DNA of 64,000 nucleotides from Diadema setosum (taxonomy: Eukaryota; Echinodermata; Echinoidea; Diadematoida; Diadematidae). Position 1 is the stretch's first letter. Every line of letters begins with the position of its first letter. The DNA is taken from the NCBI RefSeq assembly GCF_964275005.1, contig NC_092694.1, positions 36,405,542-36,469,541 on the forward strand. The letters run 5' to 3'. The position numbers and the translations under genes were made by a program. The notes below the pieces were generated by a model. It saw only the letters and a list, made by a program, of their open reading frames with translations, was not told the origin of the DNA and made no database searches. Below, in pieces: positions 1-64,000 of this stretch.

Positions 1-117
1 CTATAGTATTATGATGATGATTATTACTATCCTATATTATTATTGCTACTACATTTATTATTGTTATCATTATTATTATTATTATTATTATCATTATTAT
101 TATTATTATTATTATTA

Positions 118-178
<61 letters not shown>

Positions 179-245
179 CATCATCATCATCATCATCATC
201 ATTATTATAATCATCATCATCACCATAATCATCATCATTACCACA
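1..245. repeat. ATT/ATC trinucleotide microsatellite
   Basis: A long run of ATT triplets interspersed with ATC triplets fills most of this interval. The open frames across it encode only Tyr/His or Ile/Met homopolymers and are not genes. Confidence 0.95.
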
Positions 246-1204
246 TATTTGGGTAAGCTATATATGGTACGAATGTCTTTTCGTCATTTTTGTTTTAGTT
301 TCTTATATAAAGGAAATACACAACTTAAGATATAATACTAACGTATTTTGGGGCTTTGGTCTCAAATCTTTTAAAAACTAAAAATATAGCCAATATTAAG
401 TAAACGTTCAAAATGAATCTTGCAGATTGCTCAGCAAGACGGCGGCGTCAAACATCGATCATCGAAGGCACAGAATCCATAATGCACACGTGGAATTCAT
501 TTTGTAGGTACACAAATAAAAAACCCCCAAAAAACTGACAACTGTTTGAATATATTACAGCCAGTTGAAACTCCAACTCCTAAACCTCCTTGATTTAAGG
601 CAAGACTCCAAATCCACGGGGTGCAGCTGCTGCAGCCAAGTACTCCGCTCGGACAATTCGTCTTCCGAGTACCTAGCTCGATGGAGATCGCCCTCAACGG
701 TGCAAGAAAGAATCACAGCGGGCCAAGTTCAAGCCACAGTGCAGGAAAAGTATACTGCTGACTATGATTTTCTTTTTCTTTTTTTCAAGTCCTCTAGAAC
801 AATGAAATTCCGAAGAATACCCTTCTTTCAACAATTCCTTTACTTTGTGTGCATTTTGTATGCGTTAAAGGTACTGTTTACCATCGGAAGCAGTGGTTTA
901 AAAATGTTCGAGTTATCACATTTGATGCATAATAATTGTGTATGATGTGCATTTATCATGCATATTGCAAAATGCGAAGAGTTCCTGTGGCGATGGGTTG
1001 TATGTATGTAACATTGAATGTGTGTACTATGTTTGTTGTATCACGTAAAGTTCGGGGCTCATTCTTAAATAATATGAGTGAATAGAATAGTCGAATGGTT
1101 GAATTAACGTTATTTCAATACCCCTAACATTTTTGTCTTGGCAAGTGAATAGATTTACAACGTTTAAAGTTGTCGATTCAAGTGATAAATAATTACTCTA
1201 AAAC
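246..1204 (+). other. Intergenic, with one weak candidate exon
   Basis: No recognisable gene. A possible splice acceptor (tattacag, ending at 560) precedes a frame open to 945. Within it a Met at about 802 would start a short protein with a basic N-terminus (MKFRRIPFF) and a hydrophobic stretch (FLYFVCILYALKVLF), like a type II signal anchor. No family match and no clear downstream exon were seen, so this is only a candidate first exon. Confidence 0.2.
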
Positions 1205-1395
1205 ATGATATATTCGCGGCACGAAATTTTCGCGAATTGGAGCCGACGGCCTTTTTCGCGGCAAGAAATTTTCGCGAATTGCCACTTGCGTTCAATGCAT
1301 ATAATGTAGATAAGAAATTTCGCGTGCATTTTAATTTCGCGAATCTTGGCGCTCGCGAAATTCGCGAAATTAAAATGCACGCGAACATTTCTCGT
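1205..1395. repeat. Inverted repeats rich in TTCGCGAA
   Basis: The interval contains repeated ttttcgcgaatt motifs and a perfect 24-bp inverted repeat (arms 1321-1344 and 1360-1383, 15-base loop). Similar cgcgaaaat-rich sequence recurs near 39.17-39.35 kb, suggesting remnants of a dispersed MITE family. CpG density is much higher than in the surrounding AT-rich DNA. Confidence 0.6.
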
Positions 1396-1778
1396 TTTAC
1401 AGACAGTATGTTTAGATTGACTTCAGTTTGTTTCTGCATAAATCCTGGAGTCTTTCCGTCATGTGGATACCATAATTGGTTACAACATGTTGCAACGTTT
1501 TAATAGTGTGTTCCTACGACATGGACCATTGATTGAAGTAGACCTGTGTGACACCACCCCGTAGAGGGCGTTATGAATCGCTTGCACCTTATTCCTGTGT
1601 GCGCCTGCCCAGTACTTACTCTGGCGCCATCGATGTGCGCACCCTCAGCATCTGCTGTTTATTACAGTGCTGCTGGGATATATCGCGATTATGAAATGTG
1701 TAAATAAAAAGAGAGAAGCACAATGAGGAATGCGAGTTAGATAACAACTTGTTACGTTTATTCTAATAAGATTAGATT

Positions 1779-1840
1779 ATTGCAACTGATTGACAAATTG
1801 CCCTACGTCGATGTAGGGCAATTTGTCAATCAGTTGCAAT
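1779..1840. repeat. Perfect 28-bp inverted repeat (hairpin)
   Basis: Arms 1779-1806 and 1813-1840 are exact reverse complements over 28 bases, separated by the 6-base loop gtcgat. No thymidine run or gene end lies next to it. It could be a small mobile-element remnant or a structured RNA; the sequence does not decide between them. Confidence 0.9.
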
Positions 1841-2239
1841 GAACACACCTCGACGAAAGAATTTCATGAATTTGAAAAATTAGATTACTTTACATGTCGA
1901 AAATTGGAGGCTACCTTCTTTGCAGTGCATTGTGATAATTAAAATTGAAGTCAGTGTAAGAAGGTCCTGCATGCATAGCAAGCATTTCATTCATTTTTCG
2001 TTCACTCTCTCTTTTGCTCTCTCCATCCCTCTCTCTAACACGCAAGAAAAAAAAAAAGATTACCTTTTTGTTACGTTTTAGTCCATGTAGAAATCGAGTT
2101 TAGTTTAGACAAGCACTGCAGATCCAGCCTTCAAATTGGATAGATTTTTAAAGTTCATTCTGTTTTGATTTTTGATAAATAAATTCATGCTAATTAAGAA
2201 TAGCACTGCTAGGTTTTCTTATCAATATACTTCCGAAGT

Positions 2240-2242
<3 letters not shown>

Positions 2243-2284
<42 letters not shown>
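2243..2284. repeat. (CA)n microsatellite
   Basis: About 20 uninterrupted CA dinucleotides. Confidence 0.95.
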
Positions 2285-2285
<1 letters not shown>

Positions 2286-2431
2286 GTCCTTATTCAAAGA
2301 TGAGTGCACAGGGTGAATTATTCACGAGTGTAAGAGACTGACATGATGCCACATAGACTCGACAAAGAGGGCGCTCGTCTTCTTGTGATCCTTACTTTAT
2401 ATTAGATTTTGGTAGCGATGTCAATTCAAAT

Positions 2432-2765
2432 CAATCTTTTAATTCAATTCAACTTTATTTTCATTTCCATTAAATAAACAGGGAAAATTAAAAACAATGC
2501 ATTAACAGAACATATTTGTAGTAATTTCAAAAACTTACATTAACAAAATGCATGTGATCATGAGTAACAACATAGTTGCATTTGTAAGGTATATACACAT
2601 GCATATTACATGGATGGGAATTGAAATGGAGGGTCCCACTAAAAAGCCAAGCTTGTACGATATGGGACCCTCGGAAATACATAAGAGAACGAATAATGAC
2701 TTCATGAAACTACAAATAAACATATGAAACAAAATCAAAGAAACCACTGTCAACTGACACATGTC
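2432..2765 (-). mobile_element. LINE 3' end fragment
   Basis: The left edge (tcaattcaactttattttca on the plus strand) reads on the minus strand as an AATAAA-bearing 3' terminus with TTGAA-like repeats, typical of CR1/L2-like LINE tails. The internal segment with aaagccaagcttgtacgat and gggaccctc resembles a segment at about 51.50-51.57 kb, so the two are probably 3' tails of related LINEs. No reverse transcriptase remains here. Confidence 0.5.
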
Positions 2766-3221
2766 GCGTGTAACTGGAAAGTAAAATCTAAAATCTATTT
2801 GCTTTCACAACTGACATGTTATCAGACCATACCACAAAAGTAATAAATACCTGATCAGAGATTTATTAAAGTCGTCTCGCAGACAGGAGAATTAAAGTTT
2901 TTGAAACTCAATTCGAGAAAGAAAAAGACTCTAAAATTTGAATTACTAGGGCTAAAAAAATAAAGGAAAACTCCTGGATTTGATTCATTTTGTAAAGCAA
3001 CATCTGTTGAATATTTCTGGAAGCAGCTGCATCGACACATGCATGTAAGGTTGCGTGTTCTGGTTTGATTCATTCTTATTTTTCAAAGTACGCTGATGTC
3101 AATGAAGTATTTGTTGTTGTTTTAAAGAAAGAAGAGAAAAAGAGAACAATTGGGGCCATATACAACAAATAATTTGCCCCAGACAATACTAATATGAAAC
3201 AAATATAATATAATAAGTCTT

Positions 3222-4005
3222 AGAGGTGCCAGGTAAAAAAGTCAGAGGTAAAAATGTCAGAGGTAAAAATGTCAGAGGTAAACATGTCAGAGTTAAACAT
3301 GTCAGAGGTAAACATGTCAGAGGAAAACATATCAGAGGTAAAATTGTCAGAGGTAAAAATGTCAGAAGTAAAAATGTTAGAGGTAAAAATGACAGAGGTA
3401 AAAATGTCAGAGGTAAAAATGTCAGAGGTAAAAATGTCAGAGGTAAAGTCGTCAGTGGTCGAAATGTCAGTGCTCAAAATGTCAGAGATAAAAATGTCAT
3501 TGGTAAAAATTTCGACGTAGAAATAATAAGAGGACGAGGTAAAAGTGCGAGAGACTTTTTTTTCTGACATTTTTACCTCTGACATTTTGATCTCTGACAT
3601 TTTTACCTCTGACATTTTTACTTCTGACATTTTTACCTCTGACATTTTTACTTCTGACATTTTTACCTCTGACAATTTTACCCTGACATTTTTACTTCTG
3701 ACATATTTACCTCTGACATTTTTACTACTGACATTTTCACCTCTGACATTTTTACCTGTGACATTTTTACCTGTGACATTTTTACTTCTGACATTTTTAC
3801 CTCTGACAATTTTACCTCTGACATCTTTACCTCTGACATATTTACCTCTGACATTTTTACCTCTGACATTTTTACCTTTGGCATTTTTACCTCTGACATT
3901 TTTACCTTCGACATATTTACCTCTTACATTTTTACTTCTGACATTTTTACCTCTGACATTTTTACCTCTGACATTTTTACCTCTGACAATATTACGCCGA
4001 ACCGT
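3222..4005. repeat. 15-bp minisatellite in head-to-head (palindromic) arrangement
   Basis: From 3225 to about 3510 the plus strand repeats the 15-mer agaggtaaaaatgtc (roughly 19 units). After a spacer of about 50 bases, 3566-4005 repeats its reverse complement gacatttttacctct (roughly 29 units). The array is therefore a giant imperfect hairpin. Because 15 is a multiple of three, all frames stay open and give artificial MSEVK or SDIFT repeats. These look like consequences of the repeat rather than a protein. Confidence 0.95.
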
Positions 4006-4041
4006 CTTAGAGATATCAAACACAATTTTAAATATACCATA

Positions 4042-4135
4042 GTGTCTCCACTAGGGAGCTCATATCGTCTCCACGAGGGAGCTCATAATGGGCGTCTCCG
4101 CAAAGGAGCTCATACAGTCTCCACGAGGGAGTTCA
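4042..4135 (+). repeat. Short tandem repeat, about four units
   Basis: Four diverged copies of gtctccacgagggagctcat separated by a few bases, directly right of the 15-bp minisatellite. Confidence 0.8.
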
Positions 4136-4839
4136 TACAAGAAAATACAACTATTAAAGTAATAATATCCAAAACCAAGGCTATATAATTACATAGTCAT
4201 GTCCCTTTGCTTGTCTGTATGTCTATTTTTCTTACATGTAATGGTATCTACAGTACATGGATTAAAAGGGAACAACAAGAGTTTTCGTTCACAAATTGAG
4301 CATTCATAGTTGATTTCATACTTCAGTCATGACCATATAAGGGCACTGGAGCTTGCGAGGGAGTTGAAAAAAAAAATGTGTCTACAGCTCCACAATGGTT
4401 TCATCACTTGGCTCAGTAAAAGCAGGGAGGTGAGAAAAAATCACCTCCCTGGTGAAAGACAGGCTGGTTTGACAAGAGAACAGTAACGGAATGTATGAAC
4501 ACTCGAGAGCCAAATAAGAAGGGCATTCCTCTCTTTACGCTTTAAGGTTCTGTTTACCAGGCATAATATACTACCAACTCCTTGTTATGTAACCACATGC
4601 GTGACAATGTAGTAAATCAATGTGGATTTCAGGTGCTTCTTACGTTGGTTCTCCCCCCCCCCCCTCTCTCTCTCTCTCTTATCTCTTTCTCAATTACTGC
4701 TATTCAAAATGCTGAATCCTGTAAAAAGCCAATGCCTTTCTCCAAAGAGCCAGTTTTCCAAGGCACATCATGCTCTTCTTTTCCACGTTGCTTCACACTG
4801 TCTGTTGTTTCTTTTCGTATACCTAGGCTTACTCAGTAA
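4136..4839. other. Intergenic, no gene seen
   Basis: AT-rich sequence with a C-run and CT-rich stretch at 4649-4682. No domain, exon pair or known repeat was recognised. Confidence 0.5.
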
Positions 4840-5351
4840 TGCTAGAGTCACACACGGCCGGATTTCGTACCGGGTCCATAAGGAATTAAAACCGTATCTA
4901 CCCGGTTCGAGCCGTAGAGACCCGCACTGACCGCGTCGTAACCCGTGTCAATTCCTGGTGGATTCCGGGGGCTACGATACGGCGGTGAAAAATTTTGGTC
5001 GTGCTCAAAATTTTCTCACGAATTTCAATTCCGTATTGATATCCGAATTGACCCGGTTTGAACCGCATTGACTCGCATCGACCCGCTGCAACCCGCAGCG
5101 TAAAACCGTATGGACCCTTGCCGTATAACACATTGCCTTCATGCAACGGATGACGACAAGGTTTACACCCGGGTCGGTTCGGGTCGAAGCGGGTTAACAC
5201 GGGTCGATAGGGGTGGAAAAGGATTCAGTTAAGGATTTTAAAGCGGATTTTTATACGGTTCGATACGGGTCAATACGGGTCAATACCTGGACGATACGGT
5301 TTTAATTCCTTATGGATCTGGTTCGAAATCCGGCCGTGTGTGACTGTAGCA
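4840..5351. mobile_element. Non-autonomous DNA transposon (MITE), 3-bp TAA target duplication
   Basis: Terminal inverted repeats begin TGCTAGAGTCACACACGGCC on the left, with the matching complement on the right. The inverted similarity continues inward for about 55 bases. TAA lies immediately outside both ends (4837-4839 and 5352-5354). The interior is a GC-rich mosaic of acccgggtcg-like motifs with no coding capacity. A 3-bp TWA-type duplication is usual for PIF/Harbinger elements; that assignment is inferred. Confidence 0.8.
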
Positions 5352-5354
5352 TAA

Positions 5355-5450
5355 ATTGCCCCCCCCCCCCCATTCCGGGACTAATCCGGCTCATTTTCAT
5401 TAGGATAAAAAATCCGTTTTGTGACCCGGCCGTGTGTGACTCTAGCATAA
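5355..5450. mobile_element. Second right end of the same MITE family
   Basis: The sequence ending at 5447 (ggccgtgtgtgactctagca) repeats the right terminus of the neighbouring MITE and is again followed by TAA. It may be a solo end, an internal duplication, or the outer element of a nested pair. A poly-C run lies at 5360-5370. Confidence 0.6.
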
Positions 5451-6247
5451 ATAACCATTTCACATTAATTGCGTTATTACTTTGGCTGTTGATTTTGTTG
5501 GTACTGTTTACCCTCATTATCATTATAATCGTACACGCTAGTATACCGTGTGCTAGCTATGTTCTGTCGTTGATGTTTGTCATTATTGTGTTTATTTTCA
5601 AATGTAGAAAGACTCAAAATTAATAACTGAAATGAAAAAAACAAAAACAAAAGGTAAATGAGTACACATGCCACGTCTTTCCTCGAGCGACTACTAAAGC
5701 ACAATGGAGACAGAACCTGCCCTCCAAACGATTGTTCCTAAATTCTGTCACCCTGGGGGCCTTGAAATTGATGGGTGCAAAACCAATGTTGGATCGCAAG
5801 AAAACAATCATTATGTGTGTTTGCAGTAATTCAGTGAAATGCACCACAAGTTGCATGGTTTAACTTTCGGAAAAAAAAAAGGGAGGAGGAATGAAAATGG
5901 TAGGCCTATGAAGTCAAACCTCTTGTATCTACTCAAGTGCTCAAGTAAGAGAAACAAAAATTGCTTCACCCCGTCAAGGGGGCTTTATGTTTATGATTAA
6001 CATTGACCGTGTGTCTGCACCTGATTTTGGTGAATCATATACATTGCCCATGATTCATCGATTTATAATTATTTCGAATTTTTTACTTCCGCAACCTCTC
6101 TTGCTGTTATGATTAATAAAAACATACTGTAAATTTCAGGTCACTCTTTCCCTCAGTCTAAACTATTCCTCGCCTATGTATGAAATATTTGTCTTTGCCT
6201 ATTTTTTTTTTTTACTACTTTGACTTTATGTGCAATTGTATCACAAA
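5451..6247. other. Intergenic, no gene seen
   Basis: AT-rich sequence without convincing exons, RNA genes or recognised repeats. Confidence 0.5.
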
Positions 6248-6491
6248 AGCTTGATAGCAAAACGGATTGAGGGCCATTTCAAAAATATTTTGAAGTAAGT
6301 TCATATTCAGATGGGGCAAAATAAAAACTTTCCAGTGATACGTCAGTGGTTACATAACAAGGGATATTCTATAAGATATGATTAAAACTATCCAATTTTT
6401 CTTATCATCATTATTAATTTTAACGGTTTTAAATCGCAGATATCTTAAATCAACAAGAATGGAATTGAGTCGTTTTGGATTCAAACTCTTC
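6248..6491. mobile_element. Diverged member of the GAAGAGTTTG MITE family
   Basis: The sequence aligns by eye to the better copies at 45.9, 53.4 and 60.0 kb. Shared blocks include gcaaaa-cggat, attttgaagta, gtcagtggttac and the terminal caaactcttc. It is the most diverged, and presumably oldest, of the four copies in this window. Confidence 0.6.
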
Positions 6492-7026
6492 ATTTCCCCC
6501 TTGCTCATCTGTTTGCTTACTCCTAACTATGTTTATATTTTCATCACTCTCTCTCATATTCCTTTCTTTTCCTTTTCTTCCTATCTTTTTAAATTTTCCT
6601 TGAACATGTTTTAAACTTACCTTTTATTGGAATGGAAAGCATATTCATTTCAAAAGAAATACGTGGGAATTTCAAGTGTTGGCGGCCATATTTGGGGCGA
6701 TCTTGAATATCCCAAAACCTTCAAGGAATCAAGAGTTGCATCACACAGATTAGATACAGCACCTTTGAAATAGGGTTTTAAATCATTAAAAAAAAAAAAT
6801 TCTGGGGACTGTAAGATCAGGTTAGATCCAAACTCTGACTAATTGGTCATCCAGGCTGAAGCCCAGACAGAGAAGAGACAAGCTCGTGCGACATGGAAAA
6901 ATTCTATTTCACCTCAATACTTGACACTCTTACGCACAAACACATTCACATGCTACGTTTTTGCACTCACACAGCCAAGCTGCCTACTATTCTATGATTG
7001 CAGTGAGTTCGCGAAGTTATTCGCAC

Positions 7027-7037
7027 TTATTATCTAT

Positions 7038-7088
<51 letters not shown>

Positions 7089-7092
7089 TCTA
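7027..7092. repeat. (TTTA)n microsatellite
   Basis: About 16 TTTA units. Confidence 0.95.
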
Positions 7093-7690
7093 TTTATTTT
7101 ACCAGAGTTACGTACAATCCAGATGGGCGTTAAAAAGAGTGTTTATTTCTTTCTTTTTCAGCCCTCAAATGTCAAAAGTCATTTTGATTTTAGTTGGCTA
7201 ATACGCACCCTCTTTTTGTAAAGGATATAGTCTTGAATGCCCATTTACAATTACTTTTCTATGTAACAAGTTTATATAAAGTGAAAAAAAAAATCTTTGC
7301 TCAATTTCACAATCTTGTCAAGAATTCTTCCTAATTGCCGCACTACTTCAAGTGCACTGTCGACGAGTTCAAAGCATTGCTAAAAAGATTTTAGGAGTTG
7401 CATTAAACTTTAAAATCAAGAAAACTTTCCTAAAAATGAAATTCAATCATCAGTCCATAAAATCAAACATATTAAACATTAACAATATTTAACGATATTA
7501 AACATGACGTTATGTTTGATAATTCTGTGTCACAGAAAAAGTTATGTCTGACTTCTCACTTATATGGAAATCATTTTCACCCTGAAGTCCTCTATAGCTT
7601 CATATCAACTCAATATCAAAGACTCTGGCACGTTGGTTGATCAAGAAGCACAGGCTTGGCAAACTATAGCTACATGGAAATGAATCTTCT
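7093..7690. other. Intergenic, no gene seen
   Basis: AT-rich, with only short unrelated open frames. Confidence 0.5.
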
Positions 7691-7945
7691 GTGAGCGGTG
7701 ATTTGGTTCAGTCGGTAGCGCGTCTGCCTCCAGAACCAGAGGATCCGGTTTCAGCTACCGAGTCTTGACTGAGCAATGTTGTGTGTAATAAAAAGAGCCA
7801 AAAACACTGTGTCCCTCGGACAGGGGACATAAAAAGGAGGTGCTGTGTGTATATGAGAGGGTCACAAGTCATGCACGTAAACTCACAATAGGGTGCATAG
7901 ACCGATGAAATGGTCCCCCTCACATCCAACTAGACCCCATGGAAG
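7691..7945 (+). mobile_element. tRNA-derived SINE
   Basis: A tRNA-like head (gcggtgatttggttcagtcg as A-box region, ggtttcagctacc as a degenerate B box) is followed by a body containing gactgagcaatgttgtgtgt and gtgtccctcggacagggg. A related copy lies at 58.42 kb, sharing both head and body. A polymerase III promoter in a repeated body is the hallmark of a SINE rather than a functional tRNA. Confidence 0.8.
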
Positions 7946-8084
7946 ACCAGCTAGTGCAGCTGAATGTGGGCTCTCCAGCCATCTTCTCAGATGGAAAACG
8001 AAGCAATCGAAACAAACAATAAAAGGCTTCTGGTAGCAAAGCAAAGAGGGAAGCTCAGTTCCGGTCCAGTCACTCCTACAGACA

Positions 8085-8460
8085 GTTCGTAAGTCCCCTT
8101 CACAATTGGTCCGCGACCGTTTGCGACGACAAAGCCGTATACCAGGCTGAAGTAGCCAATGATCTCATCAGGTCGCACAAAGGCAGGCACAAGTTAATGC
8201 AACCGCTGTCGTCCATAAAAAGCGACTCTTCTTTAGAAGAGTTAGTTGCACGCGTAAGTTGTATTTCCTCGCATACATTCGTGAAAGTGGTCGCACTTTT
8301 CACATGCAAGTGTATTGCGAGTGGCTTAACGCCATTTACAAATAGTCGCACGACCGATCGCATGGTCGTGAGAGTCCACGAGATCCCTCGTGAGATTAAA
8401 AAAGACCGGTGTGACTGTTCGTGCAAGTACGATCAGAGTATAAAATAGGGTCAGGGCGTT
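8085..8460. mobile_element. Possible degenerate MITE rich in gtcgcac/gcgacc motifs
   Basis: The edge tccccttcacaattggtc resembles the reverse complement of 10182-10206 (gaccgattgtgaaagggga). Both regions are full of ggtcgcac-type motifs. This suggests two remnants of one transposon family, but full ends and target duplications could not be matched. Confidence 0.35.
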
Positions 8461-11400
8461 GGGTACAGAAACCACCTAAACAATTGACCGGTATATAGTA
8501 ACCTTTAAGTTGGATTTCATAATACATGTAGTCAGCATGCTAAAGAAGAAAGTAATATGGAAGAGGAAGTTGAAGAGGAGAGCCCTACTGCATAGGATGA
8601 AGTGATCGGTGAAGAGCAAGCTGACCAGCCAGGGGAGCAGGCAGGGGAGCAGTCGGAGCTTCCAATACACCAGGCAGTGAGAGAGGAAGGGGATGTGGAG
8701 GAGAACGAGGTGGGGGTGGAGGAGGAGGAGGAGGAAGAGGAGGAGGAAGCTGAAAGGCGTCAGAGCTCCTTTCCCTCCTTGAGCAGGTACAAGCCGAGTG
8801 GTGTTCGAAGCACTTAATGTTTAATGTTAATTGATTTAAAGAACAGCCGGAAGGAAAAGACACAGATAAATGTTGCCAAGTGGGCACCAAGTAAATGTAA
8901 TGGAATGTTCCTGACGGCTTCACAAAATCCTACCAGAGATACTAAAATAAATGAAGAAAAAAATACTAAAATCAGAAATGCAGCTGGGCAAAACAATGAA
9001 TAGCTGCAGATATTGAGTATGAATTCCTCTACAAACTGCATTTTGGTTGGAAGATGAAAGCTTTTCTCATGATATTTGAAGGGACTTTATTTGGTTGGGT
9101 GTATGTAAAGAAAATAGGTGATTTTTTTTTTTTTTTTTTTTTTTTGAGTGAAAAGAACTCGTAGTCTGGCTTTGCGAACCCTTGGACAGAATTTGAACTG
9201 ATTTAAGAACCCCCGTGGAAATTCGATGGATGAAATGGTTATATCTCATTTTTTTTTCAGGTTAGTAAAGATGAAACACGTCATTTCTCTCAGCTAATTT
9301 ACAGACGTTTCTTGAATTGTTCATTTTAACACACGTCTCCGTGTGGAAATATTTGCCCGTGTGAGCCCTTAAGAGCAGCAGCAGCCTCCATCCTGCTTTT
9401 GTTTTTCTTTAAAGCGCCAAGTCACTGTTTTTCTTTTTCGTTGTTGTTGTTTTTTCTTTCTTCAGCAAAATGTGTTTGGTGTATTAAGATTAAGAGTTTT
9501 ATGAGTACATTTGTAATTGATGTTGTGTTATATTCGTATTACATATATAGAAAGGGCCTCATCCACGTCAAGCTCTTCTTATGATGACGGTCCCCTGTAT
9601 TGATTTTTCCTTTGTTCATAAATACAGTATGCTTTAATATGTTGTTTTGATTCCCATTATAGTCTGATGTTGTTCTGAAAATGACATTTCTTGTATTGAT
9701 TTGTACGTTAAACTCTCCTTTTTTTGCATACTCTGTATCACTTTGTTTTCATTTGTTATTGTATTTGGAGAAAGAAAATGCAGAAATAAACCAAACCAAA
9801 CAAACCAGACATCCGCTACCTCAAGCAGACTATCGAGTAGTGTGAACTTTTTCATCAACTCATGCACGACTTGTACGACAATCGCACAACTGGTCACACA
9901 ACGCATATTATTGCGGGTGAAGCGATCGCATCTGGTCGCGTCTGTGTGTGTGTGTTTTTTTTCTTGCATGTTTAAAAAGTTCAGATGTGACCAGTCACGA
10001 CCGCCTGAAGTTCGTGCGATCGCCTGCAAGTAATGCGAATACTTGCAAGATACCAAACGATCGGTCATGTAACTAGATCGTGAAGAAGGAAAAGAAGAAG
10101 AAGAAGAAGACTTTTTGACTTTTCAAAATGGTACTTTAGAAGAAGAAGAAGAAGAAGAAAACTATCACAGGCGGTCGCACTCTGGTCGCAGACCGATTGT
10201 GAAAGGGGATTTAATCAATAACCAATAGCATAGCATTGCGATCATTGCGTAACACTTCCCCGCTTCGCTGGCAAACAATAGTGACTGACCTAGCGGTTTA
10301 CGGAAACAATCTAACTGTTTTTTTCTTCTTCTTGTTTATCTCTTAATAACCGGCCTTGCATCAACCTCAAAAGGCTGTTTTTCGTTGAAACGGGAATCGG
10401 TGAGAACGTGCTGGAGAGGGAGGGGGGAGGAAGAAATGAAAGGTGGGAAGGGGGTAAGGGGAGAGAGGGGAGACAGAGAGAGAGAGTGGGAGAGGGAAGG
10501 AGAGGGAGCCATCATAGTCACTTGTCAAAGCAAAGCGACGAAGGTGTCGCCGTTGAGCGGACGCTGAGTTGAAAAAAGAAGGTGCCATTTAAACCTGAAC
10601 AAACTAATGGTAAGTATCTTCATAAGTAATCCATTCCTCGGTCGTTTTGAATGCTTTTTTTCTTCAAGATATTATATTCAAGAAATTATTTTGCACTTTC
10701 TGAGATGTATCCCTTTAATGAAAGTTAGAGATTATCAAGGAGAGGGGTGAAGATATGGGATATCCGCTCTCTTCAGTCACCCTCTGTACTAATGAAATTT
10801 GTAAAATCGTAACTGCTGGTCTACATTATTTTGTAACAAATATGTCGGAAAAAAAAAAAAGAAATCAGCGGGAATCAACCTCTCATCAGCTGCTTTCCGG
10901 GCAGGGACAGTACGATATCCCCGGTTGCCGTCATTGACACGAAAGCAGCATATGACTGGTTCGATTCCCGCTGGCTCCCTTTTTCCCCCCCGACATGTTG
11001 TTCAACAATGTACATCAGAAGTTGCAATCTTACAAATCTCTTTTGTACATATTAGAGAGACGAAAAGAAGAAAGCTCATATCCCATGTATCTTTTAATTG
11101 CATATGCACTGATTTACTTTCATAATAATGCATCATAATGTTGTTAGCCCTCTCAATGAATCGGGATATTAGGGTGGACAGGTACGTTATGGGTGCATTC
11201 TCTCACGCATCAAAAGTTTCATCTCTCCCGCGACGGAAAGGCCGTCCTTAGCGGCAGCAGCGAGACAACACATATGAGTCGTTTACAACGTATTTTGCTC
11301 ACTGTTTTCCTCTAAAAGTTATTTTCATTTTTGAGACACTGCAACTGACGTATATGACGCTGTCAAATTTGTAAAATTTCTTACGTTCATATTCGACAGC

Positions 11401-12577
11401 TGTGTCATGGGCTCGCCAGTTTGACCCGTGAATAATCGGACAGTTGTACGTAGATGACGGCGGTAGAATATAGCGCAAGTGAATCAGCATCATCATCATC
11501 ATCATCAACAACAACAACAACTGATCCACATGAACGATTTCGTTGGAGGCTAGGAAATTACATTATACATGTACATATGATATAATAGGACCTATAGTAG
11601 TTTTCAGCACGACTCATTCCCAAGCTAGGGCAAGACAAGTCTTCATGGTTTGATATGTCCGTATGAGATGGAGCCTTTTATTGTATGACACAGAGAGGCA
11701 ATTGTTAATCGTTTGCATTGTATCAACCAAGTCCAGCACTGAAATTGAGACAATCCAATGACGAAGAGAATCTTTTTTTTTTTCTGAAAATCGACGTATA
11801 GCGAGATCCTGTCACCGCGGGGAAGCGACGCTCCCGGCCGAACTAGCAGTGCGACCAGCAACAGTTCTACCCTCCAGACAGCTGGTCAACCAACCATCAA
11901 GGTGAGCACTCACGGCAGCAAAGTCATCGCATGATGCTGTCCTTTAGCATTACTATAATGGGTATCGATCAGGGACCATTATAAACACGATAAAAGGAGG
12001 TAGTCTTTTCTCAACAAGTTGGGCATCCTCATTATCATACCTGACGTCACCATCGACCAATTGAGTATTTGAACATGACCATCAAAGAGTTTGATATTAG
12101 AAGTATTTTTCCAGCGTTTTACCTGAGGTATGCGTACGGATGTCTGTACACAAAACAAACTGGCTCCTTTTTGTGCGCGAAGTTTCTGTAAGTTTTTTGA
12201 GTTGTTCTGCGATATCACTTTTGTATCACTGTGCCAACTGTGTGTGTGCTTTGTGAATTTCATGGATCATTTTTTGTGTTAAATAATTCAGGGATTGGGG
12301 AGAAATTCTGCAAATTGGATTTGAGGCTTGTATCACCTTCTGATTTGCTACTGATTGTACGGGAGCCGTACTACAGCCTTCGCGTATGTATTTGTTTGTA
12401 TTGTGTTTGTACACTCGATCCTTCTACATTTGAAAGTGACGTCAAGTGCGTTATAAAAAGCCATGATGCAACCTTGATGCCATGGGAATACGAATGTGCG
12501 TTCAGCTGTTTCACTCTAATAGCGCTTCTAATTCATTTAGTCAAGGCGCTAATTCCTGTAAGAGGCTTAATTAAGGA
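8461..12577. other. Intergenic, repeat remnants and low complexity
   Basis: Contents include an acidic GAG-rich stretch (8690-8755), a poly-T run (9122-9145), two (AAG)n stretches near 10.1 kb, a G/A-rich stretch (10420-10510) and an inverted repeat around 10866-10975 with a tRNA B-box-like ggttcgattcccgctgg. A GC-rich segment ends at a possible donor (caag|gtgagc) near 11.9 kb. No gene could be supported. Confidence 0.4.
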
Positions 12578-13977
12578 GTTCGTTCAACCCACCGAGCAGA
12601 AAAGGTTTGACCAGACAAGGTGGTAGATGGGACCTCTATGAACATCCCCAGGTAGTATGTGGTTCCAAATTGTGGTGTCAGTAGAATTTTACTGGCCACT
12701 TTTCATCATGATTTTGTTGGAACAAACGTAAAAGAGTCTGCGCATGCCAAGACTATTACACGCACCACTAGCACTGCTACAGGCGCCAGTGCCAGTGCTG
12801 CGTGTAGTAGTCTTAGCGCGCATATACTTTTTCTTCGATAAACAAGGGTTTTGCCTGCAAACTAACTTTTCACGCCAAGCCGGGTTCGGTGTAGTTTAGT
12901 TTCTAGCCGTTTTTTTATTTCGTCTTTATTTCAAGAGTTCAAGCAAGCCGAGTGAGAGCGCATACCTGGTGATTGTGACGACCGAATCGCAATCACTGGT
13001 GTGTGCTCTCACTCCACTTAGCGCAATATATACAGCGGGCTTCTGCATAATACATAAGCTGCAACTCAGAGAAATAAAGACGAAAAAACGACTAGAAATT
13101 AAGACTAGGGTCGGTAAACGCTTGTCGCTATATTTTGGGGCACTGAAAACGACAAACTCACACAGTTTTTGGATTTATTTCATGAAAAATTCATCAACAC
13201 TGCATAAAACTATATATGTACATGTTGCTAGAGATGTCATCCATTCAGTGGGATTCATTGTAAGTTATAATATTGTGCATGGTTACCATGGTAACCGGAT
13301 GCCTAAAGGTGACTGGTAACCCCCAAAATGCCTCCTGCTGCTGCAAACATTGTTTTTTTTTTATCTTATAGATGCAATAAAAAAAAACAATTTTTTTTAT
13401 TGATTTTCAATTAAAAAGTGTTCCCTGTTGCCATGGCAACCAGTATTATCCAATCAGAATTTAGTTGTCAATAACTCAAAAACTAAAGCCCACAATTTCA
13501 TAAAGCTCAATAAGCATGTCCTTCCTTCTGCATATTTTTTTTCCTTCTGCATATATTTTGAAGCATTATCAAGTTACTGCAAAATTTGTAAGCAAAGGCA
13601 TAATAAACGGCCATTGAAAGAAAGATATCATTCTCGAATAGTAAAATGCATGAAAAAAGTTGTATCCGTCGTACTTTAAACACAAATTTGACTTCAAAGC
13701 ATAGGCAAATGTATATAGCTTTTGATAATGTATGGACACAAATTTCCCTTAAAATAAGATGAATACAGAAAGCAAAGCCAATATTCTATAGTAGCTCTTT
13801 AGAGTATTTACAGAGCGATGGTTATTCAAAACAATCCTGGAAAAGAGCTGAGGAAAGCAATTGATTGTTTATGTTCTTAAAGGAAGTTTATTAAAGAATA
13901 CCTATAAATTCCTTTCTAAAGAAGGAATATACACGTGCGCTGGATTATCCATCAAAGAATTAAGCGTACTTTTGTTA

Positions 13978-14011
<34 letters not shown>

Positions 14012-14981
14012 TATAGAATAAAATGAAATATCATGATATGTAAATTTTATTCAAAAAGTGCAGTTATGAATATTAATGCTGAGGAGAGAATGAGGGAAAA
14101 ATCTTGGGCGTCTTTTCCCTTTTTATCCAGACTAATTTTACAGTGTAGAGCTCATCTACAAAGAGTGATGTGCACGAAAGGCAAAAGAAACAAACCTGTC
14201 TAAATTCCAGATATTTTTGGGAGTTACCAATCACCTGTAGGCATCCGGTTACCATGGTAACCATGCACAATATTATACCTTACAATGTATCCCATTGTAT
14301 TGCTGACATCTCTAGCAACATGCACATATATAGTTTTAAGGCGTTTCGATGAATCCTTCGTGAAATAAATGCAAAACTGTGATAATTTTGTCATTTTCAG
14401 TGCCCCAATAGCGACAAGCGTTACCGACCCTAGTCTTAATTTCTAGCTGTTTTTATTTCGCCTTTATTTCTCTGAGTTACAGCTTGTGTGTTGTGCAGAA
14501 GCCCGCTGTATTGCGCTAAGCCGAGTGAGGGTGCATGCTCAATTATTGCCACAAAAAAAAAAAATGGTTCGGGCGTCACAATCGCTGGGTATGCACTCTC
14601 ACTTGGCTTGCTTCAACTTGGAGAAATAAAGACGAAATAAAAACGTCTGGAAACTACACTACACCGACCCCAGCTTAGCGTGAAAAGTTAGTTTGCAGGC
14701 AAAAACCGATGTTTGTCGCGGAAAAAGTCTTTGTACGCTAAGACTATAACACGCACCACTGGCATGCGCTTTGGCGCCTGTAGCATTGCTAGTGGTACGT
14801 GTAGTAGTCTTAGTGTGCGCAGACGCTTCCTCGAAGAATATGGTCATGTCGCAACTAAAATGGCCTGTAAAATTTCATTGATACCACAATTTGATATCAC
14901 ATACTACCTAGGGGTGTTCCATAGGGTCCAACCGACCACCCCATGCAGACAAACCTTTTCTGCGGGGTGGGTTGAACGAAG
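12578..14981. mobile_element. Long-inverted-repeat (foldback-type) element
   Basis: Arms of about 740-760 bp (12578-13318 and 14219-14981) are inverted copies of each other over nearly their full length. Landmarks match in order on both sides: gttcaacccaccg, ccccaggtagtatgtg, the locally palindromic gactattacacgcaccact block, agcgggcttctgcat, and the innermost ggttaccatggtaacc. The 0.9-kb centre is AT-rich and has no transposase. The arms differ by scattered substitutions and small indels, indicating some age. No target duplication was confidently found, so the superfamily is left open. Confidence 0.85.
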
Positions 14982-15955
14982 TCACTTTTTCTGGGTCGCT
15001 GCGCCTGGACTAATTCTGGACAATGATTGGTCTTTCACACACTGTTGCACTTTATAAGCTGTGACCTCTGCATGTCTGTACTCACTGCTCAGTGATGATA
15101 ATGATCAGTACTGTGTAATGGACGAAATAATACTGTAATATTGTGAGTCTAAGACTGATTTTTCTGCCATATTTACAGTGCATATAAAAAAGGCGATCCT
15201 ACATTGGAGGGCTAGTAATTCATAATTGTCAGGATCACAACCAAATCGAGACCGCTAGCGAGATCTATCAAAGCCCCAAGCTACTCTCTGTGAAGTTCAA
15301 CACACATGCTATGCGACATCCGAAGAAAGTAGTGTTTGACGCTAAGGTCCGACTTCCGGGATACAGGAATTCTCATCCAAGAAGATCTATTCAAGTCGCC
15401 ATCGACGGGAACTGATCAACTCTGCAGAGCAAAGGAGAACAGTGAGAAGCGATTTGGACAAACGGTGGGAAAATCACAGCGTTTCTGTCTCTCCCGGGGG
15501 CGTGACATGATAGAAAGTTCACCATCAGAAACTACAGAGATGGAGACTAGAACGATTGGAGGTGAGAATCTGCACCATCATGATCTCCAAAAAGAGCATG
15601 AGAAAATCGCATGGGTGGGAAGAAGGTGCCAATGTATACTCATTTAATCTGATTTCAGTATATTTCTACATCTCGTATTAAAAATCCCCCAGAATTTTAC
15701 GACCTTTATATGGGATCAATACAGGAAATGATATTGCAACATTTTGTTAAGGAAAACAAACCACCCAAACTCTGTGAAAAAAAAAAGATGTTTAGAGATG
15801 TACTTATTTCCGTTAAATGTATTAAATTGTGTCCTTTGGTAATTGTGGTGAAAGTAAAGACATCTTTCTCACTAATATTGATTGGATTACGTAAGAGGCC
15901 AGTTAGCCGAATTACCAGTTAGACATGATAGTATGAAATCACGTGAACCTCACGA
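14982..15955. other. Unassigned region, no confirmed gene
   Basis: A 103-codon plus-strand frame (15336-15647) shows no recognisable domain. No gene product can be assigned. Confidence 0.3.
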
Positions 15956-17140
15956 ACAACATGTCACTGACATCTCAAAAGAAAAAAAAAGAGATGGCTA
16001 ATTTTTGAATCACCACTTCAATCTCTAAGAGCTGAAAAAGGACTGAAGTTATTTCTTTTGAATAGTTTAAATTATCATTAATTAATGAGAATACTGAGGT
16101 AAAATTTTGACTTTGCCTGATATTGATGTGATGACCCTAGGTAAACACATTGGAATGAAGAGATACATGAATCAAAACCTGAAATTGATTCATTATCATG
16201 ATGCTTTCAGAAACGATAGAAATTGATTCATTATCATGATGCTTTCAGAAACGATAGAAATCGTGCGGGAAAGAAACAGCAAGAGAGTTTTTGGTAACAA
16301 TTTAAGATAAGATTTATGTGATGAATCCTTGGAAATGATTGCAAATGACGTAAAAATACCGAATCTGAAATCAATTGTTGTCTTGTGGTACAAACCACCA
16401 AACGCTAATAATGATATGTTTGACTTGTTCGAAACTGTACCTCATACATGTCATTATAAATTGGATGATTTATAGTAAGGCTATATCATATCAGATGGTT
16501 TGAATCGTAACATACTGGCAGGTCATCAGCCCTGGCAAAGTAAGCGCCTGAACAATGCTGAATGGGTTGATTGATTGAAGTTTTTGGATTCCAATTTGGT
16601 CGATGTCATACTGGTATTAAGTCAAGCAAAGCTGGAAGCGTAAATGTTATTCCAGTCTCATTGAGTGACCATTATATGATTTCTTGTAGGCCTACATATG
16701 GGAAACAAAATATTTGTAATTTGTAAAGAACATTTACATAGATAAAATATAAAGTCTGCAGAAATATTCACAAAGTTGACATTGTAAAAAATACGCAGGA
16801 GATTCTAGTAAGTAGCGCCGGGACTGTCTTTATAATGCCACTTACGTTTTATATAGTACAGTGTATTCTGTGATTTTTTTTTAACTGATCTTTTGAAAGT
16901 AATAGAAGACAATGCTCCCCTGAAACGCAAATGTATCAAGAAGAAGAAAAAAAAAAGTATCCGAGTGATAAATGACCACAATATTATATGTTAAAGATTA
17001 TTAGAGATTGTAAAAAGTTAAAGCAAAAAGTTGTCGATTAACTCTTGGAAGAAAAAAAAAACAGCTTACGGTAATAATTAAGCATATGGAAGAAATGCCA
17101 GTCCCGTTAAGGGAAATGTGCAAGAATGTTAACATGAACT
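15956..17140 (+). mobile_element. Decayed LINE: endonuclease-region remnant
   Basis: Interrupted plus-strand frames show pieces typical of an AP-endonuclease-type LINE ORF2. These are a peptide like NLKSIVVLWYKPPNA (compare the YRPPN motif) near 16.36 kb, NRNILAGHQPW (GDFN-like region) near 16.5 kb, SDHYMI-like near 16.67 kb, and NAPLKRK near 16.91 kb. Order and spacing fit the family, and there are many breaks. A 38-bp tandem duplication sits at about 16181-16258. Assignment to the CR1/Jockey side is inferred. Confidence 0.55.
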
Positions 17141-17654
17141 TGTACAATATATGTTATTATTTAAGTATTGGTCCTGAAAAACCGATGTTATTATTTGCGA
17201 TTTCCGACGAATGAAACTGATGTCAATTAATGTCCAGTATGTCTATTCGAACGATTTTAATTTCATAGTTTAGCAATCTTGGGGCAATTCCTATTCACGC
17301 ATCCCTATGTCTTTGCGGTCATAATTTACCGCTGTTACTTAGTTAGTAGGAATGGCGAAAAGTATTTGTCATTTAAAGACATAATCCTTAGAGAGTAGCT
17401 GGGCGTTTTGGAAAGATATATCAGTTGTCTTCATGTCCATGGGCTAGATACGATTTGACCAATTTTTCAAATACTTTTAATCGGCGTCATCAAATACTAG
17501 TATGAGCTCAATTAAGTATTTAGTGTTATGTATCCCTTTGTCTACTTTTTAATTGTATGTATATCTCTGAAGGCAATCAAAACCATAAAACAGTGTGTTT
17601 TAATGGTTTCCTCGTCATTTAATCATTTTTCATAGGATAATGGATTTGCTGTTT

Positions 17655-17760
17655 TTATTCTTATTATTATTATTGTTATCATTGTCATTATCATTATTAT
17701 TATTGTTATTACTATTATTATTATTATCATTATCATTATTATTATTATTAATTTCTTTAT
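17655..17760. repeat. ATT/ATC microsatellite
   Basis: A trinucleotide run like that at the left edge of the window. Confidence 0.9.
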
Positions 17761-18108
17761 TTGTATTACTTTCTTTGTTATTTTTATCATTAGCATTGTT
17801 TTGATTATAATCATCATTGTTAACATCTACTCGGCATTTGCTAGACAATACAAGTGATAACAGGTAAAAGACAAAACAAGCAAAATACGAGGGTAAGTAA
17901 CATGTCAGGCACGTCAGGCTTTCTCTGTTGCGCTAATTCCTTAAGTTACCGGGCTGGAAAAAGCATGACATGAATAAATTGAAGTGAATTGACCTAAATG
18001 GATCAAGCCTATTATCAGATCTTCTCATGAACCTCCTTGATTGGGATGATGACAGTATGTTTCAGACTGTCTGGACCTAATATTGCTAATTATATAATAT
18101 GTACAAAT

Positions 18109-18646
18109 AATTAAAAGAAACCAAAACCCAAAGAGAAGTGTAGATTGAGTGAAAGCAGCAATATCGACATTGATCGATGCAAAAGTTATGAAAATTTAAA
18201 GTTTTGGTGTTGGGACCACTGGATAATTAGACTACTTGAGTTTATGACATCATGTATGGGCAACAATATAAAGAAAATAAAGAAATCCAACATGCTTTCA
18301 CTTTTCTCGGGTAATGATAGAGCACTTGTCTAACCGCTTTCAGAAAGCAGAAGGAATAATCACTATTTACTATCCTTAACATAATGTAAGTGTCAAGTTG
18401 ATGGAATTTGTAATTTGCATGAAAATTGATTTTGTGGAATTCTTTTGATATTGTCTTTTTGTTGTCCACACATGACACAATGGACTCTAGTAGTCTTCTG
18501 ATCCAGTGATTACAACACCAAAACTTAAAAAATAATAACTTTTGCATCGATGGTCCGATTTCCCTCAAACTTTCACTCGGTGTTTTACAAATGTTGCTGC
18601 TTTCACTCAGTCCACATTGCTCTTGGGCTTGACGTTTTCTTTAATT
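18109..18646. mobile_element. MITE with long terminal inverted repeats
   Basis: Left and right ends are inverted copies for about 200 bp. Matching landmarks are ttaaagaaa, tgagtgaaagcagcaa, gatgcaaaagttat, aagttttggtgttg, cactggat and agactact. There is no coding capacity. A half-copy of the same family seems to lie at 23.43-23.61 kb. Confidence 0.8.
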
Positions 18647-18845
18647 GGTGGTTGTCTGGGAGAAATGTGGGGCATAAAGTCAAATGAAGATTTGGATAGT
18701 GAAAATGAAATGAGATGAACCGAGATAATGATGATGGCCCTATACATTCCATCATTATTATTATTTTTTTTAAACGAGAAGTATTGTATTGATGCTGTGG
18801 AATATGATTATATCACCGTTGTCATTGTATTGCAGTGATATTATC

Positions 18846-18890
18846 AATTGATTGATTGATTGATTGATTGATCGATTGATTGACTGATTA
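18846..18890. repeat. (GATT)n microsatellite
   Basis: About ten GATT units. Confidence 0.9.
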
Positions 18891-19360
18891 ATATTTTTGA
18901 TAGTTTGTTTGTGATACGGTATATACATGTACGTATTTTGTGGTGTGGTAATGTAAACTTCGACATTTATTTTGTTACTCATGTACGTGTTTTAACTTGC
19001 CATTTGTTTTGAATGAACTGTGAACCTTTTTTTGATACATGTTTTACTTGAATGAAGTCATGATTAAACAACCATACTGTATATCATAATACGTAGGAGG
19101 TGAAAATTGATACAATGGTATATTCAACTATATGTCATTGCCACCACCACCACCACCATAAACATTACTGAGTTTAATATCATATTACAGTATCTTTCAT
19201 TGTGTTCTCTCTTGATCCAGCGCGTATGGTGACCCGGAAGCAGTTCATATTTTGGTTGGCCAGGTCACAGACACCAGATTCTGAGGGGATGACTGACTGA
19301 AGAATCTGTTGTTGCAGCTCAGGTGTTTTAGCATCCATTCCTGACAGAAATAGTTGCATC

Positions 19361-20032
19361 ATGGAAAATGGAGACAATTTCGAAATTGCTCTACAATCTA
19401 AGGAGGGAGGCCGTATGCTGAGTGAAACTCGTCTCCGCCAGTTGCTTCTCGTTCGCATTTTCCGTAAACGGACTCAATATGGATACTGTGGAACTCAATC
19501 GGCCGCCCTCCTCATGAGCGCCAGACACTTCGGAGAACTGTATAAAGATACCGAGAAACATTCAAATTGTGACGTCAGCGACGTCCCATACCTGGACACG
19601 AATTTGTTCTCCTATGAGCAAACGAAGACAGTGGTGCAACATGACGAGCTGCTGAAAATCGGCCTCACTCTCGACAAGATGCAGTCCCTCCTTGCCGCGT
19701 TCGGTATCCCGTCGAGGCGTTTTCATGCCGACAGGAGCAGCGTGGATGAATTCCGCGCACAGGCGATGGCCGCGCTTTCCCACCAAGATTCCAGCCTGGC
19801 CGTTCTCGTCAATTTCGAGATGACGACGATGTTGGACGGGAAGATGAAGACGTGCGGTCACCACAGTCTCTTGGGAGCTTACCATCCAAACACCGATCGC
19901 TTCCTGCTACTCGATACGTCCACATTTTACTCTGACAGGTGGCTGAAACCCGAGGAAATATTTCTAATGATGGACACCATGGATACCGAATCAGGAATTA
20001 AAAGGGGCTTTCTAATTGTAGGATCGTTGTAA
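19361..20032 (+). CDS. PCS: Phytochelatin-synthase-like protein, copy 1
   Basis: The frame encodes 223 residues in one exon. The fold signature is that of the phytochelatin synthase catalytic domain, a papain-like gamma-glutamylcysteine dipeptidyl transpeptidase that makes metal-binding phytochelatins from glutathione in the cytosol. Cys43 lies in GYCGTQSAA, His167 in CGHHSLLGAYH and Asp185 in FLLLDTS. The His-Asp spacing of 18 equals that of the Arabidopsis triad (Cys56, His162, Asp180), and the C-terminal DTMDTESGIKRGFLIV matches the family's domain end. The protein stops there, lacking the variable C-terminal domain of plant and nematode enzymes and resembling the short bacterial forms. 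Such short forms can favour glutathione hydrolysis, so synthase activity is not assured. The ATG at 19361 is the first in frame. A poly(A) signal follows at 20199. Gapless alignment links it to copy 2. Confidence 0.9.
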   Translation: MENGDNFEIALQSKEGGRMLSETRLRQLLLVRIFRKRTQYGYCGTQSAALLMSARHFGELYKDTEKHSNCDVSDVPYLDTNLFSYEQTKTVVQHDELLKIGLTLDKMQSLLAAFGIPSRRFHADRSSVDEFRAQAMAALSHQDSSLAVLVNFEMTTMLDGKMKTCGHHSLLGAYHPNTDRFLLLDTSTFYSDRWLKPEEIFLMMDTMDTESGIKRGFLIVGSL

Positions 20033-20198
20033 AACTGGTGTTAAAAAGGAACGTCAATTAGTCACTAGTCTTGTCCTTATAAGTATAATGTATATGTATA
20101 TAATTATTATTCAATGATACTCACATATTCATATATTTTATTAAATCATATACACATACTTACATAATTATTATACTTCCATTTTACTTGTTTTCTGA

Positions 20199-20204
20199 AA
20201 TAAA
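20199..20204 (+). promoter_or_regulatory. Polyadenylation signal AATAAA
   Basis: A canonical hexamer 167 bases after the stop codon of phytochelatin-synthase-like copy 1. Confidence 0.6.
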
Positions 20205-20295
20205 TTTGTTATGCGTTGAAGTGAAATGAAACTGAGGAAGTTCACTTTTGTGTGTCAATTCATTGACTAAATATACCAGTTAATGACACGATTGT

Positions 20296-20520
20296 GGTAT
20301 GGTTCGTGGGTTCGACCCCATGCCAAGCCCGACACGTTTGGACTCTGTCCACATTGCTGGTCTCCACCCAGGAGTATAAATGGGTACCCAGTAGGATGAC
20401 AAAGTTTATGTTGGTTTATCAGCATGTGTGTGCCTCTAAAAAGGCGTGCGACTGGCTGGAACGCTTCACAGGGAGTGGAGAGTGAGCACTGTCAGTGCTG
20501 GTTGGAAATAATGTATCCAG
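20296..20520 (+). mobile_element. tRNA-derived SINE, 5' incomplete
   Basis: The segment starts with a tRNA 3'-half-like sequence (ggttcgtgggttcgacccc, B box) followed by a body containing ggtctccacccaggagtata and ggcgtgcgactggctggaac. The A-box half is missing or unrecognisable. The body differs from the SINEs at 7.7 and 58.4 kb, so it is a separate family. Confidence 0.6.
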
Positions 20521-20593
20521 TTACCAGGGTAATAATAGTCTGTAAAATGCATTTAGATAATTGAAAAATGTAAAATATGCTATGTAAAAACTA

Positions 20594-20598
20594 TTGTT

Positions 20599-20640
<42 letters not shown>

Positions 20641-20716
20641 GTTACTATTATTATCATTATTATTATTATTATTATTATCATCATTATTATTATCATTATC
20701 ATCATCATTAATACCG
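20594..20716. repeat. ATT/ATC microsatellite
   Basis: Trinucleotide run. The overlapping open frames are Leu/Ser or Asn/Asp homopolymers. Confidence 0.95.
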
Positions 20717-22336
20717 AAATGGAACTTTCCATTGATAATCACTGTGGGAAGATCCAGATCATTACAAAAAGATGGAAATAATAATACCAACAACAACAAA
20801 AAAAAAAATAGTGAAAAGAGTCCGCAAAAAGATTATTGTAAAGGGTATACAACTTTTTGCTTCCGAGAAACAACCTTGAATTTCAGGGAAGGAGAAATGC
20901 AAATGATACTTTCGACCGTTGTACTTAGTAATACATTACATTCATATAACTTTTTATCTTTTTTCCCAAATTTTATCATTCTACTTAATGCGCTGTTTTA
21001 AATATTATGAATTCAGCCACATGCATTGACTTAAGTAATTGAAAGTTGCTTGCTAGTCATGGTATCTTTTAAACTGGCTTAACTCTTCAGTACTTAAATA
21101 TCATGATTCTAATGAGGTATGAAACTTTTATTCATCTCATATTCCTGTATCCGTTCTTCGCCTTCAAAAGAACACCTTGCCTATCGTAATCCAGCTTATG
21201 ATGTTTGTTTTAATTTGTTCCTTGTTTTGTTAATCATACTCTCTTTGGATTCTAAAATAAGTTTAGATTGGAGATACTTTCACCATAATTGTGTCTGCGT
21301 TTTGTTATTGTTATTGTCAGAATGTTGTTGTTTGCTGCTGCAATACTTTCGTTTTAATGCCTAATTTTGCTTGAGAGTTTTATGATATGTCAGTGTATGT
21401 TGTTCATTGTTATTATTGTTATTCAGTGATGAAACCCATTATTATGCAATCAATTTTATCATCACAGAGCTTTGTTGTAAATTAATAAATGAACGACTAA
21501 ATACATTAATAAAAATGAGTAGATGAATAAAGTAAAATAAGAAATAAATATCAAAGAAAGAAAGAAATATGGTCTTATTTATAAACGCTTTCATATCATG
21601 TTCTACCTCATAGGTCTATGCATAATTTCATATGCAAACCAGTAAAAATGGATTTTTGCACTGCCCTTTTGGAAAGGAACTCTTCATTTAAAGACGTAGG
21701 AACAAGAGATTTTCGTTCTGTTGTATACCAACTTGAAAGAATCACGTCACTTTATTACACAACATCACTTATTTAGATGCCCTCTTCTATGTGCATTGGT
21801 ACTAACACTGTCATTATATTTTCTCTAGTCACGCCTCATTGATACTTGGGAAGGATGTTGTTGATTGCATGCATTGTACACGTTATATCAAATCTCATTA
21901 CTTCACCGCAAAGCACATACTTGGAATGCCTAAGTCGTTATGCCATATCTTTGCTAAAGGCGCGATCCTAAAGCGGACTTTGCTAGTGCTGGGCGCCATT
22001 TCATTAAAGATGTTAGGATAGCAACTCCTGCTGGAATGGTAACTTCCAATAGTAACAGACAGTCGGGAAGCTGGATTCTTTTCGTTACTATGACAACTGC
22101 CATTCCAGCAAGATTTGCCTCCACATCAATTTTTCATGAAATGGGGCCCTGGAATTCCCTCTTTCTATTCAAAATGTTCATGCATTCTTATGAAATGAAA
22201 CAACCCTACATTGTTCGGTCGATGAATGTCTTCACATATTCCTGTTAGACATTAACGTACATTCCTACAATAAGTATCTTTATCATCACTTCTCTCTTCA
22301 GTTATAATTGTATTTTCATGAAATTTTCTCACCGTT
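20717..22336. other. Intergenic, small palindrome
   Basis: No gene recognised. An imperfect inverted repeat built on tgctggaatgg...agtaac and its complement spans about 22024-22115. Confidence 0.45.
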
Positions 22337-22733
22337 TTAAAAGGGGTCATATGGTTTTGGATGAGACCTAACGTCAGGTTTCTAATATTTTTGGGCGAGA
22401 TAATGAAAAAACCTCCTATGAAATATTAAAGTTCATGTTCATATGATTCCAAGAGGAATTCAACGTTTATTTGATGAAAATCAATTTGAAAAAGCTGAGC
22501 TACCCAAAACAGAGTAATCTTAATAAAGGGTGGAACCCATATCTTATTACCATCGCTTTATTTCACTTTGTTTTTTGGATGTCTCAGTCATTCCCAAACC
22601 GATTTTCATCCAATAAACTTTGAATATGTCTTAGAACGGTATGTCTGTACTATTTCATCAGTGGTTTCTTGGCATCTCCCTAAAAGTCAAAAGCCCGATC
22701 CTCGCCTCCACCAATGCTGTACCATCCCTTTAA
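22337..22733. mobile_element. MITE of the TTAAAGGGAT family, copy 1
   Basis: The ends (ttaaaaggggtcat and accatccctttaa) form short terminal inverted repeats. The interior shares gaggaattcaa-gtttatttgatgaaaatc with a copy in the other orientation at 45.43 kb. Both are about 395 bp and have no coding capacity. Confidence 0.75.
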
Positions 22734-24196
22734 TCTTGATTACCTTGAACACATACTATTCAAAAAGTTATGATTGAAGAAAAAAAAAACCGTCGGGTAT
22801 TTTCTCATTATTTTCTTTGTTTTTTAGCAACTTTAATCACCTTAGCTCGTTTTGCGATAAAACTCTCCTTATATTTCCCTGATAGCATTACTGGCCCCAA
22901 CGATGCAGTAGGCATTAGTAACCTTATGGCCTATTGCTAATGTTTTTGCGTTGTTTTCTTAGTACAGAGCTGTCCACCTTACGGCCGTGTGTAACCACCT
23001 TAACATCGTTGATTGTGTCTGCTCTGCGTCCATGTTATTTTCTGTGTCTTGTGGGTGTCTCATGTTTCTTTGTATGCATTTAGTTTAATCCCCTTCTTAA
23101 AATAGGTCTATACATTCCCTACTGTCTGCAGGTCCAGGCTGGCGGAAAGTCCGTCAGCTCCCGCTTGTTTTTCTGACACTATGGCTTACACAATATTTAA
23201 AAAAAAAATCTTTGAATTGTGTTGAATTCATACACTTTTCTGAGTCCGATCAGGCAACCAAAATTTCCATCACTTTGTATAGGAAAAAATACACATCGAA
23301 TGAGTACGATATAACATCTCTGCAATTTAAGATTGCCCTCAGTAGAAAGTGGACGGAATGTGTACTTTTTATGAGAACTGAAATTTTATGGAAGCCTTCT
23401 TATATTCTTTTCACATTGTCCATACATTAAGATTATTTAAAGTGCAGTAGCTTTCTTATTAAGCGGTGACAAGCGCTGACACTTTAGGAATTCATAATTT
23501 TTGAATCGATTGCATGTTCGATCTTCCTCAGACTTGAGCTGACGTGTTTTAGTAATATTGCTGCTTTCAGTCAATTCGCATTTATAGTTGCCTTTTGGTT
23601 GACTTTAACTCAAGTCACTAACCGTCTACCCGGAAATTAATAACCGACTTTCGAACACTCTAAGGTCAGCATATCTGATATGGAATGTTCCACCAAGGAG
23701 CTACTATTACCTCCTTGGTACTATAACCTCCTTGGTTCTACGGAGGATGGCCGTACCACGGCAGTGCAAATCTCACACGTGTATTGTATGTGACGACAGC
23801 AGACCTCGTGTGCCTTTGTCTGAACTGAAACAGGTTTAACGAACTGTTACACGAGGGCAGATTTCGTTAAGCTCATCGAACCTCTCGACAAACAAGTAAG
23901 GAGAATAATACACCTTGTATTTGCTTACCAAAAAGTACACATTGTACGCGAGAACGGGACACTGACGTAACCCCGTTTTTCCTTTTGAAAAGAGAGTTAA
24001 AAACAAGACAAAACAAATAAAAAAAAAAGCCGTGGAGTAGTGCTTGAAGTACAGATCTTCCTCATCATCAGTAACGAAAGGAACCGAGTTCAAATAATAC
24101 CCCCCCCCCCCCAAAAAAAAGAAGAAAGATGGCGATGATAACCTACACCTCATCTTACAAGAATGTGGTGTTTAATGGACAGATATTGCAAAGACT
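22734..24196. other. Intergenic, half-MITE
   Basis: 23430-23612 resembles the right arm of the 18.1-kb MITE (shared blocks gattgcatgttcgatct-like, gtgttttagtaatattgctgctttca). A C/A homopolymer pair lies at 24101-24120. No gene was recognised. Confidence 0.4.
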
Positions 24197-24778
24197 TAAA
24201 GGGGAAATCCAGTCCAAATGTGTTAGTTTGATAAGAAAGAGTACAGTATTACGAGTTCAACTGTAAAATTTCGATCAAAATCGAGTGAAAAATAAGGAAT
24301 TTATGACATTTTGAAGATTCGCTATTTTTTTCAGGACACAGTTCCTGAACGGTCAATATGAATATGCAAATGTCAAAGTGAGTATGTCATTCCCTCACAG
24401 CTTGCCGTATAACCTATACATAAAATGTTGATATTTCTAGTTTTTCATTCAAACGCAATTATGCCCGAGGCTCATATCCGGGTATATCCAACTGATCACT
24501 ATTCTGAAGTTATTCAACCAGGAATAACATCATGTTTCAGACTTTAATGACAGAAACATTGAATTCACGTCATTTTTTTTTTCTATAGGATCAGTGGACA
24601 TTGTGAGGTTATGACATGGTAACCTCACTCAGTTGCATATTATCCACTGTTATACAAGAACTGCAGAAATTAGGAAAACTTCTAAATGTCATAACTTCCT
24701 CATTTTTCATCTAATTTCAGGCAAATTTTTCCTGCTGAACTTGTAAGATTTTACTCTTTTTTATCAGACTAACTTCTA
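24197..24778. mobile_element. MITE-like element with inverted arms
   Basis: The left arm (aaatgtgttagtttgataag ... aggaatttatgacattt) has its inverted counterpart on the right (aaatgtcataacttcctca ... tatcagactaact). The outermost left end ttaaaggggaaatccag has no clear right partner, so the right end is probably truncated. Confidence 0.6.
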
Positions 24779-25518
24779 GAAAAGAGACTTCAAGAAAATT
24801 ATTCTCTCCGAATATAACATTTATGCCTTTACACAATCATCTATAATAGGCCTGCTTGTCGCATACTAATCTCAAGAAGCTTACTTGCGTTCATCATGTT
24901 CATGTGAGCTGGAACAGAGTGGTACATGATAAAGGAGACTTTGTGAGCTCTGTTATATTCTCTAGACAAATATGACAGCAGCTCTGGATAAGACATGTAT
25001 TTTGAACACCAGTCAGTAACACTTTGGAAGCGAAAACGGGTGCTTTGAAGTAATCCGTTTTTTTTTTCTCTTAAAAAGAAAGAAAGAAAGAAAGAACATG
25101 AACGCATCCAAGATTAACGGTCGAAATGTAGACCTTCCGCATTATCAGTAACAAAAGGCAAATGAAAGGAGCAGACTCAAGCAATAGCGTTAGAAAGTCG
25201 CTGATGAAAGGAAGGTTTTTCTCTCACCTCCCTGCTGATAATAAGCTTCGCCGGGGGGGGGGGGGGGGGGGGGGCACGCTGCAACCAGAAATACGAACGT
25301 GTTGGGGTCGCCGTAGTCTGGGCTCGTCTGGGCTCCGTCCCCTTTTGCTTGGTGCGATAAACCAAGAGAGGGCGCAAATTTTCTGATTGCGATAATCGAG
25401 AGACTGCGCGCCCTACGAAAACGGTCCGGGAAGAAAGTTGAATTTTTACGACTTTCAGTCAGATTTTTCTCGGGTATCGCAGTTTTCGGCGTATCGCAAT
25501 CCTCGCCGTGTCACGCCC
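24779..25518. other. Intergenic, poly-G run
   Basis: A 24-base G run at 25251-25274. No gene was recognised. GC content rises towards the foldback element at 25519. Confidence 0.5.
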
Positions 25519-25729
25519 TCATACGGCTAGCCTTTAAACAAGGCGACTCGCTCTGCGTGCCCCCGTATAGCGCGTTTACCCCACAAACCTGTTCGCTGGC
25601 CGGCGAGTGGAGCGAGCCTTTAAACAAGGCGACTCGCTCTGCGTGCCCCCAAGATGGCGTAAATATTCCTCGAGGAATGATAAACGCCAAATAAATTCAA
25701 ACAACAACAACAACAACCCCGTATAGCGC

Positions 25730-25737
25730 GTTTACCC
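25730..25737. repeat. Left target-site duplication of the P-type transposon
   Basis: GTTTACCC lies immediately outside the left TIR and recurs exactly at 35134-35141 outside the right TIR. Eight bases is the duplication length known for P elements. Confidence 0.95.
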
Positions 25738-25768
25738 CACAGAACTCTTACACACATAGAAGAATCAC
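25738..25768 (+). repeat. Left 31-bp terminal inverted repeat of the P-type transposon
   Basis: An exact reverse complement of 35103-35133. Similarity stops sharply at base 32. Confidence 0.95.
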
Positions 25769-25837
25769 ACCCATTCACAACCCACTGAGCTCGGTGTCGC
25801 CACCGCGCACCCCGGATGTGACGCCTCAGTGCACACG

Positions 25838-25859
25838 CCGCCATGTTGCTTAGCAAAAC
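25838..25859. repeat. Subterminal inverted repeat of the P-type transposon, left
   Basis: ccgccatgttgcttagcaaa and the two bases after it match the complement of 35033-35054 at 19 of 22 positions. It lies about 100 bp inside the left end, against about 80 bp inside the right end for its partner. Drosophila P also has subterminal 11-bp inverted repeats. Confidence 0.7.
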
Positions 25860-26775
25860 CTCCGCAGCTCCTCGCGAGCGGTACGGTAAACTCACTGATC
25901 GGACAGTATGACAGCCGCTATAGCCCTTGATATTTACTTGTACTTGTAAACTGTCAAACTGGTACTTCTCAATCCAGCGTTGACCACAGATTCATGTACT
26001 CATTTATATTATTTATTTCACACTCTTCCCTGAAAGTTGTCTGTATTGAAACAGTTGGGTTTTTTTCCTCTTTCGGATAGATCTATTTGACTTCGGAGAC
26101 GTGATCTGCTTTGGTATAAAATAATCCAAGACGCGCGCCTGTCCTTGTCTGTGTCCTGCCATTTTTCTGATACCCCTCTCAACCCTATGTCTTGCATTTT
26201 TCCCCTCCAATGATATTGTAAGAAGATGTGTGTTCGTGCTTTTGATTTTTCTCCCATTAAACAGGTCAAATTAAATTTCCAGTCAGTCCAGTTGTAAAAG
26301 TCAATGATTTGTGGATATGATCATGTAATACGTCTTCCCCATCTGACATATACTCGTTCAACATATTAGAAATTTGGAAGACAACACTATCACCTTAATT
26401 ATCCATATTCCTGCTGTTATCATTATCATTAGTAGTGTGTAGTACAATGTAGTTATCACTATTGCACATATTGGTATAGGAAGCAATAGGCCTATAGGCA
26501 TATAAAACACTGTATATCTATACACATGAAATAAAACAAATCGAGTTCATGCTAGTCACCGACAATTTATTTCACCACACCAATTGTTCAGCGATTTGCA
26601 ACAACACTTGAGAAAGAGCGAATCGCTCAAAAATTTGTGTGCTGTAAATAAATTGTTGGTGATCAACATGAACTTGGTTCCTGTTTTACTTTCGATATCA
26701 TGATATTGCTGCACCAACATGTAGACTACCCGGTACTCAATCAATATATACATACCTATATACATATGTATATAC

Positions 26776-26780
<5 letters not shown>

Positions 26781-26847
<67 letters not shown>

Positions 26848-26857
26848 TGTATAATTA

Positions 26858-26902
<45 letters not shown>

Positions 26903-26938
26903 TCACACACTCACACACACACACACACACACACACAC
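26781..26938. repeat. (TA)n and (CA)n microsatellites inside the P-type transposon
   Basis: Two long TA runs separated by about 25 bases, followed by a CA run. Confidence 0.95.
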
Positions 26939-27269
26939 AAGCATGAACTCCTTTCAAGATTGTCTTCCCACAAAAAAAAAACAGGAAGTTAAGTTGAACA
27001 GAGTTAATTTTCCTGATTTTTTACAATTTATTTGACATTTATCAAGGTCAAAGGTGATTGCTGAGAATCAACCACAGCACAGTGATATACCATTTGCTTG
27101 AAGTACACGTACCATTATCATACCTAATATGGTGGCTATAATCACAGGCAGTACATGCGTCAGGAACATATTATGCAAATGATAGGCAAGACCACCAGTG
27201 TCGCAAATTTGTGACAACTATTGTAATCACAAAAGCAAATGCATATACATCTATAATGGACATGCAATA

Positions 27270-28670
27270 GGGCAACAACATAAAATCCATGAATAATGAA
27301 CACTGTCTGGCAAGAATATCTAAGGCAATACATCAATATAGTGCACAATTTCACTTGCCCTTGATAGCTTCAAGCGTGATTCAAAAAGAAAATCCTAATG
27401 AGTGTAAAAACGCACTATGGTATAGTATGAAAACATATTGTGTTGATCCGCAAGCACTATGGCAACATAAATCTACGAATTATGGACACTGAAAAGAACA
27501 CCAAAGGCATTCCTGGCAACAGTATTACAGGCAATACATTTGTAAATGTAAGATTTCACTTGTACTTGTTAGCTCAGCATGATTCCAAATTAAATCCTTA
27601 GTAATGAGTTTAACAAAAAACTATCCCATACACTGTGTAGTATGAAAACATAATTTGGTAACAACATGTAAGCAAAACAAGTATCGCAGATATATACAAC
27701 AAATGTTGTATATCACGAAAGCAAATGCCTGTATAATCAACTATCATGCAATATAGCAACAACATAAAATCCATAAATAATGAACACTGTCGGGCAAGAA
27801 CATCAAATGCATTCTTGGCATAACAATATCAACTAAAGGCAATACATGAACATCTGTATAAAGTAAGATTTCACACGCACCCGTTTGCTTCAAACGAAAT
27901 TCAAAGTGAAATCTAAAGAGTGTGAAAACATACTACACTGTATCTCAAAGTATGTACATGTAGGCAAAACAAGTGTCACAAATATGACAACTACATGTAT
28001 TGTATATCATGAAAGCAAATGCATGTACAATCACTTAGCATACAATATGGCAGCAAAATAAAACCATGAATAATGGACACTGGCAGGAATATAAACAAAA
28101 AATATCAAAGGCAATACTGTATAATCCAAGATTTCACTTGCACTTGTTCGCTTCAAGCGCAATTCAAAATGAAATCCTTATGAGTATGAAAACATACTAT
28201 GGTATAGTATGAAATGTTAACGTGGCAACAATATGTAGGCAAGACAAGTCTCGCAAATACATGCATGACAACTATTGCATATTGCGAAAGCAATGTTTCA
28301 TGAACATGCATTAAATTGGCAATGTGGCAACAACATAAAAATAAATCCATGAATAATGGACACTGTCTGGCAGGAAATATGAAAGGCATTCTTGGCAATG
28401 ATAACAAAGGCAATACATTCATATAGTGCAAAATTGCACTAAACAACATGTCTTGCTCTTGTTAGGTTAAGCACCATTTAAAATGAAATCCCACAATATA
28501 GTTTGAAAGCATGATGTGGCAACAATATGTTGGCAAGACAAGTATCGCAATTATGACAACTATTGTATAATGCGAAAGAAAATGCATGAATAATGAACTA
28601 ATATGCAATACTGGAGTATGGCAACAATACAAAGTGTGAAATCCATGAATAACGGACACATTCAGTTAGT
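27270..28670. repeat. About 290-bp diverged tandem repeats inside the P-type transposon
   Basis: The landmark ccatgaataatggacactg recurs in diverged form at about 27290, 27478, 27775, 28065, 28351 and 28647. That is four spacings of 286-297 bp and one short unit of 188 bp. Other shared blocks recur in the same order within each unit: ggcaatacat, tttcacttgc, gtatgaaaacata, ggcaagacaagt, and gaaagcaaatgcat. No open frame spans the units. The array lies downstream of the transposase stop codon. Confidence 0.85.
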
Positions 28671-28974
28671 GATGTTTTCCACCATTAATTTTGACAATCT
28701 TGTTTATCCTTTACAAAAGCTTGACACTTTGACAACCATAGTCACCTGTAAGGCATACAAATTTGTACTTGTAAGAAATTTAATGGGAGAAGAAAGTTTG
28801 GTGTACATCATCATTGCAATTATTTAAAATGCTGATCACAACTCAAAGAAGCAACTTATGATATTTTGCCAGTGCATCAGCAAGTGCATCATTAGGAAAA
28901 ACAGTTCAGAATATGTAGGCAAAATCGGGCATGTACACTCTCTCAAAGCTGCGCTGCTATCAAGTCCTCAATTT

Positions 28975-31900
28975 TCAATGATGTCTAAACAGGATCAGCT
29001 TCGATAGGTCCTTTCGAGTAGTTGGTCCGCTGATAACTTCAGTCATGTGTTTGGCAAGGTAGTGCATTCTAATAGTCAGGTAAGAGGCGGCCACTTTCCG
29101 TATCAGAAAGAAGACATGGTTGCAGTCTGCTGGGGCATCGTACATATGATCTGAGAGCGAGGTGAAGATGCTACTTTGCCCAACTTCTCCTAGGACTGCT
29201 GAGCATATGGCATGAGGGAGGTGGCATGACTGAGGTAGTTTGCCTCTGGTTACCTTCAGAAGTCGCTGCAGACACATTTCAGTTCTTTCGCACACTTTGA
29301 CAACATCTCGTGCGGGTCTCACCAAACCACCCCTGTCTTTCTTTCCAAGAAGTCTCCCATTCATGACTTCTCCAGTAGTGAGGGCCGCTGCACATTCTTC
29401 GCACGACAAAGTTCTCTGTGTCATTTTAACTGCGTAACCAGCAATGTACGGGATGACAGCTTTCTTGTACGTAGACAGCTCATTTATGTTCGGTATGTCT
29501 GCGTAGTCATGGTCTGTCATCATGGGAGTTCTTGTTGACAAGTCATACTTGCGAATCAGGTGCTGGTCTGAGTCCATGTTGGGTTCGATGAGCTTCCTTC
29601 TTCCACTTCCCACATGCAGAATGGTTGTACTATCTTGAGGTGTACAATTCCCCCCCATGCCTTGGATCTCATGCCTGATGAGCATTTTTCTGTACAAGGT
29701 GGAGAACTCACGAGCTGTGGGATTGTTGTTGCATCCAAGAGCGGACCTGACTGCACAAAAGAAAAGCTCAAGATGATCTTGGCTCATCTTGTATGTGAGC
29801 AAATACTTTAATTTCGGACATTCTGCACACACCAGCTTGTCGTACAGATGCTTGGTGCTTGTGATCGCTGAAAGGAAGCCTATGAACGGGGTCTTGCGGG
29901 GCGTTTCATGCATTCTTTTGCCATGTGCATCTGTGATGGACTCGAGATATTTGTATGTTCTTTCCACGAAGGGTTTCCATTTGTGTTCATTTTCTGGGCG
30001 GAGGGCAGCTTTGGTATTGCGAGCGATGGGATTGCGTGAGTTCAAAATATCAAAAAGGTGGTCGATTGTGCGAATGAAATGCACTGTAGCTCTGCATCCC
30101 TTGAATTGTGGCAAACCTTGCTCTTCCAGAAATTCCAAAGCATCGGCAACACTTGCACTGAGGGTCTGAGCTGCAATGTTCACCTTCATCTTTTGCTTTC
30201 GCCATTGCATGTGTGGGTTCCGTAGTTTATTTCCAAGTCGCATCCCTTCATCTTCTTGAAGCTTGTGGAGTTCCTTGATGTAGTCCCATCTGATGTTGTT
30301 TCCATCTCCATCTTTGAGGATTCCATTTGCCGCCAGAGTGTTCCGCATCAACTTCAGCATATGACATACATCTAGGAAAACGCTCACTTGATGATCCGGC
30401 TTGAGTGGATGTGGAAAGGAAGGGACAAGGTTGGGCATTTTCATGCTAGCTCCCAATGTTTCCAGCATTGTCACGTGACATGATGGCCCATCACACGTTA
30501 GGGATTCTATCCAAACCCCAACATCGGCTAATTTCTCCAGGCATTGCTGAACGAGGTTAGCACGATCCTTTCCAGACATTCCACGAATGAGAAAGTAACC
30601 AACTGGCAGCTTCCAGTTGGAATTAAGTGGAACAACCATGAACACCAGGGCTTCTGTTGCAAGAGGATTTGTATCATCCTCGCACTCTGTTCCTATGTCG
30701 ACGTACCCATGAACCCTCTTTCCATCCCACTGAACATGTTGTTTAATGGCCATTTCGTCAAGCATGAGACCACATACAAGTTCTTGTCCTCTCTCCTTTG
30801 ATTCCTTCACTTTCTCTTCCAGCGTACTGAAGGCTTCTGCTGTGAAGCCTGGCTTCCCGTCAATGTTACTGTACCACTTACGGATAACAGAAGGATGTGG
30901 CAGCTGTAGGTTGAAGGTCTTTCGTACAAATCTGTATGCTTTGGCTGAGTAAAAGTTCAACGTCAGCGCAAAGGCACGAAGAGCCGGTGGATAATTTTCC
31001 CTCATGGAAACATCTTTGTCTTTCGCTTTGACGAGTCTCTTCATTATTTCTCCAGGCACATCACAGGTTTTCTCCAGCATTTCAAGGCCACTCTCTGAAA
31101 GCATGTTCTTCTTTTTCAATGTACTCACAACCTCCTGCAGAGATATCACCTTTTTCTTTAGTCTGCGTGCTCTGGTCTGAGTTGTCTTCAGGCGCTTCTT
31201 CATGTTTGACATGTGGTCATACATCTTATCAAGTCGACGTTTGATACTTCTTGGGCTGTCACGAATGCTGTAAGTATGATCATGATGAGAGTTCAGCTGC
31301 TTAGGTGGAGCTCTGGGTGCAATTAACACAGATTCATCGCTGCCTTTTGTACCAGGTCCAATGGCTGTTGAAAAATCACTGCTTGTAGCTGGTGGATCAC
31401 AAACTGGGTCTTCTGGTGTGGTTGAAAGCTCATCAAGCATCAACGAGGGGGAGTTTTCTTCTTGCTTGGGTTGTGTGTCTGCTTGGACAGAGTTCCGAGG
31501 AAAAGGGGCCTTGCGTTGTTTGACTGTCTGTGAAAAGATCAATAAAACAACAAACAAAGTAATTATATAGTTCATTTCTTCGTTACAAACAATTCTGATC
31601 AGTGTTATATTGAAATGATCCATCAATAACAGCATACTAAATCCTTCAATAAGTTTTAAGTATGGGCAATGACAGAATGTCTTTTTAAAACAATACAACC
31701 AGTAAGTTACTGAATAAAACAAAATGAAAGAGTACACATCAATTTTTACTGGTTACTAAGAGCACTTTTTTCTTTTTCAAACTGATGTACAGGGCATATG
31801 TCTGCACTTCTGTTTTCATGTCAATCTTTCCGTGAAGTTTAGTCCACTTCCTATTATATCATCCAGCATAATATAATACTTATATAATGCAGGTGTGTGT

Positions 31901-32906
31901 GTATGTGTGTGTGTTCAATTGGACAAACTTTTGAAATGAAAAAAAAAAATCTTCAGCAAACACTTCTCAATTATCTACATGATGAAAATTTACTGGGAAT
32001 TCTATATTGTAACACTGCATCACAGTAGCAAAATATTGTGTACATTAAATAACAATGAAAACATGAATATGCCCACTGCCTCAGCGACCATCAATAATAG
32101 GAAGGGCTTCACAGTAATGACTTGCCATCAACAAATCATGCACATACATGTATGTGTACACAAGGTATAATGGGGTGCACGAAATGGCCCCTCAAGTATC
32201 AGAGTACATGTTTCAAGCCATTCAACATTTCCCCTTTCTTTCTCTCTTCAAATGTCTGTATATGCAGAAATATGTTTTAAATTTGAGTGGTGCTGTATTG
32301 TGACATGTTTGTTACAATGAAGCAAAATATGTAAATGTGTATCATTATTTGTTTATCTTTTGCCACACTCCAAAAGTTGTATGTATCACAATCTATCGTA
32401 AAGACCAAAAAAAACAACAACAAACAAACCAAAAACCAACAACAATAACAACAACAACCAAACAATAAAATGTTCATGAGCAGTCCAAATAACCGTACAG
32501 CTGTATATATTTTTCTTCCATTATCAATGTGTACCAAGTAAAACAAACACAAACATTCAAAGTACAGGTAGCTAGGGCATGATAGAAGCTTGAATCAAGC
32601 TCACCAGCATGGCAAGAACAGAAAAACTATTCCTTCTCTCATTGGCTCATGCATTTGGAATAGTTTGCTTGCATGCAGTCTTGTTTGTTTGCCTCAGTTA
32701 CTTGAAGCCCCTGGTGGACCCAATTTACAATTTTGCAATGAACTTGAATTTTGTGGATATTTGAACCCAGTGTAAGACCAGAAGAAAAATTTATTGACAT
32801 GCAGGGTGTATGTTGATGCAACCTATTGCAAAAAAAAAAATAATAAAATAAAAAATGAAATACAGTGTAAATGAATAAAAAAAAAAAAAAGCTTTCATGT
32901 TCTGGT

Positions 32907-32992
<86 letters not shown>

Positions 32993-34935
32993 TAAAAACC
33001 CCAAATGGCAATGGATCTAAAAACACTTTATCCTGGCGAGGAAAGCGCATGATTTAGAAACAAGACACCAAACAGGTTAGTCATCGCATTCTTCATCAGC
33101 GACCAGGATGCGATGTGATGTTAGATTAAAATCCGTTTCTGAAGCAGACATACACACAAGGGTATACATCTGCTCCTGGTCGGACGGATTTCAAAACTAA
33201 CCTGCTTGTGATGGAATGCGTCTAGACTGGTAGTTGCTGCCACAGTGCATGTTAACCGCGCAGTGTGTCTGTGCACGTTAGGCATAGCAACGACGCATCC
33301 ATGGACTGGTTCCCTCCATGAAGAGCCAAAGATGAAAAAGATGAACCACACACCTCCGGCCCCCAAGGAGACATCCCAGCCAGTAGTTGTGCCTTGTCCG
33401 TGATGGAATACTGTACATCAGACTTTCCTGATAGTCAACGGTCTTTCCCGTAGTCAATCAGACAATCAGACACCAAACAGGTTAGTCATCGCATTCTTCA
33501 TCAGCGACCAGGATGCGATGTGATGGTAGATTAAAATCCGTTTCTGTAGCAGACATACACACAAAGGTATACGTCTGCTCCTGGTCGGACGGATTTCAAA
33601 ACTAAAATTCAAATTTCAAACACCAAACATGCAAAATTAAAATTTGTTCTTCTGCACGTACCCTCATGAGATGTTTTGGAAAGTTGAATAAAGTTGGTAC
33701 AGCATCTGCCCGCAGCCTTGTTGTCTGGCCGGTGCGATCGAAGTACTTCTCTTCAAAGTGGTCAGAACACAAGGTAGAGTATGGTTTGGGAGTCCAGTGG
33801 TCTCTTCTCATGTTCACAATCCATCTTTGGCAAAGAGCAACACCCCTTCTTGGAAATCTAGGATTTTTAACACACAGAGAACATACGATATATGTGAAAA
33901 TTATTACCATATCAGATTTGTATAGACCTCATATTCATAATCATAAAACATGTGTACCTACAACTAAGGCAAGCATGATGATGATTGCATGCATGGACAT
34001 GGTCCATGGAAAGCTCCTGATAAGATTAATAACAAGGCACCGGCAGCTGACAGTCTAGATCTATATATATCCAATAATTACCCCTAACTCTGCTGTAAGA
34101 AGAGACTTACAATGTTACATGTCAGCGCAATAACAGTTAGTGAGTTTATACGCATCGGTCAGGTCTAGCTAATTCAGACAGAAGTAAAAATAAACAGATA
34201 AAGGTTACCAGAAATTCGGCAGAAACTAGAATCTACAGACTCAGTACTGACGTGACACTGACATTACCTTGGCTTGTTGTATAAAGTATAATTTACTAAC
34301 CGTTAGTAGACTTCTAAGTTCTAGTTTGAGTAATATACTAGAATAGTTAAATTTATTCAGTATTATCAATATCATTGAAACTTCAGTCTACCCTATAAGT
34401 ATGTTCGTACTACTACTACTACTACTACTACTACTCTACTTTAATACTAGAATACACAGTCAGTCTAGACAATCTAGTATCTAACGACTGTTGTCACTGA
34501 CACTGGTACTGTGACTCTATAGGTAGACAAGAATAAATCTACGTGTAAAGTTTACACCTACTAAGCTCAAATTTACATAAATAGATAGTACTTTTTCCAT
34601 GTACAAAGCTGTTTGCCCCAACACACAACGTACAGAGTGTAATATAGCCCCAGGGCCAAAATTACTTGATCTTTTTCATTTTGGTAGTTGGTGGTATGTA
34701 AACAGATCGACGGCAAACACAAAATCCAGTGTCTGGGACTACCTTTGCTACTGCGCTCACAAGAAAAAGCCAGCATACGACCGATCCGCCTAACGTTAAT
34801 TTTAACGTTACTTGGGGAATTAATTTACTTGTTATTCTCATCATGGCTTGGTGTCCGTCAAACTTACCTGTGAAATGTTTTTCCACATCCTTTTGTCAAG
34901 CGATTTGTGCAGTTTACAGCCGCACAATACGGCAT
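28975..34935 (-). CDS. THAP-domain P-type transposase (THAP9-like), three exons
   Basis: Exons 34868-34935, 33662-33857 and 28975-31527 join to about 938 residues. Exon 1 ends CACAG|GTAAGTT and exon 2 starts after cctag, rebuilding Arg23 of FHRFP. Exon 2 ends before GTACGT and exon 3 starts after ttttcacag, in phase 0. Residues 1-80 form a THAP zinc finger (Cys4, Cys9, Cys53, His56, then AVPTLF), which in this family binds transposon ends. Basic coiled-coil-like residues follow at about 185-230. Next is the RNase H-like core with Asp345 (LMLDEMA), Asp434 (LTCDGPS) and Glu675 (QDHLELFF). Between these lie FLDVCHMLKLMRN and TIDHLFDILNSRNP, typical of P transposases and THAP9. The frame is intact throughout. 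It should catalyse cut-and-paste transposition in the nucleus. Host domestication is an alternative, but the matching TIRs argue for a resident transposon gene. Confidence 0.93.
31528..33661 (-). other. Intron 2 of the transposase gene, with direct repeats
   Basis: The intron contains a (TA)n(TG)n tract at about 32911-32990 and two direct copies of a 137-140-bp sequence (33064-33203 and 33470-33606), about 405 bp apart. These are nearly identical and share ggttagtcatcgcattcttc and gctcctggtcggacggattt. The sequence between the copies is non-coding, so an inserted repeat or duplication is likely. Confidence 0.75.
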
Positions 34936-35032
34936 TTTAATGCCTCGCTCAGGGTCGGAACGTCAGAAAAACACGGTACAACATGCAGTCACTGTATGTG
35001 GATGTCGTCTGCTGGGATTTGCAAGCAAAAAA

Positions 35033-35054
35033 GTGTTGCTAAGTAAAATGGCGG
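35033..35054. repeat. Subterminal inverted repeat of the P-type transposon, right
   Basis: The partner of 25838-25859 in inverted orientation. It lies between the right TIR and the transposase start codon, where a promoter or transposase-binding site would be expected. Confidence 0.7.
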
Positions 35055-35102
35055 ACGTCACGTGACAATGAGTCGAGCGACGGCGACAAGTACGGGTGGC
35101 GA

Positions 35103-35133
35103 GTGATTCTTCTATGTGTGTAAGAGTTCTGTG
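35103..35133 (-). repeat. Right 31-bp terminal inverted repeat of the P-type transposon
   Basis: An exact reverse complement of 25738-25768. Confidence 0.95.
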
Positions 35134-35141
35134 GTTTACCC
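35134..35141. repeat. Right target-site duplication of the P-type transposon
   Basis: GTTTACCC, identical to 25730-25737. It is followed by cacaaacctg, which continues the foldback arm. Confidence 0.95.
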
Positions 35142-35895
35142 CACAAACCTGTTCGCTGGCCGGCGAGTGGAGCGAGCCGCCTTTATCCACTCGTTCGATC
35201 AGGGATGTGTACTTTTGTCGTTGTTGTTGCTTTATATTCTTTGACAAATTTGCGTACAAATTTGACGCAGAAAATACACACGGCACCAAGGCAAGCCGCG
35301 CGCGCTTGCTAACAAATTTGTACGCAAATTTGTCAAAGAATATAAATTTGTTAGCAAGCGCGCGCGGCTTGCCTTGGTGCCGTGTGTATTTTCTGCGTCA
35401 AATTTGTACGCAAATTTGTCAAAGAATATAAAGCAACAACAACGACAAAAGTACACATCCCTGAACGAGTGGATAAAGGCGGCTCGCTCCACTCGCCGGC
35501 CAACAGGTTTGTGGGGTAAACGCGCTATACGGGGCACGCAGAGCGAGTCGCCTTGTTTCTCGCCGGCCAACAGGTTTGTGGGGTAAACGCGCTATACGGG
35601 GGCACGCAGAGCGAGTCGCCTTGTTTAAAGGCTATCATACGGCTTGTCGCGTACACTGAATCACCCCTACGAGTAAAAAGAGTCCAGAAGCTAGACTAGG
35701 GTCTCCGGTGCGGCTGAACCTGACACGTGAAAGAGGCGGTATAACTATACGGAGAGCGGCATCCATAGCGACCAGAATACCGATTCGTTTTGTTGTGTGT
35801 GTGTGTGTTTTTTTTTTCGTCGATAAATGAAGTTTTTCTCAATAAAACAGTTACAATCAAAGTTTGTCGATACTAATGCGACTTATCATGGGAAT

Positions 35896-35995
35896 ACATA
35901 CTCGGTGGGAGTCGAATTCACGCCCTCCTGATTGCAAGACAGGAGCCATAGTCATGTGATGGTTCTTATAACCAAGCGAGCCAGAACACTTGTAT
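35896..35995 (-). mobile_element. tRNA-like SINE fragment
   Basis: On the minus strand ctggctcgcttggttataag resembles an A box and gaattcgactcccaccga a B box, with a ctcctg...caggag stem between them. The aminoacyl stem does not pair well, so a SINE or tRNA pseudogene is preferred over a working tRNA. Confidence 0.4.
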
Positions 35996-36000
35996 TTTAT

Positions 36001-36112
36001 TTCTTTTAGTTTATCTTATTCTACTTAATTTTATCTTATTTTATTTCATTTTACTGTATTTTGTTTTGTTTTGTTTTATTTTATTTTATTTCATTTTGTT
36101 TTATTTATAATT

Positions 36113-36143
<31 letters not shown>

Positions 36144-36146
36144 GTT

Positions 36147-36177
<31 letters not shown>

Positions 36178-36180
36178 TTT
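36001..36180. repeat. (TTTTA)n / (TTTA)n low-complexity tract
   Basis: Degenerate T-rich pentamers passing into regular TTTA units, followed by a poly-T/poly-G run. Confidence 0.9.
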
Positions 36181-36678
36181 TTTTTTTTTTTTGGGGGGGG
36201 AAATCTCGACAGGTGTTCATTAATGACGGTGTGAGATCCCACGGTAGGGACTGTTTGTTGTTTGTAAAAACAGAGTATAAAGGTCGCTTTCATAAAGCAT
36301 TTAAAACAGATTTCTAGAGACTTAAATGTAAGTGCCCCTTTAGGAGCGACAGTTTCGTATTTTTTAAAATGAAACTGACAATCTTTAGACAAGAAAAGTG
36401 CCTTTATTGTTCATTCTGATCTTTAAATAATAGAATAATTATTTCTTGCCTTTCAGGGGGCACATAATGGGGGGGGGGTGACACATTTTTTTTTTTTTTT
36501 GGGGGGGGGGGGGGAAATACCCCCTCTGCCATTGTTATCGTCTTCTCCCCTGTCAGTATAATTATCGTGATATGTTTAATACTAAGACTCCTATATCATC
36601 CGACCCCTTCCACATACACACATACTTTGTACATTACCGGTATCGGTATAGCTCTCCAATCTTCTGTTTATACTTATA
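36181..36678. other. Intergenic, homopolymer runs
   Basis: T and G homopolymer runs at 36180-36198 and 36486-36514. No gene was seen. Confidence 0.5.
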
Positions 36679-37003
36679 GGCCCGAATTCATTAGGAGGTA
36701 CAAATGAAACCATGGTTTAAACCATGGACAAAAACCACGGAGCGCCAAGTGTCGCACGGAATATTCCGTTACGAAATTGGTTATTTCGTCGACAGAATGA
36801 CGGTTTCGTTAACGAAATGATCATTTCGTGGACGAAATGTTTATTTAGTTACAAAATGTTGTCGTTTCGTTACAAGATAATAATTTCATCGACGAAATGA
36901 CTGATTTCGTAACGAAATATTCCATGTGACACTTGGCGCTCAATGGTTTTTGTCCATGGTTTAAACCATGGTTTCATTTGTACCACTTTCGTGAATTCGG
37001 GCC
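36679..37003. mobile_element. MITE with 100-bp inverted repeats, Harbinger-like
   Basis: The ends GGCCCGAATTCA and TGAATTCGGGCC head inverted arms of about 100 bp that include the palindromic accatggtttaaaccatgg and gcgccaagtgtc. ATA flanks both ends. The interior repeats tttcgt-acgaaat motifs and has no coding capacity. A 3-bp duplication and a GGCCC start suggest PIF/Harbinger; this is inferred. Confidence 0.8.
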
Positions 37004-40000
37004 ATAGCGTATATGGCACAAATATATATGCCTGCTTGATATCGCTTGCTGACTATAGCAGCTAGTGACAATTGACCATGAAAGAGATTATTCGGTCTGA
37101 GTCACGCTCATCCGATGATGTTTGTAAAGAAGTCCTTTGCTGATGACCTCGTGTAAGTATTGGAACCTCGTCTTGCCATTGAAACTTATTGTAGTCTGCT
37201 TCTATTCAGCACCTCCGATGGCGAAAATCATTTAATGACCAGCTAGGACTGCCGATTCTCATAGAAAACTGGACAAGTCCATAAAGTCCAGAATAATGTT
37301 ACGAGAAGAAAACTGACCTCCTTGATGCGAATGATCCCAGTCTTGCAATCTTATTTGAATCTATGCCATATTTCTCGTCTGTTGTGTGTTTTTAATGGAT
37401 TTCAAAAACATTCTTATTCCTCAATTACATTAAATAGATTTTGAAATGTTGTATTCCTTGGGACTATAACTAATTTATAACTGTTTAATGGCAAAAGCCT
37501 GAAAATCATCCGGAAGTCTCCTTTTAATGCTAAGGATAAGAAGCAGCACTGGTTATTGGGTTAATTAAAGCTCGGTAGTCTCGCGGATGTAAGACCTGCT
37601 GGCCATTGTTAATAGTAGTTCGTTGATCTGATTTGCCCTTGTATGCAGGCCCATCAATGCCTATGAAATCTTATTTTATCCCTGTACTCTGTACTACTAC
37701 AACATTGAATAATCTGCGCTTACTTATATATCGATGAACGGCAATTTGTCAAAGGTGATTAGTGTTAATGATGCCTTGTAACAATTTCAATGTCGCCCTC
37801 CAGCGATAGCACCATTTTGGCTGGCAGCGAGATAACACAGTTACAGCCGGAATAATGTGCGCGAGTTGTCCGCGTTCCCTTGTAGCACAGCCATGCTGTG
37901 GCGACCCATCCAGGGAGGTCACCTCCCTGCTACATCATCTCGCTCAAAAACAAACCGCACATGGAAGCAAAAAGGGGAAAATCGACAATCAATTGAGCCA
38001 AGATAAACAAAGCTTATTTAAAGAGACATAAGATATCCTCTACCCAAGTCGAAAAGGTTTTACTGTGGATAGCAACGGAAGATGCAATGGTTATCAGGTA
38101 AACTTTACACCAATGTGCGTTGGTTTGCTTGCCTGCTTGTTTGTTTGAGGTGGACGGCAAAGATTGGTATCATTTAAGGAGATAAAGTATGTCAAGAAAA
38201 AAAGAAATACAATCGCATTTTCGCATTAATATCTTCCAATATGATGAAACCTTCTGAATGCTATTCCAGCGTCTTAAGATATAACATCTTACATATATTT
38301 CGCAGAAAACCCCATTCAATTTGGTTAAGTGGTCACAGAGAATCGTTGTAAAGCATGTCATGGGTCTGATTCTTCCGAGTTTAGCACTTGGATGCTCTTT
38401 GAACTCCATATTAATGTGTAAACACAATGGGCAACGTGGAGGGAAGGGATTCTTGGCATGCTCTACAAAACTCCTCATTTTTCTCTTTGACCATTGAAGC
38501 AAATTGGATGGGGTTCTCTGTAAGATGTGTGTAATAAGATATAGTTTCATACCCTGAAATTGTATTTGGATTGATTCACTACTTTTAAAGCTATCATTGC
38601 AAAGGGTACCGTTGTATTTTTATTTATTTATTTATTTATCTATTGTTCATTATTATTATGATTTATTTATTTATTTATCTATTTATTTATTTATTTATTT
38701 TCATTTATTATTATTATTATTTTTTTTTTGGGGGGGGGGTCAAACGGTATACCAAAACCGATTTGGTACTTCAGGTAATACTATGAATCAATTCAGATCT
38801 CTGAAAACAAACAAACAAGCAAACAAACTGCATTCCAACAGTCGAACGTCTATATGTTATGACAAAGTCGAGGAAAAGAACAGACAAACATACAACCAAA
38901 CCCACGTACAATAAACACAAAACTATACTGATTGGTTAGTTTGGCTGACCTCTCGATACCTTATAATACATGCAATACCGTTACTGCTACCGTTCATAAT
39001 TTAACAAAAAACAAAACAAACATGTTTTTGCTTGTTGCAGGGCCAATACATTCTATCTACTAGTACTACTGCTCATGAAAAGTATTCTATACATAACCTT
39101 TGATTTCAATTTTAATGGGCATGAAGGGCCTACTTGTATGTGTTTGTTGCATTTTGTAAGGGTCTGTAAAAATCGATATTTTCGCGAGACTAATTTTTCG
39201 CGCTTGGCGAGGTAAGAAGAGTTTCACGTGTTTTGAATTCCACGGAATCAAGACATCATGCACAGGAACATAATATGGCAAGCAAAAATGTTCGCGTGCT
39301 TTTATTTTCGCGCTAGTTTCTGGTTGCGCGAAATGCGCGAAAATTTCAACACTTTTTCCACTTTTACAAGGTATGTTACTTATTAATTTGGTATGTGTTT
39401 AGGGTTGGCTTGGCTCTTGGTTGATATAGGAGAGTGAGAGGAGGAGCGCATTATGCATGCCGTCTTCCATTTATTTATTTATTTTTTTTGATGTCCAACA
39501 AAGAGTCAAACAAAATACAATCTTGACTAGTACATGCAAGGATAATAATATAGGAGAGTTATACTGTGTATTTTGGGAGTTTCCATTGCACTCACGTAGG
39601 TGTCAATGCTTAAAATGTCCTTTAGTACAAAGAATGTGTACCGGTGGTTCCCTGACTGTTGGAGAGTAGGAAACGATATTGGAAACAAACAGTAGTGATA
39701 CTATTCATTCATTTATTTATTCATTTTTTTCCATTTCTAACAGAACCATATACAATATCTTACAGAAATTGAATACATTACGTTTCATCACAATGCAATA
39801 AAGAATATGTTTACGGAATATTTTAAGTATACTGCTGGATGTATTTTATGTATACTGCTTTAAGTATAATGCTGGAAAGGAGGACGAATGCTAAAAAAGT
39901 AGTGCTTGTATAGGGTGCATTCCCCCACATGTAATACTATAAGTTATATGATTGATATACTGTTATATGAAGAAAAAAAAATACAAAAGAAACTAAGATA

Positions 40001-40111
40001 TGGAAACCGAACTAACACGGGACAAACACCCTGGGTAAAATCCCTACACCTGCATTACAAAGAAGGTTCAAACTGGCTTTAATTATTCAAACAACTGTCC
40101 GTTTTCTATGA
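37004..40111. other. Intergenic, repeats only
   Basis: Contents include (TTTA)n at 38620-38705, a cgcgaaaat-rich segment at 39165-39350 similar to that at 1.2-1.4 kb, and T-rich left edges near 39460 and 39715 that look like minus-strand LINE tails. A 126-codon minus-strand frame (38170-38550) has no recognised domain. Confidence 0.4.
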
Positions 40112-40254
40112 CAGTGGACTCCCGTTATAACGGAGTATATGGAAATTTCGTCATAGCCGATCATATAAACAATAACAATACATAAAGTGGATAATGTTGC
40201 AACCTGAATTTTAATTCGTTTTAACCTGAATTTCGTTATAACGGGAGTGCACTG
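40112..40254. mobile_element. Tigger/pogo-like MITE
   Basis: The termini CAGTGGACTCCCGTTATAAC and its near-complement at the right (gttataacgggagtgcactg) are the familiar pogo/Tigger-type ends. TA follows the right end. The element is 143 bp with no coding capacity. A related fragment (ctcctgttataacgaa) lies near 49.58 kb. Confidence 0.7.
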
Positions 40255-40979
40255 TATTGCTTAAAAATAATAATAATAATAATTATAAAATCAACAGGTG
40301 TATTTACGCCTTTGATCTTGGAGTTGATGCCCCCATCTTTCTAAAGCAATCTAGTGATTAACCTTCAACGCTAATCTGATGTCGGATATATTTTGCTTAA
40401 TCATTTGTTAGATATATTGAAACTCCACGTACGGATGAAAATGAATGTCAGTCCGTTCAATAACATGCGCACATGCAGGTTCAAAGTTTCGATAATAGCT
40501 GTATAGCTGTATGATTTTATCAATTTTCGACGCAATTTCGATAAATTATTAATAAAACAACAAGGTATGATTTTCAAGTACAGTTGTTGGTAGACTAATG
40601 TGCCAATGTATAGTAACCGGAAGCACCCACTCGAGAAATTTATATTTTTTTCCCCATCAATCATTGCGCAGTTTCTATTCGCGCATTCCCGTCTTGACCA
40701 TTACGTACGGCTCATCGTTGATAAGTAAGAATGACAAAAAGTTATTACCATCATGATTTTTTTTTTTTTTGGCTCTTTGTAGCCGTTATTCAATGAGACA
40801 TAAATCCGTTGACTACCTGTCTGCAGGCCAGATCCAGTTTGGGACCATATAGATTATACTTATAATAATGAATATCTTTATGTTTAGGACATACTTTTAA
40901 ACCACACAATATGTTTGAGTGGAGGTATCAAACAAACAATCAAACATTATATTAGAGGGAATTGTGACTCCATCTCTTG

Positions 40980-41237
40980 CAGGGGCGGATCCAGGAATTC
41001 CGAAAAGGGGGGGGGGGGGGATTCTAGTGCCACTTCCGGGTGCTGACAAGCAAGAAACAAACAAACAAACAAACAAAAACAAAAGGGGGCTTCAGCGCAA
41101 TTTTCTGCTCCCACTACAACTGACTGACAAATATGGTAGCTTCAAAAATTAAAGGGGGGCCCTATCATTTTTTCTTTTCATTTCTTTTTCTTAACCAAAA
41201 AAAAAAAAAGAGGGCGCCCCCTCTGGATCCGCTTATG
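40980..41237. mobile_element. hAT-like MITE with 5-bp duplication, copy 1
   Basis: Inverted ends CAGGGGCGGATCC... and ...GGATCCGC are flanked on both sides by TCTTG (40975-40979 and 41238-41242). A poly-G run and an (AAAC)n tract lie inside. The start CAG with a 5-bp duplication suggests a hAT5-type element. Its relative lies at 50.1 kb. Confidence 0.75.
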
Positions 41238-41242
41238 TCTTG

Positions 41243-42261
41243 AATCTCCTAATTGGTATTACCACATGTGAACGTATAGCTATCGGGATATCTGGTTCTG
41301 AAGTGATGTAGATCTGTCTCTTCTTGGGAGGGGACAGACATGGTTTGTGACAGAAGGGAGCGAGCCCACCCCAGCTGAGAGGAAGTAGTTTTGCATGAGA
41401 GTGAGATGGGTAGTATAGTTCTACTCCCTATAGGAACATATAAGGCAAGGAAAAAGCATTACGTGTACGTGCCACTTAAAAGTGAAAAGTGCAATTTCCC
41501 ACCGAGCCTGTGGGTGAAAGAAATTATGTTTATGACCATAATAGTCCTGCAGCTGATATACGGTATGTATACATGGTGAGTATATTTAAATTGACTATTA
41601 TGTGTACACCAAAATATCCCGCCTCTGTGACTTTTGTATTCTTTTCTATTTCATATCCAGCCTAAAATACTAGTATTTCGAACCTCCGTTCCTTTTCCTG
41701 AATTGTCTTTTCCTCAACTCGCAATATTGAGCATGTATTTATGCACACAATCGCATGGGAAATATTGCGATACTGATTATGTGTATACCAAAATGGACCG
41801 CCGCTGTGGCTGGAATATACACAGTGTACTTATACAACAAAGGTGTTCCACTTCATCTCCATTTAACTAAAACTCTCCTAACCTCGGTTTTTTTTTCCCT
41901 CACATTAAAAGCAGATATACTGTAGTACAGCTGTTGTGTGGGACAACGAGGACACACACGGTTGGCATGGCCCTTTCTGCCAGTGCTGTTAAGACACACG
42001 CAAAGGGGTAGAAATGAGCACTCGTGCGGGAACACCGTTGCCCGAATCCTTTATATCTGATCGATTCGAGTTTTTCTATTACTTTCCAATTACCAACGCT
42101 CAGTTGGACGTAAATGAGTCCATCCATAAACCAAACTGGAAGGCTATCTTCTATTCACACCGGAAGGACAAGGTATATCGCTGGGGTTAGTGAGTAGGTC
42201 TGCATGACTGCAGTCTCAATCTCCTCATTGTCTGCGAGTGTCTGTACAAGCTGGGACCACC
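41243..42261. other. Upstream region of phytochelatin-synthase-like copy 2
   Basis: No additional coding exon was supported. Copy 2's 5' untranslated leader is presumably at the right end. A short repeated phrase (gtgtacaccaaaat, gtgtataccaaaat) occurs at 41600 and 41780. Confidence 0.4.
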
Positions 42262-42960
42262 ATGAACACTGATCAAAATGATGATATCCCACTTAACTCC
42301 ACGGAGGGGTTACGACTCTTGGATGAGGCGAGTTGTCGACAAATGCTTCTCGTCCGCATCTTCCGCAAGCGGCACAAATCGGGATACTGTGGCGCCCAAT
42401 CTGCAGCCATGCTCCTGAGCGCCCGACATTTCGGACAGAAGTATCGTGACCCCACGCAGCACGCTGATTGTGACGTCAGCGACGTGCCGTACGTAGACAC
42501 GAACCTGTTTTCCTACCCGCAGACAACGCTTGTGATGGAGGAAGAGGCGATGGTTAGCAACGGTATCACCCTGCCAGAAATGGAGACACTGCTGGAATCG
42601 CACGGCATCTCATCCAAGCGTGTTCACTGGAAGGATAGCATCCCGGAAGAGTTCCGTGACCTGGCGATGGCGGCGCTTTCACACGGAGATTCCAGCCGGG
42701 GCGTGCTCGTCAATTTTGAATTTGATATGATGTGGCAAGGGAAGAACGTGACGATAGGTCATCACAGTCTTCTGGCTGCCTACCATTCCGCTTCCGACCA
42801 GTTCCTGTTGCTCGACACATTCGCTAGCGCTCAAGATAGGTGGGTGCGGACGGAGAAGATGTTTCAAATGATGGGAACTCTCGACAAAGTGTCCGGTTTA
42901 TTCAGAGGGTTCTTGATCACAGGAACGTGCGATACTCCCAAGGGAATTGTAGAAAAATGA
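42262..42960 (+). CDS. PCS: Phytochelatin-synthase-like protein, copy 2
   Basis: The frame encodes 232 residues in one exon. The start is the ATG at 42262 in an accaccATGa context. The frame is open 24 bases further up but has no ATG there. Numbering is gapless with copy 1 through the catalytic domain: Cys43 in GYCGAQSAA, His167 in IGHHSLLAAYH, Asp185 in FLLLDTF. A conserved CDVSDVPY-DTNLFSY block (residues 70-85) is shared with copy 1. The family converts glutathione to phytochelatins or hydrolyses glutathione S-conjugates in the cytosol. As in copy 1, the plant-type C-terminal domain is absent, replaced by the short tail TGTCDTPKGIVEK. An AATAAA starts within six bases after the stop. Divergence at many residues with an intact triad suggests both copies are under selection, though that was not calculated. 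Confidence 0.9.
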   Translation: MNTDQNDDIPLNSTEGLRLLDEASCRQMLLVRIFRKRHKSGYCGAQSAAMLLSARHFGQKYRDPTQHADCDVSDVPYVDTNLFSYPQTTLVMEEEAMVSNGITLPEMETLLESHGISSKRVHWKDSIPEEFRDLAMAALSHGDSSRGVLVNFEFDMMWQGKNVTIGHHSLLAAYHSASDQFLLLDTFASAQDRWVRTEKMFQMMGTLDKVSGLFRGFLITGTCDTPKGIVEK

Positions 42961-43699
42961 AAATAAATGGGATAGCAATTGTTTGTTTAAAGTTTTTAGC
43001 TATGATATGTTGAGAAAAAAAAAGTAAGCTACCTTTTAACTCTGTGTCATTTTGTGTCACTCTGTGCCGTATGGCTTCACAGACAAGCGTTCGGCATTTG
43101 CACAGAACCAGTTGACAATATTAGGGTAACGCTTAGTTGCCCAGTTGAAATCATTAGATTAATTCATAATACGGCGTCAGAGGTATTAACAAGAAAACAA
43201 TCAGCCGTGTGCAACTGCTCGTTTTTGTGACGTAGACCATCAAATTCAAATGAGAGGATATGGTAGGTGCAATGATTGTGATTAGGCCTACGCAAACAAC
43301 GGCTGAGTCGTGTTTCAGTTGATTGAATTTGTTTTTAAAACAAAGTCAAGGATTCGAAACGTATCGTGCCATTCATGTATTAAACTGAGCCATTCGATCC
43401 ACACACCTCTTTTCCCAGCAAAATAATCGTAAGAGGGTTCAACAGAAGTGGCTTAGCCCGTTCTGTTCCGTTCAATAAAAAATGTGTACATTACACACAA
43501 ACATTACATTATCAGCTTGTGGACAACAAATAAACGTTGCACACAGAGTTTTAGTAACCGGAATATGCTCCTCCGAGAAGGGATGAATGTATTGTATCCA
43601 AAGGTTCGAGGATGTAACGATGTCAATTGTGATGCTGTTATCACAGATAAACCTGGGAGTTTTGAAACTTGCTCGCCAAGTTTACAGCAGTCCTGCTAG

Positions 43700-44221
43700 A
43701 TCAGACTCTGAGAGCCTAACTGACTAAAGCGTCTGCAGTTCTCTCCATGCTTTAGCAGCTATCCACGACATAAATTTCACGGAAATTGGGGGGAAAATAG
43801 AGAAATTGTTCATAATCTGAGAATCGTAGGTTGCAAAGTAAAAGCGTTTTCAACAGTTGCATCTCGTTCGCATTTTCCCCATAACGAGCTCAATAATGCT
43901 GTGGGACTCAGTCGGCCACGCCCCTCATGAGCGCCACTGTGAGACGCTGTGTAGAGCTTTACAAGGACACAGAATTAGTATCAACATTGTGATTGTGACG
44001 TCACGGCGCTCTTGCCATTCGAGATGACGAGGATGTTGGACGGGAAGATGGCGACGTGCGGGCACCTCTTGGGAGCTTACCATCCAAACACCGATCGCTT
44101 CCTGCTACTCGATACGTCCACATCTTACTGCTACAGGTGGCTGAGACACGAGCAATTATTTCTGATCATGGACACCATTGATGAGGTTTCAGGAATTGAG
44201 AGGGGCCTTCTCATTGTATAG
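43700..44221 (+). pseudogene. Broken phytochelatin-synthase-like copy 3
   Basis: Segments match copy 1 at the DNA level: agactctgag...actgac in the 5' leader, tcgttcgcattttcc, ctcatgagcgccac, and an almost identical run from gggagcttaccatccaaaca to the stop. About 240 bp of the middle are missing: copy 1's gacgtcagcgacgtc joins directly to the segment before gagatgacg. The Cys region is out of frame, and two residues after the catalytic His are lost (GHHSLLG becomes GHLLG). The remaining frame (44012-44221) cannot make an enzyme. Copy 3 is closer to distant copy 1 than to adjacent copy 2. Confidence 0.85.
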
Positions 44222-45429
44222 GGTTGTACGTAGTTACATTTTGTTTGAATAGTGGTGCAAAAAAAAAACAGCAACTACAATGCAAGCTATTTTATATTAA
44301 AATAAATTATACTGCTTTTCTGAAATTCAATTCAGTGTAAGGCACCTACCCATGTTGGGTCATATTCAATCCATATAGTCATGTTAGTTATCAATTCATT
44401 CATTTTCTTATGTATGTATTTATGTATGTATGTATGTATGTATTCATGTATGTATGTATGTATGTATTTATGTATGTATGTACATGTATGTATGTATTTA
44501 GACGAATAACTAGAATGTAAGCCCTGAAGTCCTTCAGTATTCTAGAATTCGTAAAACACTAAATAGTTGTCCCTTGCTTGCCGTTAATTCAAGTCTGACA
44601 CTTCTTTCCTATCAATTATATATCATTGCAACCGACACTACTCCCGCAGGAAAAAAAAAAAAATATATTAGATTTATTCTTTAGGGTGTTTTGCGTTGAT
44701 TACAAGCTTTCAGGAAAAGTGCTATAATGTATAATATTTGCAAAACTGTTATTTCATGCAACATATAGATGCAATGAAGAGGTTACGGCACTTTTTATCT
44801 GTCCTGACTTTCCTGTAATGTCTGTCATGTTTTGATTTGTAATGTTTTATCTAACTTTTGCAATCAAGAAAGATTAAGTTTGTGCCTAGTTTTGCATTAG
44901 TTGTCCACAGCGTACAAGCACAAATACTTCACCAATACTTATCTACTTCAGAAGATATACATAACAAGTTTGGTTTGAAAATCTACATGCTTTAAATTTG
45001 TTATTTGCCTGTTATTCTTATCACACAGTGAATCAATGTGTCTTCAGGATCATAGTAATTCTATTACTTTTTGTTTTCTGTGGAATACAAATAGGAAATA
45101 TACGAATTTACATGATTTACATGGACATAAAATGAATGATACTACAACTTTCAAGAAGACTAAAAGTCCAGATAGCTTAGAATATGATTTTATAGGGTGG
45201 GAAAGGTAATGAAATCAAAGTTGTCATTTTCACTGTCCAGATTAAAATGTCTGAACTATAAGATAAAAATATATATTAATTAAAGTACAACCAATAGAAA
45301 CATTAAAGATGAGAAGGATAGGTATATACTTTTGGGATATCAAACGTCATTTGATCAAATAATTATATTTTCTATTTTGTTATTTGTCTTTTGCGCGCAC
45401 ATACTTTTATTAACGCTTTTCGTGCCACA
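44222..45429. other. Intergenic, (TATG)n microsatellite
   Basis: A TATG/TTTATG tract spans about 44410-44500. The rest is AT-rich with no gene recognised. Confidence 0.5.
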
Positions 45430-45823
45430 TTAAAGGGATAGTACAGTATTGGTGGAAATGAGAATTGGGCTTTAAACTTTTTGCGAGATACCAAGAAAGT
45501 ACTTATGATATAGAACAGAGCATACCATTTTAAGAGGAATTCAAAGTTTATTTGATGAAAATCGGGTTTGGAATGACGGAAACATCCAGAAACAAAGTAA
45601 AACAAAGCGATCGTAATAAAGTGTGGGTCCCACACTTTATTAGAATCGCTCTTTTTTGGATATCTCAGCCATTTGAAAACCAATTTTCATCAAATAAACG
45701 TTGAATTCATCATTAAATTACATGCTCTTTCATATTTCATAAGAGGTTTCTCATTATCTCACACAAAAAAAAAATGTTAGAAACCTGAAATTAGGTCTCA
45801 ACCAAAACTGTACGATCCCTTTA
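45430..45823. mobile_element. MITE of the TTAAAGGGAT family, copy 2
   Basis: The ends ttaaagggatagtacag and ctgtacgatccctttaa are inverted repeats. The interior matches the 22.34-kb copy. A central local palindrome (taataaagtgtgggtcccac) is present. Confidence 0.85.
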
Positions 45824-45925
45824 ATGTTCATGTCCATATTAGGTACATGTGTATTAAAATCTGTGGACATTTGACTCATTGGCACATAAAGGGTTAAAAA
45901 TCAATGCAGTAAAACAATAATAATA

Positions 45926-46172
45926 GAAGAGTTTGCTTGCAAAAACTGATAAGTCCATATTTGCCAAATGGAGATATTTGCGATTAAAGGTCAAGAAAAA
46001 TAAAGAGAATAATTCAAAAATTTTTGCTTCTCTTGACCATAACTTCAAAAGTGTACCTTTATATGTAGTGACCAATGTATCATTTAAAAGGTATTATTTT
46101 GTACTTTATGACAGAGATCGTACTTCAAAATCTTCAAAAATGGACTTATCGGTTTTTGCAAACAAACTCTTC
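45926..46172. mobile_element. GAAGAGTTTG MITE, copy 2
   Basis: 247 bp with inverted ends of about 31 bp (gaagagtttgcttgcaaaaa... and ...tttttgcaaacaaactcttc) and the inner block aaataaagagaataattc. The copy at 60.02 kb has the same length. Confidence 0.9.
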
Positions 46173-47200
46173 AATTTCAAATGTATGTCAGCTTGTGTCT
46201 CAGAATCAACGGGCTTTGATTTCGTTTTCATTCTTTATGATTTAGATTCTTTTAGGGTTTATTCTTTTGTGGTTTGTAGAATACTTGCATTTTTTTTATA
46301 TCAATCAATCAAACAGGTTCATTAGAGACTTTTTTTTTTAATAATTTTCTCATGCCAATCATAAGATACCGTATGAGCCTTTCTTTTTTGTTGCATTTTC
46401 TAATTGAATCCTTGCCCAATTTTATTCACATATCCATCACAATATTACAAAGATTATAACTGGAGGAGTGATCGCAACATTGAGTCGATATTGTCTGGTA
46501 ATATCATTGTTTCCACAATATGTCACTGTGATCACTGTAGAGAAACTTTAACACGTTTCAGTTGTGTGACTTTTGAAATAAAAAAAAAATAAAGCATATG
46601 AACCTATTCCTTGTCTAATTCCTTTAGTTTTGTATTTTTCCCTGATCATCTGACCTGCACTGCTGTTTGTTTGTTTCTTTGTGGCAATGAGCAAGAGATA
46701 CTAATCGAGCTGCAATCTTATATCTACGCATTTCTGATATGAATAGATGTTATACATAGGTTCGTGACAGTAACAATTAATGAGGTTATTTATAAGATTC
46801 CGACTGGCAATAAACAACATTACCATCAACAAAATTTTTTCGTCATCGTCACCATCCTCATGATTATCTTCGCTATCGCCATTACTACCACCATCATCAT
46901 AAATCTGTAGGGAGGCCCTTTTGGGATTTTACTTTTTGGTGTGTACTATTTCTATGTATCTGTTTTAACTGGTATGGGAAATATATCCAAGAGTATTCTT
47001 CATTTATAATCTAAATCCTATTTAATCAAAGTTTACATTTTGATTTGAATATGAATATATATCATTTTCAACACATGTCACATTGATATCTGTGATTTAA
47101 CAACAGGTAGGGCCTACAAGATATGTATTCACACGAATTGTAATTTTGAACGTACTTTTACTTTATTTACTTCTAATGTAACCTACTCTATTGTTATAAT
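46173..47200. other. Intergenic, no gene seen
   Basis: AT-rich, no recognised features. Confidence 0.5.
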
Positions 47201-47936
47201 TAAATGACTGAGCTTCAACCAACCTTAAAATTGTAGAGGGCAAGCTTTCGTCCTCTCCTGAGGACTTTCTCAAGCCTCATGCAGTGTTGTCTTGCTGGCG
47301 CCGTTGCCTGTCTTTATTAATCACTGGACCATATATTGGTGAAAGGGTATAGCCCGAGTCTCTGTTGAGAGCTGGATTGACCCTTCTGATCCAAAGTGCT
47401 TCCTTTATTTTTCTTTTTAACCAGTTGCTTTCAAAGTCAATGATACGTGCCTCATCCCATTCAATGTTGTGTCCTGTGTTGGAGTGCTCAGATATCGCCG
47501 AGTGTGATGGATTGTTTAGTCTCAGTGCCCTTTTGTGTTCCTTGAGTCTCTCGTTCAAGGAAACCAGCAGAACCTTGAACGAGAGACTCAAGGAACAAAA
47601 AAGGGCACTGAGACTAAACAATCCATCACACTCGGCGATAGCTGAGCACTCTTACAACACAGGACACAACATTGAATGGGATGAGGCACGTATCATTGAC
47701 TTTGAAAGCAACTGGTTAAAAAGAAAAATAAAGGAAGCACTTTGGATCAGAAGGGTCAATCCAGCTCTCAACAGAGACTCGGAGCTATACCCTTTCACCA
47801 ATATATGGTCCAGTGATTAATAAAGACAGACAACGGCGCCAGCAAGACAACACTGCATAAGGCTTGAGAAAGTCCTCAGGAGAGGACGAAAGCTTGCCCT
47901 CTACAATTTTAAGGTTGGTTGAAGCTCAGTCATTTA
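47201..47936. mobile_element. Penelope-like element fragments as a near-perfect palindrome
   Basis: Arms 47201-47560 and 47573-47936 are inverted copies around a 12-base loop. Each arm encodes, reading away from the centre, the last part of a GIY-YIG endonuclease domain as found at the C-terminus of Penelope-like retroelement proteins (landmarks RLKEHKRALR, EHS-NTGHNIEWDEARIID, IRRVNPALNRD), followed by the 3' flank. No reverse transcriptase is present, so the element is broken. Penelope-like elements are known to leave inverted and tandem partial copies. The high similarity of the arms suggests a recent origin. Confidence 0.8.
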
Positions 47937-50127
47937 AAGTGAAAACTAAGTTCTGGTAAGGGCTTGAGAACCCGTCTGGCACCATTTCATATTTGCTTGC
48001 AATATATCGAAAGAGTCTACAAAGAAACTTACCTGGCTGACGCGGTTTGCCGGAATGATGAGTCGTTTTGGAGTATTTTGAGAAAAATAATAAAAGTCGG
48101 TAAACCGACTTTTATTCCAGAAGGCTCCAGACTAACTCGGTCTCGGGGAAAACTCGACCCTATTTCAGACAATTTACACACAGTTCGTGATCGCCATGTT
48201 CATCAGTACTCTATACTAGTAATACTACGGGCACCGGCCAAACGAGGCCTTACTGAGCAGACAGGAAAGTACGTGCTAATCCTGTACAAAACAAATGGAC
48301 AGCGCGCGGTCCTCAAGCCTACTAGCAAAGACGCTTTATAATACGCACATACATCACCTCAGCTCAGTTGCTGAGACGCGCGGTCTTTGAAGTTTTTGTT
48401 GTTGTTTATCAATTGTCTTTGATTGTTTTTAGAGGTGCTTGAGAGGCGCACACTAATTTTGCATGCGCGCCAAAGAGGTTTTTGATGCGCGTGTTGTAAC
48501 AACTTGGACCGTACTGCGAGTAGCCAGAACGCTACAATGTAGTTTATACAGGCCGCTCCCGTATGCATAGTACTGTACAATCCAGAGGGAAAACCAGTAG
48601 CAGTACAACTCATCCCGCCGTCAAGCAAAGCGAGGCCGAGTTATCCCCGAGTCCGAGTCTAGCCTGACCCCGTTCGGGTAAGTTCCGAGACTGAATGTTT
48701 TTGGTTAACATATCCCATTTTCGTCCTTACCCATCGAATATCTTGTTATTACAGCGTTATTCCGCATATTTCCTAGGCATACGTTCACATTTTGGAGCAA
48801 AATTTGACAACTTTTGCAGGCATACCAGAACTTTGTTTGGGCTTTAATTATTCATCATCCCCAGCCGATGAAAGTTTTTAGCATTACTCTATTGTTAATT
48901 GAGAAATACGTTTGCGGTGTTGAACCTGATCTCGCCTGCCTGTTGATACGCCACAACAAATTCTTTGTGAAAGTACGCAACACGCAGACAATTATCCCAA
49001 ATCAAGAAAACTGCTATCTCGGGTAATCAACGAAACATTACAGAAATCCGAGAATGAATATTGCCTACGAATGAACACTTCCCATGGTCAAATTACAGAA
49101 AAAAAAACACCAACATCTAAATCTTAGGAACCATCTCAGAAGGCCTTTAAGTCCCTCAAACCTCTGCAAAAACAAGAAAGACCTAGGATTTGCACATCAG
49201 TGATGAAGTCGCTCGCATTCAGGACAAAAATGGGACATTGAAGTCACTCTGTGATTTATCTTGGAAAGTATAATACAAACAACAACAAACCCATGGATAA
49301 CTTTCCAAAAGACATAGAACTGTCGGGTTGTCAATCGTCTAATGACATTTGAAGATGACTCTTAATCAACGCAAGAAATTTGTTGATATCATGATAAGCT
49401 ACACCAGGAACCTCGATCTGCGGACGGCGAGGGGCTCAGAGGGTGGCGTATCTGTCATATCTGTCGGGCGTGCATGTATTGTTTGCGAGAGTGTCGTTGT
49501 TCTTTCTTATGGAGCTATACCATTCTAGCTCCATGATGTTATCACGCCGTCCTGTTTTGGCTTTTCAAAGTAACACCGTACACTCCTGTTATAACGAACA
49601 CGATTAATAACGAAATTCTCGTTACAACGCTATACATCAACTAGAGCGTCATTCGCCAGAAGGAAACAATTATCATTTCAATTCAATTTATTATGAGTTT
49701 ATTTTTATCAAGTTTTTTTTTTCTTTATTGAGATAATTATCGATCTTGTGCTTCGACAGGATGCATGAGAAAAGAATTACATCAGTCTGTTTGTTACTGC
49801 TGTTTTGTAAGACATCTTTATTGTCCATTTCCGTCAATCATGATGCATCAATCACGTCTGAATAGATAACTTCTTGCAATGCACATTAAAGAACGTAAGG
49901 ACCCTGTTTTTCAATGAGGATTAAGTTGTGTTCGGCGCAAATTGATATGAACTTCATGTGTTATTGGATGTACACACTAACCTCCGAGGGCCCTGCCTTT
50001 GGTATTATGGTTACCCAAGCACTACCAGCGTAGGTACATATATCCTTTCTCTGGTATATGGAGCACAACACGGTGAGAAAGAGAAAACATGATTGGGTTC
50101 AGTTGTAAATGAGGCAAGCGTGCACTT
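47937..50127. other. Intergenic, no confirmed gene
   Basis: A CpG-richer patch lies at 48.36-48.68 kb. A 125-codon plus frame (47964-48341) and an 89-codon minus frame (48359-48628) have no recognised domains. A pogo-like end fragment lies near 49.58 kb. Confidence 0.35.
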
Positions 50128-50288
50128 CAGTGGCGGATCCAGAGGGGGGCGCTACCGGCGCACGCCCCCTTTAATTTTCGTTAAAAACAAAGAAAATAAA
50201 AAGAAAATACTGCAATGAAACCCGGAAGTGGCACCAGAAATATTAGTCACGCCCCCCCCCCTTTACAGAATTCCTAGATCCGCCCCTG
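50128..50288. mobile_element. hAT-like MITE with 5-bp duplication, copy 2
   Basis: The ends CAGTGGCGGATCCAG and CTAGATCCGCCCCTG are inverted. CACTT flanks both sides (50123-50127 and 50289-50293). A shared internal phrase (ggaagtggcacc; copy 1 has the complement ggtgccacttcc-like ctagtgccacttccgg) confirms family membership. Confidence 0.8.
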
Positions 50289-51341
50289 CACTTAGCCTTT
50301 ACAATAATAATGTACCATGACTTAATTGAGGCTTTTGTTTGTATGACACACTGTTTTATTCGAGACAAACAGAGTAGTCTTGTTATGATTGTTTCATGTT
50401 GAATTTTCATACGCGCTTGAATGAGTGCCGTGAGCTGATGCCACTTGGTTGCGTTTTTCACCCCTGCCTGCCTGGCGCCTTTCCATAGTGACAAGCTGAT
50501 GGTGAATACCTAGTAGCCAGCAAGGTGTGGAATGTAAACATACATCATACAATGGTAGCTGCAGCGACCCAGCCGGTATATAGAAGGCCATTAAACACCG
50601 TAACGACCAAATTCAATTCTACTGCTCGTACGCAGTTCAGAAATACAAACGAATTACTTTGATTGAAATAAGAATATTATTGCTTTGTTTGTTCCGTGTA
50701 TTGTTCAGTGTTGTGGTCATAAATGCTCGTCCGTTCTTAATCGTTTCTACTCAATTAAGTGGGGTTTGTTCTAGTTTTATTAGCACCCGTATCTGTGTTG
50801 TGTGTGAAAGACGGAAACGAAAAAAAAAAATAATCATGCTGACTTACGAATGAATTCTTCAGAAATGATCTCGGGCCTTGTGAATATTAAAGATTTAGCT
50901 CTCAAATTATAAGAAGAGGAATTGATAACACATAAGGTCAAAAGTATGTTGGTGTGTGTTTGTGTGTCTGAGTGCATTTAATTGTGAGGGGAGGAGAGTT
51001 GTGCGCATGTGATAACAGGCCGCAAAATATCGGAACATGTGAGATCACCCCACTAACACACACTCACACACACACACACATACACACGCACACACTGCAC
51101 ATACACAGGTGACATTAAAAACTTCCTCACATGCGAATTACAAATACATACATAGTAGCCCCTAATCTATAACTAACCCATTAATACTATAATTCATTGA
51201 TCATCGTGTTCAATCTTGTGTTTGGTAAGAATAGCTAGTTGGGAAGTGGAGAGGTTATGACAGACCGACGTCGGGCAGACTGTTTCATTGAGCGATCTAT
51301 GAAACAATGCTTTTCGTCTCAGGTGATTAAGGTGTAAAGAC

Positions 51342-51923
51342 GTTTTTTTTTTTTTTTTTTTTTTTTTTTTATTATCATTCATGCTCCATATTCCACATTT
51401 CATACAAGTTTTATATTCCATTTGATTTAAATTTTCTTTTTTAACACAATGGTCAGTTTGAAACAAAATTGCACAAAATGTATAAGGACGTATAATTGAC
51501 GTGTAATATGAGGAACCCACCATGTGCCCACAAAAAAGCAAAGCTTGTAGGATGTAGGTTCCAAAAATATAATATGTGACCCTGCACCTCAAAACAAACA
51601 AAAAGTCGCCAGACATGAATTTTAGTTAAGAAATATTCTGAAAGAGCAGACTTTGAGCTTTAAAATGATGTATAACTCAAATCAAATGGACTCTCCTAAC
51701 TAATACTAAATCTGAAGAGATTTTATTGTGTTACTGAAAACCATATAATTAGTCTTATTTATATTAAGCGACAATTTATTTTCCTGGATCCACTCAAATA
51801 CCAACTGCAGTTCATTATTTAATAGAATTGAGCAAAACATAAGGATCTGAGTGAAAATAAAAGAGACGTGTTATCTGCAAACAGAAGAAAAAGACAGCAG
51901 AGAGGATGAGTTCCGGAAGTCAT

Positions 51924-51930
<7 letters not shown>
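51342..51930 (-). mobile_element. Decayed LINE fragment (reverse transcriptase remnant and 3' tail)
   Basis: A 28-base poly-T at 51344-51371 would be the poly(A) tail on the minus strand. 51730-51930 translates on the minus strand, with interruptions, to pieces like YINDFRNSSSLLSFF, a degenerate ADDT region, and WIQENKLSLNINK-like. These are typical of CR1/Jockey reverse transcriptases. Between them lies part of another repeat (tgaccctgcacctcaaaaca). The fragment is 5'-truncated at a (TA)n tract. Confidence 0.55.

Positions 51931-51985
<55 letters not shown>
51931..51985. repeat. (TA)n microsatellite
   Basis: An uninterrupted TA run. Confidence 0.95.
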
Positions 51986-51989
<4 letters not shown>

Positions 51990-52999
51990 ATATATAATAG
52001 AATCAGCATGTTGACTGTGCGGTAGGCCAACTTGTTGCAGCGCCCAGAGGTGATCGTGATTACAGTTCAGAGAAGATCTTACTTTAAAACTGCTGCTTAA
52101 AGAGGAGGGGGGGGGGGGTACAGTTCTTCATCAACAAACTGTAGCATACATTTTTCTCTTTCTCCCGGTACATTATAGGCGCACGTGCTTTTTCATTATC
52201 TAGATGGCCCGTCAACATTGGAACGGACAGATATGACCTAAGATGATATAACTATTGTAAGAATCACGCTCTCTGTGAAGACCATTTCGAAGCAGAATGA
52301 TTTGTAAAGGAAGACATGTTTGCGAAGATGATGAATTACAAGACGACGAAAAAGATGCTCAAGCCAAACGTCATTTCTTCAATTTTGGTTCATCGGTCAT
52401 GCACATTACACTATGATAACTTATTTAGCTTCATAAAGTCATTACGTACGAATGAAATAAATGTAATAAAATGTCCTGCTGACATTAACATACTCTCCTA
52501 TGCGAGTGTGAGCTAAGTAAGATACTAAGTTCAGTGCAGTGTGTGTACTACGAGAGGATCGGTTGTGAGGCTGCTACGTCACTCACAATAGTGTTGTGGG
52601 TAATTGCGCAATATTATTGTCCATATCTAGGCTGGGTCTTCCGGGAATAAAAAAAAAAAGAAGAAATCCTTAAAATGCTTCACTGGCACGTTTTGTAAGA
52701 TTGAGACATATTTTCAATGCATACTTTCTCTCGGAAAGGCCGATAAACCGTCCGATCCTTCCCTTTAATCATGAGAACAAAAAATATTTTGACATGAACT
52801 ACGATTTCAAGTAACAGTGACGAGTCCAAAGTTCACAACAGCTCACATCCGTTTGTTGTAAGAATGAATAATGGCATTACTATCGATGTTTAAGTAACCG
52901 GATTTAACCCTTTGTGTGCCACGTTTATTTAATGTCCATAGGCATGTATATGAAAATAATTACGCGCATAGTAAATTGACTAACTGGCACAGAATCGGT

Positions 53000-53114
53000 T
53001 AGCAGAGCCTGATTTGGTGTACACCATTACGGCAGACATCTTTCGATATTTCAGTTCAGTGCAGAAACTCCGTGAGTACATGCCAAGATTATCTATCCGA
53101 ATACACATTCAAGG
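53000..53114 (+). promoter_or_regulatory. Possible 5' untranslated exon of the TRIM-type gene
   Basis: A strong splice donor (caagg|gtaagtga) occurs at 53114/53115. The TRIM-type coding exon downstream is preceded by an equally strong acceptor at about 54890. Pairing the two is plausible but not proven; RNA reads would be needed. Confidence 0.25.
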
Positions 53115-53398
53115 GTAAGTGAAGTGAAAAATTAATTTCCTACTTCAGTTTGTAATTACTGCACTATTCGTCTACATTTCTGTTCAGATTGATTCCTATA
53201 CATGGAGTTTCGTCTGCATTGATTCAGTAGATTATCTCATATCCCGAAAACACTAGTGAATTATTTTTTGCATATGAACCTGTCTTTCATTTTTATTTTT
53301 GCGTTATTTCGAAAGCTTTTCCAGTCGCCTTTTGTTAGTGATACTATCACTTCTACAGGCTTCTTCTAGGTAAGCAGGGCATGTGTATAATCATATAT

Positions 53399-53632
53399 GA
53401 AGAGTTTGCTCGCAAAAACCGATAAGTCCACTTTTGAAGATTTTGAAGTACGGTCTCTGTGATAAAGTACGAAATAATACCTTTTAAATGATAAATTGGC
53501 CACTACATTTTTGAAGTTATGGTCAAAAGAAGCATTTTTTTTTAAATCATTCTCTGTATTTTTCTTGACCTTTAATCGCAAAAATCTCAATTTGGCAAAT
53601 ATGGACTTATCGGTTTTTGCAAACAACTCTAC
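53399..53632. mobile_element. GAAGAGTTTG MITE, copy 3
   Basis: Inverted ends and interior as in the 45.9-kb and 60.0-kb copies, slightly shorter. Confidence 0.85.
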
Positions 53633-54010
53633 ATATATATATTTTTTTTTGGTGTGTGTGTGGATAATGTATTACAGATAATGATGTTTTATCGTCTCCT
53701 CCCCCTCTCTCCCCCTCTCTTTCACTCCTCTAATCTCTCCTGTTCGTCTCTCTCCCTCTCTCTCGCTTTTCTTGCTTGATTTCTTTGTCACTGCGTAATA
53801 TTATTGTTTGTTGGTTACAGAACTACAACTGGCAAAAATTACAAATGTATTATTACACATCATTGCCGGAATATTATCTTGACCACGAAACATATGCATT
53901 AAAAATGGATTTGTTGCACGTTTAGTCGAAAGTGGTAATCATATCATGATTGAAACGTAGGCCATATACAGAAAGTCGAGTTCACGACTCAATCAGATGC
54001 AGTGTTTTTG

Positions 54011-54533
54011 TTTGATAGATACTTTACTTTCTGCAAATCAATACATACATAAATTACATAATCATGAACATGGGAAACATACAAAGTATATTTGAAACAG
54101 AGTCGCTTGACTTGCATAAACAACGATATAAAAGGAAATTAATGATATAATATTACAGTATGCATGTCTATGCAGCAGGGATTACAATAACAATATTATA
54201 TTTAAGAAGCGTTAATGCAGAGGGCCGCCATTGTAAGCATTGCTTGAAAAGATGGCCGGCCCGAGAAAAAGGTAAGGACGTATAAGATTCGTAACAATAC
54301 AAATTCTGCTGTGAAGATAGGAGAAAATAAACTCTGATGTGTGATGGTGGTGAATGTGCGTGCAAGTGCTTGTAAGTGCACAGGGGCAGATAGGCTGGAA
54401 TTTAGAATAATAAAATTGGTTTGCTGGAAGAGGGAACGACATACGATGTTGCTATCGGGAGACCAACATGAGTCAATAAATTATTCGTGCTTAATTCGTA
54501 TTTGAAGTATATACTGTAGTAAAATATGCTTCT
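54011..54533 (-). mobile_element. 5'-truncated LINE 3' end
   Basis: The interval is colinear with 62447-62990, the 3' region of the LINE at the right edge. Shared phrases include cagagggccgccattgtaag, aagatggccggcc and gtatgcatgtctatgcagc. The 3' terminus is near 54011 (tttgatagatacttta on the plus strand). Similarity stops at about 54533, before the reverse transcriptase. Confidence 0.85.
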
Positions 54534-54853
54534 ATGTCCCGGTCTGTCGCAGTTTTCGTTTAAAATAATGTTTTGCCAGTCCGAATTTAAAACTATAATC
54601 ACATCACATAGCTAGTGTATGCCAATACCTGCTAAGAAACCTCGCAAAGTGAGATCTAGGAGTTAAAGTGACGTTTGAGCTTTGGAATTTAAATTTTCCC
54701 TAATATGTCATAGTTAGGGATTTCTTTCTTTTTTCAGAATTCTTCTACTGAAAAGCTCGCAACGAGAAATTAGACCGAATTAAAAGAGTTGAGGTAAAGG
54801 GTTTACTTGCTGCTTTACATTTCCCTAATGTCATGCTAAACAAAAGGGATTTG

Positions 54854-54884
<31 letters not shown>

Positions 54885-54903
54885 TGCTTCAGAATACTTC
54901 ACA

Positions 54904-56777
54904 ATGTCTTCACTGGAACAAGCTGTCACGAAAAGTCTGCAATGTCCACTGTGTATCGATCTTCTGAAAATGCCGAAACTTCTGTCATGCGGTCACACTT
55001 TCTGCAAGAACTGCCTCTGTCTCCTTCAAGCTTCAGGCGGGAATCCCAATCATATTTCCTGTCCACGGAGGTGAAAGAAGGGAATGTTTCGAACCTTAAG
55101 ACTAACCTTCATGTCCAGTCTTTGGTAGACGAGATGGCAGGAGCAATTCAGTCATGCACGATATGTACCTCGGCGGATCGACCTAGCGCAAAGACCTACT
55201 GTCAAAATTGTAAGGTTTACATGTGTGATGAATGTCGCGTGAAGCACAATGAGTGGCCAGCACACACCATCCACCAGGTGGTCACCGTTGAAGACATCAA
55301 ACAGGGGAGGGCGCTCATCAAAAAAAAAAAGGTTTTATGTCCAAGTCATGACCAGGACGAAGGAGAGCAGTACTGTTCGGAAGTCTGCCTTGATTGCCTG
55401 AAAATCATGTGTATGAGGTGTCGAATGCTGGATCACGAGCGGAACGGTCACGAAGTCTTGAGTAACGCCGAGTACAATAAAAGAAGATTACACGAAATGA
55501 ATGGGCTAAATGAACAAAGTAAAGTTTATAAAGATGATTTACAAACTTTCATGAAGAACGTAAGTCAGAAGAGAACAAAAACCTTCGCACATATCGAAGA
55601 GAAAAAGAAAGAAATCAATAAGACTTACGACGAATATGTGAGGAAACTGACGATGAGGAAAGAGAAACTGATTCGTCAACTTGAGGAACAGAAGACGCAG
55701 GCAAAACAAAGGTTCAAGGATATGTTAGAGGATACTGAGGCGTGCATTTCAAGAATCATAGGTTCCCTGGAATTGACAAGCAAGAGTTTAAAGGCGCCGC
55801 TAGAGGGCGGCACAATCGCTATGCACCAGTCACTTTTCGACGAATTGAAATTTGCGATTGGGAAAGATAAACCAGATCTAACTAACGCCAGTTCTCTCGA
55901 GGCACGTGTAAAATGTCTTCAATTTAAATCAAACCCAACGAGAGACGAGCTCCATCTTGGCAAACTTCTGAGAGTAGAGTGGAGACTGGTCGTGGAAAAA
56001 GAACTTTATAAAAAGGATTGTATGAACAGAATGGTTGCAGCGCCTACCGGTCCAATAGCGGTAGGATTTCGCTTCGGTGGGGTTTATTATTACACGCGAA
56101 TCGGCGAGCTATCGCCGACAAGTGAACATGAGGACATAAAAGTCAGCACATTAGGGTTTCTCTCAGATGGTCGCTGCATCGTTGTTGACCTGTCAAACAA
56201 CATATTACTTTTTGCTGTAAACGGTGAAAAGTGTGATGTAGAATTTGACACTATGACGCACAGTGAGGGCGGAATTTGCGAAGTTTCAGTAGACGGTGAA
56301 GATCGCATTTATGTCAGCTACAGGAAAGCTCAGCTGATCAAAGTCTTTGTGAAGTCAGGAGGTAAGGCTGTACATGAGATGCCTTGCAAAGACTACACAC
56401 CTCTACAGCACCACACGTTTAAATCAAAGAAGGAGCTTGTCATGAAAACCCATTATAACTCCGTCAGCGTAATCGACGAGTTCGGTACGGTGAAGAGCAC
56501 CGTCACGAAGGATGCCGACATCTACCGTGGTTACCCAGCCGTTTGCAGCGATGACTCCATCTTGATAGCCTGGCTTAATGTGAAAGAAAATCTCCTTAGC
56601 ATCGATCATTACACTGCTGACCTGAAGCACAATAAAACGCATTTTGATGGTCAGCGCATTGACATCCCTGTGAAGCGAAAATGGTTCAACCTTCAGGAAT
56701 TTAAATGTACGGGGGACGTTGCTTTTAGTACTACCGACAAACTCTACATCTTTCAGAAATCAATAATGGAAGTATGA
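54904..56777 (+). CDS. TRIM-type RING/B-box protein, frame shifted in the RING
   Basis: A strong acceptor (ttttttgcttcag) precedes the ATG at 54904. Residues 14-53 form a C3HC4 RING (Cys14, Cys17, Cys29, His31, Cys34, Cys37, Cys53), which in this family confers ubiquitin-ligase activity. At the eighth zinc ligand the frame ends (stop at 55072). The rest continues in the next frame with LKTNLHVQSLVDEMAG, the normal post-RING linker. Then come two B boxes (CTICTSADR..., CPSHDQDEGEQYC...), a coiled coil of about 110 residues, and a C-terminal region of about 290 residues, possibly a beta-propeller. From ATG to stop is 1,874 bp, one base short of a whole frame. Neither frame supplies the last RING Cys. 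It could be a young pseudogene, a RING-less B-box protein from another start, or an assembly error. Confidence 0.8.
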
Positions 56778-56819
56778 GATAAAATACATTTTTCACGCTG
56801 ACGATGGTTTTGAATAACA

Positions 56820-56851
<32 letters not shown>
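56820..56851. repeat. (CA)n microsatellite
   Basis: A CA run shortly after the TRIM-type stop codon. Confidence 0.9.
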
Positions 56852-57832
56852 TGAAACGGATTCATACATTCACAGAGTCAATGCATTAAAACGATAAAGG
56901 CAGAGATATACATTCAGGGATATGTTTATCTCATTCCTAATGTTTATCTCAACATTGCATGCCTGACTCATCAATAATAATATTCTGACCATGTTATGAT
57001 AAGCAATCATAGAAGATATTGCGCCATTTTAGATTTCAGTGATATTTTCTGTTCCCCATTATACATAATATAGTTCGCAAAATAGCAATGATAATACAAA
57101 GAACTATAATAATCAAGTAAAGATTTAGTTCATCGGAATGCTAACCCGAAAATGCATTTCTTTGAAATACTTCTTCATTCGTTATAAGATCAAATAACAA
57201 TGCTCCTTTTTCCGCAATTGACAAATCTGTAAAGTGGCTAGGTAACACTTATAATCTTAAAACTCTTTGTTCTGATTGTTTGAGATATACAGAGGTGGCG
57301 AGGTTGCTCTTATTTATGACCAACTGCATTTAAAATCGACAATTGATATTCATACCGAATGCTGCATATGTCATTGTAAGTGTGTTTGTGGAGTTCACTG
57401 AAGATGAGATGAAACAATAGGATAATCTGAATATTGTTTTGGCCACAAACTTAACAGAAGCAATCTTTTGTTTTGTTTTGTGTTTTTTTTTTACAGAGAA
57501 TTTTTGACAAATGTCTCCATAATAGATTAACTCAAAGAGAATAAAGAAAGTTATTTTATGAGGAAATGATACATCATTATTTTGATTGCTTAAAACAAAA
57601 GAAAATGTATCTTATTCTATTCAGGATAATAAAGAACTCATCAATGATAATACTTATCTGATATCCATATGCCGTATTCATTGGTCCACAATAAGTTTCC
57701 TCAATGAAACATGCAAATGCTCATTCACATCTTTTTACAACATTTCTTCCACAATATTTTCCCTTTTTTTTTTCGGGAAGGGATAATAACAGGGCGGCTA
57801 TTCATGTGCGGAGAATGTAAGCCTCATGAAAT
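56852..57832. other. Intergenic, no gene seen
   Basis: AT-rich sequence, presumably including the 3' untranslated region of the TRIM-type gene at its left. Confidence 0.5.
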
Positions 57833-58282
57833 AATAAGCCAGTTCGGAGTTCCACTTTGCGCATGAGCAGAAACAAGGTCATTCGGACAAACATGCATGT
57901 TGGTTTTTAAATTCACTCGGATAAGCATCTGTGAGGTAATGATTATTCATATAATCCTTATAAATGCCGCTTGCCAGCACATCCACCTGACAGCAAAAGT
58001 GGTATTTGGCAATATCAATAAAAAGAGATTGTCAATACATCCAATGCAAAATAATGAAATGGATGCTTTCTCAAGTGTAATTGACAGATCATTCTGCTCA
58101 TCTGGTCTTCGTAAGTTTATTCTTTGTTTGAACAGGATTGATGAATCCCATGTATCGTTACGTAAAACTTATATGCATTATGTCAGGTGTATGAAAGCGA
58201 GTGAAGTGCCCCTAACCAACTGGGAAAAAAGAAAGGTCATTCGTACCAATGTGCTCATGAGCTAACTCCGAACTGGCTTATT
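57833..58282. mobile_element. MITE-like element with AATAAGCCAGTTCGGAGTT ends
   Basis: The left end AATAAGCCAGTTCGGAGTTC and the right-end complement share about 20 bases. Weaker matches follow (catgagca, gg-catt-cg-ac / aaggtcatt). The 450-bp interior has a 122-codon open frame (57897-58265) with no recognised domain. Confidence 0.6.
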
Positions 58283-58419
58283 GAAAACGATATCAGTTAA
58301 TCGTAATGAGAAAAAAAAAATCCATTATGACTTCAAAAATAGGCAAGACTTGCCCATCAAACGACCCCAACACTCACACACATTATGTACACACGTTATG
58401 TACACACATTTTGTATACT

Positions 58420-58600
58420 GGCGGTGAGTTGGCTCAGTCGGTAACGCGTCTGCCACCGACCCAAGCGACCTGGGTTCGAACCAGAGTCTGGACTGAGCAA
58501 TGCTGTGTGTAATCATGCAGTCTGGCCCTCCTGTAAGAGGCAAAGCACTGTCCCTCGGATAGGACATGAAATGGGGGTGCCCACTACACCTAATTGCATG
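58420..58600 (+). mobile_element. tRNA-derived SINE
   Basis: The head has a good A box (gagttggctcagtcggtaac) and a consensus B box (gggttcgaacc). The body gactgagcaatgctgtgtgt and actgtccctcggataggaca matches the SINE at 7.69 kb. This copy keeps a better tRNA head, so it is probably younger. Confidence 0.85.
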
Positions 58601-59981
58601 AGAATGAACTCGTAGTTCGTAACTGATAATATCACTCTGTTCTAAACAATTTTCTGTGGAAAATGTAAATATACAACAAAACTGTATACAGGGATGGTGC
58701 AGCCCCTAGTCCCATGTGCATTAAGTGTTACATACAATGCTATATCAAATCATTGCAATAACCGTAATTGGAACATAACTGTTTCAATCAATACGGTTAT
58801 TGGAACAGTTATGTTTCAATTATGGTTATAGGAACAATTATGTTCCAATAACGCTTCTTGTTTCAATAGGCCTATATAATGTGGCTCAGGTCGAGATAAA
58901 ATTGCACGAAAGACTCACAATTATGTCTATAACTTTAGTAAGAATAATCATGATTACGATTATAGTGCTTAAAGTCAAATTCAATCCAATACCTATGTAC
59001 AGCAGAAGAAAATATGGAATCTCTAACAGAATTAATTGTTAGTACTTACGTCACTTTGAGTGCTATTAGATTTATACACTTGTCTATCCCCTTAAGTTTA
59101 TGTAATAATACTAATGTGCGTGTTCATTTGCAAGAGCGCGCTGTCACTCCTACATCTGCACATTGGGAGTAATTGCACGTCGCTCCATTATACTATGGTA
59201 TGAAATGAAAGGAAGTAAAATTTATTCATTTACCAAACAAACAATGAGAAACAAACATGAAATAAAAAAAAATAATGAAAATGACAGTACGGTAAATAAA
59301 AGCGCTGGCAATAGCTTAAATGCTAATCGAGGCCAGTCTTTTCAATAATGCAAATTATATTACCTATTATATGCGATTTTACAGACGTAATGCTATATAT
59401 ACATATTTATACGTTTTTATTGGGAAGCACTTAAACAATATTCGATAAAAGACAGATTCTTAATGATCTACGAAAAAGTTTTATGTGATTTTACACTCAT
59501 GAAAATCTCTCCAAATTACACTACCCGCATATGGCATGGATAATTGTTTACCAATTTCAGATTCATTTTTTACTGCCTCATAATTCATATTTGGTTTCAG
59601 TCTTGTATCATAACCATGCTCAATTTCAAAACAATAATCAGACATAACGCGCGACAAATTGTGATGAGGGCACACATTACGGATCCAATAATATTACAAA
59701 TCGGTATTAATCTATAAACATCTAGCATTTGTACATTATGATATAAAGCGCCAGTATGCTCTTTATGTCCTTTGAAGCAGATTGCACTCGCTAATTTCCT
59801 TTAAACAAATGTACAGATTGCAGATATGCATGGTATGTACATCTCCAAACTTCTAAATCATATTAAGTTATACGTGGAAGTTTAAGAGTGTTAGACAATA
59901 ATTGTAAAATTTTTCTTGGTACAAGTTGTCGAATTCTAAATACAATTCTAATTGTTTTCCTGATTGAAGAAGAGACAAGCT

Positions 59982-60023
<42 letters not shown>
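58601..60023. other. Intergenic
   Basis: A cluster of short inverted repeats (attggaacataactgtttcaat and related) lies at 58765-58850. A (TA)n run spans 59985-60022. A 64-codon minus frame (59481-59675) is of uncertain significance. Confidence 0.4.
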
Positions 60024-60026
<3 letters not shown>

Positions 60027-60270
60027 GGGTTTGTTTGCAAAAACCGATAAGTCAATTTTTGAAGATTTTGAAGTACGATCTCTGTCATAAAGTACAAAAT
60101 AATACCTTTTAAATGATATATTGGTCACTACATATCAAGGTATATATTTGAAGTTATGGTCAAAAGAAGCAAATATTTTCTTATTATTCTCGTTATTTTT
60201 CTTGACATTTAATCGCAAATATCTCCATTTGGCAAATATGGACTTATCGGTTTTTGCAAACAAACTCTTC
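60024..60270. mobile_element. GAAGAGTTTG MITE, copy 4
   Basis: 247 bp, with the same inverted ends and interior as the 45.9-kb copy, inserted in a (TA)n tract. Confidence 0.9.
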
Positions 60271-61319
60271 ATATATATGTATATAATTTCATATGTATAT
60301 ATGTATACAATGTACTTGATCTCATACCTGTGCGTACTATCATATTATTCCCAGTTATTTCCAAAATATTTGATGTCTACGTTTACTTTTAAAAACTACA
60401 TATTTTGCTTTGGACGTGTCATAATTTGTTAGCATAACACCATTCAAAACGTCTAATAAATTATGTTCAACTACCTCCAATAAGTCAATATTCTTATTTC
60501 CAGATGGAAAAGAATGAAGTACAGACAGATAATGCCTCATAAGCGTAATAAAACGTAGCGATGGATTTTGGTTGATGTCATCTTTTCCCAACAGCTGCTT
60601 TTACGTGTCTCTTTCAACATAATTATGTAAATGTACATAATATTTACATGCATAAATGATGCATATTGATATGCAACACAAAAGCTGGATCATTTTGTTC
60701 TAGCTTTTCTTATCATGTCTTTACTCATTAATACCAGAGTTTGTGATCTCGTTTACTTTGTATTTGCTGGGATGCTGTCGATCTACTATGAACATGATGT
60801 CAAACAAAACTGAGAATTTAATGGAACTCCTGTTGAGAAAAATACAAACCCTATAAAGCTCATAAATAAGGTCGGTATTGTCTACGACTATTTTGTAATG
60901 TGGACGTTCTCGTGAAACAATTTTAGTTAGACGACAAGATAAGATTGTAAGCCATGCGTTCCGGTGTGTATTTATCATTACAAATCGTTCTAACTCACTG
61001 CGTCTTGATTTTATTCATGTCACGCGGCTCTCTCTAGGTTTATATGGTTGGAATTTTGCTGAAGACCTGCCAGCGGTCGCTTGTTCAAAGGGTGCCTCCC
61101 TGGGTTATCATACGAAAGCATTGTGGTTGTTACTGAAGGACGGGGTACTTGTAATATGCATGGAAACGCATATATTAAAAGCTATAGCCTGTCCAAGATA
61201 CTGATAAAGAAACTGTGAAAGCATTACACTTGTGGAGGTCCCGAGGAGGGTAAAGATACTAATGATGTAAGTCTTTATCATCGAGTCTTCAAAAGCTTGC
61301 AGGGAATGATATACGCCTT
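60271..61319. other. Intergenic, unassigned minus-strand frames
   Basis: Minus-strand frames at 60355-60591 and 60721-60978 read like ordinary protein sequence but match no family I recognise, and no splice pairs could be built. They may be decayed coding remnants. The 3' untranslated region of the tyrosine-tail gene is probably at the right. Confidence 0.3.
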
Positions 61320-62329
61320 TTAGAGCCTTTTCTGAGGTACCTCGTACAGAGAATGATGACCGGTATGTCCGGAGGCAAGAGAGTCTGCTCCCCAGAGTTC
61401 TGGGGGAGGGACACCACCATGGGGTCTTGGCGGGTATGCTACCTGCTGGCCGTTACACTCAGGACTCTCGCCATAAAAGGGTTCATACGTAGACTGGGTG
61501 GTATTTGGTTCCTGTCGCGGGTTGCAGATGGCTCCGGAAATAAGGAAGTCCGGAAATTCGTAGGTGCTGTTGAGCAACGGTCTATTACACGAGGTAAGTT
61601 CATAGGGGCACCAGTACTCCGACTCGGGATTGTAGCCCGAGGGATATTGATCGGATGTAGCCCCGCAGATTGGATCGTCAGCTCTGTCATATTCTTCTTG
61701 ATCACCTGTTGGGTCAGACGTATCCAAATCGTGATAGAACAGGGATAAACCTGGACTCTAAGGGCTGGGTCAAGTTGCTTTCTGGTAATCATTGCAATAA
61801 AGTCATGTCGAATAGTAAGAGTAGGAAGACACAATTTTCCTGGGAACAAGTCAATGCAAGAATCATAGTTGCGGAATATATTTTCCTGGGAACAAGTCAA
61901 TGCAAGAATCATAGTTGCGGAATATATTGATGTCAATTGAAAAAAAAAAAAGAATATTGATCACCGATGTGGAGTCAAATAAAATACTCCTTCTGATCCC
62001 TCAATAAAAAAAAAAAAAAAATCAAAAACAAACAAACAAAAAACACTCGAAGGTTTAGAGTCGTGATGTTTATACCAGACAAACAGTTAATGTCGAAGTA
62101 ATATCAAGAACACTTTCATCATGCAGAACTTGTAAACTTGCCCAACTCCGTCAGTCTGGTTTTGATTTAAGAAAACGTTTTTTCATTGAAATTGCCCTAT
62201 AAATCTTGGTGCACACAAATAAAAAAAAAATGGAGAGAAAAGAGGCCTTACCGGATTTGAAAAGGTGAGTCCAATACATCCCATCTTCATCAACTCTCAT
62301 GTCTTCGTACTTTTCGTCATTGCTCATGC
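61320..62329 (-). CDS. Last two exons of an unidentified gene with a tyrosine-rich C-terminal tail
   Basis: Exon 62252-62329 (after cgaatacag, before GTAAGG) and exon 61320-61750 (after gagtccag) join in phase 1, giving ...HLFKSG/LSLFYHDLDTSDP... and about 170 residues to the stop. The upstream exon or exons lie beyond the LINE or the window edge, so the start is unknown. The 78-bp exon is phase 1 at both ends and acidic (DEKYEDMRVDEDGMYW). It contains YEDM, a YxxM motif of the kind bound by PI3-kinase SH2 domains when phosphorylated. The last exon is rich in Pro, Ser, Gly and Tyr (EEYDRA, STYEPF, SLYEVPQKRL). A receptor cytoplasmic tail is a reasonable inference; no family was recognised. 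A 46-bp tandem duplication lies in the intron (about 61834-61925). Confidence 0.6.
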
Positions 62330-62446
62330 CTGTATTCGGGAGAAGAAGAGATGCAGGAAACAAAGATTTCGAAAAATAAAACGAAGACTTTCTTTTCCTT
62401 TGCATACGTAGATCAACAAACTACATACATAGACAATTACATATTT
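62330..62446. other. Intron of the tyrosine-tail gene adjoining a LINE
   Basis: Short stretch between the 78-bp exon and the LINE 3' end. No other feature was seen. Confidence 0.5.
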
Positions 62447-64000
62447 TTTGTTTTAATAGATACTTTATTTTCTGCAAATCAACAAATCAATCAGCAAATC
62501 AATATACATAAGGCACATGATCATGAACATGTGGGAAATATACAAAATAGATTCAAAACAGAGTCGTTTGACTTGCGTAAACAAAGATATAAAAGGTAAT
62601 TAATGATACAATATACAGTATGCATGTCTATGCAGCGGGGATTACAACAATTATAATTATGGAGCGATAATGCAGAGGGCCGCCATTGTAAGCATAGCTT
62701 GAAAAGATGGCCGGCCAGAGGAAAAGGTAGGGGCGTATACTGGTAATACTACAATACAATACAAATTCTGCTGCGAAGATAGCAGGGGAAAAACGTGATG
62801 GTGGTGGATGTGCGTGCAAGTGCTAGAAAGTGCAGAAGGGCAGATATGCTGGAATGTAGAATAATCGAATTGGTTTGCTGAAAAGGGGAACGGTATGCGA
62901 TGTTGCTATTTGGGAGACCAACATTAATCATATGAATTATTTGTTTTTAATTTGTATTTGAAGTATACTGTAATAAAATGTGCTTCTTTAAGTTTGCTTT
63001 AAATGAAAACAAGGAGGCACATTGTTTCAACCCCTCAGGAAGAGTGTTCCATGTATCCGGACCGTGATGTCTAATCGATTTTTGAGCAAGTAAAAGCTTT
63101 GGATTACTTAAATGAAAATCATGGGAACGACGGGTTGGGTATGAATGAATATGGTCATTGGTTACTAAGGCATTATGAAAAAATGGTAATAAATTTCGAG
63201 TGTGTTTATACATGAATATAGCAGTTAGATATATATGTATGTCATGGGCTTTTAAAGTTTTTAGGCGATGAAATATAGGATCGGTGTGAGCCAAAAAATT
63301 TGAGTGTGTGCATATACGAAGAGCCTTTTTCTGAAGAATAAAAATTGTATTTAATTTACTTTTGCTACAGTTGCCCCATACAATATTGCAATACATTACA
63401 TATGGTAAAAATAAAGTGTTATATAACATTATTAAAGTTTGATCATTAATCAAATACTTTATTCTCCTTAAAACACCAGTTGTTTTAGATATTGCTGTAG
63501 TAATATTCTGCACATGAGTATTCCAAGTTAAATTGCTATCTAGGGTCACTCCTAGAAACTTGGTTGAGTGTTTCTCAGCAATGTTTATACCATCAATATA
63601 AATACTTTTGGGAAGGGTGGGTTGGGATTGAAGAGTATGAAAATGTACAAAACATGTCTTATCAATATTCAATGAAAGCTTGTTACTTCTAAACCATTTC
63701 GAAATATTACCTAATTCCATATTAAGTGTATCAATCAGTGTTGCAATATCCTTATGAGAATAAAAAACGTTAGTGTCGTCTGCAAATAAGATGAAGTTCA
63801 AATGTGGGGAGCAATTGGTGATGTCATTAATGTAAATCAAAAAAAGTAGGGGCCCGAGGATAGATCCCTGAGGGACACCACATGACACGTTAGAATATAA
63901 TGAATGACTAGATTTAAATGCAACATATTGTTTGCGATGACTTAGATAACTTCTGAACCATGACAAAGTAATCCCTCTCACGCCATAATTCTGTAATTTT
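62447..64000 (-). mobile_element. LINE (CR1/Jockey-like), 3' part, runs off the window
   Basis: Minus strand: reverse transcriptase frame, then a 0.5-kb 3' untranslated region ending near 62447 (gtatctattaaaacaaaaa). A truncated copy of this 3' end is at 54.0 kb. The 5' part lies beyond the window. Confidence 0.85.
62947..64000 (-). CDS. LINE reverse transcriptase, C-terminal part
   Basis: An open frame of about 350 codons continues past the window edge (upstream residues KLQNYGVRGITLSWF). It shows the polymerase signature block: GVPQGSILGPLLFLIYIND, then the catalytic FADDTN (YxDD-type box). These are followed by NKLSLNIDKT, the thumb-proximal FLGVTLDSNLTWNTH, the family's C-terminal PYVMYCNIVWGN, and HGPDTWNTLPE near the end. 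The protein would reverse transcribe LINE RNA at the target site. The frame is uninterrupted as far as visible, so this may be a fairly young copy. The endonuclease domain expected upstream is outside the window. Confidence 0.9.
   Translation of the reverse strand, partial: KLQNYGVRGITLSWFRSYLSHRKQYVAFKSSHSLYSNVSCGVPQGSILGPLLFLIYINDITNCSPHLNFILFADDTNVFYSHKDIATLIDTLNMELGNISKWFRSNKLSLNIDKTCFVHFHTLQSQPTLPKSIYIDGINIAEKHSTKFLGVTLDSNLTWNTHVQNITTAISKTTGVLRRIKYLINDQTLIMLYNTLFLPYVMYCNIVWGNCSKSKLNTIFILQKKALRICTHSNFLAHTDPIFHRLKTLKAHDIHIYLTAIFMYKHTRNLLPFFHNALVTNDHIHSYPTRRSHDFHLSNPKLLLAQKSIRHHGPDTWNTLPEGLKQCASLFSFKANLKKHILLQYTSNTN

Follow-up and report, generated by a model that had tools for sequence, protein, structure and literature searches.

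A structurally complete, potentially autonomous P-superfamily transposon in the sea urchin Diadema setosum

Introduction

A structurally complete transposon of the P superfamily, 9,396 bp in size, occupies positions 25738-35133 of the 64,000-nucleotide stretch of Diadema setosum DNA analysed here (the window). In genome coordinates this is C10:36431279-36440674, a locus flanked by two phytochelatin-synthase-like frames. With a probability of roughly 0.93, we regard it as a potentially autonomous cut-and-paste element of this urchin. Past mobility of its family is documented by dispersed copies, deletion derivatives and paralogous empty sites, and the window copy itself, judging from its sequence, may still be able to move.

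Both P elements and genes of the THAP9 type occur widely among animals, with echinoderms among them, and sea urchin P elements are represented in Repbase. A literature search covering urchins, echinoderms and Diadema returned titles and abstract openings in which no Diadema P element is named. THAP9-type genes have previously been reported in echinoderms (PMC13228809). THAP-B of Holothuria glaberrima resembles the urchin protein in combining a THAP domain with a Tnp_P_element domain, and is described in that source as a gene, the term "inverted repeat" being absent from its text (PMC13228809).

Results

Boundaries and ends

The element is delimited by terminal inverted repeats (TIRs) that agree at 31/31 nucleotides, form the sole such pair in the window, with no further match there at three or fewer mismatches, and have a chance expectation of 0 (100 shuffles). 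Immediately outside them, both flanks carry the same undamaged 8-mer, GTTTACCC (Table 1). A preliminary description had proposed exactly these features, perfect 31-bp TIRs and an 8-bp duplication, together with subterminal inverted repeats; the latter are borne out by two 22-bp arms, the left one reading CCGCCATGTTGCTTAGCAAAAC, which lie 101-122 bp inside the left end and 80-101 bp inside the right and match at 19/22 positions as counted on the printed letters and score 14.5, compared with a maximum of 12 in 500 shuffles. When 18 of 20 left-end and 17 of 21 right-end loci were aligned (six rearranged or truncated loci being excluded), the 22-bp repeat was recognisable at both ends in each of the two subfamilies described below; at a single left end, L012, most of the repeat is gone. 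The window TIR measures 31 nt, and that of 16 of the 20 left-end loci 29 nt, with one CA less. The diverged repeats in the non-coding part of the element were not reported as tandem in a tandem-repeat search.

Table 1. Positions of the element, its predicted gene and its paralogous empty sites in the window
Feature	Position	Strand	Remarks
Paralogous empty site	25561..25618	+	58/99 joined-flank bases, across the junction, 58/58 matching
Left target-site duplication	25730..25737	.	GTTTACCC; letters outside TIR
Left 31-bp TIR	25738..25768	+	exact reverse complement of right TIR
Subterminal inverted repeat, left arm	25838..25859	+	CCGCCATGTTGCTTAGCAAAAC; candidate THAP binding site
Diverged repeats, families D5-D16	27261..28666	.	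spacing roughly 200-300 bp; non-coding, downstream of stop codon
Exon 3 (predicted)	28975..31527	-	P-type HTH, RNase H N, GTP-binding insertion, RNase H C, THAP9-type C-terminal domain; includes stop codon
Intron 2 (predicted)	31528..33661	-	contains 138-bp direct repeat (33063-33200, 33468-33605)
Exon 2 (predicted)	33662..33857	-	second part of THAP domain
Intron 1 (predicted)	33858..34867	-	splice model
Exon 1 (predicted)	34868..34935	-	carries start codon plus the first pair of THAP zinc ligands
Subterminal inverted repeat, right arm	35033..35054	-	pairs with left arm
Right 31-bp TIR	35103..35133	-	exact reverse complement of left TIR
Right target-site duplication	35134..35141	.	GTTTACCC; letters outside TIR
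Second paralogous empty site, inverted	35447..35534	-	91.7% over 96 columns, 8 gaps
Third, shorter paralogous empty site, inverted	35559..35601	-	91.5% over 47 columns, 4 gaps

Predicted transposase

Joining minus-strand segments 34935-34868, 33857-33662 and 31527-28975 yields a protein of 938 amino acids, and both introns have GT/AG borders; three-exon splicing, as predicted from these signals, agrees with the earlier estimate of about 938 codons. Also as first described, the protein keeps the THAP C2CH ligands C4, C9, C53 and H56 and a catalytic D-D-E triad (D345, D434, E675), which aligns with D230, D303 and E531 of Drosophila P. An alignment with Drosophila P, whose catalytic and GTP-contact residues are listed in PMC7776569, shows all eight GTP contacts retained (K522, K536, V537, S545, F580, D581, D672 and N584), seven of them printed there and N584 (Drosophila N447) taken from it by eye. 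GTP is a putative cofactor of the urchin enzyme.

Pfam profiles identified THAP on the exon 2 frame (PF05485, 5.5e-13) as well as Tnp_P_element (7.9e-23), RNaseH_N (2.5e-48), GBD (5.2e-50) and RNaseH_C (2.1e-18); THAP9_C was matched at 1.4e-5, barely above its cut-off (25.2 vs 24 bits). Queried by sequence at E <=0.001, the PDB yielded Drosophila P transposase (6p5a/6pe2) and nothing else. An AlphaFold2 model of exon 3, built with 38 sequences, reached a mean pLDDT of 76.3 and a pTM of 0.70, with residues 1-88 below 50. As modelled, the fold matches that of Drosophila P transposase, 6p5a being retrieved at E 2.3e-19 with a TM-score of 0.83 by target length and 0.45 by query length, followed by much weaker matches to Hermes, Transib and RAG1.

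Dispersed copies and empty sites

The preliminary description had proposed looking for further copies, empty sites and internally deleted derivatives, with the concern that the TIR pair might be unique; all three kinds were found, and the TIRs recur. The genome searched comprises 912.68 Mb in 102 contigs, and its mitochondrial COX1 is free of stops when translated with the echinoderm code. In this genome, at least 23 left ends reaching the TIR, window copy included, occur among the 25 matches listed, from which the window's own right TIR and a partial match on C13 at 27.1 Mb, limited to the inner part, were not counted. Right ends number 20 among the 22 matches listed, the window's left TIR having been dropped and two C6 rows treated as one interrupted end. 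Pairing of the listed ends gave 18 copies with both, 3.7 to 17 kb in length (for the C5, C19 and C1 copies, derived from the coordinates of their left and right ends); a nineteenth paired candidate, on C9, has no right TIR that could be found. Equal 8-bp flanks border 17 of the 18, and no 8-mer is common to any two of these copies. Among them, those on C11 (9.4 Mb) and C19 carry a 13-bp doubling of one end, beyond which the duplication lies, and the C5 copy has 9 bp common to both flanks, so that the frame of its duplication is uncertain. The exception, on C77, is without matching flanks and has a damaged right TIR.

A query made by joining the two flanks of the window element into 99 bases matched three places within the window itself (Table 1). 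These paralogous empty sites are other copies of the repeat that received the element.

The same observations bear on whether the sequence might instead be a domesticated THAP9-like host gene lying by chance between repeat sequences. A host gene could account for the single intact copy found among the exon 3 loci listed, for a signal of purifying selection (dN/dS 0.30) and for the THAP9_C match in Pfam; it is contradicted by the exact TIRs and 8-bp duplication of the window copy, by the matching yet mutually different flanking 8-mers of 17 of 18 two-ended copies, by the paralogous empty sites and by a broken sister copy on C18. A domesticated THAP9 gene would be expected as a single copy devoid of TIRs or target duplications; what is found is a family possessing both, and we consider domestication extremely improbable.

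Target-site preference

The 17 duplications, that of C5 included, begin with G in 12 cases and have T as second base in 10 and C as last in 11. GT occurs at 12 of 34 half-sites, a count that none of 20,000 draws of flank 8-mers attained. On average, the duplications match the Drosophila P motif GTCCGGAC at 3.1/8 positions, compared with 1.8 in the draws, and again 0/20,000 draws equalled it. Palindromy within single target sites does not exceed chance over these 17 duplications (P 0.57). Target sites in the urchin favour GT...AC, resembling those of Drosophila P, for which both the motif and this bias are documented (PMC3276498).

Two subfamilies and the state of the window copy

Comparison of the first 900 bp, ignoring gaps and excluding L008, L012 and L020, gives a mean identity of 96.2% between the window copy and nine members of its own subfamily, and of 96.7% among those nine; a second subfamily of seven copies is 84.2% identical to the window copy and 98.1% identical internally. 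Among 49 of 105 candidates scored, exon 3 is present at 74% identity or more at four loci (the window, C18, C22 and C9), of which only the window copy has an intact transposase. No exon 3 match lies inside second-subfamily copies among the matches listed. Miniature elements were also considered and rejected: behind 20 left-end loci, no opposite TIR occurs within 1.6 kb of element, and two-ended copies measure at least 3.7 kb.

Compared with the broken C18 copy over 836 codons, exon 3 of the window shows dS of 0.12 and dN of 0.036 (dN/dS 0.30), indicating that the protein was constrained for part of the time since the two separated. We place at about even odds that the element is complete in sequence and dead, having lost expression or mobility. 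In keeping with such a loss, no near-identical full-length sibling appears among the exon 3 loci listed, the closest transposase-bearing copy among them, with 93% identity in exon 3, is broken, and the left end diverges by a mean of 3.8% from the nine copies of its own subfamily, a figure which implies that amplification is not of today. The intact 938-codon frame, in which every catalytic, GTP and zinc residue is present, the identical TIRs and the undamaged duplication argue the other way. Since an intact transposase was found in just one copy, the amplified copies could have had another, now lost copy as their source.

Internally deleted derivatives

Five copies at unrelated sites (C17, C3, C14, C77 and C6) carry one deletion, termed class A, that extends from about 2772 to about 7250 of the element, removes exon 3 and leaves a similar short filler. 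Its junction is visible from both sides in four; in the C3 copy, the sequence examined includes the filler and the right side. The 138-bp repeat of intron 2 is single in these derivatives. Because their target sites differ, class A copies multiplied in trans from one founder without exon 3.

A deletion inside exon 3 common to C22 and C9 (breakpoints 343/2113) was considered as a second amplified founder and rejected: just beyond the left end, the two differ by one base in 30 bp, and their flanks can be aligned over about 0.8 kb at 85%. Given these similar outer flanks, the deletion is no evidence of transposition, and a single insertion duplicated along with its flank is more likely.

Deletion derivatives in which exons 1 and 2 survive might be thought to act as THAP-only repressors in the manner of Drosophila KP, a short P-encoded repressor (PMC7776569), in that class A copies retain both THAP exons without exon 3. 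Divergence in the five derivatives points elsewhere, exon 2 differing at 88/1948 positions (4.5%) and intron 1 at 438/9427 (4.6%; summed pairs); exon 2 is as divergent as the intron, and no constraint is therefore seen on the THAP exons retained by class A. In the subfamily with 29-nt TIRs, moreover, six of the seven right-end loci at which exon 1 was found have the same 9-nt in-frame deletion in it, the alignment of the seventh (L055) ending before the site; this deletion presumably hits a conserved THAP stretch. We find the repressor role unsupported and judge it very improbable.

Discussion

Proposed mode of transposition

If the window sequence is the potentially autonomous transposon that we take it to be, the spliced 938-residue transposase would bind the subterminal repeats, its candidate sites, through the THAP domain and would pair the two element ends. 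Cleavage would fall to the RNase H D-D-E site, with GTP probably positioning the transposon end, and insertion would follow with an 8-bp stagger at sites resembling GT...AC. Transposase of the same family, putatively supplied by this or another copy, would also have mobilised internally deleted relatives that retained both ends.

A bolder proposal, which we advance tentatively and think rather unlikely, is that the window copy is a THAP9-type P transposon of an echinoderm that remains live and competent for integration, moves itself and its derivatives and chooses GT...AC sites like Drosophila P. If true, the choice of target would be conserved between P elements of deuterostomes and those of insects. 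A zebrafish THAP9-type protein was reported to excise and not to integrate (PMC10983969). In the urchin lineage, integration of the family did work, as is shown by the 17 copies that matching duplications border. The window provides a complete natural pair of substrate and enzyme for the THAP9-type branch, outside insects; its value to specialists lies in an intact THAP9-type enzyme with natural ends and in a target bias held in common with Drosophila P, and its possible uses are as a candidate tool and in the study of how P target choice is encoded.

Comparison with other P elements

With Drosophila P the urchin element shares, as the preliminary description had stated of the first two, the 31-bp length of the perfect TIRs and the 8-bp length of the duplications, together with subterminal inverted repeats, a THAP domain, HTH and RNase H domain with GTP-binding insertion, the D-D-E and GTP-contact residues, and internally deleted non-autonomous copies (PMC7776569); the GT...AC bias with its motif GTCCGGAC is likewise common to both (PMC3276498). 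It differs in having 9.4 kb and three coding exons where Drosophila P has 2.9 kb and four ORFs, which upholds the early estimate of a threefold length, and in the additional THAP9-type C-terminal domain indicated by Pfam; the predicted urchin transposase is 21% identical to that of Drosophila in the structural alignment. Zebrafish Pdre2/THAP9 similarly comprises a full-length THAP9-type gene, TIRs, 8-bp duplications and deleted relatives (PMC10983969), but it has TIRs of 13 bp, and subterminal repeats of 12 bp with spacers of 400 bp (PMC7776569). P elements of Anopheles gambiae offer a further parallel in their TIRs of 27-31 bp, perfect 8-bp duplications and P-derived non-autonomous families (PMC1562414). 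Autonomous members there span 4,178-7,545 bp, shorter than the urchin element, whose 9.4 kb is nevertheless not far beyond known P sizes (4.2-7.5 kb in Anopheles; PMC1562414). Unlike the P-derived families of that mosquito, the two-ended urchin derivatives found, at 3.7 kb or more, are not miniature.

Relatives

A search with residues 140-925 of the searched exon 3 frame matched 548 proteins in public genomes and metagenomes (120 listed), those named among the matches listed including proteins of sea spider, gorgonian, tick and hagfish; a second search added fish and molluscs. Set beside the echinoderm THAP9-type genes and Anopheles P elements of up to 7.5 kb, this number means that the preliminary description overstated the novelty of a transposon whose completeness it had recognised correctly.

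A tree of 40 rows was built from the window protein, 34 of 158 proteins, 4 of 12 urchin paralogue frames and a Drosophila fragment, human THAP9 not being included and one row (P0001) being a COX1 translation. In it, P0002 and P0003 (98/93 and 100/100) and then P0004 and P0005 (100/100) group with the window protein, apart from the clade of fish proteins named THAP9. Because the 6p5a fragment has an end branch of 9.58, we make no claim of placement relative to Drosophila P. Further P families occur in the D. setosum genome, two of which have copies that are 92-99% identical.

Variation of element ends and probable joint copying of flanking DNA

Termini of the P family differ in length among its copies. 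The window element carries a terminal inverted repeat (TIR) of 31 nt (25738-25768), with CACACA at both ends, and when it was compared with loci L002-L020, a 29-nt TIR with CACA was found in 16 of the family's 20 left-end loci. The TIRs of L008 (contig C22) and L012 (C9) are also 31 nt long, spelled differently from that of the window element, and that of L010 measures 33 nt. L008 and L012 further share a deletion in exon 3 and the DNA beyond their left ends, and the pair points to a probable duplication of element and flank together. At two loci (L018, C11:9436114; L069, C19:32733582) the 13 outermost nucleotides are doubled at one end, the 8-bp duplication lying outside the doubling in each.

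Other P families of the genome

Loci L027 and L028 (C18 and C6) are 99.1% identical across 5 kb and have a 767-codon open frame; L030, L031, L033 and L035 (C6, C3, C2 and C8) align over long distances at 92-98% identity. These families may be younger than that of the window element.

Setting of the insertion and associated repeats

Phytochelatin-synthase-like frames, one on each side, place the insertion between paralogues.

Reading frames and intron repeat in the window
Feature	Position	Strand	Detail
Phytochelatin-synthase-like frame	19301-20032	+	PF05023, E 1.3e-23
Phytochelatin-synthase-like frame	42208-42960	+	PF05023, E 4.8e-24
Open frame with B-box zinc finger	54840-56777	+	645 codons
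138-bp direct repeat, intron 2	33063-33200 and 33468-33605		units 97% identical

The target repeat of the insertion (35134-35640) contains inverted, foldback-like units and a hairpin with 60-bp arms (35263-35400). Only one unit of the intron 2 direct repeat is present in the class A derivatives, the five copies sharing one internal deletion.
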